Shown here: one piece after another, positions 1 to 64,000 of the stretch | Layout: each line of letters opens with the position of its first letter | How positions within the stretch are numbered: position 1 is the stretch's first letter | NCBI RefSeq assembly: GCF_003111685.1 | Contig: NZ_CP022189.1 | Location: 2,124,001-2,188,000 of the forward strand | Direction of reading: 5' to 3' | Source: Alloyangia pacifica | Lineage (GTDB): Bacteria; Pseudomonadota; Alphaproteobacteria; Rhodobacterales; Rhodobacteraceae | Length of the DNA stretch: 64,000 nt | Program-made: the position numbers and the translations under genes | The notes under the pieces: model-generated | The model's input: the letters and a program-made list of their open reading frames with translations, nothing else | Told to the model about the DNA's origin: nothing | Databases searched by the model: none

Positions 1-66
1 GGCCATGGGCGAGCGCACCGCGTTGTGGTCGCAGCAAAAGAGCACCGATTGCGGCAGCTTCGGCAC
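1..66 (-). CDS. Low-molecular-weight protein-tyrosine phosphatase family protein (N-terminal fragment)
   Basis: Only the first 22 codons are inside the window; the gene runs off the left edge. The translation includes FCCDHNAVRSPMA, which matches the CX5R(S/T)-like phosphate-binding loop at the N-terminus of the LMW-PTP/arsenate-reductase-like family found next to UPF0262 in Rhodobacteraceae. The likely start is a GTG at 66, four nucleotides after the UPF0262 stop, so the two genes are probably co-transcribed with hisD. The family assignment rests on a short fragment plus synteny; the substrate cannot be judged. Confidence 0.6.
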   Translation of the reverse strand, partial: MPKLPQSVLFCCDHNAVRSPMA

Positions 67-70
67 GCGA

Positions 71-550
71 TCAGCCCCCGAAATGCAGCACGCAGATGAG
101 TGTGAAAAGGCGCCGCGCGGTGTCTATGTCGACCTCGGCCTTGCCCTCGAGCCGTTCCTGCAGGATGCGCGCGCCCTCGTTGTGGATGCCGCGGCGGGCC
201 ATGTCTATGGTCTCGATCTGGCTCGGTGCCGCCGTTTTCACCGCATCGAAGTAGCTTTTGCAGATCTGGAAGTAGTCCTTCACCACCTGCCGAAAGGGCG
301 CGAGCGAGAGGTGGAACTCGGCTGCCGGATCTCCAGCGTCGGTGGTGATGTCGAAAACCAGCCGCTTGTCGCGGATCGACAGGCCGAGCGCATAGGGACC
401 GTCGGGCACGTCGCGGCCGTTGCGCGCCGGCAGGCAGAAGCTGTTGTCCTCCATGAGATCGAACATGGCCACGCGCCGCTCCTGCTCGATCTCCGGGGTC
501 GGAGGCGGCAGGTTGGCGTCGTCAAGCTCGATACGGGCGATGGTGCTCAT
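71..550 (-). CDS. UPF0262 family protein
   Basis: A 159-residue protein of the UPF0262 family, conserved in Alphaproteobacteria and of unknown function. I chose the ATG at 550 (protein begins MSTIARIELDD) over an in-frame ATG at 607 because family members are about 158 residues and begin this way; the upstream 19 codons look like translated leader. It contains recognisable family blocks (MEDNSFCLPARNGRDVPDGPYAL) and no signal peptide or membrane segment, so it is probably cytoplasmic. It lies downstream of hisD (108-nt gap) and just upstream of the LMW-PTP gene, a conserved order. No reaction can be assigned. Confidence 0.85.
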   Translation of the reverse strand: MSTIARIELDDANLPPPTPEIEQERRVAMFDLMEDNSFCLPARNGRDVPDGPYALGLSIRDKRLVFDITTDAGDPAAEFHLSLAPFRQVVKDYFQICKSYFDAVKTAAPSQIETIDMARRGIHNEGARILQERLEGKAEVDIDTARRLFTLICVLHFGG

Positions 551-658
551 GGGCGCGTCCTCGGCTGCGGCTCCGGAATCTGTAGCCAATGCGCGGGGAT
601 GGGGCAATGCGACTTGCGACTCATGGGGCAGAAGCGGCGACGCCCCCGCCCCGGACGA

Positions 659-1960
659 TCAGCCGTTGAGCTTGCGCAGCCGCGCGGTGACCGACAGGCC
701 GTGCGCCTGCAGGCTTTCCGAGGTCGCCAGCACCTCGGCGGCGGGGCCGATGGCGCGTAGCGCATCGGGCGACATCTTCGCCAGCGTGGTGCGCTTGACG
801 AAATCGAGCACCGACAGCCCCGAAGAGAAGCGCGCCGAGCGCGCGGTGGGCAGCACGTGGTTCGGCCCGCCGACGTAATCGCCGATCGCTTCCGGGGTCC
901 ATTGGCCGAGGAAGATCGCCCCGGCGTGACGGATTTTCTCGGACAGCGCTTCGGGCTCGGCAACGCAGAGCTCGAGGTGCTCGGGCGCCACCCGGTTCGA
1001 CAGGGCCGCCGCCTCGTCGAGATCGCGGCAGATGATGACCGCGCCGAAGTCGCGCCAACTGGCGCCGGCGATGCCGCGGCGCTCGAGCACCTCGAGCTGC
1101 CGGGCGACCTCGTCGGCCACCTTTTGAGCAAGCACCGCGTCGGGGGTGATCAGGATCGACTGGGCGCTCTCGTCGTGCTCGGCCTGGCTGAGCAGGTCGA
1201 GGGCGATGAACTCGGGATCATTGCCTTCGTCGGCGATGACGAGGATCTCAGAGGGGCCGGCGATCATGTCGATGCCGACCTTGCCGAAAACCCGGCGCTT
1301 GGCGGCAGCGACGAAGGCATTGCCCGGGCCGGTGATCTTGTCCACGGGCGCGATGCTTTCGGTGCCATAGGCGAGCGCGGCGATCGCCTGCGCCCCGCCG
1401 ATCCGGTAAATCTCGTCGACCCCGGCGATGCGCGCCGCCAGCAATACCAGCGGGTTGGCCACGCCATCAGGCGTCGGCACGGCGATGCAGAGCCGCTCGA
1501 CACCCGCCACCTTGGCGGGAATGGCGTTCATCAGCACCGAGGACGGATAGCTTGCCAGTCCACCCGGCACATAGAGACCGGCCGCCGAGACCGGCGTCCA
1601 ACGCCAGCCGAGGGTCGCGCCGTCGGGGTCGGTCCACTGCGCATCCTCGGGCATCTGCCGCACGTGGTAGGCGCGGATGCGCTCGGCGGCGATCTCCAGC
1701 GCGGCACGCTCGGCTGCGGGAACCTGCGCGCAATAGGCGTCGATCTCCTCTTGAGTGAACCGTAGCCCGGTCGCCTCCAGCTCGAGCCGGTCGAACTTGG
1801 CGGTCATCTCCAGCACGGCAGCGTCGCCGCGGGCGCGCACATCGGCGATGATGCCCGCGACGATGTCATCCACGTCGGGGCTGTCCTCGCGCTTGGCGCT
1901 GAGCAGCTGGGCAAACTCCAGCTCGAAATCCGGGTCGGTCGTGTCGAGAAAGACGGGCAT
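659..1960 (-). CDS. hisD: Histidinol dehydrogenase
   Basis: A 433-residue enzyme that catalyses the last two steps of histidine synthesis, the NAD-dependent oxidation of L-histidinol to L-histidine, in the cytoplasm. The length is normal for the family. Visible hallmarks are the LSQAEHDESAQ block, which carries zinc-ligand Gln and His, the GPSEIL segment, and the C-terminal HVLPTARSARFSSGLSV block that carries catalytic and substrate residues. The start at 1960 follows a short divergent spacer that also serves the cytochrome gene at 2130. It is the first of a probable hisD-UPF0262-LMW-PTP transcription unit. Confidence 0.97.
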   Translation of the reverse strand: MPVFLDTTDPDFELEFAQLLSAKREDSPDVDDIVAGIIADVRARGDAAVLEMTAKFDRLELEATGLRFTQEEIDAYCAQVPAAERAALEIAAERIRAYHVRQMPEDAQWTDPDGATLGWRWTPVSAAGLYVPGGLASYPSSVLMNAIPAKVAGVERLCIAVPTPDGVANPLVLLAARIAGVDEIYRIGGAQAIAALAYGTESIAPVDKITGPGNAFVAAAKRRVFGKVGIDMIAGPSEILVIADEGNDPEFIALDLLSQAEHDESAQSILITPDAVLAQKVADEVARQLEVLERRGIAGASWRDFGAVIICRDLDEAAALSNRVAPEHLELCVAEPEALSEKIRHAGAIFLGQWTPEAIGDYVGGPNHVLPTARSARFSSGLSVLDFVKRTTLAKMSPDALRAIGPAAEVLATSESLQAHGLSVTARLRKLNG

Positions 1961-2042
1961 GGGCGGTCTCCTTGTCGCGAGACTGCTTAGAGAGAAGCGC
2001 CGCCCGGCTCAAGTGGCGCGCCGGGGGATTCGCCCGCATCCC

Positions 2043-2056
2043 TTGACATGGATCAG
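2043..2056. promoter_or_regulatory. FNR-like box upstream of a cytochrome c gene
   Basis: The sequence TTGAC-ATGG-ATCAG matches 8 of 10 conserved positions of the FNR/FnrL consensus TTGAT-N4-ATCAA. It lies about 75-87 nt upstream of the cytochrome c start at 2130, and fnrL itself is encoded in this window. Regulation is inferred from sequence similarity alone. Confidence 0.4.
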
Positions 2057-2129
2057 CCCGAAAAACATGCGACTCGCCTAATATGTCGAAATCGGCATGG
2101 GAGAGCCGATGCATTTCGGAGGAGCAAAG

Positions 2130-2543
2130 ATGTTTCAGAAGACATTTGCAGCCCTGGGGCTGGTGGTTGCGGCGAGCGCCTTCTGCGCTGGCGGATCGGC
2201 CGTGGCGCAGAGCGCCGGAGAAACGGAATACATGAACGCCTGCGCCGCTTGCCATGGCGAGAAAGGCACCGGCGACGGGCCGCTGGCCGAACTGATGACC
2301 GTCGATCTACCCGACCTCACGCAGATCTCGGCGCGGAACGACGGCGCGTTCCCGATGCTCGACGTCATTCAGATCATCGACGGACGCAGCGGCATCCGGG
2401 GGCATGGCTACCCGATGCCGGTCTGGGGGCAGCGGTTCAAGGAAGCGCTTTCCATAGACATCGGCCCCTACGCCAGCGAGATCGTGACGCGAGGACGGAT
2501 TCTCGCCCTCGCGCAGCACCTGGAATCGATCCAGGCGCAGTAG
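2130..2543 (+). CDS. Small secreted c-type cytochrome
   Basis: A 137-residue protein with an N-terminal signal peptide (hydrophobic stretch at about residues 6-24, likely cleavage after AVA) and one haem-binding CAACH motif (C38, C41, H42), so it should be a periplasmic monohaem cytochrome c. The start is the ATG at 2130, placed 7-8 nt after a strong GGAGGAG site; an earlier in-frame ATG at 2097 lacks one. A Met-containing segment (GYPMPVWG) is a candidate axial-ligand region. It stands alone between divergent hisD and convergent DUF2948, with an FNR-like box in its upstream region. Its electron partner is not evident. Confidence 0.85.
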   Translation: MFQKTFAALGLVVAASAFCAGGSAVAQSAGETEYMNACAACHGEKGTGDGPLAELMTVDLPDLTQISARNDGAFPMLDVIQIIDGRSGIRGHGYPMPVWGQRFKEALSIDIGPYASEIVTRGRILALAQHLESIQAQ

Positions 2544-2584
2544 GTTCGGAAAGGGGTCAGGCCCGTCGGTTCAGGACCAGCGGT

Positions 2585-3052
2585 TCAGGCCCCGTGATCC
2601 GGCACCTGCCCCGACACCGCGGTGTAGGGCCGGGTCACATCCTTGAGACGCAACTCCAGCGCCTCGACCTCGGCACGCAGCGCGCCGTCACCGGCGAAGG
2701 TCAACTCGACGAATCCTGCCCCCTCCTCGCCCGGCTCGAATTTCACCGAGAGCAGCGAGAGCACGGTGTCCTTCTCGCCCGGGTTCACCCCTTGCGCCGA
2801 GACCTTCAGGACGTTCTCGATCACCAGAAGCGATCGCACCCGCTCCGGCGGCGAGACATGCACGCCATCCTCACGGCGCAGCCGGTTGATCAGCAGCGCC
2901 AGCCGGTGGTGACGCTTCTCCCAGGCCACGTCGGCCACGGTCGTCACCGAATCCTGCGCAAGGGCCGAAAGGACCTGCAGGTCCTCCGGATCCATGGCAC
3001 CCAGGTTGAGCGGTTGATTGCCCGCGTCTTCGAATCTTGCGTCCTCGGTCAC
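2585..3052 (-). CDS. DUF2948 family protein
   Basis: A 155-residue cytoplasmic protein of the DUF2948 family, common in Alphaproteobacteria next to murA and hisD; the function is unknown. Recognisable segments include [11 protein letters not shown] near the N-terminus and the [16 protein letters not shown] block. There is no signal peptide or transmembrane segment. Its start overlaps the 3' end of murA by four nucleotides, so translation is probably coupled to murA. Confidence 0.85.
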
Positions 3053-4320
3053 TCGCCCTTCACCCGTTCGATCTTGGCGCCCACGCCGCGCAGCTTGCGG
3101 ACCACGTGCTCGTAGCCGCGGTCCAGATGATAGACCCGGCTTACCACGGTTTCGCCTTCCGCGGCGAGACCCGCGAGGATCAGCGACACCGAGGCGCGCA
3201 GGTCGGTGGCCATCACCGGCGCGCCCTTCAGCTTGTCGACCCCGGTGACCCGCGCGGTGCCGCCGTGCACGTCGATCTTGGCGCCCATGCGCAGCAGTTC
3301 GGGGGCATGCATGAAGCGGTTCTCGAAGATCTTCTCTTCCAGCACGCTCTCGCCCTCGGCGGTGCAGAGCAGCGCCATCATCTGTGCCTGCAGGTCGGTG
3401 GGGAAGCCCGGGAAGGGCTCGGTGGTCACATCCACCGCCTTCACCCGGCCGTTCTTGCGCGCCACCTTGAGACCCGTTGGCGTCTCCTCGACCGAAATGC
3501 CCGCCGCGTCGAGTTTTTCGCAGAAGCTCTCAACCAGCGCGATCGTGCCGCCAAGGCACTCCACCTCGCCGCCGCAGATCGCCGGGGCAAGCATGTAGGT
3601 GCCCAACTCGATGCGGTCAGTGACCACGCGGTGGGTCGCACCGCCCAGCGTCTCGACACCCTGAATCTCGATGGTGGAGCTGCCCTCGCCCTCGATCTGC
3701 GCGCCCATCTTGCGCAGGCACTGCGCCAGGTCGACGATCTCGGGCTCGCGCGCGGCGTTCTTGATCACCGTGGTGCCCTTGGCCAGCGTCGCGGCCATCA
3801 GCGCGTTCTCGGTGGCACCCACAGAGGCGAAGGGGAAATCGACGATGCCCCCCTTGAGACCGCCCGAGGGAGCCTTGGCATGCACGTAGCCGTCGCGCAG
3901 GTCGAGCTCGGCGCCCATGGCTTCGAGCGCCTTGAGGTGCAGGTCCACAGGGCGCGCGCCGATGGCGCAGCCACCGGGCAGCGAAACCTCGGCATGGCCA
4001 AAGCGTGCCAGCAGCGGGCCGAGCACGAGGATCGAGGCGCGCATCTTGCGCACGATGTCATAATCGGCGCGAGTCGAGGTCAGCGCGTGGCTCGACATGG
4101 CCAGGACCTGCCCGTCATTCAGCGACTGCACCTCGGCGCCAAGCGACTGCAGCAGCAGCGTCATGGTGCGGATGTCCGACAGCCGCGGCGCATTGGTCAG
4201 CGTGAGCGGCTGATCGGACAGCAGGGTGGCCGGCATCAGCGTGAGACAGGCGTTCTTCGCCCCGGCAATCGGAATTTGTCCCGAAAGCGGGCCGTTGCCC
4301 GTGACGACGATCGAATCCAT
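3049..4320 (-). CDS. murA: UDP-N-acetylglucosamine 1-carboxyvinyltransferase
   Basis: A 423-residue enzyme of the EPSP-synthase fold that transfers enolpyruvate from PEP to UDP-GlcNAc, the first committed step of peptidoglycan synthesis in the cytoplasm. The conserved Lys of the AKN segment (K22) and the active-site loop [13 protein letters not shown] with Cys118 are both present, so the cysteine-type (fosfomycin-sensitive class) active site is intact. The length is standard. The start at 4320 overlaps the stop of a 57-codon upstream gene by one base (TAATG), and its end overlaps DUF2948 by four. Confidence 0.98.
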
Positions 4321-4493
4321 TAACTGTCCTTTTCACTGCTCTGCCCGTCTTCGGGCTTGTTATCTTCTTTCGGCGCGGCATTGCGCGCCTTGGCCTGCGC
4401 CTTGCGCCGGGCGAGATTCGCCTTCAGCGCGGCTTTTAGACGGGTTTCGCGCTCCTGCGCAGGGGATGTTCGGGGGCTGTTTTTCGGCTCCAT
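4320..4493 (-). CDS. Small highly charged protein upstream of murA
   Basis: A 57-codon gene beginning with ATG at 4493 and ending in TAA that overlaps the murA start codon by one base, a translational-coupling arrangement. The product is hydrophilic and Lys/Arg/Ala-rich, with a central predicted helix ([20 protein letters not shown]) and an acidic, Ser-rich tail; it has no signal or membrane segment. As I recall, short proteins of this type precede murA in other Rhodobacteraceae, which supports a real gene. The function is unknown; nucleic-acid or ribosome binding would suit the charge but is a guess. Confidence 0.65.
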
Positions 4494-4628
4494 GAACTTT
4501 CTTTACTTGAGAGGCAAAAAACCGTCCAGATTGCGCTTGCACCCCCCGGCGTTTGCCCTTAGACACCGCGCCACGCCACGAGGCACACCGACGCAACCTA
4601 GCGCGGACGCTTCAAAAGGCGAACCGGC

Positions 4629-4703
<75 letters not shown>

Positions 4704-5100
4704 CTTAAACCCCTGAAATCGCTAGATTTCGCGAGACCCTCTCCCAGAGTAGCCTCTCGCGCTCCGGGCCTTGCCGAGATGCCTCCGCGCTGCCGCGCTG
4801 GCTCCTGCATGCGCTTGGTCCGGTAAATCAGGGCTCTATCGCAGCACTTCGCCAGGGCTCTTGGCGCGCCACCGCGCAGCGCGCACCGAGCTGCCGCAAG
4901 GGCATCCCGAAGCCCCCGTATCCTGCGCATTTTCCGACCCCCGGAAGCGGTCCTTGCGTCACCCCGGCGCGTCACCCGGCGTCACCCCGACTCCGGCCCG
5001 GAAACGAGTCATGCCCCGACTGCAAGGCACCGCGATTCTCCGCCGCGAAAACGGCCCCCCGCGAATCGATACACACGAGTCGCAGGAGGCGAACGTCACG
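4704..5100. other. Intergenic region without a supportable gene
   Basis: About 400 nt between the tRNA and the CYTH gene. Open frames on both strands here are Arg/Ala/Pro-rich with no family resemblance or convincing ribosome-binding site. Short GTCACCC-type direct repeats occur near 4958-4990. I see no clear promoter, RNA or attachment site. Confidence 0.5.
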
Positions 5101-5583
5101 TCACCCGGGTCGGCCCGGCACCCCGTTGTCGGCGAGCGCGCGATTCCGGTAGCGGCGATCCTCGGTCACATCCGCGCCGAACCAGTCCGGCGGAGTGAAA
5201 GCCAGTGCCGCCTCCACCGTATCGAATTCCACCTCGACCATCACCAGCGGCGCCAGCGCGCCGGCAAAGACGTCGAGCTCGAAGCCGGTGCCATCCGCCA
5301 GCGCGCCCACGTAGCGGGTCTTCTCGACCACGCGCCCGCCGGTCGTCGGCCAGAGTTCCTCGAACTGGGCGCGCTCGATCTCGATCTCGCGCTCCATCCG
5401 CGCCAGCCCGCCCTCGGATTTCAGCGTCAGGAAATAGGCGCCGCCCTTCTCGCGCAGGCGCAGCTCGATGGAATCGCCCTCGAGCGTGACATACCCCTGT
5501 CGCACCGGCTTGGATTTCAGCCCCTCGAGCACCGGCAGACGGGCGACGAGGAACTTGCGCTCGATCTCCACGCCGCCGCTCAT
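5101..5583 (-). CDS. CYTH-domain (triphosphate tunnel) protein
   Basis: A 160-residue single-domain CYTH protein. The N-terminal signature EIERK (E6, E8, K10) is the defining ExExK motif of the triphosphate-tunnel metalloenzymes (class IV adenylate cyclase, thiamine triphosphatase, inorganic tri/polyphosphatase). Further charged strand residues of the tunnel (ELRLREK, LTLKSEGG, EIEIE, EVEFD) are intact, so it is likely catalytic. It is the last gene of the RHH-CHAD-ParA-CYTH operon, and its ATG overlaps the ParA stop by 4 nt. The context points to inorganic tri- or polyphosphate as substrate; cyclase activity cannot be excluded. Confidence 0.88.
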   Translation of the reverse strand: MSGGVEIERKFLVARLPVLEGLKSKPVRQGYVTLEGDSIELRLREKGGAYFLTLKSEGGLARMEREIEIERAQFEELWPTTGGRVVEKTRYVGALADGTGFELDVFAGALAPLVMVEVEFDTVEAALAFTPPDWFGADVTEDRRYRNRALADNGVPGRPG

Positions 5584-6332
5584 TTGCCGAACACCCGGGC
5601 AACAAGCTCGTCATGCAGCGTAGCGTAGGCCGCGCTTGCCGCGCTCGACGGGGCCGAGACCATGACCGGCGCGCGATGCACCCCCATGCGCTCCACGTCC
5701 GAGGTGAAAGGGATCGACGCCGCGAGCAGCCGCTTGCCGTGCTCCCGGCGCATCTCGTCCATGGTCTCGCCATGCAACGACTTCACCCCCTGCGCCATGG
5801 AAAAGAAGCCGTGCAACTTCTTCACCGGCAGGTCGTGCTCGCGGAAGAACGCCTTGAGCTGCTCGAAGGTGCGCTGCGAGAGCGTCGTGGGGATCACCGG
5901 CACGACGACGGCATCCGAGGCGCGGAAGACGTTCTCCGACAGGGTCGAGATGTTCGGCGGGCAATCCAGAAGGATCACGTCGTAGTCGCCCTTCACCGCC
6001 TTCAGCGCCTTCTTGAGCCGAGAGCGCGAGTTGCGCATCCTCGCCAGAAATACGTCGAAGTCGCGGAAGGTCATATTCGCGGGCAAGATGTCGAGATTGT
6101 CGAAATCGCTACCGCGGATGGCCTTGGTGAAGCGCGCGACGTCGTCGAAGAAACGCGTCTCGGTCAGCTTCTTCGATGGCTTCACCCGGAAGTAGAACCC
6201 CGAGGCGCCCTGCGGATCGAGATCGCAGAGCAGCACCCGCCGCCCGCCCTGCGCCAGCGCATAGGCGAGATTGACGGAGGTCGCGGTTTTTCCCACGCCG
6301 CCCTTGTTGGAATAGCAGGCGATGATCTTCAT
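5580..6332 (-). CDS. ParA/MinD-type ATPase of a CHAD-CYTH operon
   Basis: A 250-residue Walker-type ATPase of the ParA/Soj family. The deviant Walker A KGGVGKT begins at residue 10, Walker A' DLDPQG follows, and Walker B is seen in VILLDCPPN. There is no N-terminal HTH extension, so it resembles chromosomal orphan ParAs that position cargo rather than type Ia plasmid proteins. Its C-terminus has basic residues that could bind DNA. No parB or centromere-like array is adjacent; instead it lies between a CHAD protein and a CYTH protein, overlapping both by 4 nt. I infer a role in locating polyphosphate or a polyphosphate-bound complex on the nucleoid. Confidence 0.9.
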   Translation of the reverse strand: MKIIACYSNKGGVGKTATSVNLAYALAQGGRRVLLCDLDPQGASGFYFRVKPSKKLTETRFFDDVARFTKAIRGSDFDNLDILPANMTFRDFDVFLARMRNSRSRLKKALKAVKGDYDVILLDCPPNISTLSENVFRASDAVVVPVIPTTLSQRTFEQLKAFFREHDLPVKKLHGFFSMAQGVKSLHGETMDEMRREHGKRLLAASIPFTSDVERMGVHRAPVMVSAPSSAASAAYATLHDELVARVFGK

Positions 6333-7849
6333 GGTTTTCCCCCGTGGAACAGGTCGCGGAACGTCTGGCGGGTCTCGGCGCTGTTGAAGGCGGCAAAGCT
6401 GCCGACAACCCGTGCGCGCTCGGCCAGCTGGCGGTCGTGCAGCACAAGGACCAGCGCGCCGACGCTCTGGGCAATCTGCAGGTTGCCCGGTGTCGCCCCC
6501 TCGAGACGCCCGAGAAAGGCCTGCAGGCTCTCCTGCTGCACCGAGTAATCGTTGAAGAGGCCGAGGTTGTCCTGCAGCTTCTTGAGCGGCTTGATGATCT
6601 GCTTGAAGGGCTTTGCCGGGAAGAGCGGCGCGAAGAACTCCATGAGGTAGCGCAGCTTCTTGCAGTGGATGCGCAGCTCGTGGACCTCGTGGTCGGGCGT
6701 GCCCTCGTCGATGCCCTCGGCAATGGTGCAGATCCTTCGGTAGCGTTTCCAGATCAGCTTGCAGGCGAAGTCGTAAGCGGACAGATCGGCTTTTCCCCCC
6801 TTTGCCAGCTTCTTGCGCTTGTCAAAGAGCTTGATGAGCGCCTTGATCTCCTTGCGGTAGGCAGTGCTGCGCAGGTGTGCCGCAAGCGACTGGTGTTCCC
6901 CCGTCCGCTCCTGCGCGAAAAGCGCGAACATCCGGTCGAGCCCGCCGTGCAGGCTGGCGGGCACCATGGCGTAGAAGCCGTCCCGCTCCAGCAGGTAGAC
7001 ATCAAGATCCCGCAGCCGCCCGGTGGGCGACATGAGGTCAGAAAAGCGCGCCTTCAGTTCGGCGGTCAGCTCCGCGTCGTAGACATCTCTGAAAAGGCTC
7101 AGCACCGAGCGGACCTTGCGCAGTGCGATGCGGTAGTCGTGCAGGAACTCGGTGTCGTCGTCGGCGATCACCCCGGCCTCGTTGGCCCGCGCCACTTGCA
7201 GATAGGCGGCGATGATGTCGCTCGCAGCATCGAAGGCCCCGGTCTCGCGATCCAGTGAAACGACCGGCTTGGGGGTGTAGTCGCTCAGACCCGGAAAGAG
7301 CTTTGCATAGAGCCCGGCCTCGCCGAGCGCCGTGCCGCCCGCATCCTCGACCATAACGCGCAGCCGCTGCAGCGCCTTGTCGTAGCCGCGCAGCCCCTGC
7401 AGCTGCAGCACCAATACCTTCCCGCCCCCGGTCGCCGCCAGCTCGATAAGCTGCGCCCGCGCCTGCGTCTTGCCCTCGTCATCCAGCAGCGACAACGTTC
7501 CCCGGCGCAACGTGCCCGCGCCCACCGGGAGCAGGCAGCGCAGCGAAGAGAGGTCCGAGAGCGCCCCCTTGACCGGCCCCTCGGGAAGGTCGCTGACGAA
7601 GCGGGCCCCGGCGGCACCGCGCTGCACGAGAGGCGCGCCCGCAGGCCGCAGCAGCTCGAACTGCTCGTCCGCCTCGACCAGCAGCCTGCCGGAGTTCCGG
7701 AGCCTCTGATCGAAGCTGTCTCGGACCTGGAAGGCGCTGCTGCCCTCCTGCCAGACCAACCGCGCGGCAAGGCCGCCGACGGGCGCGCCCATCAGCCGCT
7801 CCAGCGCTGCTTCGGGCAGGAGATAGGGTGCAAGGGTCTCCGGGCTCAT
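6329..7849 (-). CDS. CHAD-domain protein with N-terminal CYTH-like region
   Basis: A 506-residue soluble protein. Residues about 215-500 form a CHAD (conserved histidine alpha-helical) domain, with the two diagnostic His-containing helices (H237xxR240xxxR244 and H390xxR393 followed by K397, K398 and R400) and many exposed Lys/Arg. CHAD domains are established inorganic-polyphosphate-binding modules. Residues 1-200 resemble a CYTH barrel in layout but lack the ExExK motif, so that part is probably non-catalytic. The start overlaps the RHH gene by 4 nt and the stop overlaps parA by 4 nt. It is likely the polyphosphate-recognising element of the operon. Confidence 0.9.
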   Translation of the reverse strand: MSPETLAPYLLPEAALERLMGAPVGGLAARLVWQEGSSAFQVRDSFDQRLRNSGRLLVEADEQFELLRPAGAPLVQRGAAGARFVSDLPEGPVKGALSDLSSLRCLLPVGAGTLRRGTLSLLDDEGKTQARAQLIELAATGGGKVLVLQLQGLRGYDKALQRLRVMVEDAGGTALGEAGLYAKLFPGLSDYTPKPVVSLDRETGAFDAASDIIAAYLQVARANEAGVIADDDTEFLHDYRIALRKVRSVLSLFRDVYDAELTAELKARFSDLMSPTGRLRDLDVYLLERDGFYAMVPASLHGGLDRMFALFAQERTGEHQSLAAHLRSTAYRKEIKALIKLFDKRKKLAKGGKADLSAYDFACKLIWKRYRRICTIAEGIDEGTPDHEVHELRIHCKKLRYLMEFFAPLFPAKPFKQIIKPLKKLQDNLGLFNDYSVQQESLQAFLGRLEGATPGNLQIAQSVGALVLVLHDRQLAERARVVGSFAAFNSAETRQTFRDLFHGGKP

Positions 7850-8037
7850 CGTACCTTCTTTCTGCTCTTGCGCAGGTAGTCTTCGATCAGTGTCTCGACG
7901 ATCTTCTGCACGCTTGTATCTTCCTCGATCGCGCGCAGTTTGAGCGCCTTCAGGGTCTTGCCGCTGAGCCGAAGGGAGGTGTTCTTCTTCTCATCTTCCT
8001 GTGCATCCTGGGCCTTGGGCTGTTTGACCTTCGCCAT
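7846..8037 (-). CDS. Small ribbon-helix-helix-like protein, first gene of the CHAD-ParA operon
   Basis: A 63-residue protein. A charged, Lys/Glu-rich tail (residues 1-18) precedes a typical RHH pattern: a short strand (TSLRL), then two helices (GKTLKALKLRAIEED and VQKIVETLIEDYLRKS) with a basic end. The start at 8037 is preceded by AGGAAAGG at 8 nt spacing; an in-frame ATG further upstream lacks this. RHH proteins bind direct-repeat operators as dimers, and two 8-bp repeats lie 20-40 bp upstream of this start. Small RHH proteins with flexible tails (the ParG type) are known ParA partners, so it may be both autorepressor and adaptor. The family call is by pattern only. Confidence 0.7.
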   Translation of the reverse strand: MAKVKQPKAQDAQEDEKKNTSLRLSGKTLKALKLRAIEEDTSVQKIVETLIEDYLRKSRKKVR

Positions 8038-8058
8038 GCTGCGCACCTTTCCTGTATG

Positions 8059-8074
8059 TGACGTCATGATGTCA
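8059..8074. promoter_or_regulatory. Tandem TGAYGTCA repeats, predicted operator of the RHH operon
   Basis: Two adjacent 8-bp units, TGACGTCA and TGATGTCA, lie 22-37 bp upstream of the RHH start codon. With the flanking bases, 8058-8075 is also an almost perfect inverted repeat. Contiguous short repeats are the usual target of RHH dimers. Operator function is inferred. Confidence 0.5.
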
Positions 8075-8132
8075 CTCTTGCGACCGGCCCGCAACGCGGT
8101 TTTCCCTGAAATCAACACGCTCGGCCTACTCA

Positions 8133-8152
8133 TCTGTTCGTGAATGAACAGA
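8133..8152. promoter_or_regulatory. Inverted repeat in the divergent promoter region
   Basis: TCTGTTC and GAACAGA flank a 6-nt spacer between the RHH operon and the secreted-protein gene at 8222. The symmetry suggests a dimeric regulator site. It does not match the alphaproteobacterial LexA direct repeat (GTTC-N7-GTTC). The bound factor is unknown. Confidence 0.3.
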
Positions 8153-8221
8153 GTGCTGCGGATGACAGCGCCGCCGCGAGCGCTTAGGTACCCAGCATGG
8201 CTGACGAAGGAGATGCAGACC

Positions 8222-8503
8222 ATGCGGAACCTTGTTGTACTCGGGCTGGTGCTTGCCGCTGCCACGCCCGTCTCCGCGCAAAGTGAGAAGGCGGCACGCT
8301 GCGAGACCTCGGCAAAGATGGTCATGGAAGCGGTGCAGGCGCGTAAGGACGGAATTTCCCTCAAGCGGACCGAGCGCGAGCTGCGCCGGGCGCTCGACCG
8401 CGACACCGGCGCTTCGCTCGCGCAATGGATCTACGGGCTGCCGGAGAAGGATCTGACCCTCGACGTGGGCCGGACGTGGGAGCAGCAGTGCCTCACGCAA
8501 TGA
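8222..8503 (+). CDS. Small secreted protein of unknown function
   Basis: A 93-residue protein with a clear signal peptide (MRNLVVLGLVLAAATPVSA, then QSEKAARC). The mature part has two cysteines and a helical, Arg/Glu-rich centre. The start at 8222 has AAGGAG at 9 nt; an ATG at 8213 would directly abut that site. It is divergent from the CHAD-ParA operon and upstream of dnaG. No family was recognised; a periplasmic location is predicted. Confidence 0.65.
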   Translation: MRNLVVLGLVLAAATPVSAQSEKAARCETSAKMVMEAVQARKDGISLKRTERELRRALDRDTGASLAQWIYGLPEKDLTLDVGRTWEQQCLTQ

Positions 8504-8631
8504 GCCCTCAGAGCTGACAGGCACCGACGTCGCGCTTCCGCGCGGCGCCGGAGTCGGCTATCCGCAACGAATGATGAAATCCCCGGTCGAGTCGCATGGA
8601 CTCGGCTCCGTTGTGCATTGATACTCCGAGC

Positions 8632-10626
8632 ATGAGTCTTCCACCCGGTTTCCTCGACGAGTTGCGCACGCGCACGAGCCTGTCTCAGGTCGTGGGCCGC
8701 AAGGTCATGTGGGACAGCCGGAAATCGAACCAGGCCAAGGGGGACATGTGGGCGCCCTGCCCGTTCCACCAAGAGAAGTCCGCGTCCTTCCACGTCGATG
8801 ACCGCAAGGGCTTCTACTACTGTTTCGGCTGCCACGCGAAGGGCGACGCCATCTCCTTCATCCGCGAGAGCGAGAACGTCGACTTCATGGAAGCCGTCGA
8901 GATCCTCGCCCGCGAGGCCGGGATGCCGATGCCGGCGCGCGATCCGCAGGCCGCGCAGAAGGCCGACCGCCGCAGCCAGCTCGCCGAGGTGATGGAACAG
9001 GCGCTGCGCTTTTACCGGATGCAGCTGCGCACCGGCGCCGCCGCCGAGGCGCGTGGCTATCTCGAGCGGCGCGGCCTCAAGCAGGAGGTGCAGGACCGGT
9101 TCGAGCTCGGCTTCGCGCCGAACGGCTGGCAGGGGCTCTGGGATCACCTGCGCGGACAGGACGTGGCCGAGGATCTGATCCTCGGCGCCGGGCTGGCCAA
9201 GCCCTCGGACAAGGGCCGCGCGCCCTATGACGTCTTCCGCAACCGCATCATGTTCCCGATCCGCGACGGTCGCGGCCGCGCGATCGCCTTTGGCGGGCGT
9301 GCGATGGATCCGCGCGATAATGCGAAATACCTCAACTCGCCCGAGACCGATCTCTTCGACAAGGGCCGCAACCTCTATAACCACGCGCCCGCGCGCGAGG
9401 CGGCGGGCAAGGGCCAGCCGCTGATCGTCGCCGAGGGCTACATGGATGTGATCGCCCTCAGCGAAGCCGGGTTCGAAGCCTCGGTCGCGCCGCTCGGCAC
9501 GGCGGTGACCGAGCATCAGCTCGCCCTCCTGTGGCGCATCGCCGACGAGCCGGTGATCGCCCTCGACGGCGACAAGGCCGGGCTGCGCGCCGCCTACCGG
9601 GTGATCGACACGGCCCTGCCCTTGCTGGTGCCGGGCAAAGGGCTGCGGTTCGCCCTCATGCCCGAGGGGCAGGACCCCGATGATCTGCTCCGCGCGAAGG
9701 GGCCGCAGGCGGTGAAGGCCGTGCTCGACCAGGCGCTGCCCATGGTGCAGCTTCTCTGGCGGCGCGAGACCGAGGGCAAGGTCTTCGACAGCCCCGAACG
9801 CAAGGCCGCCCTCGACGCGACGCTGCGCGCCGCGATCAAGCGGATCCAGCACCCCGACCTGCGCCGCCACTACGGCGACGAGATCAAGGACCTGCGTTGG
9901 CAGCTCTTCCGCGGCAAGCGCGGCGGCCAGTCCGGCGGGTTCTCGGGAAGCGCGAGCCAATACACTCCTTTCCGCAACGGCAAGCGCACGCAGAAATGGG
10001 GCCAGGCCGTGCCTATCGCGCCGAGCGCCTCGGCCAAGGCCTCGCTGCTGGTGGCCGCCGGCGACGCCGCCGAGACCCGCCTGCGCGAGGATGTCATCCT
10101 CGCCGTGCTGCTGCGCTACCCCGCGCTGATGGCCGAATTCGAGAGCCCGCTCGAGACGCTGCCCTGCCAGGACCCCTCGCACGCCGCCCTGCGCAGCCTT
10201 TTGCTGGCGGGGGTGACCGACGACCCCGAGACACTCCAGGACGAGGCGATGCAGAGAATCGGACCCAAGGCCCTTGATTCCCTGCTCGGGGCACGCCATG
10301 TGGCTGTCGTACCCTGCCTGCGACATTTCGGTGACAGCGAGCTCGCCCGCCTGACGGTGGCCGAGGAGTTCGCAAAAATCGCCGCTCAGGCTGGACTCGT
10401 GGCCGAACTCGCCGAGGCTCTGGAGGACATGGAAAGCCTGGCGGACGAAGCCCTCACCTGGCGCCTGGGACAGGCAGCGCAGGCACGCAACCAGGCCGTG
10501 ATGAACCGGTCCGAGGATGACGTGGAATTCGACGTGGGCGCGAATGGCGCCCGCATGGACAAGGAAGAACGCAGCGCCTTTGACGCGTTGCTGCAGCAGA
10601 TTCGCTTTTCCAAAGGTCAGAACTAG
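8632..10626 (+). CDS. dnaG: DNA primase
   Basis: A 664-residue primase that synthesises RNA primers at the replication fork. The N-terminal zinc-binding CHC2 domain is visible (CPFHQEKSASFHV ... YYCFGCHAKGD), followed by the Toprim catalytic core with EGYMDVIAL and ALDGDKAG acidic motifs, and a C-terminal helicase-binding region that is divergent and Ala/Glu-rich, as usual in this group. I chose the ATG at 8632 (MSLPPGFLDELRTR) rather than 8596 because the family begins with this segment. It lies upstream of rpoD, the common dnaG-rpoD order. Confidence 0.97.
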   Translation: MSLPPGFLDELRTRTSLSQVVGRKVMWDSRKSNQAKGDMWAPCPFHQEKSASFHVDDRKGFYYCFGCHAKGDAISFIRESENVDFMEAVEILAREAGMPMPARDPQAAQKADRRSQLAEVMEQALRFYRMQLRTGAAAEARGYLERRGLKQEVQDRFELGFAPNGWQGLWDHLRGQDVAEDLILGAGLAKPSDKGRAPYDVFRNRIMFPIRDGRGRAIAFGGRAMDPRDNAKYLNSPETDLFDKGRNLYNHAPAREAAGKGQPLIVAEGYMDVIALSEAGFEASVAPLGTAVTEHQLALLWRIADEPVIALDGDKAGLRAAYRVIDTALPLLVPGKGLRFALMPEGQDPDDLLRAKGPQAVKAVLDQALPMVQLLWRRETEGKVFDSPERKAALDATLRAAIKRIQHPDLRRHYGDEIKDLRWQLFRGKRGGQSGGFSGSASQYTPFRNGKRTQKWGQAVPIAPSASAKASLLVAAGDAAETRLREDVILAVLLRYPALMAEFESPLETLPCQDPSHAALRSLLLAGVTDDPETLQDEAMQRIGPKALDSLLGARHVAVVPCLRHFGDSELARLTVAEEFAKIAAQAGLVAELAEALEDMESLADEALTWRLGQAAQARNQAVMNRSEDDVEFDVGANGARMDKEERSAFDALLQQIRFSKGQN

Positions 10627-10767
10627 ATGGCCATTTAGGGAAACTGGAGGAAAAACCGGTAGACGGGTGGCCGAATCAAACGATTCCCCCCATGATTCGC
10701 AAAATCGAATCACTTCACTTGCGCGAGTGCCGGCCAGAACCGGCCCCTCCCTTTGACGGAGCACTTC

Positions 10768-12762
<1,995 letters not shown>

Positions 12763-12778
12763 ACGCGGAGGAACGCCC

Positions 12779-13063
12779 ATGTCCTTCTGGTCTCGTCTCT
12801 TCGGCGGCAGCTCCGGCCCCGCCAAGGCAGAGCCGCAGGCGGAGGCCGTCGAATATAGCGGCTTCCGCATCTTTCCCACGCCGCAACCGGCGGAGGGTCA
12901 GTTCCGCATCGCCGCCCGCATCGAGGGCGAGGTGAACGGCGAGACCAAGGTGCACGAACTGATCCGCGCCGACGTCATCCGCGACCGCGACGAGGCCGTC
13001 GAGGCGTCGATCCGCAAGGCTAAGCAGATGATCGACGAACAGGGCAGCCGGCTCTTCGGCTGA
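12779..13063 (+). CDS. HlyU family protein
   Basis: A 94-residue protein of the HlyU (PF10115-type) family, typical of Rhodobacteraceae. It begins MSFWSRLFGG and contains the family core EYSGFRIFPTP and GQFRIAARIEGEV. Despite the family name (transcriptional activator), no HTH is visible and its role in Alphaproteobacteria is not established. It starts 16 nt after the rpoD stop, preceded by GGAGG, and is followed by a strong terminator, so it is probably the last gene of the dnaG-rpoD stretch. Confidence 0.8.
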   Translation: MSFWSRLFGGSSGPAKAEPQAEAVEYSGFRIFPTPQPAEGQFRIAARIEGEVNGETKVHELIRADVIRDRDEAVEASIRKAKQMIDEQGSRLFG

Positions 13064-13085
13064 CGCCCGTCCGCGGAAGGCAAGA

Positions 13086-13114
13086 CGCCGCCCTCCGGGG
13101 CGGCGTTTTCTTTT
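13086..13114 (+). terminator. Rho-independent terminator after rpoD-hlyU
   Basis: A perfect 7-bp stem CGCCGCC/GGCGGCG with a 6-nt loop is followed by TTTTCTTTT, 22 nt after the HlyU-family stop. Confidence 0.85.
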
Positions 13115-13139
13115 GCGGCGCCGGCCAGGTCCGGTAGGT

Positions 13140-13703
13140 CTAGTCGCGCAGATCCCGCCGCATCTGCCACAGCCGGTGCCCAAGGAACAGCGCGACCAGG
13201 AGCACCGGCAGCGCCAGCAACAGTTCGGTCCGGTCGACATGCCCCCAGATGCGGTGCACCAGCCCGCCGATGCCATGGCCTATAACCACCATCACCCCGG
13301 CCCAGACAAGCGCCGAAACGCAGGTGAGCGGAAGGTAGAGCGCCGGGCTCAGCCGCGCGCCCGTGGCCAAAAGCACCGGCGTCACCGTGCGCATTCCCGG
13401 CAGGAATCGGAAGACCGCGGCCAGCAGGACCGGACGCCCGAGGAACCGCCGCGCCATCTTCTGCGACACCGGGTGGGCGAGGAGGCGCAGGACCCGCGGG
13501 TGATCGCGGTAGTGCCGCGCCAGCAGGAAGATCACGGCGTCCGCGCTCCAAGCCCCAGCCCAAGCGGCGGCAAGGGTCGGCCAGAGCGGCAGCAACTTGT
13601 GATGCGCCAGCAACCCAGAGGTGATGGCGACCGTGTCGCCTTCGAGCGCGCAGCCGAGGTAGACGATGATCAGACCGTATTTGGCGATCAGCGCGTCGAT
13701 CAT
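13140..13703 (-). CDS. DedA/VTT-domain membrane protein
   Basis: A 187-residue inner-membrane protein of the DedA (SNARE-associated/VTT) family, involved in lipid carrier or phospholipid translocation in characterised members. It has about four to five hydrophobic segments, and the core FRFLPGMRTVTPVLLATGA matches the conserved F/GRF-(I/L)PG-R motif of the family. The start MIDALIAKYG at 13703 was preferred over an upstream extension that is Arg/Trp-rich and overlaps the preceding gene. It is 4 nt downstream of the epimerase gene, so they form an operon. Confidence 0.85.
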   Translation of the reverse strand: MIDALIAKYGLIIVYLGCALEGDTVAITSGLLAHHKLLPLWPTLAAAWAGAWSADAVIFLLARHYRDHPRVLRLLAHPVSQKMARRFLGRPVLLAAVFRFLPGMRTVTPVLLATGARLSPALYLPLTCVSALVWAGVMVVIGHGIGGLVHRIWGHVDRTELLLALPVLLVALFLGHRLWQMRRDLRD

Positions 13704-13707
13704 CGCC

Positions 13708-14619
13708 TCAAAGCCCGTAGTCCGCGACCATGCGTGCCAGCCCGTCGTCCAGCGACACCTGCGGCGCCCAGTCAAGGACGCGTCGCGCGCGCGCGATATC
13801 GAGCACGCTCGACTTCACCTCCAGCGCCGAAGGTTCGCTGACGAGGTTGAGCTGGCGTCCGGTGGCCGCCTCCAGCTTCGCGATCAACGCGTTCAGCGAA
13901 CATCCCTCACCCGCGCCGAGGTTGAGCCGGGTCACCGCCGCCGGCAGCGGGCCGGTCGCCACCCGCGCCACCGCGCCGCAGAAGTCATCCATGTGCAGGT
14001 AGTCGCGCGAGGTCTCGCCTCTGCCATAGACGGTGAAAGGCGCGCCACTGGCCAGCGCATCGAGCAGCAGCCGCATCACCCCCCGCTCGCGCCCAGGCAT
14101 CGCCGTGCCATAGGGGTTTCCAAGCCGCAGCAGAGTGAGCCGGAAGCCATGCTGCGCGGCGAGGAACAACAGAGCCTCCTCCATCGCCAGCTTGTGCAGC
14201 GCGTAATACCCCTTGGGCTGTGGCTCGCGGGTCTCGGGGATCGGCAGCGCGTCCGTGTCGCCGTAGACCGCCGCGGTGGACAGATAGATGAAATGCCCGC
14301 GCCAGCCGCGCGCCACCAGCGCCTCGACGAAATCTGTCTGCGGCCGGGTGATCTCTTGCGACAACTCACCGATCGAGCCGAAGCGCCGCCGCGCGTCCGA
14401 CAGGCCCGCGCAATGCACGATGGTGGCCCCCGCATCGCCCGGCGCCAGCCAGCCCGGGTGCAGTGCGTCGCTCACCCGCACGTGCGGCAGCGCCGCCGCC
14501 CCTTCGGGCAGCGCGCTGCGCGAGATGCCGGTGACCGGCAGGCCCGCCGCGTTGAACGCGCGCAGGATTTCGAAGCCGAGCACGCCGGCGCATCCGGTCA
14601 CATAGGTCTGCGTCGCCAT
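13708..14619 (-). CDS. NAD(P)-dependent epimerase/dehydratase (extended SDR)
   Basis: A 303-residue extended short-chain dehydrogenase/reductase. The Rossmann glycine motif is TGCAGVLG near the N-terminus, the catalytic Tyr-Lys pair is in YALHK (YxxxK), and LSTAAVYG and SRDYLHMDD are the usual UDP-sugar epimerase/dehydratase segments. It probably acts on a nucleotide sugar in the cytoplasm, but the substrate cannot be read. The ATG at 14619 begins the Rossmann strand; the longer frame adds a leader without resemblance. It is co-transcribed with the DedA-like gene downstream. Confidence 0.85.
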   Translation of the reverse strand: MATQTYVTGCAGVLGFEILRAFNAAGLPVTGISRSALPEGAAALPHVRVSDALHPGWLAPGDAGATIVHCAGLSDARRRFGSIGELSQEITRPQTDFVEALVARGWRGHFIYLSTAAVYGDTDALPIPETREPQPKGYYALHKLAMEEALLFLAAQHGFRLTLLRLGNPYGTAMPGRERGVMRLLLDALASGAPFTVYGRGETSRDYLHMDDFCGAVARVATGPLPAAVTRLNLGAGEGCSLNALIAKLEAATGRQLNLVSEPSALEVKSSVLDIARARRVLDWAPQVSLDDGLARMVADYGL

Positions 14620-14834
14620 CGTGATGCCCTGCCCTTTTTGCCAAGCTGCCTCTTGATCGGGATAGTGCCGCACCGACCTTACGGCAAGCCGCGCCGCGGC
14701 TTTTCCGCGTCCCGGCGGCCTCCCGCCGCGAGTCGGCGGTCGCCCCGTGACCGATGAGCGCTAAATCACCCGGAACGCTGACCTTATTGCCGCTGCGCCT
14801 AGCCGCAGCACTTCCGCTGCGTTAAGGTGCCCGC

Positions 14835-16655
14835 ATGGTTTCGAGAAAGGACAGTTCATTGCGCCCTCGGCACTCTCTTATTTCCCTGAGCCTCGCCCTG
14901 AGCCTCGCCGCCCTGCCGGCCTCGGCCTTCGAAACGCTCAGCTTCGCATTCCCGGAGCTCGACCAGGACATTCAGGACCAGATCACCACCTACTCGGCGC
15001 TGGTGCGCGCCAAGACCGACGGCAAGACCCAGGGGCCGGACGTGCTCGCCGCGGCGCTGCAGGACTACGGAATCATCGTCGAGACGCTCTATTCCAACGG
15101 CTATTACGGACCCGAAGTGTCGATCCGCATCGACGGGCGCGAGGCGGCCGACATCCCGCTGCTCACCACGCCGCAGTCGGTGAACCGGGTCGACGTTCTG
15201 GTCAAGCGCGGCCCCAGCTTCCGCTTCGGGCGCACCAACGTGGCGCCGCTGGCCCCCGGCACCGAACTGCCCTCGGACTTCAAGACCCGCGACCGCGCCC
15301 GCGCGAGCACCATCAGCGGCGCCGCGCAGGCAGCCGTCGACGGCTGGCGCAACGTCGGCTACCCCAAGGCCGAGCTGACCCGCGAGGATGTGACCGCCAA
15401 CCACGTCAGCCGCTACGTCGATGTGGACCTCGGGGTGACCACCGGCCCGCGTCTGCGCTTCGGCCGGCTGCTCAACGTCGGCAAGAGCGCCGTGCGCGGC
15501 AGCGCCCGGCGACGCATCGCCGGGCTGCCCACTGGCGAGATATACGATCCGCAAGAGGTCAACGATGCGGTCGATCGGCTCACCCGCACCGGCGCCTTTG
15601 CCACGGTCACCCTGCGCGAGAAGGAGGTGCCCAACCCCGACGGCACGCTCGACTACACGCTCCAGGTTGTCGACTCCAAGCCGCGGCGCGTTGGCGCCGG
15701 CGCCGAGATCAGCTCGCTCGAAGGTCTGTCGCTCACCGGCTACTGGCTGCACCGCAACATCCTCGGCGGCGCCGAACGACTGCGCTTCGACGCCTCGATC
15801 ACCGACATCACCGATCAGGCCGACACGCTCGACTACACGCTCACCGGGCGGCTCGACGTGCCCGCCGTCATCGGACCCGAGACCAACGGCTTCTTCGAGA
15901 CCGAGCTGCAGCACCTGCAAGAGCCGAACTACGATCTGGACAGCATCGAGCTGACCCTCGGCATCACCCGCCAGCTCACCGATCATCTCTATACCGAAAT
16001 CGGCGTCGGCTATCTTTACTCCGAGACCACCGACGATCTCGGCGAGCGCACCTTCGAGCTGCTGACCCTGCCGATGAAGGCCGAATACGATCGCCGCGAC
16101 AACGAGTTCGACCCGCGACACGGCTTTTACGCGCTGGCCGAGGCGACCCCCTTCATGAACCTGCGCGACGATCCCAACGGCGCGCGGCTCTACGGCGACT
16201 TCCGCGGCTATCTCGCGCTCGGCGAACGCGAGCGCTCGGTGCTGGCAGGGCGGGTCATGCTGGGCTCGGTCCTCGGCCCCGACATCGACGAAACCCCGCC
16301 CGACTACCTCTTCTATTCCGGTGGCGCCGGCACCGTCCGTGGCCAGCCCTATCAGTCACTGGCCATCGACATCGGCGACGGCGACACCATCGGCGGCCGC
16401 AGCTTCGCAGCGCTCTCGGCCGAGTTTCGGCAGGACATCGGCGAAAGCCTCGGCGCGGTGGTCTTCTACGACGCAGGCTACGTTGGCCGCGACAGCACCC
16501 CCGGCGGCGATGACGGCGAATGGCACGCGGGTGCCGGTCTCGGCGTGCGCTACAAGACGGGCATCGGCCCGCTGCGCTTCGATGTCGCCATGCCCGCCGG
16601 CGGCGACACCGGCGACGGCGTTCAGATTTACCTCGGGATAGGACAAGCGTTTTGA
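14835..16655 (+). CDS. tamA: Outer-membrane autotransporter assembly protein TamA (Omp85 family)
   Basis: A 606-residue BamA-family protein with a signal peptide (ends ALPASA), POTRA repeats over roughly residues 25-270 (for example GPSFRFGRTNVAP, GPRLRFGRLLNVG), and a C-terminal 16-strand barrel that ends in the expected aromatic residue (IGQAF). The barrel contains GGAGTVRG, the VRGF/Y-type L6 motif. It works with TamB to insert certain outer-membrane proteins and move lipids. Its stop overlaps the predicted TTG start of tamB. Confidence 0.95.
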   Translation: MVSRKDSSLRPRHSLISLSLALSLAALPASAFETLSFAFPELDQDIQDQITTYSALVRAKTDGKTQGPDVLAAALQDYGIIVETLYSNGYYGPEVSIRIDGREAADIPLLTTPQSVNRVDVLVKRGPSFRFGRTNVAPLAPGTELPSDFKTRDRARASTISGAAQAAVDGWRNVGYPKAELTREDVTANHVSRYVDVDLGVTTGPRLRFGRLLNVGKSAVRGSARRRIAGLPTGEIYDPQEVNDAVDRLTRTGAFATVTLREKEVPNPDGTLDYTLQVVDSKPRRVGAGAEISSLEGLSLTGYWLHRNILGGAERLRFDASITDITDQADTLDYTLTGRLDVPAVIGPETNGFFETELQHLQEPNYDLDSIELTLGITRQLTDHLYTEIGVGYLYSETTDDLGERTFELLTLPMKAEYDRRDNEFDPRHGFYALAEATPFMNLRDDPNGARLYGDFRGYLALGERERSVLAGRVMLGSVLGPDIDETPPDYLFYSGGAGTVRGQPYQSLAIDIGDGDTIGGRSFAALSAEFRQDIGESLGAVVFYDAGYVGRDSTPGGDDGEWHAGAGLGVRYKTGIGPLRFDVAMPAGGDTGDGVQIYLGIGQAF

Positions 16656-19600
16656 CCCTTCTCAAAAGACTTTTGATGCTGCTGATGCTGCCGCTCTTTC
16701 TGGCGGCCCCGCCTGCGCTGGCGCAGGAGGAAGACGAGGACAGCGGCGGCTTTCTTGAACGGCTGATCGAGGATTCCCTCTCCGGCGCCGGGCGCGACGT
16801 GCGCATCATCGGCTTTCGCGGCGCGCTGAGCTCCGAGGCAACGCTGGAGCGGATGACCATTTCCGACTCCGACGGCGTCTGGCTGACGCTCGAGAATGCC
16901 AAGCTCAACTGGCGCCGCACCGCACTGCTGCGCGGCCAGCTCGTCGTCAACGAGCTCAGCGCCGAGCGGCTCGCCATCGCGCGTGCCCCGATTACCGAGG
17001 GCGAGGCCCCCGCCCCCGAGGCCTCGGGCGATTTCGCTCTGCCCGATCTGCCCGTCTCGGTCGAGGTCGGCGCGCTGAATATCGCCCGTGTCGAACTCGG
17101 CGCCCCGCTGATGGGCGAGGAGATCGCGCTGGAGGTCCAAGGCTCGGCCAAACTCGCGGATGGCGAAGGCAATGCCGACATCTCGGTGAACCGGCTCGAC
17201 GGGCCGCGGGATTCGCTGACTCTCGCAGGCAGCTACGCCAACGACAGCGGCACGCTCAACATCGACCTCGCGCTCGAAGAGGACAGCGGCGGAGTCGTCG
17301 GCACCAAGCTGGGCCTGCCCGGAGCGCCCTCTTTGGCGCTGACGGTCAAGGGCGACGGCGTGCTCGACGATTTCACCGCCGACCTGCAGCTCGCCACCGA
17401 CGGCGAGGAACGGTTGGGGGGACAGGTCACGCTGCAGGGCAGCTCCGAAGCCGGGCGCCAGTTCACCGCCGATCTCTCGGGCGACCTCCGCCCGCTGCTG
17501 CCAGAGGAGCACCGCGACTTCTTCGGACCCGAGCAGAGCCTGCAGGTCACGGGCCTGCAGGGCTCGGACGGCACGCTCGATCTGGAAAAGCTGGACCTGC
17601 AAACCGCAATGGTCTCGCTCACCGGCTCGGCGCGGATCGGCGCAGACGGCTGGCCCGAGCTGCTGAAACTCGACGGCGAAATTGCCTCCGACGACGGCAG
17701 CCCGGTGCGGCTGGCCATGTCCGGCGACGTCACCATGCTCGACACCGCCACGCTGACGCTCGACTTCGACGCATCGCAGGGCGAGGCCTTCATTCTCGAT
17801 CTGGTCGCCGAGGGCATCGACCGCCCCAACATGTCCATCGACCGCGCCGACATCGCCGGACGTGGCACCATCCGCCGCAGCGCCGGCGCCTCCCTGCCTG
17901 GCGGGGTCGAGGCGCAGCTGACCTTCGATGCCACGGGCCTCGACTTCGCCGACGCCTCCATGGCCGACGCCGCGGGCGAGGAGTTGAGGGGCGTCATGCA
18001 GATCGACTGGCAAGCGGGCGATCCGCTCTACCTGCGGCAGATCGACTTCGGCGGCGCGGGGCTCTCGCTCGCCGGTGACGTGACCTTCTCGGGCCTCGGC
18101 AACAGCGGCAACATCATCATCGAGCCCGATCTCAGCGTGCAGGCCGAGGACATCGGCCGCTTCTCCGGTCTTGCCAAGCGCCCTCTCGGCGGCGATGCCG
18201 ACCTTGCGGTAAAGGGCTCCATCGAGCCGGTCGCGGGCCGCTTCGACATCACCGCGCAGGGCCGCACGCTCGATCTGAAGACCGGCATCGCGCAGGCCGA
18301 CGGCCTGCTCGAGGGGCAGGTCGAGCTATTCGCCTCTGCAGTCCGCAACGAGGAAGGCACCGAGCTGCGCCGCCTCGACCTCTCGGGCGAGGGTCTCAAG
18401 GCCACTGCCGAGGCCAAGCTGCAGACCGGCGGTAGCACCGGCACCTTCGACATCTCTATCCCGGACGTCTCGAAGGTGCAGGACGGGCTTTCGGGCGCGG
18501 TGCAGGTCTCCGGCACGCTCGACGAAACCCCCGAAGCCTACCGCCTCGACATCGAGGGCACTGCGCCGGGCGGCATCGATCTCGATGGCCTGCTGACCGC
18601 AAGCAAGCTCGAAGGTGGCGGCATCGGGTTCCTGCGCTTCATGGGCGATGCCGCAGCACAGGACCTGGCGGCCTATGCCCCGCTGGCCGGAAGACCGCTG
18701 GCGGGCGGCGTCGATCTGAAGACCGACGTCACCTATACGCTCGACGGCGGCGCCATCGATGCCGTGCTGAACGGTCGCCTGACCAACGTCGAAACCGGCA
18801 TCGCGCAGGTGGACGGGCTGCTCACCGGGGCGGTCGATCTTGACGCCTCGGTTGCCTATGATGGCGATCTGGCGCGGATCCGCCAGCTGACGGTGAACGG
18901 TCAGGCTGTGCAGGTCTCGGCCGAAGGCGAGGTCTATACCGCCGCCCTGCTGGGCGGCACCCCGTCGGCAAGTGCAGGCCAGAGCGACGCCAGCTTCGAC
19001 ATCTCCCTGCCCGACATGTCGCTGATCCAGCCCGAGATCACCGGCCCCGCACGGTTCACCGGCACGCTGCAGGAAGAGGGCAACGCCTACCTGCTCGACC
19101 TCGACGCCACTGCGCCGGGCGACGTGCGCATCATCGGAAAGGCCAGCGCCGAGAAACGGCCCGATGGCAGCCTCGGCATGGTCACCTTTGATGGCGACCT
19201 CGCGGCCTCTGACCTGTCGATCTACGAGCCGCTCGTCGGACGCGCGCTGGCGGGCGGGCTGAACCTCACCGCCGACGTCTCCTACGACATGGCCACCGGC
19301 GCCGCCGACGCGGTGCTCGACGGCACCACGCGTGATCTCGGCACCGGCATTGCGCAGCTGGACGGGCTGCTCACCGGCACGGTCGATCTCGACGCTTCGG
19401 TCGCCTATGACGGTGATCTGGTGCAGATCCGGCAGCTCGACGTGAACGGCCAGGCGATCCAGGTCACCGCGCAGGGCGATGTCTACACCGCCGCGCTGCT
19501 CGGCAAGGAGCCCTCGGCCGAGAGCGGCCTCAGCAACGCCAGCTTCGACATTTCGCTGCCCGACATGTCGCTGATCCAGCCCGGCGTCACCGGCGGCGCG

Positions 19601-21520
19601 CAGCTCAGGGGCACCCTGCAGGAAAGTGACGGCGCCTATCAGCTCGACTTCAGCGGCTCCGGCCCGGGCGAGGCGAACGCGCAGGGCCGCGTCACCGCCG
19701 AGAAGCTCGGCGGCGGCAAGCTCGGCGCGGTGGGCTTCGATGGCACCGCCTCGGTCGCCTCGCTGAACGCCTATGCGCCGCTGGTCGGCCAGCCGCTTTC
19801 GGGCGGGGTCAACTTCGACGGCAACGTCGCCTACAACCTCGAGGATGGCAGCCTTACGGCCGATGGGCGGCTCGACACCCGCGCGCTGGCGCTTGGCATC
19901 CCCACCGTCGACCAGCTCGTCGGCGGCGACGGCAGCGCCGTGGTGCAATTGAGCCGAGATGCGGACGGGGCGCTGAACGTGCAACAGCTCGAGGTGCAGA
20001 CGCGCGAGATCACCGCCACCGCCAATGGCACCTATGGTACCGGTGACAGCAGCATCACCTACAATATCGCGCTGCGCGATCTGGGCCTTCTGGTGCCGCA
20101 GCTTCCCGGCCGCGCCACCGCCGAGGGCACGCTGACCCAGAACGGAGGCCAGTACCAGGTGCAGACCAACCTCACCGCCCCCGGCGGCACGCGGGCGCAG
20201 GTCTCGGGCAGCATCGCGCAGGACTTCGGCAGCGCCAACCTGGCGATCACCGGCAATGCGCCGCTCGAGCTAGCCAATCAGGTGGCCTCGCCCAACCTCA
20301 TGTCAGGCATGGCGAATTTCAACATGCAGCTGAACGGACCGCTGGCGCTGAACTCCCTCTCCGGCACCGTCACGGTCAACGGCGCGCGCGTCATCGTGCC
20401 CACCGCCGGGCTCGAGTTCACCGGGCTCAACCTCAACGCCAATGTCTCGGGCGGGCAGACCAGCTTGACTGCCTCGACCGCGCTGGCCACCGGCGGGCGG
20501 ATCAACGTCGACGGCACCATCGGCATGAGCGGCGATTTCCCCGCCAGCCTCAGCATCGCGCTCGACGAGCTCGTGCTCGAGGACCGGCGGCTCTACCAGG
20601 TGCAGCTCGGCGGCAACGTCACGATCTCGGGGCCACTGCTCACCGGGCCTACGATCGGCGGTGAGATCCTTATCGACAACGCCGAAATCCGCATCCCCGA
20701 AACCGGGCTCGGGCCGGGCAGCCATGGCTTCGTGCTGACCCATGTCTCCGAGCCCTTCGGCTCGCGCGTGACCCGCATCCGGGCCGGGATGATCGACGAG
20801 GAGAAGCAAGGCGGCGGCTCGGCCTACGCGCTGCCGCTCGACCTGGTGATCCGTGCGCCGCAGCAGATCTTCGTGCGCGGCCGCGGCCTCGACATGGAGC
20901 TTGGCGGCGCGCTGCGCATCACCGGCAGCTCGACCGACGTAATCCCGCAAGGCCGGTTCGACCTGATCCGCGGCCGGCTCGACATCCTCGGCCAGCGGCT
21001 CACGCTGGACCGGGCGACCATGGCGCTCACCGGAGAGTTCATCCCGACGCTGGATATCGCCGCCACCTCGCAGGTCGAGAGCACCACGGTGACCGTCAGC
21101 ATCACCGGGCTCGCCACCGAGCCCGACGTCGAGTTCTCCTCCGATCCCTCGCGCCCCGAGGAAGAAGTGCTGGCATTGCTGCTTTTCGGACGTGACATCA
21201 CCGAGATCTCGGGCTTCCAGGCGCTGCAGATCGCGGCGGCGGTGAACACGCTCGCCGGGCGCGGCTCCGGCGCGGTCGACGGGCTGAGGCAGAACCTCGG
21301 GCTGGACGATCTCGACGTGACCACGAACGACGAGGGCGAGGCCGGGCTGCGGCTCGGCAAGTACATCTCGGAGGACATCTACACCGACGTCGAAGTCGAC
21401 TCCGGAGGCGGCAGCGCGGTCAACCTCAACATCAAGATCACCCCCAGCCTCAAGGCAAAGGGCAGCGTGACCTCGGAGGGCGACAGCACGCTCGGCATCT
21501 ATTACGAGCACGACTACTAA
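16652..21520 (+). CDS. tamB: Translocation and assembly module protein TamB (AsmA-like, DUF490)
   Basis: A 1622-residue inner-membrane-anchored periplasmic protein, partner of TamA. A TTG at 16652 that overlaps the tamA stop (TTGA) gives MTLLKRLLMLLMLPLF, a normal signal anchor with positive n-region; the later ATG at 16676 would lose the charges. The body is a long beta-taco with low-complexity, Gly/Asp-rich strands, and the C-terminal DUF490 domain ends in STLGIYYEHDY, as TamB proteins do. Residues about 544-1090 hold three near-identical units of 171-183 residues plus a degenerate fourth, each starting TGIAQxDGLL. Confidence 0.93.
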   Translation: MTLLKRLLMLLMLPLFLAAPPALAQEEDEDSGGFLERLIEDSLSGAGRDVRIIGFRGALSSEATLERMTISDSDGVWLTLENAKLNWRRTALLRGQLVVNELSAERLAIARAPITEGEAPAPEASGDFALPDLPVSVEVGALNIARVELGAPLMGEEIALEVQGSAKLADGEGNADISVNRLDGPRDSLTLAGSYANDSGTLNIDLALEEDSGGVVGTKLGLPGAPSLALTVKGDGVLDDFTADLQLATDGEERLGGQVTLQGSSEAGRQFTADLSGDLRPLLPEEHRDFFGPEQSLQVTGLQGSDGTLDLEKLDLQTAMVSLTGSARIGADGWPELLKLDGEIASDDGSPVRLAMSGDVTMLDTATLTLDFDASQGEAFILDLVAEGIDRPNMSIDRADIAGRGTIRRSAGASLPGGVEAQLTFDATGLDFADASMADAAGEELRGVMQIDWQAGDPLYLRQIDFGGAGLSLAGDVTFSGLGNSGNIIIEPDLSVQAEDIGRFSGLAKRPLGGDADLAVKGSIEPVAGRFDITAQGRTLDLKTGIAQADGLLEGQVELFASAVRNEEGTELRRLDLSGEGLKATAEAKLQTGGSTGTFDISIPDVSKVQDGLSGAVQVSGTLDETPEAYRLDIEGTAPGGIDLDGLLTASKLEGGGIGFLRFMGDAAAQDLAAYAPLAGRPLAGGVDLKTDVTYTLDGGAIDAVLNGRLTNVETGIAQVDGLLTGAVDLDASVAYDGDLARIRQLTVNGQAVQVSAEGEVYTAALLGGTPSASAGQSDASFDISLPDMSLIQPEITGPARFTGTLQEEGNAYLLDLDATAPGDVRIIGKASAEKRPDGSLGMVTFDGDLAASDLSIYEPLVGRALAGGLNLTADVSYDMATGAADAVLDGTTRDLGTGIAQLDGLLTGTVDLDASVAYDGDLVQIRQLDVNGQAIQVTAQGDVYTAALLGKEPSAESGLSNASFDISLPDMSLIQPGVTGGAQLRGTLQESDGAYQLDFSGSGPGEANAQGRVTAEKLGGGKLGAVGFDGTASVASLNAYAPLVGQPLSGGVNFDGNVAYNLEDGSLTADGRLDTRALALGIPTVDQLVGGDGSAVVQLSRDADGALNVQQLEVQTREITATANGTYGTGDSSITYNIALRDLGLLVPQLPGRATAEGTLTQNGGQYQVQTNLTAPGGTRAQVSGSIAQDFGSANLAITGNAPLELANQVASPNLMSGMANFNMQLNGPLALNSLSGTVTVNGARVIVPTAGLEFTGLNLNANVSGGQTSLTASTALATGGRINVDGTIGMSGDFPASLSIALDELVLEDRRLYQVQLGGNVTISGPLLTGPTIGGEILIDNAEIRIPETGLGPGSHGFVLTHVSEPFGSRVTRIRAGMIDEEKQGGGSAYALPLDLVIRAPQQIFVRGRGLDMELGGALRITGSSTDVIPQGRFDLIRGRLDILGQRLTLDRATMALTGEFIPTLDIAATSQVESTTVTVSITGLATEPDVEFSSDPSRPEEEVLALLLFGRDITEISGFQALQIAAAVNTLAGRGSGAVDGLRQNLGLDDLDVTTNDEGEAGLRLGKYISEDIYTDVEVDSGGGSAVNLNIKITPSLKAKGSVTSEGDSTLGIYYEHDY
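18281..19900 (+). repeat. Internal tandem repeats in tamB (about 513-549 nt units)
   Basis: Units begin at 18281, 18794 and 19343, each with ACCGGCATYGCGCAG. They encode TGIAQ(A/V/L)DGLL, then SFDISLPDMSLIQP-type and GTLQE-type segments. A fourth, degraded unit covers about 19800-20040. The second and third copies are the most alike, which suggests recent duplication. Confidence 0.8.
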
Positions 21521-21543
21521 GGCGCAGCGCCGCCGAAACATCT

Positions 21544-21573
21544 AGGGGTGTCCCCGCGGGGACACCCCTTTTT
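21544..21573 (+). terminator. Terminator after tamB (perfect 26-nt palindrome)
   Basis: A fully self-complementary 26-mer (AGGGGTGTCCCC/GGGGACACCCCT around GC) is followed by a T-tract, 24 nt after the tamB stop. It may also stop transcription from the convergent panE-like side. Confidence 0.85.
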
Positions 21574-21727
21574 CATCCATGGTGCAATTCTTGCCTGCGG
21601 CTCTGCGGCTCTCCAGAACGGCACCGTCGTTCATCCGGGAGAGCGGCGTCATGGATCAGGCTCTTCCGGCCCGAGGGCGGTTCGGGGTGATCGGCGGTCG
21701 TTTCTACCGCATCGTCCCCGAAACGCG

Positions 21728-22723
21728 TTATCGCGACGCTCTGACCTCTGCGCTGAGCCCCAGCGCGGCCTCGACCTCGGCGAGCGTCACCGCCCCCGGC
21801 GCGGCACCGTCGCGCACCAGCCGGGCGGCAAGCGCGGTGAACCAGGCGTTGCAGGGGGTGGGCACGCCGTGCAGCCGGCCCAGCAGCGCGACCTCGCCGT
21901 TCAGGTAGTCGGTCTCGACCGAGCCGGCCCCGCGCGCGAGGCTCTGCGCCGTAGAGCTGCCGACCCGCGTCACCCCCGGCACCTCGACGATCTTCAGCTG
22001 CGCCGCGCGCTTGTCGTCCTCCTCGGCGGGGTCCGACCAGTCGATCTCCGCCTTGGCCATGACCGCCTCGGCCTCGGCCTTGAGCGCAGCGGTGACTGCG
22101 GTGCTGTCGACCTCTTCGCCAAGCGCGGCACCCACGATATTGCCGAGGTTCATCAGGAGCTTGCCATATTTTCGCTCCATCACCACCGCGCGCGTGGCAG
22201 AGGGAAAACCCGCAGCCTCGAGCCGCGCGACGAGCGCGGTGTCCGCGGCGTCGAAGCCCGAGGGGTAGCGCCCGATGTCAAACGAGCCGATGCAGGGCGC
22301 GCCGTAGCAGACCACTTCGCCCGGCTGCACGAAATCCGCCGGAAGCATGACGGTGACGCCGTGCACGTTGGGGAAGTAGCGCAGTGCCAGCCGCTCGTTC
22401 TCGACGCCATTCTGGAAACAGAAGACATGTTGGTCCTGCAGCCCCGCGTCGCACAGCTGCATGAGCGCGGCCTCGGTGTGCTGGGTCTTCACGCACAGGA
22501 AGATCACGTCGTCCGGTCGCAGCTGCGCCTCGGCGGGGCTGGCCACGCAGGGGAATTCGGCCTGCAAGGCGCCCTCGGGCGTCAGCAGGGTCAGCCCACC
22601 AGCGCGGATCGCCTCGAGCTGCGCGCCGCGGGCGATGCCCAGCACCTCCTGCCCGGCAAGGGTCAGCTTGACCGCCAGCGTGCCGCCGACGGCTCCAACG
22701 CCAAGGATGACGATCCGGCTCAT
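21728..22723 (-). CDS. Ketopantoate reductase-like (PanE/ApbA family) dehydrogenase
   Basis: A 331-residue NADP-binding protein. The N-terminal Rossmann motif is GVGAVGG, followed by the family segments [10 protein letters not shown] and FQNGVEN, and a C-terminal helical domain with [11 protein letters not shown] that carries the catalytic Lys and Asn. Classical PanE reduces ketopantoate for pantothenate synthesis, but this family contains several other 2-oxoacid reductases. The start overlaps the ureG stop by 4 nt, so it is translated with the urease accessory genes; whether it has anything to do with urea use is unclear. Confidence 0.75.
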
Positions 22724-23352
22724 GCCACCGCCTCCGCCAGAGGCAGTCCGCCGATCCTGGCGAGCAGCGAGACGATCTCGTCCACGCCCTCGCCGTGCTT
22801 GACCTGGGCAAAGACAAACGGCTTGCCCGCCCGCATCCGCGTCGCATCGCGCTCCATCACCTCGAGCGAGGCGCCGACGTAGGGCGCGAGGTCGGTCTTG
22901 TTGATCACGAGGATGTCCGACTTGGTGATCGCCGGACCGCCCTTGCGCGGGATTTCCTCGCCCGCGGCCACGTCGATCACGTAGATCGTCACGTCGGCCA
23001 GCTCGGGCGAGAACGTCGCTGAAAGGTTGTCGCCGCCGCTTTCGATGAGGATCAGGTCGAGGTCGGGGAAGGTCTGGTTCAGCTCGGCGATGGCGGCAAG
23101 GTTGATCGAGGCATCCTCGCGGATCGCCGTATGCGGGCAGCCGCCGGTCTCGACACCCTTGATGCGGTCGAGCGGCAGGATCTGCTGGCGCATCAGCTCC
23201 TCGGCGTCCTCGCGGGTGTAGATGTCATTGGTCACCACGGCCATCGAGAGCCGGTCGCGCAGGGCGCGGGCCAGCGCCGCGGTGAGGGTGGTCTTGCCGG
23301 CGCCCACGGGGCCGCCGAGGCCGACGCGGAGGGGTCCGTTGGGGGAAGTCAT
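22720..23352 (-). CDS. ureG: Urease accessory GTPase UreG
   Basis: A 210-residue SIMIBI-class GTPase that powers nickel delivery to apo-urease. The P-loop GPVGAGKT, the metal-binding Cys-Pro-His motif ([11 protein letters not shown]), [11 protein letters not shown] and the guanine-specificity NKTD are intact. The start [11 protein letters not shown] at 23352 was chosen over a longer frame that would run into ureF's trailer. It is 16 nt downstream of ureF and overlaps the PanE-like gene by 4 nt. Confidence 0.97.
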
Positions 23353-23368
23353 GTGGTCTCCAGAGGTG

Positions 23369-24004
23369 TCAGGATCGGAAGATACGGGAATAGAGCGCCT
23401 CGTGGCGCTGGCTGGCAATGTCCGAGAGCGGGGAGAAGCCGCCGATCTCGTCGAGGCTGGCGGTCATGGCCTGCGCCGCAAGCGCCTCGCAGAGGGGCGA
23501 GAGCGCGCGGATCACCGCCTGCCCCTCGGTCTGGCCGAGCGGGATCAGGCGGATGCCGGCGGCCGCAAGGTTCGAGGCGAAGGCCAGAAGGTAGAGTTGC
23601 AGCGCCGGTAGCAGCGGCAGATCCAGCGCGCGCACCGCCTGCCCCACTGCCACGGGATAGGGCGCGGGGAGGATATCGGCCCGCCACAGGTCGCGGACGG
23701 TGGCGGCAAAGGCCTCCCCCTGTTTCACTGTCTCGAGCCGCCGCTCGGCGGAGGGAGTAAGCGCCGTGGCGAGGTCCGTCAGCTCTGCAACGTCCCCTCC
23801 CTGCGACACCTGCGCAAGAAGCACCGCGTCGCTCCAGCCCGCGCCGTGCCGGAGAACCGCCTCGAGCCAGCCCTGCAGCTGCGCGGCGGTGGTGACGCGG
23901 CCCTCCTGCACCAGCGTCTCGAGCCCGTGCGAATAGGCAAAGGCGCCCACCGGGAAGGCGGGCGAGAAAAGTTGGTGCAGCGTCAGCAGCGGATCAGTCG
24001 TCAT
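23369..24004 (-). CDS. ureF: Urease accessory protein UreF
   Basis: A 211-residue all-helical chaperone that bridges UreD and UreG during nickel insertion. Recognisable blocks are [18 protein letters not shown], the conserved N-terminal signature, and the C-terminal [18 protein letters not shown], close to the usual ending of the family. The ATG at 24004 lies inside the 3' end of ureE (11-nt overlap), suggesting coupled translation. Confidence 0.95.
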
Positions 24005-24587
24005 GCGCGTGCGCGGGACCGTGGGAATGGCTGTGGCTGTGCGCATTATCGTGATCATGGGCGTGCGCATGGCTGTGCGAATGGGAGTGGCTGTGCGCGT
24101 GCCCCTCTGGCCCGTGCGCGTGCGAGTTGTCATGGCCGTGGGTGCGGCCGTGGCCATAGGCCCCGCCCTCGGGGGTGAACGGCTCGAGCACCTCGTCCAC
24201 CGTCGCGCCGATATGGGCGAGCATGTCGCGGATCACGTGGTCGCGCTGGATCAGCAGCCGCGCGGCTTCGATCTGGCAGGGGGTGTGGCGGTTGCCGATG
24301 TGCCACGCAAGCCGCGGCAGGTGTGTTCCGCTCACCGCCAGCAGCGGCTCGGCGGCGGCCTCGACGCGCACCGCGCGTCCGTCGGTCAGTACAAAGGCGT
24401 CGCCCTGGTCGAGACTCTCGGTGTGCGCGAGATCGACGAGAAAGCTCTCGCCTTGGTCGCTCTTCAGCACCTTGCGGCGTAGAAAGCGGTCCTCGTAGCT
24501 GAGGGTCACGCTCAGGCTCGCTTCGGGAACGACGCCCTTGCGGGCGATCTCGTGAGACACGGACAGGCTTGTCGAGGGGGCTGTCAT
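23994..24587 (-). CDS. ureE: Urease accessory nickel metallochaperone UreE with His-rich tail
   Basis: A 197-residue UreE. The N-terminal peptide-binding domain and the central metal-binding domain (LPRLAWHIGNRHTPCQ with the dimer-interface His) are typical. The C-terminal 50 or so residues are an exceptional run of His-Ser/Ala/Asp repeats, giving a large nickel-binding reservoir. The start MTAPSTSLSVSH at 24587 fits the family; a longer open frame upstream has no resemblance. The coding strand for the tail is a (CAC/T-NNN) repeat, and the opposite strand gives a spurious Val/Gly-rich frame. Confidence 0.95.
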   Translation of the reverse strand: MTAPSTSLSVSHEIARKGVVPEASLSVTLSYEDRFLRRKVLKSDQGESFLVDLAHTESLDQGDAFVLTDGRAVRVEAAAEPLLAVSGTHLPRLAWHIGNRHTPCQIEAARLLIQRDHVIRDMLAHIGATVDEVLEPFTPEGGAYGHGRTHGHDNSHAHGPEGHAHSHSHSHSHAHAHDHDNAHSHSHSHGPAHAHDD

Positions 24588-24650
24588 GAGGAGGGCTCCG
24601 GGGATCGTCTGGATTGCGCCAGCACCCTCGGACCAACGACCGGAAAAGGC

Positions 24651-24686
24651 AAGGCCACGCGCCGGGATCACCGGGGGCGTGGCCTT
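24651..24686 (-). terminator. Hairpin between the DUF1127 gene and ureE
   Basis: A 10-bp stem AAGGCCACGC/GCGTGGCCTT is followed, on the minus strand, by GCCTTTTCC. It lies 40-75 nt past the DUF1127 stop and probably ends that transcript, making the ureE-F-G unit independent. Confidence 0.6.
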
Positions 24687-24726
24687 GATGTGCCGAGTTC
24701 TGCGGCGCTTGCGCGCCCCAAGGAAC

Positions 24727-24945
24727 TCAGAGGTAGAAGACGTCCTGGAAGACGTGACGCGCGATGTCTTCGCGACGGATGCCACGCTCGGCCAGTTGCT
24801 CGTCCGAAAGACGCTGCAGGGCTTCGATCTTGCGCAGGCGCGGGTTTGCTTCACCCAGTGCAACGAGACCGTTGCCGATTGCGGCGAAGAAGCGCGAGAA
24901 GAACGGTGCCTGTTCAGTGCGTGCGGATGCAGTCAGAAATGCCAT
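24727..24945 (-). CDS. DUF1127 small protein
   Basis: A 72-residue protein of the DUF1127 (YjiS-like) family, abundant in Rhodobacterales and usually short, Arg-rich and helical. The C-terminal core LRKIEALQRLSDEQLAERGIRREDI is the family hallmark. Some alphaproteobacterial members bind RNA and influence phosphate, stress or carbon responses; no specific role can be assigned here. It lies between ureC and ureE on the same strand, flanked by a hairpin downstream and a 450-nt AT-richer gap upstream. Confidence 0.85.
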   Translation of the reverse strand: MAFLTASARTEQAPFFSRFFAAIGNGLVALGEANPRLRKIEALQRLSDEQLAERGIRREDIARHVFQDVFYL

Positions 24946-25401
24946 TTGGAAACCTATCCTAGCGTTTGAGTTCGTTGCGTTCGGTTTTGGTTTCCTCCCT
25001 TGACAGCCAAGATAGGTCAGGCGCCCGGGAACAACAAATGCTGCATGTGCATAGCCGGCTCCCCAGCCATGCAGAGATCACAGATAACTTTGTTACCCTG
25101 ACCGATCTCCATATGACGCAAAATTATTGGGCGCACAAATCGGCGGCGTTTTGCAAACAAACCTACAGAAAAATCGTGCCAGATACGGCGTTTAGCCAAG
25201 AGCAGCCATGCACGAGAGGGAAGGCTGCTGTTTTTCCAAGCGCATCGCCCCGCACCCGAAGCCGACCGAGGTCTGCGTGTTTTGCAGAGCTCGGGCCGAG
25301 TCAGCGCCCCCGCGACTCATCCCCCGAAAGCAAGGACGCCGGCCCGTGGACATGGACCGGCGTCTTGTTTTCGGAGCGGCGATCGAGCGGCCTGCACCTC
25401 G
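24946..25401. other. Intergenic region between ureC and the DUF1127 gene
   Basis: About 455 nt with noticeably more A+T around 25081-25200 than the surroundings. It should hold the promoter and leader of the DUF1127 gene and the 3' end of the ureC transcript. Open frames here have no family resemblance. I cannot point to a convincing -35/-10 pair or small RNA. Confidence 0.4.
25335..25371. terminator. Hairpin downstream of ureC
   Basis: GACGCCGG and CCGGCGTC form an 8-bp stem. TTGTTTT follows on the plus strand and a weaker CTTGCTTT follows on the minus strand. It lies 30-65 nt beyond the ureC stop, so it probably terminates ureC. Confidence 0.55.
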
Positions 25402-27141
<1,740 letters not shown>

Positions 27142-27161
27142 TCGGGTCGTCCTCGGGTTGG

Positions 27162-27581
27162 TCAATTCGGCAAGAGCGCGCGCAGATCTTCGCTGCGGCG
27201 CCGGGTGAGTCTCGTCTTGCAGTCGGTCCCGATCTGCGGCTGGATCGTACCGCCCATGTAGAGCGCCCCCTCGGCGGAACAGGCCGCGTCTCGGAAGGGG
27301 ATCCAGGCCCGCTGCGCCTCGCGGACATAGCCCATGACCTCCTTGGACACGGCGGCTTTCACCTGAGCGTAGACCGCGTTCAGCTCGGCGTCGGCGGCCT
27401 CGTATTCCTGCGCTGCGCAGGCGCGCATCTCGACGGTGGTTACAGCGTCGGCGCATTCGGCGCGGGCCGGCTCGGCCGAAGTCAGCGCAAGCAGTGATAT
27501 CCCTGCAAGGGCGGCAATGCGAATTCGCTTTGTAAGACTATGAGACAAGAGTAACCTTCCGGGTAAGCAGGCAAAGTTCAT
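27162..27581 (-). CDS. Secreted LprI-like (DUF1311) protein
   Basis: A 139-residue protein with an N-terminal signal sequence ([17 protein letters not shown], cleavage near ARA) and a DUF1311 domain containing its conserved cysteines and the block [14 protein letters not shown] ... [13 protein letters not shown]. Members include the lysozyme inhibitor LprI. The ATG at 27581 sits behind GGAGG at 5-6 nt. It lies 20 nt upstream of ureC on the same strand and divergent from the cytochrome c gene, so it may share the ureC promoter. Confidence 0.75.
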
Positions 27582-27618
27582 TTTTCCTCCCAGCCAGTTC
27601 ATCAGCAAGGAGAATGGA

Positions 27619-28461
27619 ATGATCAGGTCGACGATTGCGGGACTTTCGCTGCTGGCGCTCGGCGCCGGGGCTGCTGCCGCGGAGGGCGATGTCGCCCGCG
27701 GTGAATATCTGGTCAGGGGGCCGGCGGGCTGCGGCAATTGCCACACGCCTTTCGGCGAGGCGGGGTTCGACATGAGCAAGGAACTCGGCGGGCGCCTCGT
27801 GGAAGACAACCCCATGTTCACCGCCTATGCCCCCAATATCACCCCCGCCGGCGAGGTCGCGGACTGGACCGACGCAGAGCTGGCCCGCGCCATCCGCGAG
27901 GGCATCCTGCCCGACGGTTCGGTGATCGGCCCGCCCATGCCCATCGCCATGTACCGCGGTCTTGGCGATGACGATCTGGCTTCGATCGTCGCCTTCCTGC
28001 GGACTCTCCCGGCTGTCGTCAACGAGGTGCCGGACTCGGTCTACAACATCCCTCTGCCCCCGGCCTACGGTCCGCCGGTCGAGAGCATCACCCCGCCCGC
28101 GCGCGGCGTGACGGCGGACTACGGCCAATACCTCGCCACCGCCGTCAGCCATTGCATGGAGTGCCATTCGCCGATGAGCGACAAGGGCCCGATGACCGAT
28201 CCCGAGCACCTCGGTCAGGGCGGATTCGAAATCCACGGCCCCTGGGGCAGCGTCACCGCGCCCAATCTCACCAGCTCCGAGGACGGGCTGGCGGGCTACA
28301 GCGACGAAGATCTGAAGAAGATGATCACCACTGGCACGCGGCCCGATGGCTCGGCGATGATGCCGCCCATGCCCTACGGCTATTTCGCGCATATGACCGA
28401 GGGCGATCTCGATGCCATCGTGCTCTACCTGCGCAGCCTGCCGCCGTTGCCCGACGCCTGA
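27619..28461 (+). CDS. Diheme c-type cytochrome, antisense within the urease region
   Basis: A 280-residue periplasmic protein with a signal peptide (ends AAAA-EG) and two cytochrome c domains: CGNCH (C38, C41, H42) and CMECH (C179, C182, H183). Met residues in GPPMPIAMY and MMPPMPYGYF are candidate sixth ligands. It resembles the cytochrome subunits of membrane alcohol/sugar dehydrogenases. AAGGAG precedes the ATG by 6 nt. It is transcribed against the flanking urease genes and no dehydrogenase partner is adjacent, so its role is open. Confidence 0.85.
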   Translation: MIRSTIAGLSLLALGAGAAAAEGDVARGEYLVRGPAGCGNCHTPFGEAGFDMSKELGGRLVEDNPMFTAYAPNITPAGEVADWTDAELARAIREGILPDGSVIGPPMPIAMYRGLGDDDLASIVAFLRTLPAVVNEVPDSVYNIPLPPAYGPPVESITPPARGVTADYGQYLATAVSHCMECHSPMSDKGPMTDPEHLGQGGFEIHGPWGSVTAPNLTSSEDGLAGYSDEDLKKMITTGTRPDGSAMMPPMPYGYFAHMTEGDLDAIVLYLRSLPPLPDA

Positions 28462-28554
28462 GCGAAACGCACCTTGGCGTGCCAGCCGCTGGCGCGCCGG
28501 GGCCGGCCTGACCGAAGAGGAATATGCGTGGCTCGCTGCGTGCAAGGCCGGCCC

Positions 28555-28767
28555 TCACTTCACCCGCGCCGGGCCGCAGATGCCCATCGTTGCCAGGGGC
28601 GCCGGGCGCACGAAAGGCAGCACGGTCGCCTTGGCGGTCGGCATTGCAGCCCCCCGCCTGCGGACATGGCCAAGGTAAACCTCGGTCCATTGCGCTTGGA
28701 CCGCGAGCATCTGGCTCGCGCCGCGCAGCATAAGCGCCGCCCAGTCGAAGGGTGTCAGGTAGACCAT
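28555..28767 (-). CDS. Small phasin-like/hypothetical protein
   Basis: A 70-residue protein with strong GGGAGGAG upstream of its ATG. The N-terminal half, PFDWAALMLRGASQMLAVQAQWTEV, resembles the amphipathic helix of phasin-like proteins labelled 'antifreeze' in Rhodobacteraceae; the C-terminus is Pro/Ala-rich. It follows the 109-residue gene by 27 nt. The match is weak, and function is not known. Confidence 0.5.
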   Translation of the reverse strand: MVYLTPFDWAALMLRGASQMLAVQAQWTEVYLGHVRRRGAAMPTAKATVLPFVRPAPLATMGICGPARVK

Positions 28768-28794
28768 CGCCGCTCCTCCCTGCCCTGACCGCGC

Positions 28795-29124
28795 CTACCA
28801 GCCCGAGCGCTGACCGGGGCGGAACTGCGGTCCGCGCCGGCTCAGCCGCTTGCGGTTGCGGCGGGCTTTCACTTCCAGCGGACGGGAAAACGCGTTGATC
28901 ACCACCGGCGCCGGCGCGCCGCGCATCATCGCCGCGCTTGCCTGCGACCAGGCCTGCATGAAGGCCGGGCCCTTCTCGGCGGTCATCCGGTAGACCTCGG
29001 TCGAGGGAACCGACCACATGCCGGCGAACCCCAGCATCCGGTAGGCCATCACGCTCTGCGCCTCGGCGCCGAGGAACCCCAGCCGCATCATGCTGCCGGT
29101 CAGTGCCGTAAATGCTTCGAACAT
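28795..29124 (-). CDS. 'Antifreeze'-type phasin-like protein
   Basis: A 109-residue protein with two amphipathic, Ala/Met-rich helices and the segment AEAQSVMAYRMLGFAGMW, characteristic of a Rhodobacteraceae family often mislabelled antifreeze protein and possibly related to polyhydroxyalkanoate-granule phasins. The C-terminus is basic (KARRNRKRLSRRG). It begins 32 nt after ureB in the same orientation, so it is probably part of the ureDAB transcript. No link to urea hydrolysis is known to me. Confidence 0.65.
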   Translation of the reverse strand: MFEAFTALTGSMMRLGFLGAEAQSVMAYRMLGFAGMWSVPSTEVYRMTAEKGPAFMQAWSQASAAMMRGAPAPVVINAFSRPLEVKARRNRKRLSRRGPQFRPGQRSGW

Positions 29125-29156
29125 GCTTGCCGTCCCTATCGCTGGAAGAGGAGACC

Positions 29157-29462
29157 TCAGAGTGCCCCCATGACCTTCTGGTTGAATCCGTAGATCTTGC
29201 GCTCCCCCGAGAATGGGATGAGCTGAACCTCGCGACGCTGGCCGGGCTCGAAACGCACGGCGGTGCCCGCCGCGATGTCGAGCCGAAGGCCGCGCGCCGC
29301 ATCGCGGTCGAAGTCGAGCGCCGGGTTGGTCTCGGCGAAATGGTAGTGCGACCCCACTTGCACCGGGCGGTCGCCGGTGTTGGCGACCATCAGGGTGATC
29401 GCCTCGCGGTCGTCGTTGAGCACAAGATCACCCGCGGCGGGAAGGATCTCGCCGGGGATCAT
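29157..29462 (-). CDS. ureB: Urease beta subunit
   Basis: A 101-residue structural subunit. It starts [16 protein letters not shown] and carries the core [18 protein letters not shown], standard for UreB, and ends close to the canonical position. Its ATG overlaps the stop of the preceding 55-codon gene by 4 nt. It pairs with UreA and UreC in the (alpha-beta-gamma)3 enzyme. Confidence 0.97.
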
Positions 29463-29626
29463 GTGCGACCACCGCCATACATGCGCCAGCCGGCGCAGGC
29501 CGCCACGGCCAGCACCGCCACGGCGGTCAACCACGTCTCGGCGCCATGCGGGTGCAGGTGCGCGCCGGAATGCGCGAGCGCGGGGGTTGCGAGCGGCAGT
29601 GCAATGATCGGAAGGAAGTATTTCAT
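29459..29626 (-). CDS. Small His-containing signal/anchor peptide between ureA and ureB
   Basis: A 55-residue product with a signal sequence ([18 protein letters not shown]), then [10 protein letters not shown], a short TM-like stretch ([16 protein letters not shown]) and a basic end. The four histidines directly after the predicted cleavage site suggest metal binding on the periplasmic face. It overlaps ureB by 4 nt and starts 59 nt after ureA. Similar tiny genes appear in urease clusters of relatives, as I recall. A nickel-related role is inference. Confidence 0.65.
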
Positions 29627-29685
29627 TTTGTCACCTGTGGTCTTCAAAGTGTCTCGTGGCCCCGGAGGTTCCAGAGAACCCGGCT

Positions 29686-29988
29686 TTACCGAATGGGATT
29701 GTGCACGGTCACCAGCTTGGTCCCGTCCGGGAAGGTCGCCTCGACCTGCACCTCGTGCACCATCTCGGGGATGCCTGCCATGCATTGCTCGGCGGTGATG
29801 ACCTGCGCGCCGGCCTCCATCATCTCGGCGACGGAGCGGCCGTCGCGGGCGCCTTCGACCACCGCGTCGGTGATCAGCGCCACGGCCTCTGGGTAGTTCA
29901 GCTTCACGCCGCGCGCGAGGCGCTTGCGGGCCACCTCGGCGGCGAGCGCCACCAGAAGCTTGTCCTTTTCGCGGGGAGTCAGTTGCAT
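29686..29988 (-). CDS. ureA: Urease gamma subunit
   Basis: A 100-residue structural subunit with the family start [12 protein letters not shown], the block [11 protein letters not shown] and the conserved ending [12 protein letters not shown]. The ATG at 29988 lies 2 nt after the ureD stop, so the two are co-translated. The length is typical. Confidence 0.98.
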
Positions 29989-29990
29989 GG

Positions 29991-30818
29991 TCAGATCATC
30001 CAGGGTCTTGGGAGTTCGGCGCCCGAAAGGCGCCGCAGTATGGGGCAAAGGTGGCGGCGCAGCTCGAAGCCGTCAATGGCGAGCAGGCGCAGCACGAGAA
30101 GGTCGGGATCAAGCGCCGAAACGCCGCCGGTTTCGGGCAGCATCCCGCGCAGCGGCGCGACCTGTGCCGCCGCGCCGGGCGCTGCGAGAACGACGGTGGC
30201 CATGGCCCGCGCGCCCTCGGCGATGGCCGGATCGGCAAGGCAGGCGGCAGCGTCGCCGTTGAGGCGCAGTCGGTCGGACCAGACGAGCCGTCCGGCGCGC
30301 GCGATATCGATGCGATCCGCATGGCGCAGGTCGGTGACGCTCTCGCCCATGGCCGCGCGGCCGAAGATCAGCGGCTCGCAGAGCAGCAGACGCGCGTCCC
30401 CGGCCATCTCGACCGAAAGCCGCCGATCGAGGGCCGCGCCATCGAAGAGGATTGTCTCCTGCGGCAGCCAGTCGAGCCTTGCGCCCGCTTCGAGAGTCAG
30501 CCGGGTGTCGACGCGCCCGGTCTCGCCGGGCAGCGCGCGGTAGACGCGCTCGGCGGCCTGCGTGGTGATCGCCAGATGCGCGCCCTCGCGGGCGGTGGCC
30601 GTGATGTCAAAGGCGTCGCCCCCGGTCACCCCGCCCGAGCTGTTGAGATAGACCGCCTGCAGCGCGTCCAATGCGCGCGGGAACAGCAGCTTGGAGCTAC
30701 CTGACATGTGCAGATCCCCGATGACGCTGGCGGCCCCGCGACGCCGCGCGGCAAGCCGGGCGCGTCCGCGGGCACGCTGCGCGGCGATCTTCCCCGGCGG
30801 GGCAGAAGGCGCGCTCAT
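29991..30818 (-). CDS. ureD: Urease accessory protein UreD (UreH)
   Basis: A chaperone of about 275 residues that forms the platform for UreF/UreG on apo-urease. The family signature [12 protein letters not shown] and the later [13 protein letters not shown] block are clear. The start is uncertain: ATG at 30818 ([11 protein letters not shown]) is used here, though the best purine-rich site (GGAGGAG near 30850) would fit an ATT codon at 30839. It is the first urease gene; the 180-nt gap to trmO should hold the promoter. Confidence 0.92.
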
Positions 30819-30998
30819 CTGGGGATGATCATAGGGAATGGACGTCTCCTCCGCTTGCCTCGCGGAGCCTCTGTCAGCGCGGTGCGCGCGACAAGGAGTG
30901 GTGCGCCGCAAGGCCGGACCTCCCCCAGACCGCGCAGGCTATACGCACAGGAACTTGGCGAAAATCGCGTGATTGCGCAAGAATTGGGCGTTATTGAA

Positions 30999-31526
30999 TC
31001 AACCATTCTTCGGCCGTTCGCGGTGCTCGCACCGGTCCGGCTTGAGGTCCAGAAGCGGAGTCCCGTCGACGCAATCAAGCCCCTGAACCACCAGCACCAC
31101 GCCTTCGCGCCGGACCAGCCGGACCGAGGAAATGCCGATCGGATTGGGTCGCACCGGGGAGCGCAGCGCAAAGGTGCCACGGGTGGTGTTGCCATGGGGT
31201 GTCTGGGTCAGAAGGTCCCGTCGGGCACGGTCGAGCCAGTAGAGCACCTGGATACGCTCGGCCCTCTCGATGCCCTCGAGAGCGGGCTCCCATTGCGGGT
31301 CGAGTTCGATGCGGCACTCGGGGCCGTCGAGATCGCCCTGCCGCGGGCAATCGCGCCGGCTGGCAAAGGGCGTGCGGATTCGGCCGATGAAGCGAAGTTC
31401 TGCGTCCCGCGCTGGCGGCAACTCGAGCGCGGTCTCGCCGGGGCGGATCGCATCGCCGCTGGTCTGCCCGGTCTGATCGGCCCCGGTCTGATCGTCCCTG
31501 GTCTGATCGGCCCTGGTCTGGCTCAT
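30999..31526 (-). CDS. trmO: tRNA (N6-threonylcarbamoyladenosine(37)-N6)-methyltransferase TrmO
   Basis: A 175-residue TsaA/TrmO-family protein, which uses SAM to methylate t6A37 of tRNA-Thr(GGU). The signature FIGRIRTPF and RPNPIGISSVRLV blocks are present. The N-terminus (residues 3-22) is an unusual Asp-Gln-Thr repeat encoded by tandem 15-bp units. It is the last gene before the dgo pair, transcribed the same way; a link to galactonate catabolism is not expected. Confidence 0.9.
   Translation of the reverse strand: MSQTRADQTRDDQTGADQTGQTSGDAIRPGETALELPPARDAELRFIGRIRTPFASRRDCPRQGDLDGPECRIELDPQWEPALEGIERAERIQVLYWLDRARRDLLTQTPHGNTTRGTFALRSPVRPNPIGISSVRLVRREGVVLVVQGLDCVDGTPLLDLKPDRCEHRERPKNG
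31470..31514. repeat. Three tandem 15-bp repeats at the 5' end of trmO
   Basis: Units GGTCTGATCGGCCCC, GGTCTGATCGTCCCT and GGTCTGATCGGCCCT, at exact 15-bp spacing, with partial copies on either side (31461 and 31515). They encode a five-residue (R/G)(A/D)DQT repeat on the minus strand and keep the frame. Confidence 0.9.
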
Positions 31527-31577
31527 GGCGCGCGTCCTGTCCCTGCCCCTTTGGCAGACAAGCTAGCGCGCCCGTGC

Positions 31578-32198
31578 TCAGCCCGCCAGTTCCGTCTCCT
31601 GCGCCGTGTCATAGGCTGCAACCACCTCGCGCGCGCGGGCGGCCACCTCGTCGAGGCTGCGGCCCGGCTTGTAGAGCCAGGTGCCGATGCCGAAGCCGGT
31701 GACGCCCGCCGCCAGCCATTCGCCCATATTGCCGGCGCTGACGCCGCCCACCGCATAGGTTGCCGTGGCCTCGGGAAGCACCGCCTTCATCGCCTTCACC
31801 CCCTCGGGGCCGACCAGCGAGGCGGGGAAGAACTTCAGCCCGTCGGCGCCGGTGCGCAGCGCGGTGAAAGCCTCGGTCGGGGTCAGCACCCCGGGATAGC
31901 TGAGCATACCAGCCTTCTTGGTGGCCATAATCACCCGCTGGTTCATGTCGGGCGAGACCACCATGCGCGCGCCGATCTGCTGCAGGCGCAGCACCTCTTC
32001 GGGGGCAAGCACCGTGCCCGCGCCAATGATCGCGTCGGTGCCGAAGCCCTGCACCATCTTGGCGATGGAGTCGAAGGGGCGCGGCGAGTTCAGCGGCACC
32101 TCAATCTTGGTGATCCCGGCGCCGATCAGCGCCCCGGTGACGGCGGGGGCCTCCTCGGGGGTGAGGCCGCGCAGGATGGCGATGATCTCGCGGGTCAT
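31578..32198 (-). CDS. dgoA: 2-dehydro-3-deoxy-6-phosphogalactonate aldolase
   Basis: A 206-residue KDPG/KDPGal-class aldolase that splits 2-keto-3-deoxy-6-phosphogalactonate to pyruvate and glyceraldehyde-3-phosphate. Motifs include AILRGLTPEEAP, EVPLNSP, GAGTVL and GLKFFPASL, whose Lys is the Schiff-base residue. Its start overlaps dgoK by 4 nt, and this pairing supports DgoA rather than the gluconate enzyme Eda. Confidence 0.92.
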   Translation of the reverse strand: MTREIIAILRGLTPEEAPAVTGALIGAGITKIEVPLNSPRPFDSIAKMVQGFGTDAIIGAGTVLAPEEVLRLQQIGARMVVSPDMNQRVIMATKKAGMLSYPGVLTPTEAFTALRTGADGLKFFPASLVGPEGVKAMKAVLPEATATYAVGGVSAGNMGEWLAAGVTGFGIGTWLYKPGRSLDEVAARAREVVAAYDTAQETELAG

Positions 32199-33088
32199 TC
32201 GGTCTTCTCCGTCTTGCGGGCTGCCTTCAGCCCCTCCAGCGTCATGCGTTCGGCGTCGGCGATCACCACCGGCACCGCCAGCGTCTCGAGCGCGCTGCGG
32301 TAGTGCGCCACCAGCTTCGAGGCGCCCAGAAGGGCGACGCTCTGGCCGAGCCAGTAGGGTTTCGCCGCCGAGAGCTCCATGCCGATGAGCAGGCCCGAGA
32401 GCCGCGCAGTAGCTTTTTCGGGCGGCAGCCCGTGCAGCAGCCCCTCTGCGCGCAGGGTGAAGAGCTCGGCGGCAAAAGCCGCGGGGCGGCCCATGGCCTG
32501 ATCCACGCCCTCGGCGAAGCTCGCCTCGTCCCAGCCACCGCCAAGCCCGTGCCGCAGCACCGACTTCTGGCTCAGCAGCTCGAAGATCTCGCCAGTCATG
32601 AAACTGCGGAAGGAGACAATCTCGCCCGCGCTCACATGAACCCACTTGCTGTGCGTGCCGGGCAGGCAGATCACCCCGTCGAACCTCGGGTTGAGCGCAA
32701 GGAAGCCCGCGACCTGCGTCTCTTCGCCGCGCATCACGTTGGCGGGACGGTCCTGCGCCACGCCGGGCAGAATGCACACGTTCAGGCGCGGATCGCGCGT
32801 CGGCACGGTGATCGCCTCGGCGATGCCGGGCGGGGCGCAGGGGGTCTTGACGTAGGGCGCCTCGGCCCAGCCCTGCCGTGCCCCGGCCATGCCGCAGATG
32901 ATCACCGGAGTTTCCGTGTCGAGATCGGACAGCAGCCCCAGCAGGGTCGGCTCGAAGTCCTCGGGGGAAAGACGGCCCATTCCGGCGTCGCTCTCGGCGC
33001 GGTCGAGCACCGTGCCATCCGCCGCCATGCGCCAAAGGCGCAGATTCGACGTGCCCCAGTCCACCGCGATCCAGTCAGCTTTGGCCAT
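32195..33088 (-). CDS. dgoK: 2-dehydro-3-deoxygalactonokinase
   Basis: A 297-residue kinase that phosphorylates 2-keto-3-deoxygalactonate. The N-terminal VDWGTSNLRLW phosphate-binding segment, ICGMAGARQGW, and LPGTHSKWV are family landmarks. The start MAKADWIAVDWG at 33088 was selected from a much longer open frame that reaches through the TauE gene. It overlaps dgoA by 4 nt. No galactonate dehydratase or transporter is adjacent. Confidence 0.94.
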   Translation of the reverse strand: MAKADWIAVDWGTSNLRLWRMAADGTVLDRAESDAGMGRLSPEDFEPTLLGLLSDLDTETPVIICGMAGARQGWAEAPYVKTPCAPPGIAEAITVPTRDPRLNVCILPGVAQDRPANVMRGEETQVAGFLALNPRFDGVICLPGTHSKWVHVSAGEIVSFRSFMTGEIFELLSQKSVLRHGLGGGWDEASFAEGVDQAMGRPAAFAAELFTLRAEGLLHGLPPEKATARLSGLLIGMELSAAKPYWLGQSVALLGASKLVAHYRSALETLAVPVVIADAERMTLEGLKAARKTEKTE

Positions 33089-33240
33089 GCGCCCTCCGTG
33101 AATTGCAGCCTTGGTGTTAGCGCCCGGCCCTGCGGCGTGCAAGCGCGGGAGCCCGCAGAACCTGGCGACCCGCATGCTGCGGGGGTCCGCGGCTGCCCCG
33201 CCGGGCCATGTCCGCCCTGGGGGAAACCGCGGCAGCGCGC

Positions 33241-34002
33241 CTAGAGCCAGCCCCAGGCGCGGGCGACCTCCCACAGGAGGCGCAGGCTGAGCAGCCCCAG
33301 CGCTGCGCGCACCACCCCGAAGAAGAGCCGCTCGGGAAGCCAGCGCACCAGCCGTTGGCCGGACCAGGCGCCAAAAAGCGCCACGGGCGCGAGCAGCGCC
33401 ACCCGCTGCAGGCTGTCCCAGGTCACCTGCCCGGCGACGATATAGGGCGGCAGCTTCATCCAATTGATGCAGGCGAAGACAATGGCCTGGGTGCCCACGT
33501 ACGTCATCTTGGGCATCATCTGCGGCAGGGTATAGGCTTGGAACGGCGGGCCGCCGGCATGGGAGATATAGCTGGTGAAACCCGAAAGCGCGCCCCAGAA
33601 GAGCCCGCGCGGGACATCGGCGGGCCGGGCAGCGTGGTCCCGCACCAGCCATTTGCGCAGCGTGTCGCCAAGGTAGTAAAGCCCGACCAGAGCGACGATC
33701 AGCTTGCCGATCTCGGGCGGCACCCGCGAGATGCACAGGAAGGCCAGCAGGATGCCGACTGCGGCAGCGGGGATCAGAATCTTCAGGTTGCGGCGCGAGA
33801 AATTGCGGCGGAACAGCCAGATCGCATAGACATCCGACAGGATGTACATCGGCAAGAGCAGCCCGGCGGCCGCGGCGGGAGAGATGAAGAGCGTCAGCAT
33901 GGGCACGCCGAGCATGGCGATCACCGGCATGCCGCCCTTGGAGGCCCCGACGCAGAAGGTCGCCAGCGCCGCCGCAATCCAGAACCCGCTTCCATCTTCC
34001 AT
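33241..34002 (-). CDS. Sulfite exporter TauE/SafE family permease
   Basis: A 253-residue inner-membrane protein with seven to eight hydrophobic helices. The first carries FCVGASKGGMPVIAMLGVPML, the family motif; the second half contains GALSGFTSYISHAGGPP. Substrates of the family include sulfite, sulfoacetate and other small anions. The start MEDGSGFWIAAAL at 34002 begins just before the first helix. The 150-nt gap to dgoK leaves operon membership open. Confidence 0.85.
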   Translation of the reverse strand: MEDGSGFWIAAALATFCVGASKGGMPVIAMLGVPMLTLFISPAAAAGLLLPMYILSDVYAIWLFRRNFSRRNLKILIPAAAVGILLAFLCISRVPPEIGKLIVALVGLYYLGDTLRKWLVRDHAARPADVPRGLFWGALSGFTSYISHAGGPPFQAYTLPQMMPKMTYVGTQAIVFACINWMKLPPYIVAGQVTWDSLQRVALLAPVALFGAWSGQRLVRWLPERLFFGVVRAALGLLSLRLLWEVARAWGWL

Positions 34003-34136
34003 GACGCACCCTCTCTTGCCGTGCCCCCTTCTGGAGAAAGGCGGAGGGAGGGAAAAGCGGAAACCGCCGTGGCAGCCGCAGATGCAGACAGGCGCCGCGG
34101 CGGCGGGCGACAAACCGGGCGGACCGCCCGCCTGCG

Positions 34137-35126
34137 TCAGGCGGCGCGGCTGTGGTTGCGGCTGAGCAGGGGCACGGTGAGCTCGAGGTCCTCCTGCAGG
34201 GGCCGGTTCGGAGGCAGCCCCGCAACCTCGAGCTCGGCATGATAGGCCTGCACCGCCTCGCGCGAGCTCACGCCCTCGCGCACCACGCGGCGCATGGCGC
34301 GCATCATCAGCACGGGATCCTCGCACTGAAAGTCCAGCCGGCTGAAGCTGGCGGTGCGCGCGCCGTAGCGCTCGCCCTGCGCCAGCCGCTCGAGGCAGTC
34401 GCGGGTGGTGCCCTCCTTGCAGCCGGTGAGGCCGACGATCACCCGCGTGGGGTCCCAGTTGGCCAGTTCCTCCATCATGCGGGGGCCGTGGTAGCCGACC
34501 TCGACGAAGAGTGGCCGCTCCTTGCTGGCGACGCCGGCGAGGCTGCGGGTCAGCACGTCGTTGAGATAAGCGCCATATTCCTCGGGGCCGGTGTCGACGG
34601 GGATGGGCGGATCGGCGACCCGCAGGAAGTGGCGCAGCCCCACCGAGGCGGCGATCTGGCGAAACTCGGCATAGGCGCGCAGAGTGGCGTGGTCGATGTC
34701 GATGTCGTTGTAGAAACTGAGCGCGTAGAGGCCGAGGTTCGCCACCGGGCGCACGTTTTCCAGCCGCGAGCTGCGGAACGGCACGGCGGGGACCTGCGCG
34801 TAGCGCCCGCCGCGCACCAGCCAGATGTCGGTATTGTCGGTCAGGCGTACGGCGGGGGTGACGTTGGAGCGGGCATAGATCCCCTCCTCGCTGAAGATCT
34901 CGGCGTTGGCCAGGGAACTGAGCACGATGTCGGCCAGATCGCTTTCTATGACCCGGCGCATGTCGGCGCGGTAGGCCGGGGCATTGCGCAGCCGGCCGCT
35001 TTCGTCCCGCCCGGCGGCGGAACAGCCGCGCACAAGGTCCGCATCCTTGCAGAAGGTCAGGATGAAATCGCGCGGCCCGTACCGCCCCTGCGCGATCTTC
35101 GCCAGTTTCTCATCGATCCGCCGCAT
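34137..35126 (-). CDS. Predicted TIM-barrel (aldolase-like) protein of unknown function
   Basis: A soluble protein of 329 residues (start MRRIDEKLAKIAQGRY at 35126). The alternation of strands such as DIVLSSLANAE, PLFVEVGYHGP and RVIVGLTGCKEGTT with helices suggests a beta/alpha barrel of the class I aldolase type, and YARSNVTPAVRLTDNTDIW is a strongly conserved-looking block. I recall relatives in other Alphaproteobacteria annotated only as hypothetical or aldolase-like. No catalytic Lys can be assigned securely. It lies between the TauE permease and the transglutaminase operon, all on the same strand. Confidence 0.5.
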   Translation of the reverse strand: MRRIDEKLAKIAQGRYGPRDFILTFCKDADLVRGCSAAGRDESGRLRNAPAYRADMRRVIESDLADIVLSSLANAEIFSEEGIYARSNVTPAVRLTDNTDIWLVRGGRYAQVPAVPFRSSRLENVRPVANLGLYALSFYNDIDIDHATLRAYAEFRQIAASVGLRHFLRVADPPIPVDTGPEEYGAYLNDVLTRSLAGVASKERPLFVEVGYHGPRMMEELANWDPTRVIVGLTGCKEGTTRDCLERLAQGERYGARTASFSRLDFQCEDPVLMMRAMRRVVREGVSSREAVQAYHAELEVAGLPPNRPLQEDLELTVPLLSRNHSRAA

Positions 35127-35223
35127 CGCCTGTCCCCTTGGCGCCCCTCGCGGCAGCATGCGTCAAAGAGGTTGCGCAATCGTCAATGGCGGCGCGGGCC
35201 CAGGCTGCGTCTCGGCGGAGGGC

Positions 35224-36102
35224 TCAGACGGGCACCATGTCCACAAAATGCGTCGTCACATGGCTGCCCTCGGACCGCAGCGAGCCGCGGGTCGGGGCCA
35301 CGTCGGAATAGTCGCGCCCGTAGGCGACGGTGACGTGATCGGCACCGGCGAACATGTCGTTGGTGGGATCGATCTCGACCCAGCCCAGTTCGACCCCGCA
35401 CCAGGCGCGGACCCAGGCATGCATGGCATCGGCGCCCTCGAGCCGCGGCTGACCCTCCGGCGGCAGGGTCCGCAGGAAGCCCGAGACATAGCCCGCAGGG
35501 ATGCCGAGGCTGCGCAGCGCGGTGATCATCACGTGGGAGATGTCCTGGCAGACGCCGCGGCGGGCGCGAAAGGCCTCGATCGCGGCGGTGGTGACCTCGG
35601 TGGCCTCGGGGTCGAAAGCGAACTCGCTGTGGAGCCGGTGGCTGATTGCCTCGATTGCCGCGCGCACCGACAGGGCGGAGCTCAGCGTGTCCCGCGCGAA
35701 GGCGGCGATCTCGGGCGCGGCGGGCAGCCGCGGCGAGGCACCAAGGAAGTGATGCGGGCTTTCAGGCCCGATGCTGCGCACCCCCGCAAGCTCCTGCGCC
35801 AACGCGCCGAGCCCGCCGGAGAGGTCGAGCCCGGCCACCGGCCGCGCCTTGCGCACCCGGCCCGAGAAAGCGAAGGCGATCTCGCTCAGCGGCATGTCAT
35901 GCGCCATCTCGCAGGTCGGATTGCCGAAGAAATCCTTTCCCTCACGTCGCCAGCTCGGAGCGGGATCGGCGGTCACCGCCCCGGAGAGCAGCTGCTGCCC
36001 CTGCAGGGCGCGCGGCAGTATGCGCAGCAAGGTGCGGCTGGCCCCGGCCGGATGGGCGTATTCATAGGTGATCCGCAGCGAGATGTCGTAGAGCTGGGAC
36101 AT
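35224..36102 (-). CDS. Transglutaminase-like cysteine protease family protein
   Basis: A 292-residue protein with an N-terminal beta-barrel domain (YDISLRITYEYAHPA) and a transglutaminase-like core with the full triad: C185 (GVCQDISH), H228 (DAMHAW) and D245 (IDPTND). It begins MSQLYDISL at 36102, 14 nt after the ATP-grasp gene. These proteins recur with cp-ATP-grasp and alpha-E proteins and are thought to cleave or transfer peptide bonds. No signal peptide is present. Confidence 0.9.
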   Translation of the reverse strand: MSQLYDISLRITYEYAHPAGASRTLLRILPRALQGQQLLSGAVTADPAPSWRREGKDFFGNPTCEMAHDMPLSEIAFAFSGRVRKARPVAGLDLSGGLGALAQELAGVRSIGPESPHHFLGASPRLPAAPEIAAFARDTLSSALSVRAAIEAISHRLHSEFAFDPEATEVTTAAIEAFRARRGVCQDISHVMITALRSLGIPAGYVSGFLRTLPPEGQPRLEGADAMHAWVRAWCGVELGWVEIDPTNDMFAGADHVTVAYGRDYSDVAPTRGSLRSEGSHVTTHFVDMVPV

Positions 36103-36116
36103 GGGCGGCTCCGGGG

Positions 36117-38522
36117 TCAGCTCAGGTAATGCGCGGTCAGCGCGTGGGAGATCGCCGCGAGGTCGGCGCGGAAGCCGCGCAGGCGGGCCGGGGTGATCTC
36201 TTCGGGGGCGGCCACGGCGAGCGCGGTGCGCAACAGCAGGATGCGCCGCCCGGCCTCGGGCAGGCCGCTGCTGCCCACCGGGCGCAGCCGCGCCTCCTCG
36301 GCCATCAGCACGTCGAGCTGGAAGAGCAACGAACGTGGGTTGCCCGCGTCGAGCGCCAAGAGGTCGATCACCGTCTCGCGCGAGGTTTCCACCGAGTAGC
36401 GGCGGCGGTGGGTCATGGCGCTGTCGCCGACCTCGACCGCCAGATCGAGCCCGCCCGTCGGGGTGGCCCTGTCGGTGAAGGCGGCAAGGAAGGCGGCCAT
36501 CTGGTCGGCGCGCTCCAGCGCCCGCCCCACGGTGAGGAAGCGCCAGCCGAGGAAGCGGAACATGTTCTCGTGCACGAGGCCCGAGAAGCCGGCGATGCGG
36601 CGCAGCAGCAGGCTCATCGCACGGGCGGCGTCGTCGCCGGGATGGCAGCCCTCGGCGACCTCGTGGGCGGTGGTGGCAAGGTCCGAAAGCGCGTTCCAGC
36701 CGTCCGTGGAGAAACGGTCGCGCACCTTGGCCGCGCAACCGCGCGAGACGTCGAAGAGCTGCAGCAGCCCCCGCGGCACCGGCTCCTCGGACGGATCGAG
36801 ACCGTATCCCGCCAGGAACCGCGCGAGGCTCTCCAGCAACGGAAGCGCGTCGGGGCCGTAGTCCTCGAGCCGCAGGTGGTAGGCGCGGATTTGCCGCACG
36901 CCGTTCTCGGCCCGCTCGACGTAGCGCCCGAGCCAATAGAGGTTGTCCGCCGCCCGCGCCGGCAGCAGACCCGGCTGGCGGCGCAGGAACGGCCCCGTGT
37001 CGCGCGGGGCGAGCGTCTCTCTGGCGACAGGCGCGTCCGAGGTGATCCAGACATCGGCCACCGAGCCGCCCGCCTGCATCGCCAGCGCTGTGGGATCGCC
37101 CGTGCGCCCGATGCGCGCGTAGCCGCCGGGCATCACCGTCCAGCCCTGCGGCGTGCGGGCGGCAAAGACCCGCACCACCATAGGGCGCGGCAGAAGCTGG
37201 TCGCCGACCATGGCGGGGGTGGTCGAGAGGGTCACCGCCTCCTGCCCCACCAGCGTCTCGCCCTCGCGCTCCAGCCAGTCCGAGACCGAGCCGTGCACGC
37301 TGCCACGGAACCGGCCGCCGAGCGCGGTGCCCGCATCGATGTCGAAGGGCAGCTTGGTCGATTGCGCCGGGCCGATCAGCATGCGGTGCAGGTTGTCGCG
37401 CACATAGGCACGCTCCGAGGGCTGGCCGCACCACCAGGTGGCGATGTTGGGCAGCTTCAGGGGCTCGCCGGTCAGCGCCTCACATATGCGCGGCAGGAAG
37501 GCCATGAGCGCCCGCGATTCCAGCGCCCCGGACCCGAGGCAGTTGACCATGGTGATCGCCCCCGCGCGCAGTGCCGAGACCATGCCGGGCGTGCCGAGGG
37601 CCGAGCTCTCGTCAAGTTCCAACGGATCGGCAAAGCGCGAGTCGAGCCGCCGCCAGAGCACCGAGACCGGCTGGTCCCCGGCCACGGTACGCACCTTGAG
37701 CTGGCCGCTCCGCACCGCCAGGTCCTCGCATTCCAGCAGCATGAAGCCGAGGTAGCGCGCGATATAGGCGTGCTCGTAGTAGGTGTCGGTGTGCTGGCCC
37801 GGGGTGAGGATTGCGACCCGGCTGCGGTCGTCGTCGCGCAGGCCGATCAGCGCGTCGCGGAAGCTGCGGAAGAAGCCCGCCAGCCGCTCGACGTTGGCCT
37901 TGGGGAAGAGGTCGTGGAACACCCGGCTCGTGGCCATCCGGTTCTCCAGCGCGAAGCCCGACCCGGAGGGGGCTTGCGTGCGGTCGCCCAGCACCAGCCA
38001 CGAGCCGTCTGGCGAGCGACCGATTTCGAAGGCTAGAAAATGCAGGAAATGCCCCGAGCGTGGCTGCACGCCGACGATGGGGCGCAGCCACTCGGGGTTG
38101 CGCGCCACCAGGTCGGCGGGCAGGCACCCCTGCTTCACCAGATTGCCCGGCCCGTAGAGATCGGCCATCACCCGCTCGAGCAGCTCGGCGCGCTGCACGA
38201 TGCCTTCCGAGAGCGTCGCCCATTCGCGGCCCGAGATCACCACCGGCACATGGCTCAGCGGCCAGCTGCGCTCGGTGGAGCCCTCGCCGGTGTGCTGGCG
38301 GAAGTAGACGCCGGTGTCGTGCAGGTACTGGTCGCCCCGGGCAAAGGCGCGGGCGCGGGTCTCGGCGCTCTGCGCCGCGAGGTGGCGGATCAGCGGCTGC
38401 CAGGCGGGGCGGAGACTGCCATCGGAGCGCAAGAGCTCGTCGGCCACGCCCGGCGGGGGGCTGTAGCCTTGGAGGAACTTGGCCACCATCTCCGGCGGCG
38501 GGCGTTTTGTCTCCGCCACCAC
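36117..38522 (-). CDS. Circularly permuted ATP-grasp / alpha-E domain fusion protein
   Basis: An 801-residue fusion. Residues 1 to about 500 are a circularly permuted type-2 ATP-grasp (DUF404/407), with ILTPGQHTDTYYEHAYIARYLG, LWRRLDSRFADPLEL and the ADP-binding PMVVRVFAA segments. From about 515 to the end is an all-helical alpha-E domain (DUF403), beginning ADNLYWLGRYVERAEN. In many species these are separate genes. ATP-grasp enzymes of this kind are predicted peptide ligases. It is the middle gene of the operon, 4 nt after the DUF2126 protein and 14 nt before the transglutaminase. Confidence 0.93.
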   Translation of the reverse strand: MVAETKRPPPEMVAKFLQGYSPPPGVADELLRSDGSLRPAWQPLIRHLAAQSAETRARAFARGDQYLHDTGVYFRQHTGEGSTERSWPLSHVPVVISGREWATLSEGIVQRAELLERVMADLYGPGNLVKQGCLPADLVARNPEWLRPIVGVQPRSGHFLHFLAFEIGRSPDGSWLVLGDRTQAPSGSGFALENRMATSRVFHDLFPKANVERLAGFFRSFRDALIGLRDDDRSRVAILTPGQHTDTYYEHAYIARYLGFMLLECEDLAVRSGQLKVRTVAGDQPVSVLWRRLDSRFADPLELDESSALGTPGMVSALRAGAITMVNCLGSGALESRALMAFLPRICEALTGEPLKLPNIATWWCGQPSERAYVRDNLHRMLIGPAQSTKLPFDIDAGTALGGRFRGSVHGSVSDWLEREGETLVGQEAVTLSTTPAMVGDQLLPRPMVVRVFAARTPQGWTVMPGGYARIGRTGDPTALAMQAGGSVADVWITSDAPVARETLAPRDTGPFLRRQPGLLPARAADNLYWLGRYVERAENGVRQIRAYHLRLEDYGPDALPLLESLARFLAGYGLDPSEEPVPRGLLQLFDVSRGCAAKVRDRFSTDGWNALSDLATTAHEVAEGCHPGDDAARAMSLLLRRIAGFSGLVHENMFRFLGWRFLTVGRALERADQMAAFLAAFTDRATPTGGLDLAVEVGDSAMTHRRRYSVETSRETVIDLLALDAGNPRSLLFQLDVLMAEEARLRPVGSSGLPEAGRRILLLRTALAVAAPEEITPARLRGFRADLAAISHALTAHYLS

Positions 38523-38526
38523 GGCA

Positions 38527-41500
38527 TCAGATCCCCGGCAGGCGGCGCAGGTCGAGCGTCATCGGGAACTCCGGATGCGGTGTCTCGGGCGCGGGCCAAT
38601 AGCTGCCCGGGGTGTGCCCGAGTTTCTCGAAACGGGCAAGCCGGCGCGCGTCGGCCTCGTTGGTATTGACCGGGAAGGTGTCGTAATTGCGCCCACCCGG
38701 ATGCGCCACATGATAGCGGCAGCCGCCCAGCGCGCGACCCGTCCAGGTGTCGAAGATGTCGAAGGTCAGCGGCGCGTTCACCGGCAGCGTCGGGTGCAGC
38801 GCCTCGGCGGGCTGCCAGGCTTTGAAGCGCACGCCGCCGACCCTGACGCCTGAAGCGCCGGTCTCGGCCATCGGCACGGCCCGACCGTTGCAGGCGACGA
38901 TATAGCGCCCCGGCTCGGTGGCGGTGAGCTGCACCTGCATACGCTCGACCGAGCTGTCGGTGTAGCGCACGGTGCCGCCGATGGCGCCGCGCTCGCCGAG
39001 CACGTGCCAGGGCTCGAGCGCCTGCCGCAGCTCAAGGTGGACGCCGTCGTACTCGACCTCGCCGGCGAAGGGGAAGCGGAACTCGCGCTGCGCCTCGTAC
39101 CACTCGGGGCGGAAGGCGAAACCGTGATCGCCAAGGTCGCGCAGCACGTCGAGGAAATCCTGCCAGACGAAATGCGGCAGCATGAACCGGTCGTGCAGCG
39201 TGGTGCCCCAGCGCGTGGGCTTGCCCTGGATCGGGGCCTTCCAGAAGCGCGCCAGCAGCGCCCGGATCAGCACCTGCTGGGCAAGGCTCATCTTGGCGTC
39301 GGGCGGCATCTCGAAGCCGCGGAACTCGACAAGGCCAAGCCGCCCGGTCGGCCCGTCGGGCGAGTAAAGCTTGTCGATGCAGATCTCGGCCCGGTGGGTG
39401 TTGCCGGTGACGTCGATCAGCATGTTGCGCAAGAGCCGGTCGGTGAGCCAGGGCAGCGGCGGCTCGCCCTGCCCCGGCGCCGGGAAATGCGCCAGCGCGA
39501 TCTCCAGCTCGTAGAGGCTGTCGTGCCGTGCCTCGTCGATCCTTGGGGCCTGCGACGTCGGGCCGATGAAGAGCCCCGAGAAGAGATAGCTCAGCGAGGG
39601 ATGCCGCAGCCAGTGCAGGATCATCGAGCGCATGAGGTCGGGGCGGCGCAGGAAGGGCGAGTCGTTCGGCGTCTCGCCGCCCACCACCACGTGGTTGCCG
39701 CCCCCGGTGCCGGTGTGCTTGCCGTCGATCATGAACTTGTCTGCCCCGAGGCGGCATTGCCGGGCTTCCTCGTAGACGCCATTGGTGATCGCCTTGCAGT
39801 CCTCCCAGCTGTGCGCGGGGTGCACGTTGACCTCGATCACCCCGGGATCGGGGGCGACGCGGATGACGTTGAGCCGGGCGTCATGCGGCGGGGTGTAGCC
39901 CTCGATATGGATCGGCAGGCCCAACTCCTCGGCGGTGGTCTCAGCGGCGGCGAGCAGGTCGAGGTAATCCTCCAGCGCTTCCACCGGGGGCATGAAGAGG
40001 CAGAGCCGCCCATCGCGCGGCTCGATGGCGATGGCGGTGCGCACCGCGCCCCCCGCAGGATCGACGCCCTGCTCCATGATGCGCTGCCGCCGCCCGACGT
40101 CGCGCGCTTCGCTCACCGGCTGGTCGTGGCCCGGGGTGACCTCGGGCAGCGACGCGGCGGACTCGCGCTCTTCCTCGGCGATGCGCTCCAGCTCCTCCAT
40201 CAGCCGCGCGCGGCGCTCCTGTTGCTGCGCGTGGAAATCCGGAAGCTCGGTCAGCGGTATGCTGGGGTCAGCGGGATAGACATAGGGATAGGCCGACGGC
40301 GGCACGAAGGGCAGCGCGCCGAGTGGCAGGCGGAAGCCCACAGGACTGTCGCCGGGGATCAGGAAGAGATGCCCGCGCCGAGTCTTCCAGTGCTCCGAGC
40401 GCCACTTCGGCCCGCTCGCCTTGGACTGCCAGCGCTGCAGCGGCAAGATGAAGCCCGCCGCCTCGTCGAGCCCGCGGGTGAACACCCGGGCGATGCGGGC
40501 GCGGGTCTCGGGATCCTTGAGCTTTGAATCCTCCGGCGTCACGTTCATCGGCAGGTCGGCTTCCTTGAGAATCCACTCCGCCGGATCCTCGAAGGCGGGA
40601 TGCACGTAATCGCCGCTGAGCCCGAGGGTTTCGGCGAACCGGGTCATGAAGCTGTCGGCCTGCGCGGCGTCGGCGCCCTTGGCGGTCTCCTTCGCCACAA
40701 GGTCGGGGTTTTTCCACACCGGCTTGCCGTCGCGCCGCCAGTAGAGCGAGAAGGTCCAGCGCGGCAGCGTCTCGCCGGGGTACCACTTGCCCTGCCCGTA
40801 GTGCAGGAAGCCGCCCGGCGCGAAGCGCGTCCGCAAGCGGCGGATCAGCTGGTCGGCAAGCGCGCGCTTCTGCGGGCCGACGGCGGCGGTGTTCCACTCG
40901 GCGCTCTCGAAATCGTCGATCGACACGAAGGTGGGCTCGCCGCCCATGGTCAGCCGCATGTCCTGCGCCGCGATCTCGGCGTCGACCTTGTGACCGAGCG
41001 CATCCAGCGCCTCCCACGCCTCGTCGGAGAAAGGCTTGGTGATGCGCGGGTGCTCCGCCACACGCGTCACCTGCATGTCGAAGTCGAAGTCGGTCTGCGT
41101 GTCCGGCGGCGCGGCATAGCCCCCGACGATGGGCGCGGCGTTGCGGTAGTGCGGCGTGGCAGCGAGCGGGATGTGGCTTTCGCCGGTCAGCAGCCCCGAG
41201 GTCGGGTCGAGCCCGATCCAGCCGGCGCCGGGGATGTAGACCTCGCACCAGGCGTGCAGGTCGGTGAAGTCGTGATCGGTGCCCGCCGGCCCGTCGAGCG
41301 AGACGAGGTCGGGCTTGAGCTGGATGAGATAGCCCGACACGAAGCGCGCCGCGAAGCCGAGGTGGCGCAGGATCTGCACCAGCAGCCACGAGGTGTCGCG
41401 GCACGAGCCCTTCGCCAGATGCAAGGTCTCCTCAGGGGTCTGCACCCCGGGCTCCATGCGGACGATATAGCCGATGTCCTTCTGCAGCCGGGCGTTCAGT

Positions 41501-41940
41501 CCGACGAGGTAGTCGACCGTGCGCGGCGCGCGCTTCTCGATCGTGTCGAGATAAGCCTGCAGCCGCGGCCCGGCCGGCTCGGGGGTGCGGTAGATCGACA
41601 GGTCCTCGGCGAAGTCCTGCGAATACTCGAAAGGAAAGGCCTCGGCGCTCTCATCCACGAAGAAATCGAACGGGTTGTAGACCGTCATGTCGGCAACGAG
41701 ATCGACCTCGATCTTGAACTCGGTCACCGGTTCGGGAAAGACGAAGCGCGCCAGCCAGTTGCCATAGGGATCCTGCTGGTGATTGACGAAGTGCCCCTCG
41801 GGCGAGACCCTCAGCGAATGCGAGATCACCCGGGTGCGCGAATGCGGCGCAGGCCTCAGCCGGATGATCTGCGGCCCGAGCGACACCGGGCGGTCGTACT
41901 TGTAATGCGTCAGGTGATAGATACTTGCCGTGATCGCCAT
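38527..41940 (-). CDS. DUF2126 transglutaminase-family protein
   Basis: A 1137-residue cytoplasmic protein. The N-terminal transglutaminase-like domain has C180 (GSCRDTSW), H229 (HAWCEVY) and D245 (DPTSGLL). From about residue 300 to the end lies DUF2126, a large region resembling amidoligase/glutamine-synthetase-like folds, with [29 protein letters not shown] and [16 protein letters not shown] blocks. It is the first gene of the three-gene operon. Bioinformatic work has proposed that this set makes and degrades a peptide of unknown nature. Confidence 0.93.
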
Positions 41941-42071
41941 TCATCAGGTCCGGGACTGGGGGAAATCTCTCACACCTGAGCGACTTGGCCTGCGCTTGTA
42001 AAGCCTTGCGTGACCTCGCGGCAGCACGCGTTGCCGCGCCGCCCGTTCCGCAGGCGGCACGGTGACCCGCT

Positions 42072-42746
42072 TCAGTTCACCGGCATGACGAAGACCTCGC
42101 GCACATTCGCGCGCGGATCGGCCTCGAGCGCGAAGATCACCGAGCGCGCGATGTCTTCGGGTTTGAGCTTGTCCGGCTTGGCCTCGTCGAAAAAGGGCGT
42201 ATCCACCATGCCCGGCGCGATTACCGTGACCCGAGCACCCCATTCGCGGAATTCTTCGGCGAGGTTGTCGCCGTAGCCGTGCACGAACCACTTCGAGGCG
42301 CCGTAGAGCGAGCCCTTGATCGTCGTCCGCCCCGCCGCCGAGCCAGTCATTAGAAGATGACCGCGGTTCTTCACGAAATAGGCAGAGGCCGCCTTGGCGG
42401 TCCAGAGCACCCCCAGGATGTTGAGCCGCACGAGCGCCTCCCATTCCTCGGGATCGCCCTTGCGGGTGCCCGATTGCGAAAGGCCCGTACCGGCATTGGC
42501 AAAGGCGGCGTTCACATCGCCGAAGTGCCCGGCCAGCTTCGCCATCGCCGCCTCCTGCTCTTGCAGCGAGGTCGCATCCCCCGGCAGCGCCAGCGCGTGC
42601 GCACCAAGCTCCTTTTCCAGCTCGGCGATCTTGTCCTCGGAGCGGGCGAAGAGCCCGACGTTCCAGCCGTGTTCGACCGCGGCGCGGGCGGTCTGTGCGC
42701 CGATGCCCGAGGAGGCACCGGTGATGAAGAGGGTCTTGCGATTCAT
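42072..42746 (-). CDS. Short-chain dehydrogenase/reductase
   Basis: A 224-residue classical SDR. The nucleotide-binding TGASSGIG, the NAG-type motif (FANAGTG), the catalytic Ser in MTGSAAG and YGASK (YxxxK) are present, and the C-terminus VFVMPVN is usual. It is cytoplasmic and NAD(P)-dependent; the substrate is unknown. The start MNRKTLFITG at 42746 begins the Rossmann strand. It is alone, with 130 nt before the DUF2126 operon and a divergent secreted-protein gene on the other side. Confidence 0.88.
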   Translation of the reverse strand: MNRKTLFITGASSGIGAQTARAAVEHGWNVGLFARSEDKIAELEKELGAHALALPGDATSLQEQEAAMAKLAGHFGDVNAAFANAGTGLSQSGTRKGDPEEWEALVRLNILGVLWTAKAASAYFVKNRGHLLMTGSAAGRTTIKGSLYGASKWFVHGYGDNLAEEFREWGARVTVIAPGMVDTPFFDEAKPDKLKPEDIARSVIFALEADPRANVREVFVMPVN

Positions 42747-42957
42747 GCTTAATCCTCCCGAAGGAAATTGCCGTGAAACTCGAAGCGCCGGCTTCCCGGC
42801 GCGGCTCCACTCAAAGGTAGGGCGCGACGTGCCGCCGCCCATGCGGCTGCGCCTCGATGCAAACCGATCGGACCTCACGCGGCGGAAATGGAACGATTTT
42901 CGACGCACCGGCGTTTTCTTGCCGACCGTACCTGCTGACCAGTAACGGAGACTCTTG

Positions 42958-43209
42958 ATGAAACGCCTTGCACTGCTCACTGCCGCCGCCACCTGCACCG
43001 CCGTCGCCGCCTATGCCGCGACCGAGGTGCTGAACCCTGGCGCCGCAACGGTCATCGAAATCGAGGTCGCGCCGCACGAGTTGGCACAGTGCCGCGAGAC
43101 GCTGCAACAGATCGGCTCCATGCCCGCCGTGACGGACGATGGCTCGCCCCTGCTTTTCCAGTCGTCCGAGGACCTGCCGCAGGTGCGCTGCGTGGCCACC
43201 ACGGTCTGA
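42958..43209 (+). CDS. Small secreted protein of unknown function
   Basis: An 83-residue product with a signal peptide (KRLALLTAAATCTAVAAYA) and a mature part with two cysteines (QCRETL and VRCVAT) that could form a disulfide. ACGGAG precedes the ATG at 42958 by 7 nt; the TTG just before it is not needed. No family is recognised. It stands upstream of yjbQ. Confidence 0.6.
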   Translation: MKRLALLTAAATCTAVAAYAATEVLNPGAATVIEIEVAPHELAQCRETLQQIGSMPAVTDDGSPLLFQSSEDLPQVRCVATTV

Positions 43210-43299
43210 GGCCACGGTCTGCAGCGTGGGGCGCTGGCACTCCCGCGCCCCGCTTGCTACGCCTTGGGCTCCCGATCCGAAAGCGAGGCGCCCACGCCA

Positions 43300-43719
43300 A
43301 TGCAGACGCTCTTCACCGTTGAGACCCGAGGCCCCGGCCTCTACGAGGTCACCCGTGACGTCAGCCGATGGGTCGGCGGGACCGGCAAAGGCGACGGTCT
43401 TCTCACGCTGTTCATCCGCCACACTTCGGCCTCGCTGCTCATTCAGGAGAATGCGGATCCGGAGGTGCGCAGCGATCTCACCGAGTTCTTCCACAGGCTG
43501 GTGCCACCCAGCAGCGATCCTTCCATGCGCTATCTCACGCACACCTACGAAGGCCCGGACGATATGCCCGCCCACATCAAGGCCGCGCTGCTGCCGGTCT
43601 CGCTGTCCATTCCTGTCACCGGTGGAAAGCTGTCACTCGGCACCTGGCAGGGCATCTATCTTTTCGAACACCGCAGCGCGCCGCACCGGCGCGAGATTTT
43701 GGCCCATCTCTGCGCGTGA
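43300..43719 (+). CDS. yjbQ: YjbQ/UPF0047 family protein
   Basis: A 139-residue trimeric-fold protein of the UPF0047/YjbQ family, annotated as secondary thiamine-phosphate synthase because some members have weak activity of that kind. The conserved core FIRHTSASLLIQENADPEV, SLGTWQGIYLFEHR and the metal-site histidines are present. The ATG at 43300 fits; a frame start at 43264 would overlap no recognised sequence. Its physiological role is not settled. Confidence 0.88.
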   Translation: MQTLFTVETRGPGLYEVTRDVSRWVGGTGKGDGLLTLFIRHTSASLLIQENADPEVRSDLTEFFHRLVPPSSDPSMRYLTHTYEGPDDMPAHIKAALLPVSLSIPVTGGKLSLGTWQGIYLFEHRSAPHRREILAHLCA

Positions 43720-43895
43720 AGGGCGGGCAAGGCCGTTTTCATAGCGCTTTATACCCGTCCCGCAGGTTTTCAACGCCCTTCATCTTGCGGGGTGATTTGA
43801 CCTCTACCCAATTTCTGGGCGCTCCCCTATAGTGGCTGTGGATAAATGAGGGATAACCTCATGCCCACGTTGGAACGAAGTGATTGGGGGAAGGC

Positions 43896-44363
43896 ATGCG
43901 CTGCCCGTTTTGTGGAAATATCGACACCCAGGTCAAGGATTCACGCCCGGCAGAGGACCATGTCTCGATCCGTCGCCGGCGTTTCTGCCCCGCCTGCGGC
44001 GGCCGGTTCACCACCTACGAGCGGGTCCAGCTGCGCGACCTCGTGGTGATCAAGACCAGCGGCAGGCGCGAGGATTTCGACCGTGACAAGCTCGAGCGCT
44101 CGATCCGCATCGCGCTGCAGAAACGCCCGATCGACCCGGAGCGCGTGGACCAGATGATCTCGGGGATCGTGCGGCGTCTTGAAAGCCTCGGCGAGACCGA
44201 TATCCAGTCGAAGCAGATCGGCGAGATCGTCATGGAGACGCTCGCCCGGATCGACACGGTGGCCTACGTGCGCTTTGCGAGCGTTTACAAAAACTTCCAG
44301 GCGGCCGACGATTTCGACAAGTTCGTGAGCGAGCTGCGCCCGGGCACCCACACCGAGAAGTGA
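43896..44363 (+). CDS. nrdR: Transcriptional repressor NrdR
   Basis: A 155-residue zinc-ribbon/ATP-cone regulator of ribonucleotide reductase genes. The zinc ribbon is CPFC ... CPAC near the N-terminus, and the ATP-cone spans about residues 49-139 ([20 protein letters not shown]). The start MRCPFCGN at 43896 is preceded by GGGGGAAGG and matches the family. It is followed by ribD after 31 nt, the usual alphaproteobacterial order. Confidence 0.97.
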
Positions 44364-44394
44364 GCCTGCGCCGGCAAAAAGGGAGCATGTCCGC

Positions 44395-45483
44395 GTGACC
44401 GACGATGCCCGCCACATGGCCCACGCCCTGCGCCTCGGGCGCCGGGGCATGGGCAAGTGCTGGCCGAACCCCGCCGTCGGCTGCGTGCTGGTCAAGGACG
44501 GCCGGATTGTCGGCCGCGGCTGGACCCGGCCCGGCGGTCGCCCGCATGCCGAGGCCGTGGCGCTGGCCGATGCCGGCCCGCGCGCCCGCGGCGCCACCGC
44601 CTATGTCACGCTCGAGCCCTGCGCCCACACCGGCAAGACCCCGCCCTGCGCCACCGCGCTGATCAAGGCGGGCGTCGCGCGGGTGGTGGCCCCCATCGCC
44701 GACAGCGATCCGCGCGTCTCGGGCCAGGGCTTCGAGATGCTGCGCAAGGCGGGCATCGAGGTGGCCACCGGCGTGCTTGCCGAAGAGGCGACGCACGACC
44801 ACGCGGGTTTTTTCCTCAAGACCGAGGAGGGCCGCCCCTGGGTGACGCTGAAGCTGGCGAGCAGCTTCGACGGGCGCATCGCCACCGCCACCGGCGAGAG
44901 CCAATGGATCACCGGCCCCGAGGCGCGCCGCACCGTGCACGGGCTGCGGGCGGCGCATGACGCGGTGATGGTCGGCGCGGGCACCGCGCGCGCGGATGAT
45001 CCCGAGCTCACCGTGCGCGGCTGGGGCGAGGTGCACCAGCCGATACGGGTGATCGCCTCGCGGCTGATCGACGTGCCGCTGATGAGCCGGCTCGCCTCGA
45101 CCGCGCGCGAGGTGCCGGTGTGGATCGTGCATGGCTCCGACGCCGCCGCCGAGACCCGCCGGGCCTGGAAGAGCTGCGGCGCGACCCTGATCCAGAGCCG
45201 CGTCACCGCGGGGCGCCTCGATCCCGGGGCGCTGCTCTCGGCACTTGGCGCGCAGGGGTTGACGCGGGTGTTCTGCGAGGGCGGCGGTCAGCTCGCCGCC
45301 TCCTTGCTCGCCGCCGATCTCGTCGACGAGCTGGTCGGCTTCACCGCCGGCCTTGCGCTCGGCGCCGAGGGGCGGCCCGGCGTCGGCGCCATGGGGGTCG
45401 ACACCCTGAGCGAGGCGCCGCGCTTCCGGCTGGTGGAGACCCGCGCGCTCGGCAACGACGTGATGCACCGCTGGCTGCGCTAG
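44395..45483 (+). CDS. ribD: Bifunctional riboflavin deaminase/reductase RibD
   Basis: A 362-residue enzyme of riboflavin synthesis: an N-terminal deaminase with zinc motifs PHAEAVAL and PCAHTGKTPPC, and a C-terminal pyrimidine reductase (LKLASSFDGRIAT, GAGTARADDPELTVR, CEGGG). The start is GTG at 44395, 9 nt after GGGAG; the nearby ATG at 44387 is out of frame and stops at once. No ribE follows; the next gene is convergent gdhA. Confidence 0.96.
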   Translation: MTDDARHMAHALRLGRRGMGKCWPNPAVGCVLVKDGRIVGRGWTRPGGRPHAEAVALADAGPRARGATAYVTLEPCAHTGKTPPCATALIKAGVARVVAPIADSDPRVSGQGFEMLRKAGIEVATGVLAEEATHDHAGFFLKTEEGRPWVTLKLASSFDGRIATATGESQWITGPEARRTVHGLRAAHDAVMVGAGTARADDPELTVRGWGEVHQPIRVIASRLIDVPLMSRLASTAREVPVWIVHGSDAAAETRRAWKSCGATLIQSRVTAGRLDPGALLSALGAQGLTRVFCEGGGQLAASLLAADLVDELVGFTAGLALGAEGRPGVGAMGVDTLSEAPRFRLVETRALGNDVMHRWLR

Positions 45484-45513
45484 GCGCGGCCCGGGTGCGG
45501 CCCAGGCATGGCA

Positions 45514-45538
45514 AGGGGCGCGGCAGCGCCACGCCCCT
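45514..45538. terminator. Strong hairpin between convergent ribD and gdhA
   Basis: An 11-bp stem (AGGGGCG-CGGC with GCC-A-CGCCCCT, one mismatch) around a 3-nt loop lies midway between the two stop codons. It has no long T-tract on either side, so termination is likely but not certain. Confidence 0.45.
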
Positions 45539-45549
45539 CCCCCGACAGA

Positions 45550-46986
45550 TCAAAGGCCCTTGGCCTTGTAGCTCTTGGCCACCCGGTCGATCGCGACGAT
45601 GAACCCGGCGGTGCGCAGGTCGGTGACGTCGTCGCGCCCGTGCCAGATCTCGCGCATCGACTGGTAGGCGGTGCGCATCGTGTCATCGAGCCCAGACCGC
45701 ACCAGCTCCAGCTCGTCCGCGCCGCGCAGGTAACGCGCCTTGAACGCCGGATCGAGGGTCCAGGCGTCACCCATGGCGATGTCGAGCCGTTCGAGCTCGT
45801 CCACCACCAACTGGTGCCGCGACTCTTCCTGGCGCCGCTGCATCCGCCCGAAGCGGATGTGGCTCAGGTTCTTCACCCACTCGAAGTACGACACGGTGAC
45901 GCCCCCGGCGTTCGCGAACAGATCGGGGATGACGACCGTGCCACGGCTGCGCAGGATGTCGTCGGCGCCCGCGGTGATCGGCCCGTTTGCGGCCTCGATG
46001 ATCAGGTTAGCCTGCACCCTGTGGACATTGGTGAGGTTGATCACCCCCTCGAGCGCGGCAGGAATGAGAATGTCGCAGTCCTCGGTCAGCACCGCGCCGC
46101 CATCGCGGGTGTGGATGGCGTCGGGGTAATCAACCAACCCGCCGTGGCGGGTCATCCAATCCTTCACCGCTTCGACATCGAGCCCCTTGGGATCGTAGAG
46201 CGCGCCGTCACGCTCGATGATCCCGGTGATGATCGCCCCATCCTCTTCGGACAGGAAACGCGCGGCGTGATAGCCCACGTTGCCAAGACCCTGCACGATC
46301 ACCCGCTTTCCCGCGAGTCCGCCCGAAAGCGCGGCCTTGGCCACGTCCTCGGGGTGGCGGAAGAACTCGCGCAGGGCGTATTGCACGCCGCGCCCCGTCG
46401 CCTCGACCCGTCCGGAAATGCCGCCGGCGTTGAGCGGCTTGCCGGTCACGCAGGCGCGCGCGTTGATGTCGGTGGTGTTCATCCGTGCGTATTGATCGGC
46501 GATCCAGGCCATCTCGCGCTCGCCGGTGCCCATGTCGGGCGCGGGCACGTTCTGGCTGGGATGGATCAGGTCGCGCTTGCACAGCTCGTAAGCGAAGCGC
46601 CGGGTGATCAGTTCGAGCTCGTGCTCCTCGTATTGCGTGGGGTCGATCCGCAGACCGCCCTTGGACCCGCCGAAAGGCGCCTCGACCAGGGCGCATTTGT
46701 AGGTCATCAGCGCGGCCAGCGCCTCGACCTCGTCCTGGTTCACCGCCGCAGCGTAGCGGATGCCCCCCTTGACCGGCTCCATGTGCTCCGAGTGCACCGA
46801 GCGGTAACCGGTGAAGGTCTCGATCTTGCCGCGCAGGCGCACCCCGAAGCGCACGGTGTAGGTCGCGTTGCAGACACGGATCTTCTCTTCCAGTCCCGGC
46901 GGCAGGTCCATCAGCGCCACGGCGCGGTTGAACATCAGATCGACGCTCTGGCGGAATGTCGGCTCGTTGGATGGTAAGACGTTCAT
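45550..46986 (-). CDS. gdhA: Glu/Leu/Phe/Val-family glutamate dehydrogenase
   Basis: A 478-residue dehydrogenase. The catalytic region with GGIRYAAAV, KCALVEAPFGGSKGG (active-site Lys) and the Rossmann motif VQGLGNVG are clear, with PAALEGVIN and DLFANAGGV in the C-terminal half. Glutamate is the most likely substrate; NAD or NADP preference is not obvious. It begins MNVLPSNEPTF at 46986 and is divergent from the Tad-like cluster. Confidence 0.93.
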   Translation of the reverse strand: MNVLPSNEPTFRQSVDLMFNRAVALMDLPPGLEEKIRVCNATYTVRFGVRLRGKIETFTGYRSVHSEHMEPVKGGIRYAAAVNQDEVEALAALMTYKCALVEAPFGGSKGGLRIDPTQYEEHELELITRRFAYELCKRDLIHPSQNVPAPDMGTGEREMAWIADQYARMNTTDINARACVTGKPLNAGGISGRVEATGRGVQYALREFFRHPEDVAKAALSGGLAGKRVIVQGLGNVGYHAARFLSEEDGAIITGIIERDGALYDPKGLDVEAVKDWMTRHGGLVDYPDAIHTRDGGAVLTEDCDILIPAALEGVINLTNVHRVQANLIIEAANGPITAGADDILRSRGTVVIPDLFANAGGVTVSYFEWVKNLSHIRFGRMQRRQEESRHQLVVDELERLDIAMGDAWTLDPAFKARYLRGADELELVRSGLDDTMRTAYQSMREIWHGRDDVTDLRTAGFIVAIDRVAKSYKAKGL

Positions 46987-47340
46987 TGGATCTCCTCCTG
47001 GCCAAACGCACGCTTGCCGGTCCGCGCCGAAGCGCGGAGTGCCGTCTGCTGCCGCGGTGCCGGACAGTCCGGAGGAGCAAGAGACGGCGGCACTCCATTA
47101 CTGACCGAAAACCTGTCGCGGCGAAACCGTTTGCTAACCGATGGGCAACGTATTGTTCTGACTCCGGAACCTGCCCCTCGAAAGCCCCCGGTATTGTCCC
47201 TGACCGCGAGCCGTAGGTCCCAATTTCGCCGTGAAATGAGCCGCATTTTAGCCATCAAGCGTTCCGATAGTTCCCCTCGTAGTGTGGTGAGTCTTGAAGG
47301 CCTTGCGTTAGCAATGGTCGAGAAAAGGGTATCTTATATC
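46987..47340. other. Divergent promoter region of gdhA and the Tad-like cluster
   Basis: About 350 nt with lower GC than the surroundings in its right half. It should hold the promoters of both genes. In-frame ATGs upstream of 47341 (47236 and 47314) mean the vWA gene could begin earlier. I see no clear operator. Confidence 0.4.
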
Positions 47341-48774
47341 ATGGAAAAGCAGACTGCTTGCTGGCGCGTACTTCGCGCCCGGAGCAGGGTTTCGCTGATG
47401 GCGCGGATGCGCGGCAGCGATGCCTTTCTCCGTGACGAAGAGGGCAGCATGTCCTACTTCGCGCTTGTGTCCTCGTTAGTGATGATGGCGTTTGGCGGAA
47501 TTGGTGTGGACATGGTGTTCACCGAGCTCAATCGCACCAAGGTACAGAACACGCTGGACCGCGCGGTGCTGGCCGCCGCGGACCTCGATCAAATTCTCGA
47601 CCCCGAGGACGTCGTTGCCGACTACATGGCAAAGATGGGCCTTGGCGATGCGCTGGTCTCCTCCGATGTGGACGAGGGCCTCAACTACCGGATCGTCACC
47701 GCCGACGGCTTCGTCGAGGCGCCGTCGAACTTCATCGGCCTGCTGGGCATCGACACGACCACGGCCTCGGGGCACGCCCAGGCCACGGAACGGTTCAACA
47801 AGGTCGAAGTTTCGCTGGTCGTCGATATTTCCGGCTCGATGGTCAACAACAACAAGATGGAAAACCTCAAGGCCGCCGCGAGCGACTTCGTCGACACTCT
47901 TCTGTCGGATGGAAGCGACGATCTGGTGTCGATCTCGCTGGTGCCCTATTCCGAGCAGGTCAACGCTGGCCCCGAGATCCTGAGCTACCTGCCGGTGAAC
48001 TGGAAGCACGGTTTCTCGCATTGCCTCGAGATGCCCAATTCGGTCTTCGGCTCGACCGAGCTCGACACCTCGATCCGCTATGACCAGATGCAGCATTTCC
48101 AGTGGAACTACGACGGCAGGAACACGCTGACCGACACGGTCTGCCCGCGCTACGACTACGAGCGGATCACCCCGTTCAGCCAGGATGCGACGGCGCTCAA
48201 GCGGCAGATCGGAAAGCTGACGCCGCGCGCCGGCACCTCGATCTTCCTCGGGATGAAATGGGGCGCGGCGCTGCTCGATCCCTCGAGCCGCAATATCGCC
48301 AGCGGGCTGATTGCCGATGGCGAGGTGGACTCGGTCTTCGAGGGTCGTCCGGTGGATTACGGCGACGAGGACGTGCTGAAGACGGTTGTCCTGATGACCG
48401 ACGGGCAGCACGACAAGTCGTTCCGCATCCGCGATGCATATTACAACTCGGAATCCGAGTACGTGCAGTGGAGCAAGACCAACCTCTGGTACTGGCTGAA
48501 CCGCAACGTCTACGAATGGCAGCGCGGCAACTTCTATTACCAGAAGTATGACGCCAGGACGGGCGACACGCTGCTGGACAACATTTGCACCGCCGCCAAG
48601 GACAAGGGCATCATCATCTGGTCCATCGGCTTCGAGGTCGCAGACCACGGCGCGGACGTGATGGAAAGCTGCGCCTCCTCGCCCTCGCACTTCTTCCGCG
48701 TCGAGGGGACGGAGATCAGCGAAGCCTTCTCGACCATCGCACACACCCTCAACCAGCTGAGGTTGACCCAATGA
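47341..48774 (+). CDS. Tad-type vWA/TadG-like pilus assembly protein
   Basis: A 477-residue protein. The N-terminal segment RDEEGSMSYFALVSSLVMMA is the TadE/TadG-like membrane anchor; a von Willebrand A domain follows with the MIDAS motif DISGS (about residue 165) and VVLMTDGQHDK further on. A start at 47341 (MEKQTACWRV) is used, but ATGs at 47314 and 47236 are possible. It begins a three-gene unit, overlapping the next gene by 4 nt. No other Tad machinery is nearby. Confidence 0.82.
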   Translation: MEKQTACWRVLRARSRVSLMARMRGSDAFLRDEEGSMSYFALVSSLVMMAFGGIGVDMVFTELNRTKVQNTLDRAVLAAADLDQILDPEDVVADYMAKMGLGDALVSSDVDEGLNYRIVTADGFVEAPSNFIGLLGIDTTTASGHAQATERFNKVEVSLVVDISGSMVNNNKMENLKAAASDFVDTLLSDGSDDLVSISLVPYSEQVNAGPEILSYLPVNWKHGFSHCLEMPNSVFGSTELDTSIRYDQMQHFQWNYDGRNTLTDTVCPRYDYERITPFSQDATALKRQIGKLTPRAGTSIFLGMKWGAALLDPSSRNIASGLIADGEVDSVFEGRPVDYGDEDVLKTVVLMTDGQHDKSFRIRDAYYNSESEYVQWSKTNLWYWLNRNVYEWQRGNFYYQKYDARTGDTLLDNICTAAKDKGIIIWSIGFEVADHGADVMESCASSPSHFFRVEGTEISEAFSTIAHTLNQLRLTQ

Positions 48775-49307
48775 TCGGCTCCTTGAAATCCGCCCTGCGG
48801 CGTTTCGGCCGTGACGAGAACGGCTCGGCAGTCATCCCCTTCGCGCTTTGGACGCCGGTCTTCGTCGGCCTGCTCATTGCCAGCGTCGAATCGGGCTTTG
48901 CCACCATGCGCCAGACCGCCCTGGACCGCGCGCTCGACGAGACGGTGCGCGAGGTCAAGCTCGGGACCGGCACGCTCTACACGGCCGACTCGCTCAAGGA
49001 AATGATCTGCGACCGCGCGCCCATCCTCGGAAGCTGCGTCGAGACCTTGCAGCTCGAAATGGTCGGCCTCGACATGCGCAACTGGGTGGCGCCCGCGGCC
49101 TCACCGGATTGCGTTGACACCAACCTGACGGTCACGCCGATGCGCAGCTTCGTCCACGGCGGTCAGCATGAGACCATGCTGCTGCGCGCCTGCTTCAAAT
49201 ACCGCCCGATCTCGCCCGGCGGAGCGCTGGCCTCGTCGATGCACAAGGACGACGAGGGCTACACCGCGTTGGTGGCCACCTCGGCCTTCGTCCACGAACC
49301 GCTGTGA
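48771..49307 (+). CDS. TadE/TadG-like pilus minor protein
   Basis: A 178-residue protein with a basic start (SLKSALRRFGRDENGSAVIPFALW), a Glu-containing membrane helix typical of TadE-like prepilins and a periplasmic cysteine-bearing part (three or more Cys). The ATG overlaps the vWA gene stop (ATGA). It is followed by another TadE-like gene within 15 nt. Confidence 0.75.
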   Translation: MIGSLKSALRRFGRDENGSAVIPFALWTPVFVGLLIASVESGFATMRQTALDRALDETVREVKLGTGTLYTADSLKEMICDRAPILGSCVETLQLEMVGLDMRNWVAPAASPDCVDTNLTVTPMRSFVHGGQHETMLLRACFKYRPISPGGALASSMHKDDEGYTALVATSAFVHEPL

Positions 49308-49318
49308 GGAGTGAGGAC

Positions 49319-50065
49319 ATGATGACCCTGAAGAGATCCCTCGCTTCGCGCCTGACCCGCTTTGCCCGCGACACCGAGGGCAACGTGACGATGGAAGCGA
49401 TGATCACCCTGCCCATCCTGGTGGTGATCTTCTCAGCCTGCTGGGTGTATTTCGACGTCTTTCGCGAGACCTCGGTGAACCAGAAGGCCAACTACGTCAT
49501 CGGGGATGCGCTCTCGCGCGAAACCGACGAGATCGACGACACCTATATCGACAACGCCTACAAGCTGCTGAAACTGTTCACCCGAACCGGCAACGCGGTC
49601 TACGGAGAGGACCGCGAAAACGCCGGCTTCGCCGAGGGCGACCTCTATAAGGCCGACCTTCGGATCACCGTGGTCAGCTATTCGGAGAAAAAGGACAACT
49701 ACTCGGTCGAATGGTCCGTCGTGCGCGGCGATCCAGCGCCGCTGACCAACGGCGACCTCAGCGGGATGCGCAACCGGCTGCCGATCCTGGCCGATGCCGC
49801 GCAGGTGATCCTGGTGGAGACCTGGGACGACTACTACCCGCTGTTCCGCGTCGGTCTCTCCGCCTTCCCGATCAAGGCCTACAGCTTCACCCAGCCGCGC
49901 TATGCGCCGCAACTTCTCTACAACAACAAGAGCGGCAACAACGGCTGGGGCAACGGCGATCAGGACGCCTCGGGCAACTCGCTGTGCAACAACAACGCCG
50001 AGAACGCCACCGACTGCGACAACACCGACGGCAGCTACAACAACGAGGCTGGCTGGGACAGCTGA
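49319..50065 (+). CDS. TadE-like protein with Asn/Asp-rich C-terminal tail
   Basis: A 248-residue protein with a cytoplasmic basic stretch, the TadE-type helix (EGNVTMEAMITLPILVVIFSAC) and a periplasmic domain. The last 45 residues are very Asn/Gly/Asp-rich with a Cys pair (LCNNNAENATDCDN), unlike normal TadE. GAGGAG at 49306-49311 supports the ATG at 49319; a GTG at 49304 would overlap that site. It ends the cluster before a terminator. Confidence 0.75.
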   Translation: MMTLKRSLASRLTRFARDTEGNVTMEAMITLPILVVIFSACWVYFDVFRETSVNQKANYVIGDALSRETDEIDDTYIDNAYKLLKLFTRTGNAVYGEDRENAGFAEGDLYKADLRITVVSYSEKKDNYSVEWSVVRGDPAPLTNGDLSGMRNRLPILADAAQVILVETWDDYYPLFRVGLSAFPIKAYSFTQPRYAPQLLYNNKSGNNGWGNGDQDASGNSLCNNNAENATDCDNTDGSYNNEAGWDS

Positions 50066-50091
50066 TCCCCCCACACCCATCACCCTACGCA

Positions 50092-50120
50092 AAAGGCCGC
50101 AGCATCGCTGCGGCCTTTCT
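50092..50120. terminator. Terminator after the Tad-like cluster
   Basis: An 11- to 12-bp stem AAAGGCCGCAGC/GCTGCGGCCTTT around ATC, followed by TTTCTGCTTTT on the plus strand and AAAA-complement (TTTTGC) on the minus strand; it can serve both convergent units. Confidence 0.85.
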
Positions 50121-50141
50121 GCTTTTCGCGGTGCCCCTGGA

Positions 50142-50648
50142 TCACATCTCCGGCGGCAGTTCGCCCTCGCGGCGCATCACCAGCACCGAGATGATGTCGG
50201 CCATCGGCTTGGTGTCGCGCGCGGCGGTCACCCCGCCCACGGCAACCCGCCGACCGGTGCGCCACCAAAGCCCCGGATACCACGCGCGCTTGCCCGGTGC
50301 CTTCAGCGTCAGGGCAAAGCCGTTCGAGGGTTTGAGCGCAAAGGCGCCGCGGTCCACCTTCACCACGTCGGCGATGCGCGCGATCACCGCGCCCGAGCTG
50401 TCGCTCAGCGCGTCGTCGGTGAGCAGCAGCTCGCGCGAGGTCACGCGCCACATCATCTGCGCGACCCAGAGCGCCGCCACGCCGAGCACGATCAGGAACA
50501 CCAGCCAGAGCGGGTTCGCCGGCGGCTGCATCACCGCCAGCCAGAGCAGCAGCAGGCCGAGCCCGCCCATAGTGCCGACGCCGATCACCCGCCGCGGCCC
50601 GGTGGCCGAGGCGCGCGCCAGGATCTTGTCGTCCATCTTGTCTTGCAT
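50142..50648 (-). CDS. Two-TM membrane protein with a PH-like domain
   Basis: A 168-residue protein. Two hydrophobic helices (GVGTMGGLGLLLLWLAVM and PLWLVFLIVLGVAALWVA) precede a strand-rich part (WRVTSRELLLTDDALSD ... ADVVKVDRGAFAL) that resembles the bacterial PH-like fold (bPH). It starts 21 nt after pheA on the same strand. No specific function is known. Confidence 0.7.
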   Translation of the reverse strand: MQDKMDDKILARASATGPRRVIGVGTMGGLGLLLLWLAVMQPPANPLWLVFLIVLGVAALWVAQMMWRVTSRELLLTDDALSDSSGAVIARIADVVKVDRGAFALKPSNGFALTLKAPGKRAWYPGLWWRTGRRVAVGGVTAARDTKPMADIISVLVMRREGELPPEM

Positions 50649-50669
50649 GGGTCCTCCCCCTGCCCCGGA

Positions 50670-51503
50670 TCAGTCGCGGCGCGGATCGCGCGGATAGACC
50701 CCAAGGATTTCAAGGTATTCGGTGAAGTAGTCGAGTTCCTCCAGCGCCCGCTTGACCGCCGGGTCCTCGGGATGGCCCTCGATGTCGGCATAGAACTGCG
50801 TCGCGGTGAACGAGCCGCCGACCATGTAGCTTTCCAGCTTGGTCATGTTGACGCCATTGGTGGCGAAACCGCCCATCGCCTTGTAGAGCGCGGCGGGAAT
50901 GTTGCGCACCTGGAACACGAAGGTGGTCATCATGCCGTGATCGCCGCGGCGCTCGTGATTCGCCTCGGGCGACATGACGAGGAAGCGGGTGGTGTTGTTG
51001 CCCTGGTCCTCGATGTGCCGCGCCAGCACGTCGAGGCCGTAGATTTCTCCCGCCAGTTCCGAGGCTAGCGCCGCGATCTCGGGCTTGCCCATCTCGGCCA
51101 CCTGCCGCGCCGAGCCCGCCGTGTCGGCGCCGGTCAGCCGCGCGATGCCATGCTCGGACAGGAACTTCCGGCACTGGCCCAGCAGCACGGTATGGGTCAT
51201 CGCCTTTTCGATCTTCTCGAGCGGCACCCCCGGCAGCGCCAGCAGGTTGATGTGCACCCGCACGAAGGCCTCGTCAACGATGTGCAGCCCCGAGTGCGGC
51301 AGCAGCGAGTGGATGTCCGCGACCCGCCCGTAGGTAGAGTTCTCGACCGGCAGCATGGCCAGATCCGCCTCACCGCTCTTCACCGCCTCGATCGTGTCCT
51401 CGAAGGTGCGGCACGGCAGTGCCTCCATGTCGGGACGGGCGTCTCGGCAGGCTTGGTGCGAATAGGCGCCAAGCTCTCCCTGGAAGGCAATGCGGTTGGT
51501 CAT
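50670..51503 (-). CDS. pheA: Prephenate dehydratase
   Basis: A 277-residue enzyme that converts prephenate to phenylpyruvate for phenylalanine synthesis. The catalytic domain has FQGELGAYSHQAC, MLPVENSTYGRV and NNTTRFLVM (the TRF catalytic motif), followed by a C-terminal ACT domain with KLESYMVGG, which senses phenylalanine. The start MTNRIAFQGE at 51503 is standard. There is no fused chorismate mutase domain. Confidence 0.96.
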   Translation of the reverse strand: MTNRIAFQGELGAYSHQACRDARPDMEALPCRTFEDTIEAVKSGEADLAMLPVENSTYGRVADIHSLLPHSGLHIVDEAFVRVHINLLALPGVPLEKIEKAMTHTVLLGQCRKFLSEHGIARLTGADTAGSARQVAEMGKPEIAALASELAGEIYGLDVLARHIEDQGNNTTRFLVMSPEANHERRGDHGMMTTFVFQVRNIPAALYKAMGGFATNGVNMTKLESYMVGGSFTATQFYADIEGHPEDPAVKRALEELDYFTEYLEILGVYPRDPRRD

Positions 51504-51647
51504 TTCAGTCTCGCGTCGTTTTGGAAACACTTGCAGCTTGTGGGCATTTGGTCGCGGCTAGTATACCTTGCCAGACGCCAAGGGAAGCCGTAGACCACTG
51601 ATCGACGGTTATCTTTCGACGCCCGACCTGGGGAGGACACGCGACAT

Positions 51648-52157
51648 ATGTTTGATACCATGACCTTGACGAAAGTGGTGGGCGGCGTCTGCGGCGCCTT
51701 TCTGATCTACCTTCTGGGAAGCTGGGTCGGCGAAAGCCTCTACCACGTCGGCGGCAGCCATGGCGAGGAAACGGCCTCCTACGTGATCGAGGTCGCCGAT
51801 GCCGGCGGCGGCGCCGAGGAAGAGACGGTCGACTTCGCCACGCTCATGGCCTCGGCCGATGCCGGCCAGGGCGAGAAGGTCTTCGGCAAGTGCCGTGCCT
51901 GCCACAAGATTGACGGCACCAACGCCACCGGCCCGCATCTCGACGGTGTCGTCGGGCGCGACATCGACGCCGTGGACGGCTTCTCCTACTCCGGCGCGCT
52001 CGAGCAGGTCGGCGATGTCTGGACCCCCGAGAACCTCTTCCACTTCCTCGAGAACCCCAAGGGTGTGGCGCCCGGAACCGCGATGTCCTTCGCCGGCCTG
52101 AAAAAGCCCGAGGACCGCGTGAACCTGATCGCCTACCTGGACTCGCTGGGCGGCTGA
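51648..52157 (+). CDS. Membrane-anchored cytochrome c (CycM/CycY type)
   Basis: A 169-residue class I cytochrome c with an uncleaved N-terminal membrane anchor (residues about 8-30) and a CRACH haem motif (C82, C85, H86); the distal Met is probably in GTAMSFAGLK. Such proteins carry electrons from the bc1 complex to terminal oxidases in Rhodobacteraceae. Spacer residues 30-65 are acidic, giving a flexible tether. It is divergent from pheA and ends with a strong terminator. Confidence 0.9.
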   Translation: MFDTMTLTKVVGGVCGAFLIYLLGSWVGESLYHVGGSHGEETASYVIEVADAGGGAEEETVDFATLMASADAGQGEKVFGKCRACHKIDGTNATGPHLDGVVGRDIDAVDGFSYSGALEQVGDVWTPENLFHFLENPKGVAPGTAMSFAGLKKPEDRVNLIAYLDSLGG

Positions 52158-52476
52158 TCCGCGGATCCGCCGGATCGCTCCGGCAGCATGTTTGCAAAGG
52201 CCACGGCCCCGCGCCGTGGCCTTTTTCTGTGTGCTGCGGACGGATTGGCGCTCCACCAACGGCCGCTGCGCGCCTCTTCCCTGAAAAATGGAACGCCCAA
52301 GCCGAGCCGCGACGCGACGCGACGCGAGCGGGATCGCCCGCGCGCGCAGGCGCCCTCGCGCCGAAATCGCGGGCGCTCACGCAAACTCCAGCAAGTTCGG
52401 CTTGAATGTCGTCGCGACCGGCCCTTAGCTTACATCAAACGGCAGAGCTCAAGCCGACAACCAGAGGGGAGACCAC
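52158..52476. other. Intergenic region upstream of yejA
   Basis: About 320 nt holding the terminator of the cytochrome gene, a short run of four GCGAC-type repeats near 52309-52328, and the promoter and leader of the yej operon. No gene or clear operator is visible. Confidence 0.45.
52196..52226 (+). terminator. Terminator after the membrane-anchored cytochrome gene
   Basis: A 12-bp stem AAAGGCCACGGC/GCCGTGGCCTTT around a short CCCGC loop, followed by TT. It begins 39 nt after the stop codon. Confidence 0.9.
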
Positions 52477-54468
52477 ATGATCCGGACGACGCGCCCTGCC
52501 GCGGCCGCCACTCGCAGCCTCGATCCGATTGCCTTTCGCCCTCTTCTCGGCGCGCTGACCGCGCTGGGGATCGCCCTCGCCGCCCAGGCCGGCTGGGCCC
52601 AGGACTCCAGCCCTGCCGCCAGCCCCGCCGTCACCGAACCTGCCACCGACACCGCCGAGGCGACGGATCAAAAGATCATCACCGCGCACGGCTATTCCTA
52701 TTTCGGCGAGCTCGACTACCCTGCCGACTACGACCATTTCGATTTTGCCAACCCCGACGCGCCAAAGGGGGGCGAGATCGTGCTCGGCGCCTCCGGCACC
52801 TTCGACAGCATGAACCCCTATTCGCGCAAGGGCCGCGCCGGGGCGCTGACCACCCTGCAATACGATAGCCTGATCGAGAGCACCGAGGATTCCGTTGGCC
52901 AATATTACGGCGTGCTCGCCGAGAGCCTCGAATACCCCGAGGACAAATCCTGGGTGATCTTCCACATCCGCCCCGAGGCGACCTTCTGGGACGGCACGCC
53001 GGTCACCGCCGAGGACGTCGTCTATTCGCACAAGCTTTTTGTCACGCAAGGCCTTCCCTCCTATGCCGCCGCCGTGGGCGAGATGGTGACCGGCGCAGAA
53101 GCGCTCGACGAACGCACCGTGAAGTTCACCTTCAACACCGAGCTCACCAAGCGCTCGCGCATCGAGACCGTGGGCGCCACGCCGGTGTTCAAAAAGGCCT
53201 GGTTCGAGGAAGACCCCGAGAAGCGCCGCCTCGACGAGCCGCGCATGGAGGTGGCGGTCGGCTCTGGCCCCTACAAGCTCGACAGCTACGAGGTGAACCG
53301 CCGCATCGTCTACAAGCTGCGCGACGACTATTGGGGCCGCGACATCCCCTTCAACAAGGGACGGCACAACTACGGCACCATCCGGGTCGAGTATTTCTCT
53401 GACCAGACGGCGTCCTTCGAGGCGTTCAAAGCGGGCGAGTACACCTTCCGGGTCGAGAGCGACCCCAAGCTCTGGGCCACCTCCTACGACTTCCCGCGCA
53501 TCCAGCAGGGCACGGTGAAAAAGGAAGAGATCACCGACGGCAGCCCGCCCAACCCCACCGGCTTCGTCTTCAACCTCGCCAAGCCGCAGCTCAAGGACAA
53601 GCGCGTGCGCGAGGCAATCGCCCTGGCCTTCAACTTCGAGTGGAGCAACGAGAGCCTGCGCTACGGGCTTTACAGCCCGCGCAGCTCCTTCGTCGAGGGC
53701 ACCCCGATCGAGGCCAAGGGCCTGCCCGAGGGGGCAGAGCTGGACTTCCTCAAATCGCTGGGCGACGTGGTTACCGAAGGGATCTACACCACCGACGTCT
53801 GGACCATGCACGAGAGCAATCCCGAGGATCTGATCAGCCGCGGCACACGGCGCCAGGCAGGCGGGCTGCTGCAGGAGGCGGGCTGGAGCGTGGGCGACGA
53901 CGGGCTGGCGCGCAATGACGCCGGCGAGACACTCAAGCTGCACATGATCATTCCCAGCAACATCGAAGCGAGCATCGAGTCGATGCACGAAACCTACGTG
54001 CAGAACCTGCGCGCCATCGGGATCGATGCCAGCTACGAAAAGGTCGATCCCTCGCAGTTCACGCTGCGGCAGCGCGAGCGCGACTACGACATGATCTACT
54101 CGAGCCGCTATGGCGCCTTCCTGTCCACGGGGGGCGGGCTCAGCCAGATGTACGGCTCGCGCGAAGCCGAATTCTCGCTCTTCAACCCCGCCGGGCTCGC
54201 CAGCCCGCTCGTCGACGCGATCATCGCCGCCAGTTTCGAGGCCACCAGCCAGGCGGAAACCGACGTCGCGCTGATGGCGCTCGACCGCGCGCTGCGCTAC
54301 GAGTTCTTCATCGTCCCCGACGGCTATATCGCAGACTACTGGGTCGCCTATTACGACATGTACGAACACCCCGAGACCATCCCGCCCTACGATCTTGGCT
54401 ACCTCAGCCTTTGGTGGGTGAACCCCGACAAGGAGAAGGCCCTCAAAGAGGCCGGCGTGCTGAAATAA
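52477..54468 (+). CDS. yejA: Peptide ABC transporter substrate-binding protein YejA
   Basis: A 663-residue periplasmic binding protein (SBP_bac_5 fold). A long N-terminal leader with hydrophobic core ([19 protein letters not shown]) is followed by the family blocks [23 protein letters not shown] and [14 protein letters not shown]. It begins after GAGGGGAGA. YejABEF systems take up oligopeptides (including microcin C in E. coli). The gene starts the four-gene operon. Confidence 0.93.
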
Positions 54469-54469
54469 T

Positions 54470-55582
54470 ATGGGAGCCTACATTCTCCGCAGACTGCTGC
54501 TCATCATCCCCACGCTCCTGGGGATCATGATCATCAACTTCGCGCTGGTGCAGTTCGTGCCCGGCGGTCCCATCGAACAGATCATCGCCCAGATCGAGGG
54601 CCAGGGAGACGTCTTCGGAGGCTTCTCCGGCGGTGGCGGCGCTGCGCCCGGTGCCGGAATGGACACTGTCGGCGCGGGCATGGGCGGCGGCGGCAACGAG
54701 AAATACGTCGGCGCCCGCGGGTTGCCGCCGGAATTCATCGAGAGCCTCGAGAAGGAGTTCGGCTTCGACAAGCCCCCCCTCGAGCGTTTCTTCGGGATGA
54801 TGTGGAACTACATGCGGCTCGACTTCGGCGAGAGCTACTTCCGCTCGATCTCGGTGATCGACCTGGTGCTGGAAAAGATGCCGGTGTCGATCTCGCTCGG
54901 GCTCTGGTCGACGATCATCGCCTATATCGTCTCGATCCCGCTCGGCATTCGCAAGGCCGTCAAGGACGGCAGCAGCTTCGACACATGGACGTCGGGCGTG
55001 ATCATCGTCGCCTATGCCATCCCGGGCTTTCTCTTCGCCATACTGCTGCTGGTGCTCTTCGCCGGTGGCTCGTTCTGGCAGATCTTCCCGCTGCGTGGCC
55101 TCACCTCGGACAACTGGGAGGCGCTGAGTTGGCCGATGAAGATCGCCGATTACTTCTGGCACATCGCGCTGCCGGTGATCGCCTCGACGATCTCGGCCTT
55201 TGCCACGCTGACGCTGCTGACCAAGAACTCCTTCCTCGACGAGATCAAGAAGCACTACGTGATGACCGCCCGCGCCAAGGGCCTGAGCGAGAGCAAGGTC
55301 CTCTATGGACACGTCTTCCGCAATGCCATGCTGATCGTCATCGCCGGCTTCCCGGCGGTGTTCATCGGGGTCTTCTTCTCGGGCTCGCTGATCATCGAGA
55401 CCATCTTCTCGCTCGACGGTCTCGGGCGGCTCGGTTTCGAGGCGGCGGTGGCGCGCGACTACCCGGTGATCTTCGGCACGCTTTTCATCTTCGGCCTCAT
55501 CGGCCTTGTCGTCGGGATCATCTCGGACATGATGTACGTTCTGGTCGATCCGCGCATCGACTTCGAGAAGCGGGAGGGCTGA
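54470..55582 (+). CDS. yejB: Peptide ABC transporter permease YejB
   Basis: A 370-residue inner-membrane permease (BPD_transp_1). The first helix follows [19 protein letters not shown], and a Gly-rich stretch (about residues 48-85) lies in the first periplasmic loop, as in other alphaproteobacterial YejB. The cytoplasmic EAA loop is [20 protein letters not shown]. It starts 1 nt after yejA. Confidence 0.95.
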
Positions 55583-55583
55583 G

Positions 55584-56785
55584 ATGAGCTACGAGCCTGA
55601 TCCCCGCTTCGACGACTCCGCGCCGCTCCGCCCGCAGCCCGAGCCCGGCATTCCCGTCGTCCCGCAGCCGAAACCCGGTCGCTTCGCGCTGTCGCCGCTG
55701 AACCAGCGCCGCTGGCGCAACTTCAAGCGCAACCGCCGCGCCTTCTGGTCGCTGTGGATCTTCATGGTGCTCTTCGGCCTGTCACTGTTCGCCGAGTTCA
55801 TCGCCAACGACAAGCCGATCCTCGTCAGCTACCGCGGCGAGCTGCGCATGCCGATCTTCAACTTCTACCCCGAAACCGCCTTTGGCGGCGACTTCCGGAC
55901 CGAAGCCGCCTACCGCGATCCCGAGGTAAAGTGCCTCATCCGCACCGGCGGCATCGAGGCATGTTTCGACGACCCCGAAGGGCTGATCGAGACGGTGGAG
56001 GCGGGCGGCACCCCCGAGGGCGATTTCGTCAAGGGATGGAGCATCTGGCCGCCCATTCCCTACACGTTCAACACCCCGGTCGACCGTCCCGGCGCGGCGC
56101 CCCTGCCGCCGAATGGGCAGAACCTGCTCGGCACCGACGACACCAAGCGCGACGTGCTGGCGCGGGTGATCTACGGCTTCCGCCTGTCGATCCTCTTCAC
56201 GCTGGTGGTCACGATCGTCTCGTCGATCATCGGCGTCGTCGCCGGGGCATTGCAGGGCTTCTTCGGCGGTTGGCTCGACCTCATCTTCCAGCGGCTGATC
56301 GAGATATGGTCCGCGACCCCGTCGCTTTACGTGATCATCATCCTCTTCGCCATTCTGGGCCGAAGTTTCTGGCTGCTGGTTTTCCTGACGGTGCTCTTCG
56401 GCTGGACGGCACTCGTCGGCGTGGTGCGGGCAGAGTTCCTGCGCGCGCGCAACCTCGAGTACGTGCGCGCCGCCAAGGCGCTCGGCGTCAGCAACTGGAC
56501 CATCATGTTCCGCCACATGCTGCCCAACGCCATGGTCGCGACGCTGACCATGCTGCCCTTCATTGTGACCGGCACGATCAGCACTCTCGCCGGCCTCGAC
56601 TTCCTCGGCTTCGGCCTGCCCTCCTCGGCGCCCTCGCTGGGCGAGCTGACATTGCAGGCCAAGCAGAACCTGCAGGCGCCGTGGCTGGCCTTCACCGCCT
56701 TCACCGTCTTTGCCCTGATGCTGTCGCTGCTGGTCTTCATCTTCGAAGGCGTACGCGACGCGTTTGACCCCAGAAAGACCTTCTC

Positions 56786-56789
<4 letters not shown>
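55584..56789 (+). CDS. yejE: Peptide ABC transporter permease YejE
   Basis: A 401-residue second permease. It has a Pro-rich cytoplasmic start, a first helix (FWSLWIFMVLFGLSLFAEF), a long periplasmic loop containing the conserved YPETAFGGDF and LGTDDTKRDVLARVIYG segments, and the EAA loop YVRAAKALGVSNWTIMFRHM. It begins 1 nt after the yejB stop and overlaps yejF by 4 nt. Confidence 0.95.
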
Positions 56790-58381
<1,592 letters not shown>

Positions 58382-58427
58382 GGCGGCGCGCGCCGGGCGG
58401 GCCAGCGACCCGCCCATGCGCCTTTGC

Positions 58428-59783
58428 TCAGATCGCCGAGCTGTGCCCGGCCTTCGACAACTCGTAGACATCGAAGCTGCGCGCCACCATGCGGGTCAGC
58501 GGCCGTGCCTCCACCGGGACGAAGAGCCCGTCCTCGGTGATCTCCAGCAGCCCGTCGAAGCGGGCATTGGCATCGCGGTACAGGCCCGCGAGCATCGCCT
58601 CGCTCGCGCCGTAGTCCCGGATCAGCTCCTCGGAGCGGATGCGGAAATCGCACATCAGCATTTCGATCATCCGCGAGCGCAGCTTGTCCTCGCCCCGGAA
58701 AGTATGCCCGCGCGCTGTCGAGAAACGCCCCTCTCGGATCGCCGCCACATGCGCCGAGGTCGCCGGAGCATTCTGCGCGAAGCCCTGCGGAAAGCGCGAG
58801 ATCGATGAGGCCCCCACCCCGATCAGCACCTCGGACGTGTCGTCGGTGTAGCCCTGGAAGTTGCGCCGCAACTTGCCGGTCTTCTGCGCGATGGCCAACC
58901 CGTCATCGGGCACGGCAAAATGGTCGATGCCGATCTCGGCGTAGCCATCCCAGGCAAAAAGCTGGCGCGCGGTCTCGAAAAGGTCGAACCGTTCGTTCGG
59001 CGTGGGCAGCGCGTCCGAGGGGATCATCTGCTGGCGCTTGGCCATCCAAGGCACATGTGCGTACCCGTAGAGCGCCACGCGGTCGGGCCCGAGTGACAGC
59101 AGCTTCTGCACCGACTCGGTGATCCGCGCCTTTGTCTGATGCGGCAGCCCGTAGAGGATGTCGGCGTTGAGGCTGCCGATGCCGCGCTCGCGGACCATCT
59201 CGATCGCGCGGCGGGTCACCTCGTAGCTCTGCTCGCGGCCGATGGTCTTCTGGATCTCGGGATCGAAGTCCTGCACCCCGATCGAGACACGGTTCATCCC
59301 CCCGGCGGCCAGCACGTCGAGCCGCTCGCCGTCGATCTCGTTGGGGTCGATCTCGACCGAGAACTCGGCCCCTTCGGCGAAATCGGCAACTTCGGCGACC
59401 TTGTCGATCAGTGCCCGCATCAGCTCGGGCGTCAGCAGCGTCGGCGTGCCCCCGCCCCAGTGCAGCCGCGACAGTTTGACACCCCGGGGCAGATGCCGCT
59501 TCAGCAGGTCAAGCTCGGCCTTCAGCGTCTCGACATAGCTTTCCACTGGCGCGAGGGTCGCGGTGCCCTGCGTTCGGCAGGCGCAGAACCAGCACAGCCT
59601 GCGACAGAAAGGCACGTGCAGGTAGAGTGAGACCGTGCCATTTTCGGGCACGGCCCTGATCCAGTTTGCGAAATCGCCCGGGGTGACGTCGCCCGAGAAA
59701 TGCGGGGCCGTCGGGTAGCTGGTGTACCGGGGAACCTTCGCGTCGAAGAGGCCAAGGCGGGAGAGTTGTGCTCGCGTAATCAT
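58428..59783 (-). CDS. hemN: Oxygen-independent coproporphyrinogen III oxidase
   Basis: A 451-residue radical-SAM enzyme for haem synthesis under low oxygen. The cluster motif CRRLCWFC (CxxxCxxC) is followed by GGGTPTLL, and the C-terminal HemN domain is complete. The start MITRAQLSRLG at 59783 follows the family; an upstream in-frame ATG is unlikely. The gene is divergent from fnrL with an FNR box 37-50 nt upstream, fitting oxygen control. Confidence 0.96.
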   Translation of the reverse strand: MITRAQLSRLGLFDAKVPRYTSYPTAPHFSGDVTPGDFANWIRAVPENGTVSLYLHVPFCRRLCWFCACRTQGTATLAPVESYVETLKAELDLLKRHLPRGVKLSRLHWGGGTPTLLTPELMRALIDKVAEVADFAEGAEFSVEIDPNEIDGERLDVLAAGGMNRVSIGVQDFDPEIQKTIGREQSYEVTRRAIEMVRERGIGSLNADILYGLPHQTKARITESVQKLLSLGPDRVALYGYAHVPWMAKRQQMIPSDALPTPNERFDLFETARQLFAWDGYAEIGIDHFAVPDDGLAIAQKTGKLRRNFQGYTDDTSEVLIGVGASSISRFPQGFAQNAPATSAHVAAIREGRFSTARGHTFRGEDKLRSRMIEMLMCDFRIRSEELIRDYGASEAMLAGLYRDANARFDGLLEITEDGLFVPVEARPLTRMVARSFDVYELSKAGHSSAI

Positions 59784-59819
59784 GAGCGTAGGCTTACGAA
59801 AATTTTTCGCGGCACGACT

Positions 59820-59833
59820 TTGACGCAGATCAA
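59820..59833. promoter_or_regulatory. FNR box between hemN and fnrL
   Basis: TTGAC-GCAG-ATCAA matches 9 of 10 conserved bases of TTGAT-N4-ATCAA. It lies 15-28 nt upstream of the fnrL ATG and 37-50 nt upstream of hemN. Position near the fnrL start would suit negative autoregulation, with activation of hemN. Confidence 0.75.
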
Positions 59834-59847
59834 GATTTGGACATGGA

Positions 59848-60603
59848 ATGCTGAACGAAAAGAGCATCGCGGTTTCGCATGACTGCAACGAGTGCCCGAT
59901 CCGCCACCGTGCGGTCTGCGCCCGCTGCGAGTCGGATGAGCTCGAGCGGCTCGAAGAAATCAAGTATTACCGCAAATTCGAAGCCGGGCAGACGGTGATC
60001 TGGTCCGGCGACCGGATGGAATTCGTCGGCTCGGTCGTCTCGGGCATCGCGACGCTCACCCAGACCATGGAAGACGGGCGCACCCAGATGGTCGGCCTGC
60101 TCCTGCCGTCGGATTTCGTCGGCCGTCCGGGCCGCGCCTCGGCCGCCTACGACGTGGTGGCAACCACCGACCTGGTGATGTGCTGCTTCCGTAAGAGCCC
60201 CTTCGAAGAGATGATGATGCGCACCCCGCATATCGCGCAGCGCCTTCTCGAGATGACCCTCGACGAGCTCGATGCCGCGCGCGAATGGATGCTGGTGCTC
60301 GGCCGCAAGACCGCGCGCGAGAAGATCGCCTCGCTGCTGTCGATCATTGCCCGTCGCGATGCCTCGATCAACATGCGCGACGTGAGCGCGCCCGGCGAGC
60401 GGATCACCTTCGACCTGCCGCTCACCCGCGAGGCCATGGCGGACTACCTCGGGCTGACGCTCGAGACGGTCAGCCGCCAGGTCTCGGCCCTGCGCAAGGA
60501 CGGGGTGATCGAGCTCGAGGGCAAGCGCCACGTCACCATCCCCGACATGGACCGGTTGCTCGAAGAGGCGGGCGACGACGCGGACGGCGGCGTTTTCGCC
60601 TGA
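59848..60603 (+). CDS. fnrL: Fnr-type oxygen-sensing regulator FnrL
   Basis: A 251-residue Crp/Fnr regulator. N-terminal cysteines C13, C16, C24 and C27 and a distal pair (C112, C113) supply ligands for a [4Fe-4S] cluster. The effector domain is followed by an HTH with LTLETVSRQ, whose E-xx-SR pattern recognises TTGAT half sites. It regulates anaerobic and microaerobic genes; likely targets in this window are hemN, ccoN and itself. Confidence 0.94.
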   Translation: MLNEKSIAVSHDCNECPIRHRAVCARCESDELERLEEIKYYRKFEAGQTVIWSGDRMEFVGSVVSGIATLTQTMEDGRTQMVGLLLPSDFVGRPGRASAAYDVVATTDLVMCCFRKSPFEEMMMRTPHIAQRLLEMTLDELDAAREWMLVLGRKTAREKIASLLSIIARRDASINMRDVSAPGERITFDLPLTREAMADYLGLTLETVSRQVSALRKDGVIELEGKRHVTIPDMDRLLEEAGDDADGGVFA

Positions 60604-60622
60604 CCGCCCGCCTGCGCCCGGC

Positions 60623-60973
60623 TCAGGCCTCGAACAGCGGATCGAAGCTTCCGTAGATCATCCGCTTGCCGTCAAAGGGCATGTCCATGGTCGCCTTCCA
60701 GCGTTCATCGGTCTCGAAGGAGGCGCCGCAGCGGTCGGCGGTCTCCTTGTCGGGCCAGATCATCCAGCTGAACACCACGGCCTCTCCCTCCTCGCGCTTC
60801 ACCGCCATGGGAAAGGAGGTCAGCTTGCCCTCGGGCACTTCGGCCTCCCAGCATTCGTGTAGCGACAAGGCCCCGTATTCCTTGAATAAATCCCAGGATT
60901 TACGGGCCGCCTCCAAATAGGCTGCCTTGTTTTCCTGCGGCACGGGCGTCAGAAACCCCCAAACATGCGTCAT
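60623..60973 (-). CDS. DUF1428 family protein
   Basis: A 116-residue dimeric ferredoxin-like-fold protein of the DUF1428 (YbaA) family; the function is unknown. The block PQENKAAYLEAARKSWDLFKEYG and the C-terminal FDGKRMIYGSFDPL are characteristic. The start MTHVWGFLTPV at 60973 was preferred over one nine codons upstream. It is divergent from a marR-type gene across a 70-nt region that contains a palindrome, suggesting local regulation. Confidence 0.85.
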   Translation of the reverse strand: MTHVWGFLTPVPQENKAAYLEAARKSWDLFKEYGALSLHECWEAEVPEGKLTSFPMAVKREEGEAVVFSWMIWPDKETADRCGASFETDERWKATMDMPFDGKRMIYGSFDPLFEA

Positions 60974-61017
60974 GAGACATCTCCTGTTGCTCTTCCGCAT
61001 CCTAGGCGCATAATTAA

Positions 61018-61029
61018 GTTGATATCAAC
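61018..61029. promoter_or_regulatory. Palindrome, predicted MarR-family operator
   Basis: GTTGATATCAAC is a perfect 12-bp palindrome in the 70-nt divergent region between DUF1428 and the MarR-type gene, 15-26 nt upstream of the marR start. Its place and symmetry suit MarR autoregulation plus control of DUF1428. Confidence 0.5.
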
Positions 61030-61043
61030 ATGAATGAGAATAC

Positions 61044-61499
61044 ATGAGCGAGACAACGCCATCCCTGCCCTATGAGACCACCCTCGAGGTCCGCGACCGC
61101 TGCCTGTGCTTCCGCGCGCAGCGGGCGGCACGCGCGCTTGGCCGACGCTTCGACGTCGCGCTGAAACCCGTGGGGCTGACCAACGGGCAGTTCTCGATCC
61201 TGATGTCGCTGAACCGCCCCGAGCCGCCGCGCATCTCGGATCTGGCGCCCTTCCTGGCCATGGACCGCACCACGCTGACCGCGGCGCTCAAGGTGCTCGA
61301 GCGGCGCGGGCTGGTCGAAAGCACCGCCGATGCCGAGGACAAGCGCGGCAAGCGGCTGCGCCTGTCCCCGCGGGGACACGAGGTGCTGCACGCGGCGATG
61401 CCGATCTGGCGCCGCGAGCACGATGCCGTGGACACGGCGCTCGGGGATATGGACCTCGAGACGCTGAAGGCGGCGCTGATGGCACTGGGCGAGATCTGA
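61044..61499 (+). CDS. MarR family transcriptional regulator
   Basis: A 151-residue winged-helix regulator. The N-terminal dimerisation helix holds cysteines (DRCLCFRAQRA) that could sense redox or electrophiles; recognition helix ISDLAPFLAMDRTTLTAALKVLERRGLVE and wing KRGKRLRLSPRG are typical. It is divergent from DUF1428 and likely represses it. The ligand is unknown. Confidence 0.88.
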   Translation: MSETTPSLPYETTLEVRDRCLCFRAQRAARALGRRFDVALKPVGLTNGQFSILMSLNRPEPPRISDLAPFLAMDRTTLTAALKVLERRGLVESTADAEDKRGKRLRLSPRGHEVLHAAMPIWRREHDAVDTALGDMDLETLKAALMALGEI

Positions 61500-61501
61500 G
61501 C

Positions 61502-61519
61502 CCGTCCCCGCGGGGACGG
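61502..61519. terminator. GC-rich palindrome between marR and the SH3 gene
   Basis: CCGTCCCCGCGGGGACGG is a perfect 18-nt palindrome directly after the marR stop and before the convergent SH3-protein stop. It lacks a T-tract. It could terminate both genes. Confidence 0.45.
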
Positions 61520-61524
61520 CGTGC

Positions 61525-61839
61525 TCAGTGCTCGCGCAGGTAGGCCCATGAGACGTAGCCCCGTGTCTCCGGCGCCCGATCGAGGGCGGCCTCGCACCAG
61601 CGGGTGCCGCCGGTCTGGGTGCAGTCGTAGACCCGAAGGACGGTGCCGTTCGGCAGGCCGATGATCACGTCGAAACCGGTGCCCGGCCCGCCGCGCAGCT
61701 TGAGCATGTCGCCCTCTTCGACGCCATGAACCTCGTAGCGCCCGCCCCAGCCGGGATTGGCGGCACATCCGCCCAATGTTGCCGCAAGGGCGAGCGCTGC
61801 CGCGCCTCTCATCATCACGGTCCCGATCGTTGCGCGCAT
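61525..61839 (-). CDS. SH3-domain lipoprotein
   Basis: A 104-residue protein with a lipoprotein signal (lipobox LGGC, lipidated Cys25) and a bacterial SH3 domain (MLKLRGGPGTGFDVIIGLPNGTVLRVYD ends in GYVSWAYL). Such domains bind cell-wall peptides. The start at 61839 (MRATIGTVM) gives the right length for a signal peptide; a much longer frame upstream is not used. Confidence 0.85.
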   Translation of the reverse strand: MRATIGTVMMRGAAALALAATLGGCAANPGWGGRYEVHGVEEGDMLKLRGGPGTGFDVIIGLPNGTVLRVYDCTQTGGTRWCEAALDRAPETRGYVSWAYLREH

Positions 61840-62099
61840 GGGTGTCTCCTGCTCGTTCTTTTCTGCCTCGGCCCGGACCCTATCGACTTGCCGGTGCGAA
61901 AGGAACCTCAACCGAGCGCGCCGGGCCGTTGCGCCCCCACCGTGCGGTGCCCGGGCAACCGCTGCCGCAGACACGTCCTCGCAGGGTTGGCGCGGCAGAC
62001 ACGGAGCGGCAGACACGGCAAGGGCGGACCCTCGGGTCCGCCCTCGGACGGCTTGCGCCGCCTGTCCGGTTTCTTTGCAGAGGCCTCTTCTCCCAAGCC

Positions 62100-62939
62100 T
62101 CAATGCGCCAGAAAGACCGGTACCTCTGCCAACTCCAGCATGTTCCGCGTCGCGCCGCCGAGGATCGCCTCGCGGAAGCGGGAATGGCCATATGCACCCA
62201 TGATGATCATGTCACCGTCCACGTCCTGCACGTGGCGGTTCAGGATATCGGAGATCCGCGGCATGGTCTTGGTCAGTACGTCGATCTCGGCGCTCACCCC
62301 GTGGCGCGACAGGTATTGCGACAGCATGCCGCCCGGATCGGAGCGGTTCGGCCCGTGCTGCGGCGGATCGATGACCACCACGTGCACCGCCTCGGCCTCC
62401 TTGAGGATCGGCATGGCGGCGCGCACCGAGCGCAGCGCCTCGGCGCTTTCGTTCCAGCCCAGCACGACGCGCTTGGGCTTGCTCGACGGGTCCGAGGCGC
62501 GCGGCACCACCAGCACCGGGGCCTGCCCCTCGAAGAGCGCGCCCTCGACCACCGGCTCCAGCTCGACGCCGCGGTCCGGGCCATAGGGCTTGGGCAGCAC
62601 CACCATGTCGGCAAACCGCGCCCGACCCGCCACGTGGCGACCGATGTCGGCCAATTGCGCGACACCCTCCTCGACCGCCCAACGCAGGTCGAAGCGGTTC
62701 AGCCGCGCCTTCGCCGCCGTGGCAAGCGCCGTGGCATCATTAGAAGCGCGGTCGAGCGTTTCCTGCAGAATGATCGCATCGGCGCCGGCGTAATAATAGC
62801 CGGTCTGGGTGCGGTCGACGCCGAAGGCGAGCACATCCAGATGGGCGTCCCAGCACGCGGCAACCGCGGCGGCGTGGTCGATCGTCGACTCCAGGAAGGC
62901 CTCGTCGGTCACAACCGTAAGTATTGATTTGTAGCCCAT
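62100..62939 (-). CDS. Universal stress protein (two UspA domains)
   Basis: A 279-residue protein with two consecutive UspA folds; the second has the ATP-binding-type ending MIIMGAYGHSRFREAILGG. The start MGYKSILTVVTD at 62939 is standard. It is divergent from the ccoNOQP operon across a region containing an FNR box, an arrangement common in Rhodobacter relatives, so it is probably induced by low oxygen. Confidence 0.92.
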   Translation of the reverse strand: MGYKSILTVVTDEAFLESTIDHAAAVAACWDAHLDVLAFGVDRTQTGYYYAGADAIILQETLDRASNDATALATAAKARLNRFDLRWAVEEGVAQLADIGRHVAGRARFADMVVLPKPYGPDRGVELEPVVEGALFEGQAPVLVVPRASDPSSKPKRVVLGWNESAEALRSVRAAMPILKEAEAVHVVVIDPPQHGPNRSDPGGMLSQYLSRHGVSAEIDVLTKTMPRISDILNRHVQDVDGDMIIMGAYGHSRFREAILGGATRNMLELAEVPVFLAH

Positions 62940-63040
62940 AGCAATCTCCGTGGTATTGTCCGGGAGGGCCCGACACCGGCACATTACGCCCGAAGGGCAA
63001 CCCTTAGAATGACTTAACGCAAGAACTCGGAACCAAAGCC

Positions 63041-63054
63041 TTGATTCAGATCAA
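63041..63054. promoter_or_regulatory. FNR box between usp and ccoN
   Basis: TTGAT-TCAG-ATCAA is a perfect match to the FNR/FnrL consensus. It lies 87-100 nt upstream of ccoN and about 102 nt upstream of usp, consistent with oxygen-dependent control of the high-affinity oxidase. Confidence 0.85.
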
Positions 63055-63140
63055 GGTTGGGCGGGAGCATTCACTTCAAAACCCCGTCAGTCAGAACCGC
63101 TCGCGCGGCAACGAATCGTGCGAGTCAGACGAAGGGACGA

Positions 63141-64000
63141 ATGATGCTGAATTATATCAAGCTCATCGTGCTGGGGGTTGTCGCGCTCTTCGCGCTGATC
63201 GCTGCCAACTACGCACGAGACGTGGCTTACATGGTCAATGCGCTGACCATCTTCCTCCTCGCGGCGGGTCTGTTCCTCTGGACCCTCCGCAATACCGACG
63301 AGCCGGTGCCCGCCCGGGTGCGAGAGCTGAGCTACATGGACGATGTGGTGCGCGCCGGCGTCATTGCAACCGCCTTCTGGGGCGTGGTGGGATTCGCGGT
63401 CGGCGTGTTCATCGCCACCCAGCTGGCCTTTCCGGCGCTCAACTTCGAATGGGCGCAGGGCTTTGCCAACTTCGGACGGCTGCGGCCGCTGCACACCTCG
63501 GCGGTGATTTTCGCCTTTGGCGGCAACGCGCTGATCTGTACATCGTTCTACGTCGTCCAGCGCACCTCGGCGACCCGCCTCTGGGGCGGCAACCTCGCCT
63601 GGTACGTCTTCTGGGGCTACCAGCTTTTCATCGTGCTGGCCGCGACCGGCTACCTGCTGGGCGCCACCCAGTCGAAGGAATACGCCGAGCCCGAATGGTA
63701 CGTCGACTGGCTGCTGACCGTGGTCTGGGTCGCCTACCTGCTGGTCTTCGTCGGCACGATCATCAAGCGCAAGGAACCGCACATCTACGTGGCGAACTGG
63801 TTCTACCTGAGCTTCATCATCACCGTCGCCATGCTGCACATCTTCAACAACCTCAGCATCCCCGTATCGATCTGGGGCTCGAAGTCGGTGCAGCTGTTCT
63901 CGGGCGTGCAGGACGCGATGACGCAATGGTGGTATGGCCACAACGCCGTGGGCTTCTTCCTGACCGCCGGCTTCCTGGGGATGATGTACTACTTCGTGCC
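63141..64000 (+). CDS. ccoN: cbb3-type cytochrome c oxidase subunit I (5' part)
   Basis: The first 286 codons of the catalytic subunit of the cbb3 oxidase, cut by the right edge. The product has an N-terminal membrane helix, then the haem-copper oxidase helices with [19 protein letters not shown], whose His is a haem ligand, and [16 protein letters not shown]. The ATG at 63141 (or 63144) follows GAAGGGA. It is preceded by a perfect FNR box. ccoOQP should follow outside the window. Confidence 0.95.

Follow-up and report, generated by a model that had tools for sequence, protein, structure and literature searches.

The window analysed here is a 64,000-nucleotide stretch of Alloyangia pacifica DNA that carries four overlapping genes on its minus strand. 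Read from the upstream end, these encode a 63-residue protein with a predicted ribbon-helix-helix (RHH) fold (7846-8037), a 506-residue protein joining a pseudo-CYTH domain to a CHAD domain (6329-7849), a 250-residue ParA-family ATPase with the deviant Walker A motif KGGVGKT (5580-6332) and a 160-residue CYTH protein which is, by kinship, an inorganic tripolyphosphatase of the NeuTTM family (5101-5583). Each overlap (7846-7849, 6329-6332 and 5580-5583) is exactly 4 nt, and the genes and overlaps listed in the initial annotation were reproduced together with their coordinates. The surroundings are chromosomal. No parB gene lies beside the operon, as had been noted before: the six ParB_N matches in the genome all fall elsewhere, and the best of them adjoins a different ParA at 137 kb on C1.

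Proteins and probable operator of the operon

The 506-residue protein matches the Pfam CHAD family (1.5e-61) and its structure model has a mean pLDDT of 94.4. The CHAD domain (residues 191-505; 6335..7279, minus strand) combines the CHAD fold with the basic contact residues of the polyphosphate (polyP)-binding family, nine of the ten tested contact positions being retained. To judge from these residues it is probably of the polyP-binding type, as the initial annotation had proposed, and it shares both features with other CHAD proteins or phosins (CtCHAD, YgiF and PptA). YgiF likewise has an N-terminal CYTH fold, but the corresponding triphosphate-tunnel domain here (residues 2-188; 7286..7846, minus strand) carries the ExExK motif of catalytic CYTH/TTM enzymes in none of the 52 proteins whose first 60 residues were scanned. 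This half of the protein is a degenerate CYTH in which the fold alone has been kept.

The ATPase has the deviant Walker A motif and conserved core of the ParA/MinD family, and matches both Pfam AAA_31 (ParA type; 2.5e-41) and ParA/Soj chains in the PDB. The Walker motif had already been described as intact, and NKGGVGKT is kept in 79 of 80 ParAs from related loci. By residue count the protein is basic (+11).

The CYTH gene matches the Pfam CYTH family (4.1e-7) and, by profile, the NE1496 structures 2fbl and 3typ (E 2.5e-65). In Nitrosomonas europaea the operon's own CYTH gene is NE1496, with a match over all 148 aa given, so that NeuTTM, a specific inorganic tripolyphosphatase, is a member of the same family. 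ExERK is present in 55 of the 58 CYTH genes scored, and Tyr31 and Lys55, paired by hand with the Tyr28/Lys52 dyad of NeuTTM (PMC3440374, in excerpt), are invariant in the seven sequences aligned; the gene thus has both ExExK and the dyad. Hydrolysis of PPPi by the N. europaea enzyme is in print. Given this family membership, the protein probably clears tripolyphosphate rather than trimming long chains. The earlier proposal of a tri- or polyphosphate enzyme is therefore strengthened by the kinship and the motif, while its suggestion of chain-end turnover gives way to tripolyphosphate as the likelier substrate.

The assignment of the RHH protein depends on its predicted fold, the Pfam RHH_1 match (0.0085) being under the cut-off. 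The model has a strand-helix-helix arrangement with helices at residues 26-38 and 43-62, and low confidence over residues 5-11; the N-terminus is Lys-rich and basic. Among the structural matches listed, most are RHH proteins (CopG, ParG, Arc, MatP); their probabilities go as high as 0.98, but none reaches a Foldseek E of 0.001 and all have E >0.3. Upstream of the gene lies a probable operator of 16 bp, TGACATCATGACGTCA (8059..8074, minus strand), made of two tandem 8-bp TGACRTCA boxes. It is invariant in eight aligned sequences (five distinct loci), has a single exact match genome-wide and overlaps the -10 element of a promoter-like sequence, TTGCGG - 17 nt - CATCAT (8066..8094, minus strand), which was read by eye and is absent from the output of a sigma-70 scan. 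One such two-box site lies upstream, and a scan of 141 bases there found no direct repeats. Allowing up to three mismatches, the site occurs in 35 of the 36 loci where an RHH gene is clear vs 8 of 43 others (79 of the 80 related loci, scanning 250 nt in RHH-positive loci and 500 nt in the rest; L046, where a contig end hides the RHH status, was dropped).

The RHH protein had been cast as the link between CHAD and ParA, with repression of the operon as a further role. The first of these does not hold up well, since no RHH gene was found in 38 of the 80 loci (L046 among them) and searches elsewhere in 13 genomes lacking it returned, in all 13, either nothing or weak 13-18 bit matches in long ORFs. 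Because the gene is so often not found, and because its presence tracks the promoter-overlapping site, the protein is best read as a putative autorepressor.

Conservation of the gene neighbourhood

Relatives of the ParA protein number 436 in the species genomes, and the best 80 were fetched as loci. CHAD lies immediately upstream of ParA in 80 of 80, a count which covers the nearest relatives, as these are the best 80 of 436. CYTH lies immediately downstream in 60 of the 80, counting L038 (CYTH split over two frames) and L054 (a partial match) as positive, with its absence from L061 and L066 possibly a contig-end effect. RHH lies upstream in 42. The CHAD-ParA junctions range from -7 to +9 nt and are exactly -4 nt in 40 of the 80. 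Given this complete adjacency and the tight junctions, the arrangement exceeds chance. The loci span alpha-, beta- and gammaproteobacteria, so the conserved linkage on which the initial annotation had staked its proposal is present in three classes, and comparison of 26 of the 80 indicates that the cassette has apparently spread horizontally. Two further samples overlap this set: 10 of the 13 loci L003-L015 are identical to members of it, as are 15 of 30 in the order sample, from which one strong CHAD genome (G316) was left unfetched.

Among 35 more distant ParA relatives (L169-L203), CHAD stands beside ParA in 5 and is not found beside the other 30, several of the fetched stretches stopping at contig edges. 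CHAD is retained where ParA is absent (L116) or truncated (L132). A second ParA subfamily has CHAD adjacent in 1 of 30 fetched loci. All three observations were counted against granule positioning. A further 45 CHAD loci were screened for ParA with a profile and, in frames of at least 150 residues, with a Walker A pattern; whereas the CHAD gene described here is encoded beside ParA, 44 of these have no adjacent ParA, and in the remaining one (L229) it is of a different subfamily. Elsewhere in this sample a small ParA lies 3.3 kb off (L219) and different P-loop ATPases lie at 2-4 kb (L204, L205, L233); L206 and L226 are close to contig ends.

A possible polyphosphate-granule positioning system

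With modest confidence, we favour reading the operon as a partition-like system for positioning polyP granules. The CHAD half of the 506-residue protein would coat the granules and so mark the cargo, a role suggested by the CHAD biochemistry in the excerpts of PMC6537752. An ATP-bound ParA dimer would sit on the nucleoid and bind the CHAD protein, whose catalytically dead CYTH-like half may provide the contact. Rounds of ATP hydrolysis and rebinding could then space the granules and divide them between daughters, in the way that McdA positions carboxysomes. Tripolyphosphate arising during granule consumption would be cleared by the CYTH enzyme, and the RHH protein, dispensable in many lineages, would repress the operon from the two-box operator on its promoter.

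Like McdA/McdB and other ParA/MinD cargo systems, the operon has a ParA-type ATPase together with a protein that would mark the body to be moved, the two genes being adjacent in all of the best 80 loci. The partner here is the CYTH-CHAD protein instead of McdB, and the ATPase matches McdA less well (6noo, E 9.3e-8) than it does partition ParAs (8ray, 1.4e-27). A published precedent is the conserved folD-ppk-parA-CHAD neighbourhood of Acidithiobacillus (PMC10892726, PMC6416229), where parA likewise stands beside CYTH-CHAD but with ppk1 alongside, a likeness of gene order taken from the descriptions. PMC6416229 takes this CYTH-CHAD for a class IV adenylate cyclase, and the excerpts of the two papers mention no positioning role.

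The pairing of CHAD with ParA recurs in many bacteria that are only distantly related, often together with the tripolyphosphatase-family gene and the probable autorepressor, and points to a so far unrecognised system that would use ATP to place polyP granules. A broader proposal seems to us evenly balanced: that the cassette is mobile, with CYTH-CHAD as the direct ParA adaptor in granule positioning or partitioning, that the pairing arose repeatedly, and that solitary ParA relatives may serve unlinked CHADs across Pseudomonadota.

Alternatively, ParA could be an ATP-dependent switch or chaperone that loads, releases or activates CHAD or CYTH on polyP according to ATP level, leaving the granules unmoved. 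Regulator roles exist among other ParA-like ATPases, and the tight coupling of gene order with the CHAD protein and tripolyphosphatase would suit one here, as would the slow evolution of ParA, whose mean pairwise identity over the 80 loci is 70.6% vs 47.5% for CHAD (80 ParA, 79 CHAD, 59 CYTH and 37 RHH sequences, short or stop-containing pieces dropped; correlations for the short RHH are noisy). However, ParA retains its ParA/Soj-type sequence and the basic character that nucleoid binding would predict, and we think this alternative unlikely.

ParA and CHAD could also form a static tether between granule and nucleoid, as AlgP does in Pseudomonas, with ATP only setting the affinity of ParA for DNA. 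In Pseudomonas aeruginosa, polyP granule spacing is set through the nucleoid by AlgP, a DNA-binding granule protein (PMC9239181, PMC13052382, in excerpt). AlgP is histone H1-like and has no ATPase, whereas the cassette includes one whose motif is almost always kept; a tether needs no ATPase, which makes this improbable.

The cargo could also be something else bound or marked by CHAD, such as another granule, with polyP binding secondary. In the order sample, PPK1 is present in 11 of 31 genomes with this CHAD vs 240 of 261 others, a comparison uncorrected for kinship; 14 of the 20 genomes lacking it belong to one genus. Near the operon (flanks up to 6 kb, one query for each kinase), PPK1 was found in none of the 80 loci and PPK2 in one. 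The PPK1 gap and the near absence of PPK genes beside the operon favour such a cargo and were also counted against granule positioning. With PPK1 missing from these 20 genomes, their polyP would depend on PPK2, which is present in all 31. This, the strong conservation of the polyP-contact residues and the tripolyphosphatase-family gene in most operons make a different cargo very improbable.

ParG, the RHH partner of ParF in type Ib partition, is small, has a flexible basic tail and is encoded beside ParA. We give almost no credence to a comparable DNA partition pair here, with the 16-bp site as centromere beside polyP genes: the predicted fold resembles ParG (1p94, rank 7, probability 0.94, E 0.5), the N-terminus is basic and the upstream site is conserved, but ParA persists in the 38 loci without a detected RHH, CHAD separates the two genes, the exact site is single, and the setting is chromosomal with a separate ParA beside ParB.

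For granule positioning, the preferred reading, the setting is that several bacteria place polyP granules in ordered ways. The excerpts of a 2025 review (PMC13052382) list AlgP alone for spacing, call the Caulobacter granule-placing proteins unidentified and mark ATP dependence as unknown. In the cassette, a ParA comes with a putative adaptor whose polyP-contact residues are conserved, a tripolyphosphatase relative of known family and a probable repressor site. As Paracoccus denitrificans (L067) and other culturable bacteria carry it, the question of granule placement is testable with one deletion. The NeuTTM activity, whose significance its authors call unclear (PMC3440374) and whose function is nowhere tied to operon partners in the portions of the literature our search covered, also gains a gene context.

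CHAD and ParA are tightly linked in a four-gene operon

The four minus-strand genes of the operon encode a small ribbon-helix-helix protein (RHH; 7846–8037), a CYTH-CHAD protein (CHAD; 6329–7849), a ParA ATPase (5580–6332) and a separate CYTH protein (5101–5583). The sequence confirms that neighbouring genes share exactly 4 nt, as the initial annotation described. CHAD, ParA and CYTH are supported by Pfam matches; RHH falls below the Pfam cut-off and was assigned from its predicted fold. The operon is flanked by a tRNA-Thr gene (4629–4703) on one side and, on the other, by ORFs read by eye as a primase and a sigma factor (8596–12762). A divergent 119-residue ORF (8144–8503, plus strand), with a signal-peptide-like start by eye and no Pfam match, adjoins the operon here and in its closest relatives (L003–L008).

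The initial annotation held that a lack of conserved linkage in other genomes would count against its reading; the linkage is in fact conserved. A search with the whole CHAD protein matched 24 of 61 genomes, the window's own included, and ParA directly follows CHAD at all 13 strong loci from other genomes (L003–L015). Scanning the species genome collection with a ParA profile gave 436 relatives (the closest named ones among the matches listed being from Alloyangia and Salipiger), the best 80 of which, all distinct ParA sequences, were retrieved with their loci. In these best 80, CHAD is directly upstream of ParA on the same strand without exception, with a junction of −7 to +9 nt (−4 nt in 40 loci). 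CYTH lies directly downstream of ParA in 60 of the 80 and RHH directly upstream of CHAD in 42, 36 of them scoring above 60 bits. CHAD matches were found in 41 of the 292 genomes of the order sample, exceeding 500 bits in 31; ParA is present at 28 of the 30 such loci seen. The locus sets share members: 10 of those 13 loci and 15 of those 30 coincide with named loci. The CHAD–ParA linkage is unusually strong.

The two exceptions, L116 (ParA absent) and L132 (ParA truncated), retain CHAD and CYTH and represent natural losses of ParA. Enemella evansiae is an actinobacterium, and a record under that name (L033) carries a cassette ParA 81% identical to that of the window. At the DNA level its CHAD gene is identical to the one in L009, from a genome of the window's own family, so the label may be wrong.

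Linkage is a property of one CHAD and one ParA subtype

We compared these loci with a background set of 45 CHAD loci, comprising 40 sampled from the phylum and, from the order, five of the ten with weak CHAD matches. CHAD has no immediately adjoining ParA in 44 of the 45, and weak ParA-profile matches (19–27 bits) occur in five. One of these, L229, contains a small ParA gene (6436–7095, minus strand), which from its probable start encodes 215 residues and ends with a stop codon 16 nt short of an intact CYTH-CHAD gene (4935–6416) on the same strand. This ParA shares just 37% identity with that of the window, over only 54 residues, and we therefore assign it to a different subfamily. A search with it found relatives in 33 of 398 genomes, with CHAD within 1.5 kb at one of 30 fetched loci, namely L229 itself. 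A background of 1/45 instead of 0/45 slightly lowers the specificity of the linkage and adds a separate ParA-CHAD pairing; the weight given to granule positioning (see below) stays the same. The tight linkage is thus a property of a single CHAD subtype and a single ParA subtype, apart from one or more separate cases. By eye, a SixA-like frame precedes the L229 pair; at another background locus (L230, genome G554) a polyphosphate kinase gene, PPK1, is divergent from a CYTH-CHAD gene without ParA.

In a 61-row maximum-likelihood tree of ParA (26 of the 80 loci and 35 distant relatives), the CHAD label changes three times, against about 21 with labels shuffled. The cassette seems to have spread horizontally, since Nitrosomonas, Alcaligenaceae, Neiella and gammaproteobacterial MAGs are interspersed with rows from alphaproteobacteria. 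Pairwise distances correlate at 0.83 for CHAD/ParA, 0.78 for CHAD/CYTH and 0.76 for ParA/CYTH, and at 0.24 to 0.35 between the short RHH and the other three. ParA is the most conserved (mean identity 70.6%), followed by RHH (62.8%), CYTH (59.0%) and CHAD (47.5%). Across the 398 genomes of the phylum sample, 66 contain a close ParA relative and 192 contain CHAD; CHAD occurs in 57 of the 66 and in 135 of the other 332, genomes being counted without kinship correction. ParA relatives of the window's kind are thus mostly found in CHAD-bearing genomes. Among the 35 distant relatives fetched, five adjoin CHAD (L169, L170, L171, L180 and L184). The remainder of L172–L203 are ParA relatives without an adjoining CHAD, and a rough inspection of the closest frames at 12 such loci revealed no shared partner gene.

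The CYTH gene belongs to the NeuTTM family

The CYTH profile matches structures of NE1496 (NeuTTM), the CYTH-family tripolyphosphatase of Nitrosomonas europaea, with an E-value of 2.5e-65, and in N. europaea itself (L041) the CYTH gene of the cassette agrees with NE1496 over the full 148 residues compared. The equivalents of the NeuTTM dyad Tyr28 and Lys52 (PMC3440374), matched by hand, are invariant in seven of seven aligned CYTH members.

RHH and a putative operator

Upstream of RHH is a 16-bp site, TGACATCATGACGTCA, which is invariant in eight aligned sequences from five distinct loci and has its only exact match in the window's own genome at the operon. It reads as two 8-bp boxes and overlaps the −10 element of a promoter-like sequence (TTGCGG-17-CATCAT, read by eye); similar TTG boxes occur in most of 15 relatives displayed. 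Allowing up to three mismatches, 35 of the 36 loci in which RHH is clear carry the site; the mean there is 1.4 mismatches, compared with 6.4 for background stretches. Of the other 43 loci, 8 carry it, and the mean over the 43 is 5.1, compared with 6.1 for background. Five of those eight have weak RHH matches (L041, L051) or RHH traces (L058, L083, L102). Tandem operators are known of RHH repressors such as MetJ, and the two-box site is similar in layout.

Since the site tracks RHH and overlaps the promoter-like −10, and RHH is missing from many loci, RHH is best seen as an optional autorepressor. The site makes the repressor role in the initial annotation more likely, whereas the annotation's use of RHH as the link to ParA is not supported, RHH lying directly upstream in just over half of the loci. 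In all 13 RHH-lacking genomes searched, RHH was either not found elsewhere or matched weakly (13–18 bits) in ORFs of at least 410 residues. By analogy with ParG, RHH could additionally act as a ParA activator. Its N-terminus is lysine-rich and modelled with low confidence. Two loci missing the usual RHH (L056, 4111–4419; L079, 4131–4451) encode another small basic protein upstream of CHAD, RHH-like by eye.

Polyphosphate kinases and the proposed positioning model

The best explanation of the cassette, and a somewhat probable one judging from its parts and their conservation, is that ParA would position polyphosphate granules with CHAD as its adaptor. Full-text searches, in a collection mostly lacking subscription papers, turned up no title, abstract opening or passage that puts forward ParA-driven polyphosphate positioning via CHAD. 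The available text of two Acidithiobacillus papers places parA beside CYTH-CHAD and ppk and draws no conclusion about positioning (PMC10892726, PMC6416229), so the adjacency itself had been reported in one genus; these clusters may be another separate ParA-CHAD case. The breadth of the adjacency, the NeuTTM identity of the CYTH gene and the operator-like site come from the present analysis.

The distribution of PPK1 runs against the granule reading: among the 31 genomes of the order sample that carry the strong CHAD subtype 11 have it, compared with 240 of the 261 others, though 14 of the 20 genomes lacking it belong to one genus. A single PPK1 query gave no match in the fetched flanks of the best 80 loci. 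The window's own genome has one PPK1 match and two for a second kinase family, PPK2. PPK2 is present in all 31 strong-CHAD genomes, in one to four copies; genomes with the CHAD subtype in genus g63 and others of the order sample are often without PPK1 and have up to four PPK2 genes.
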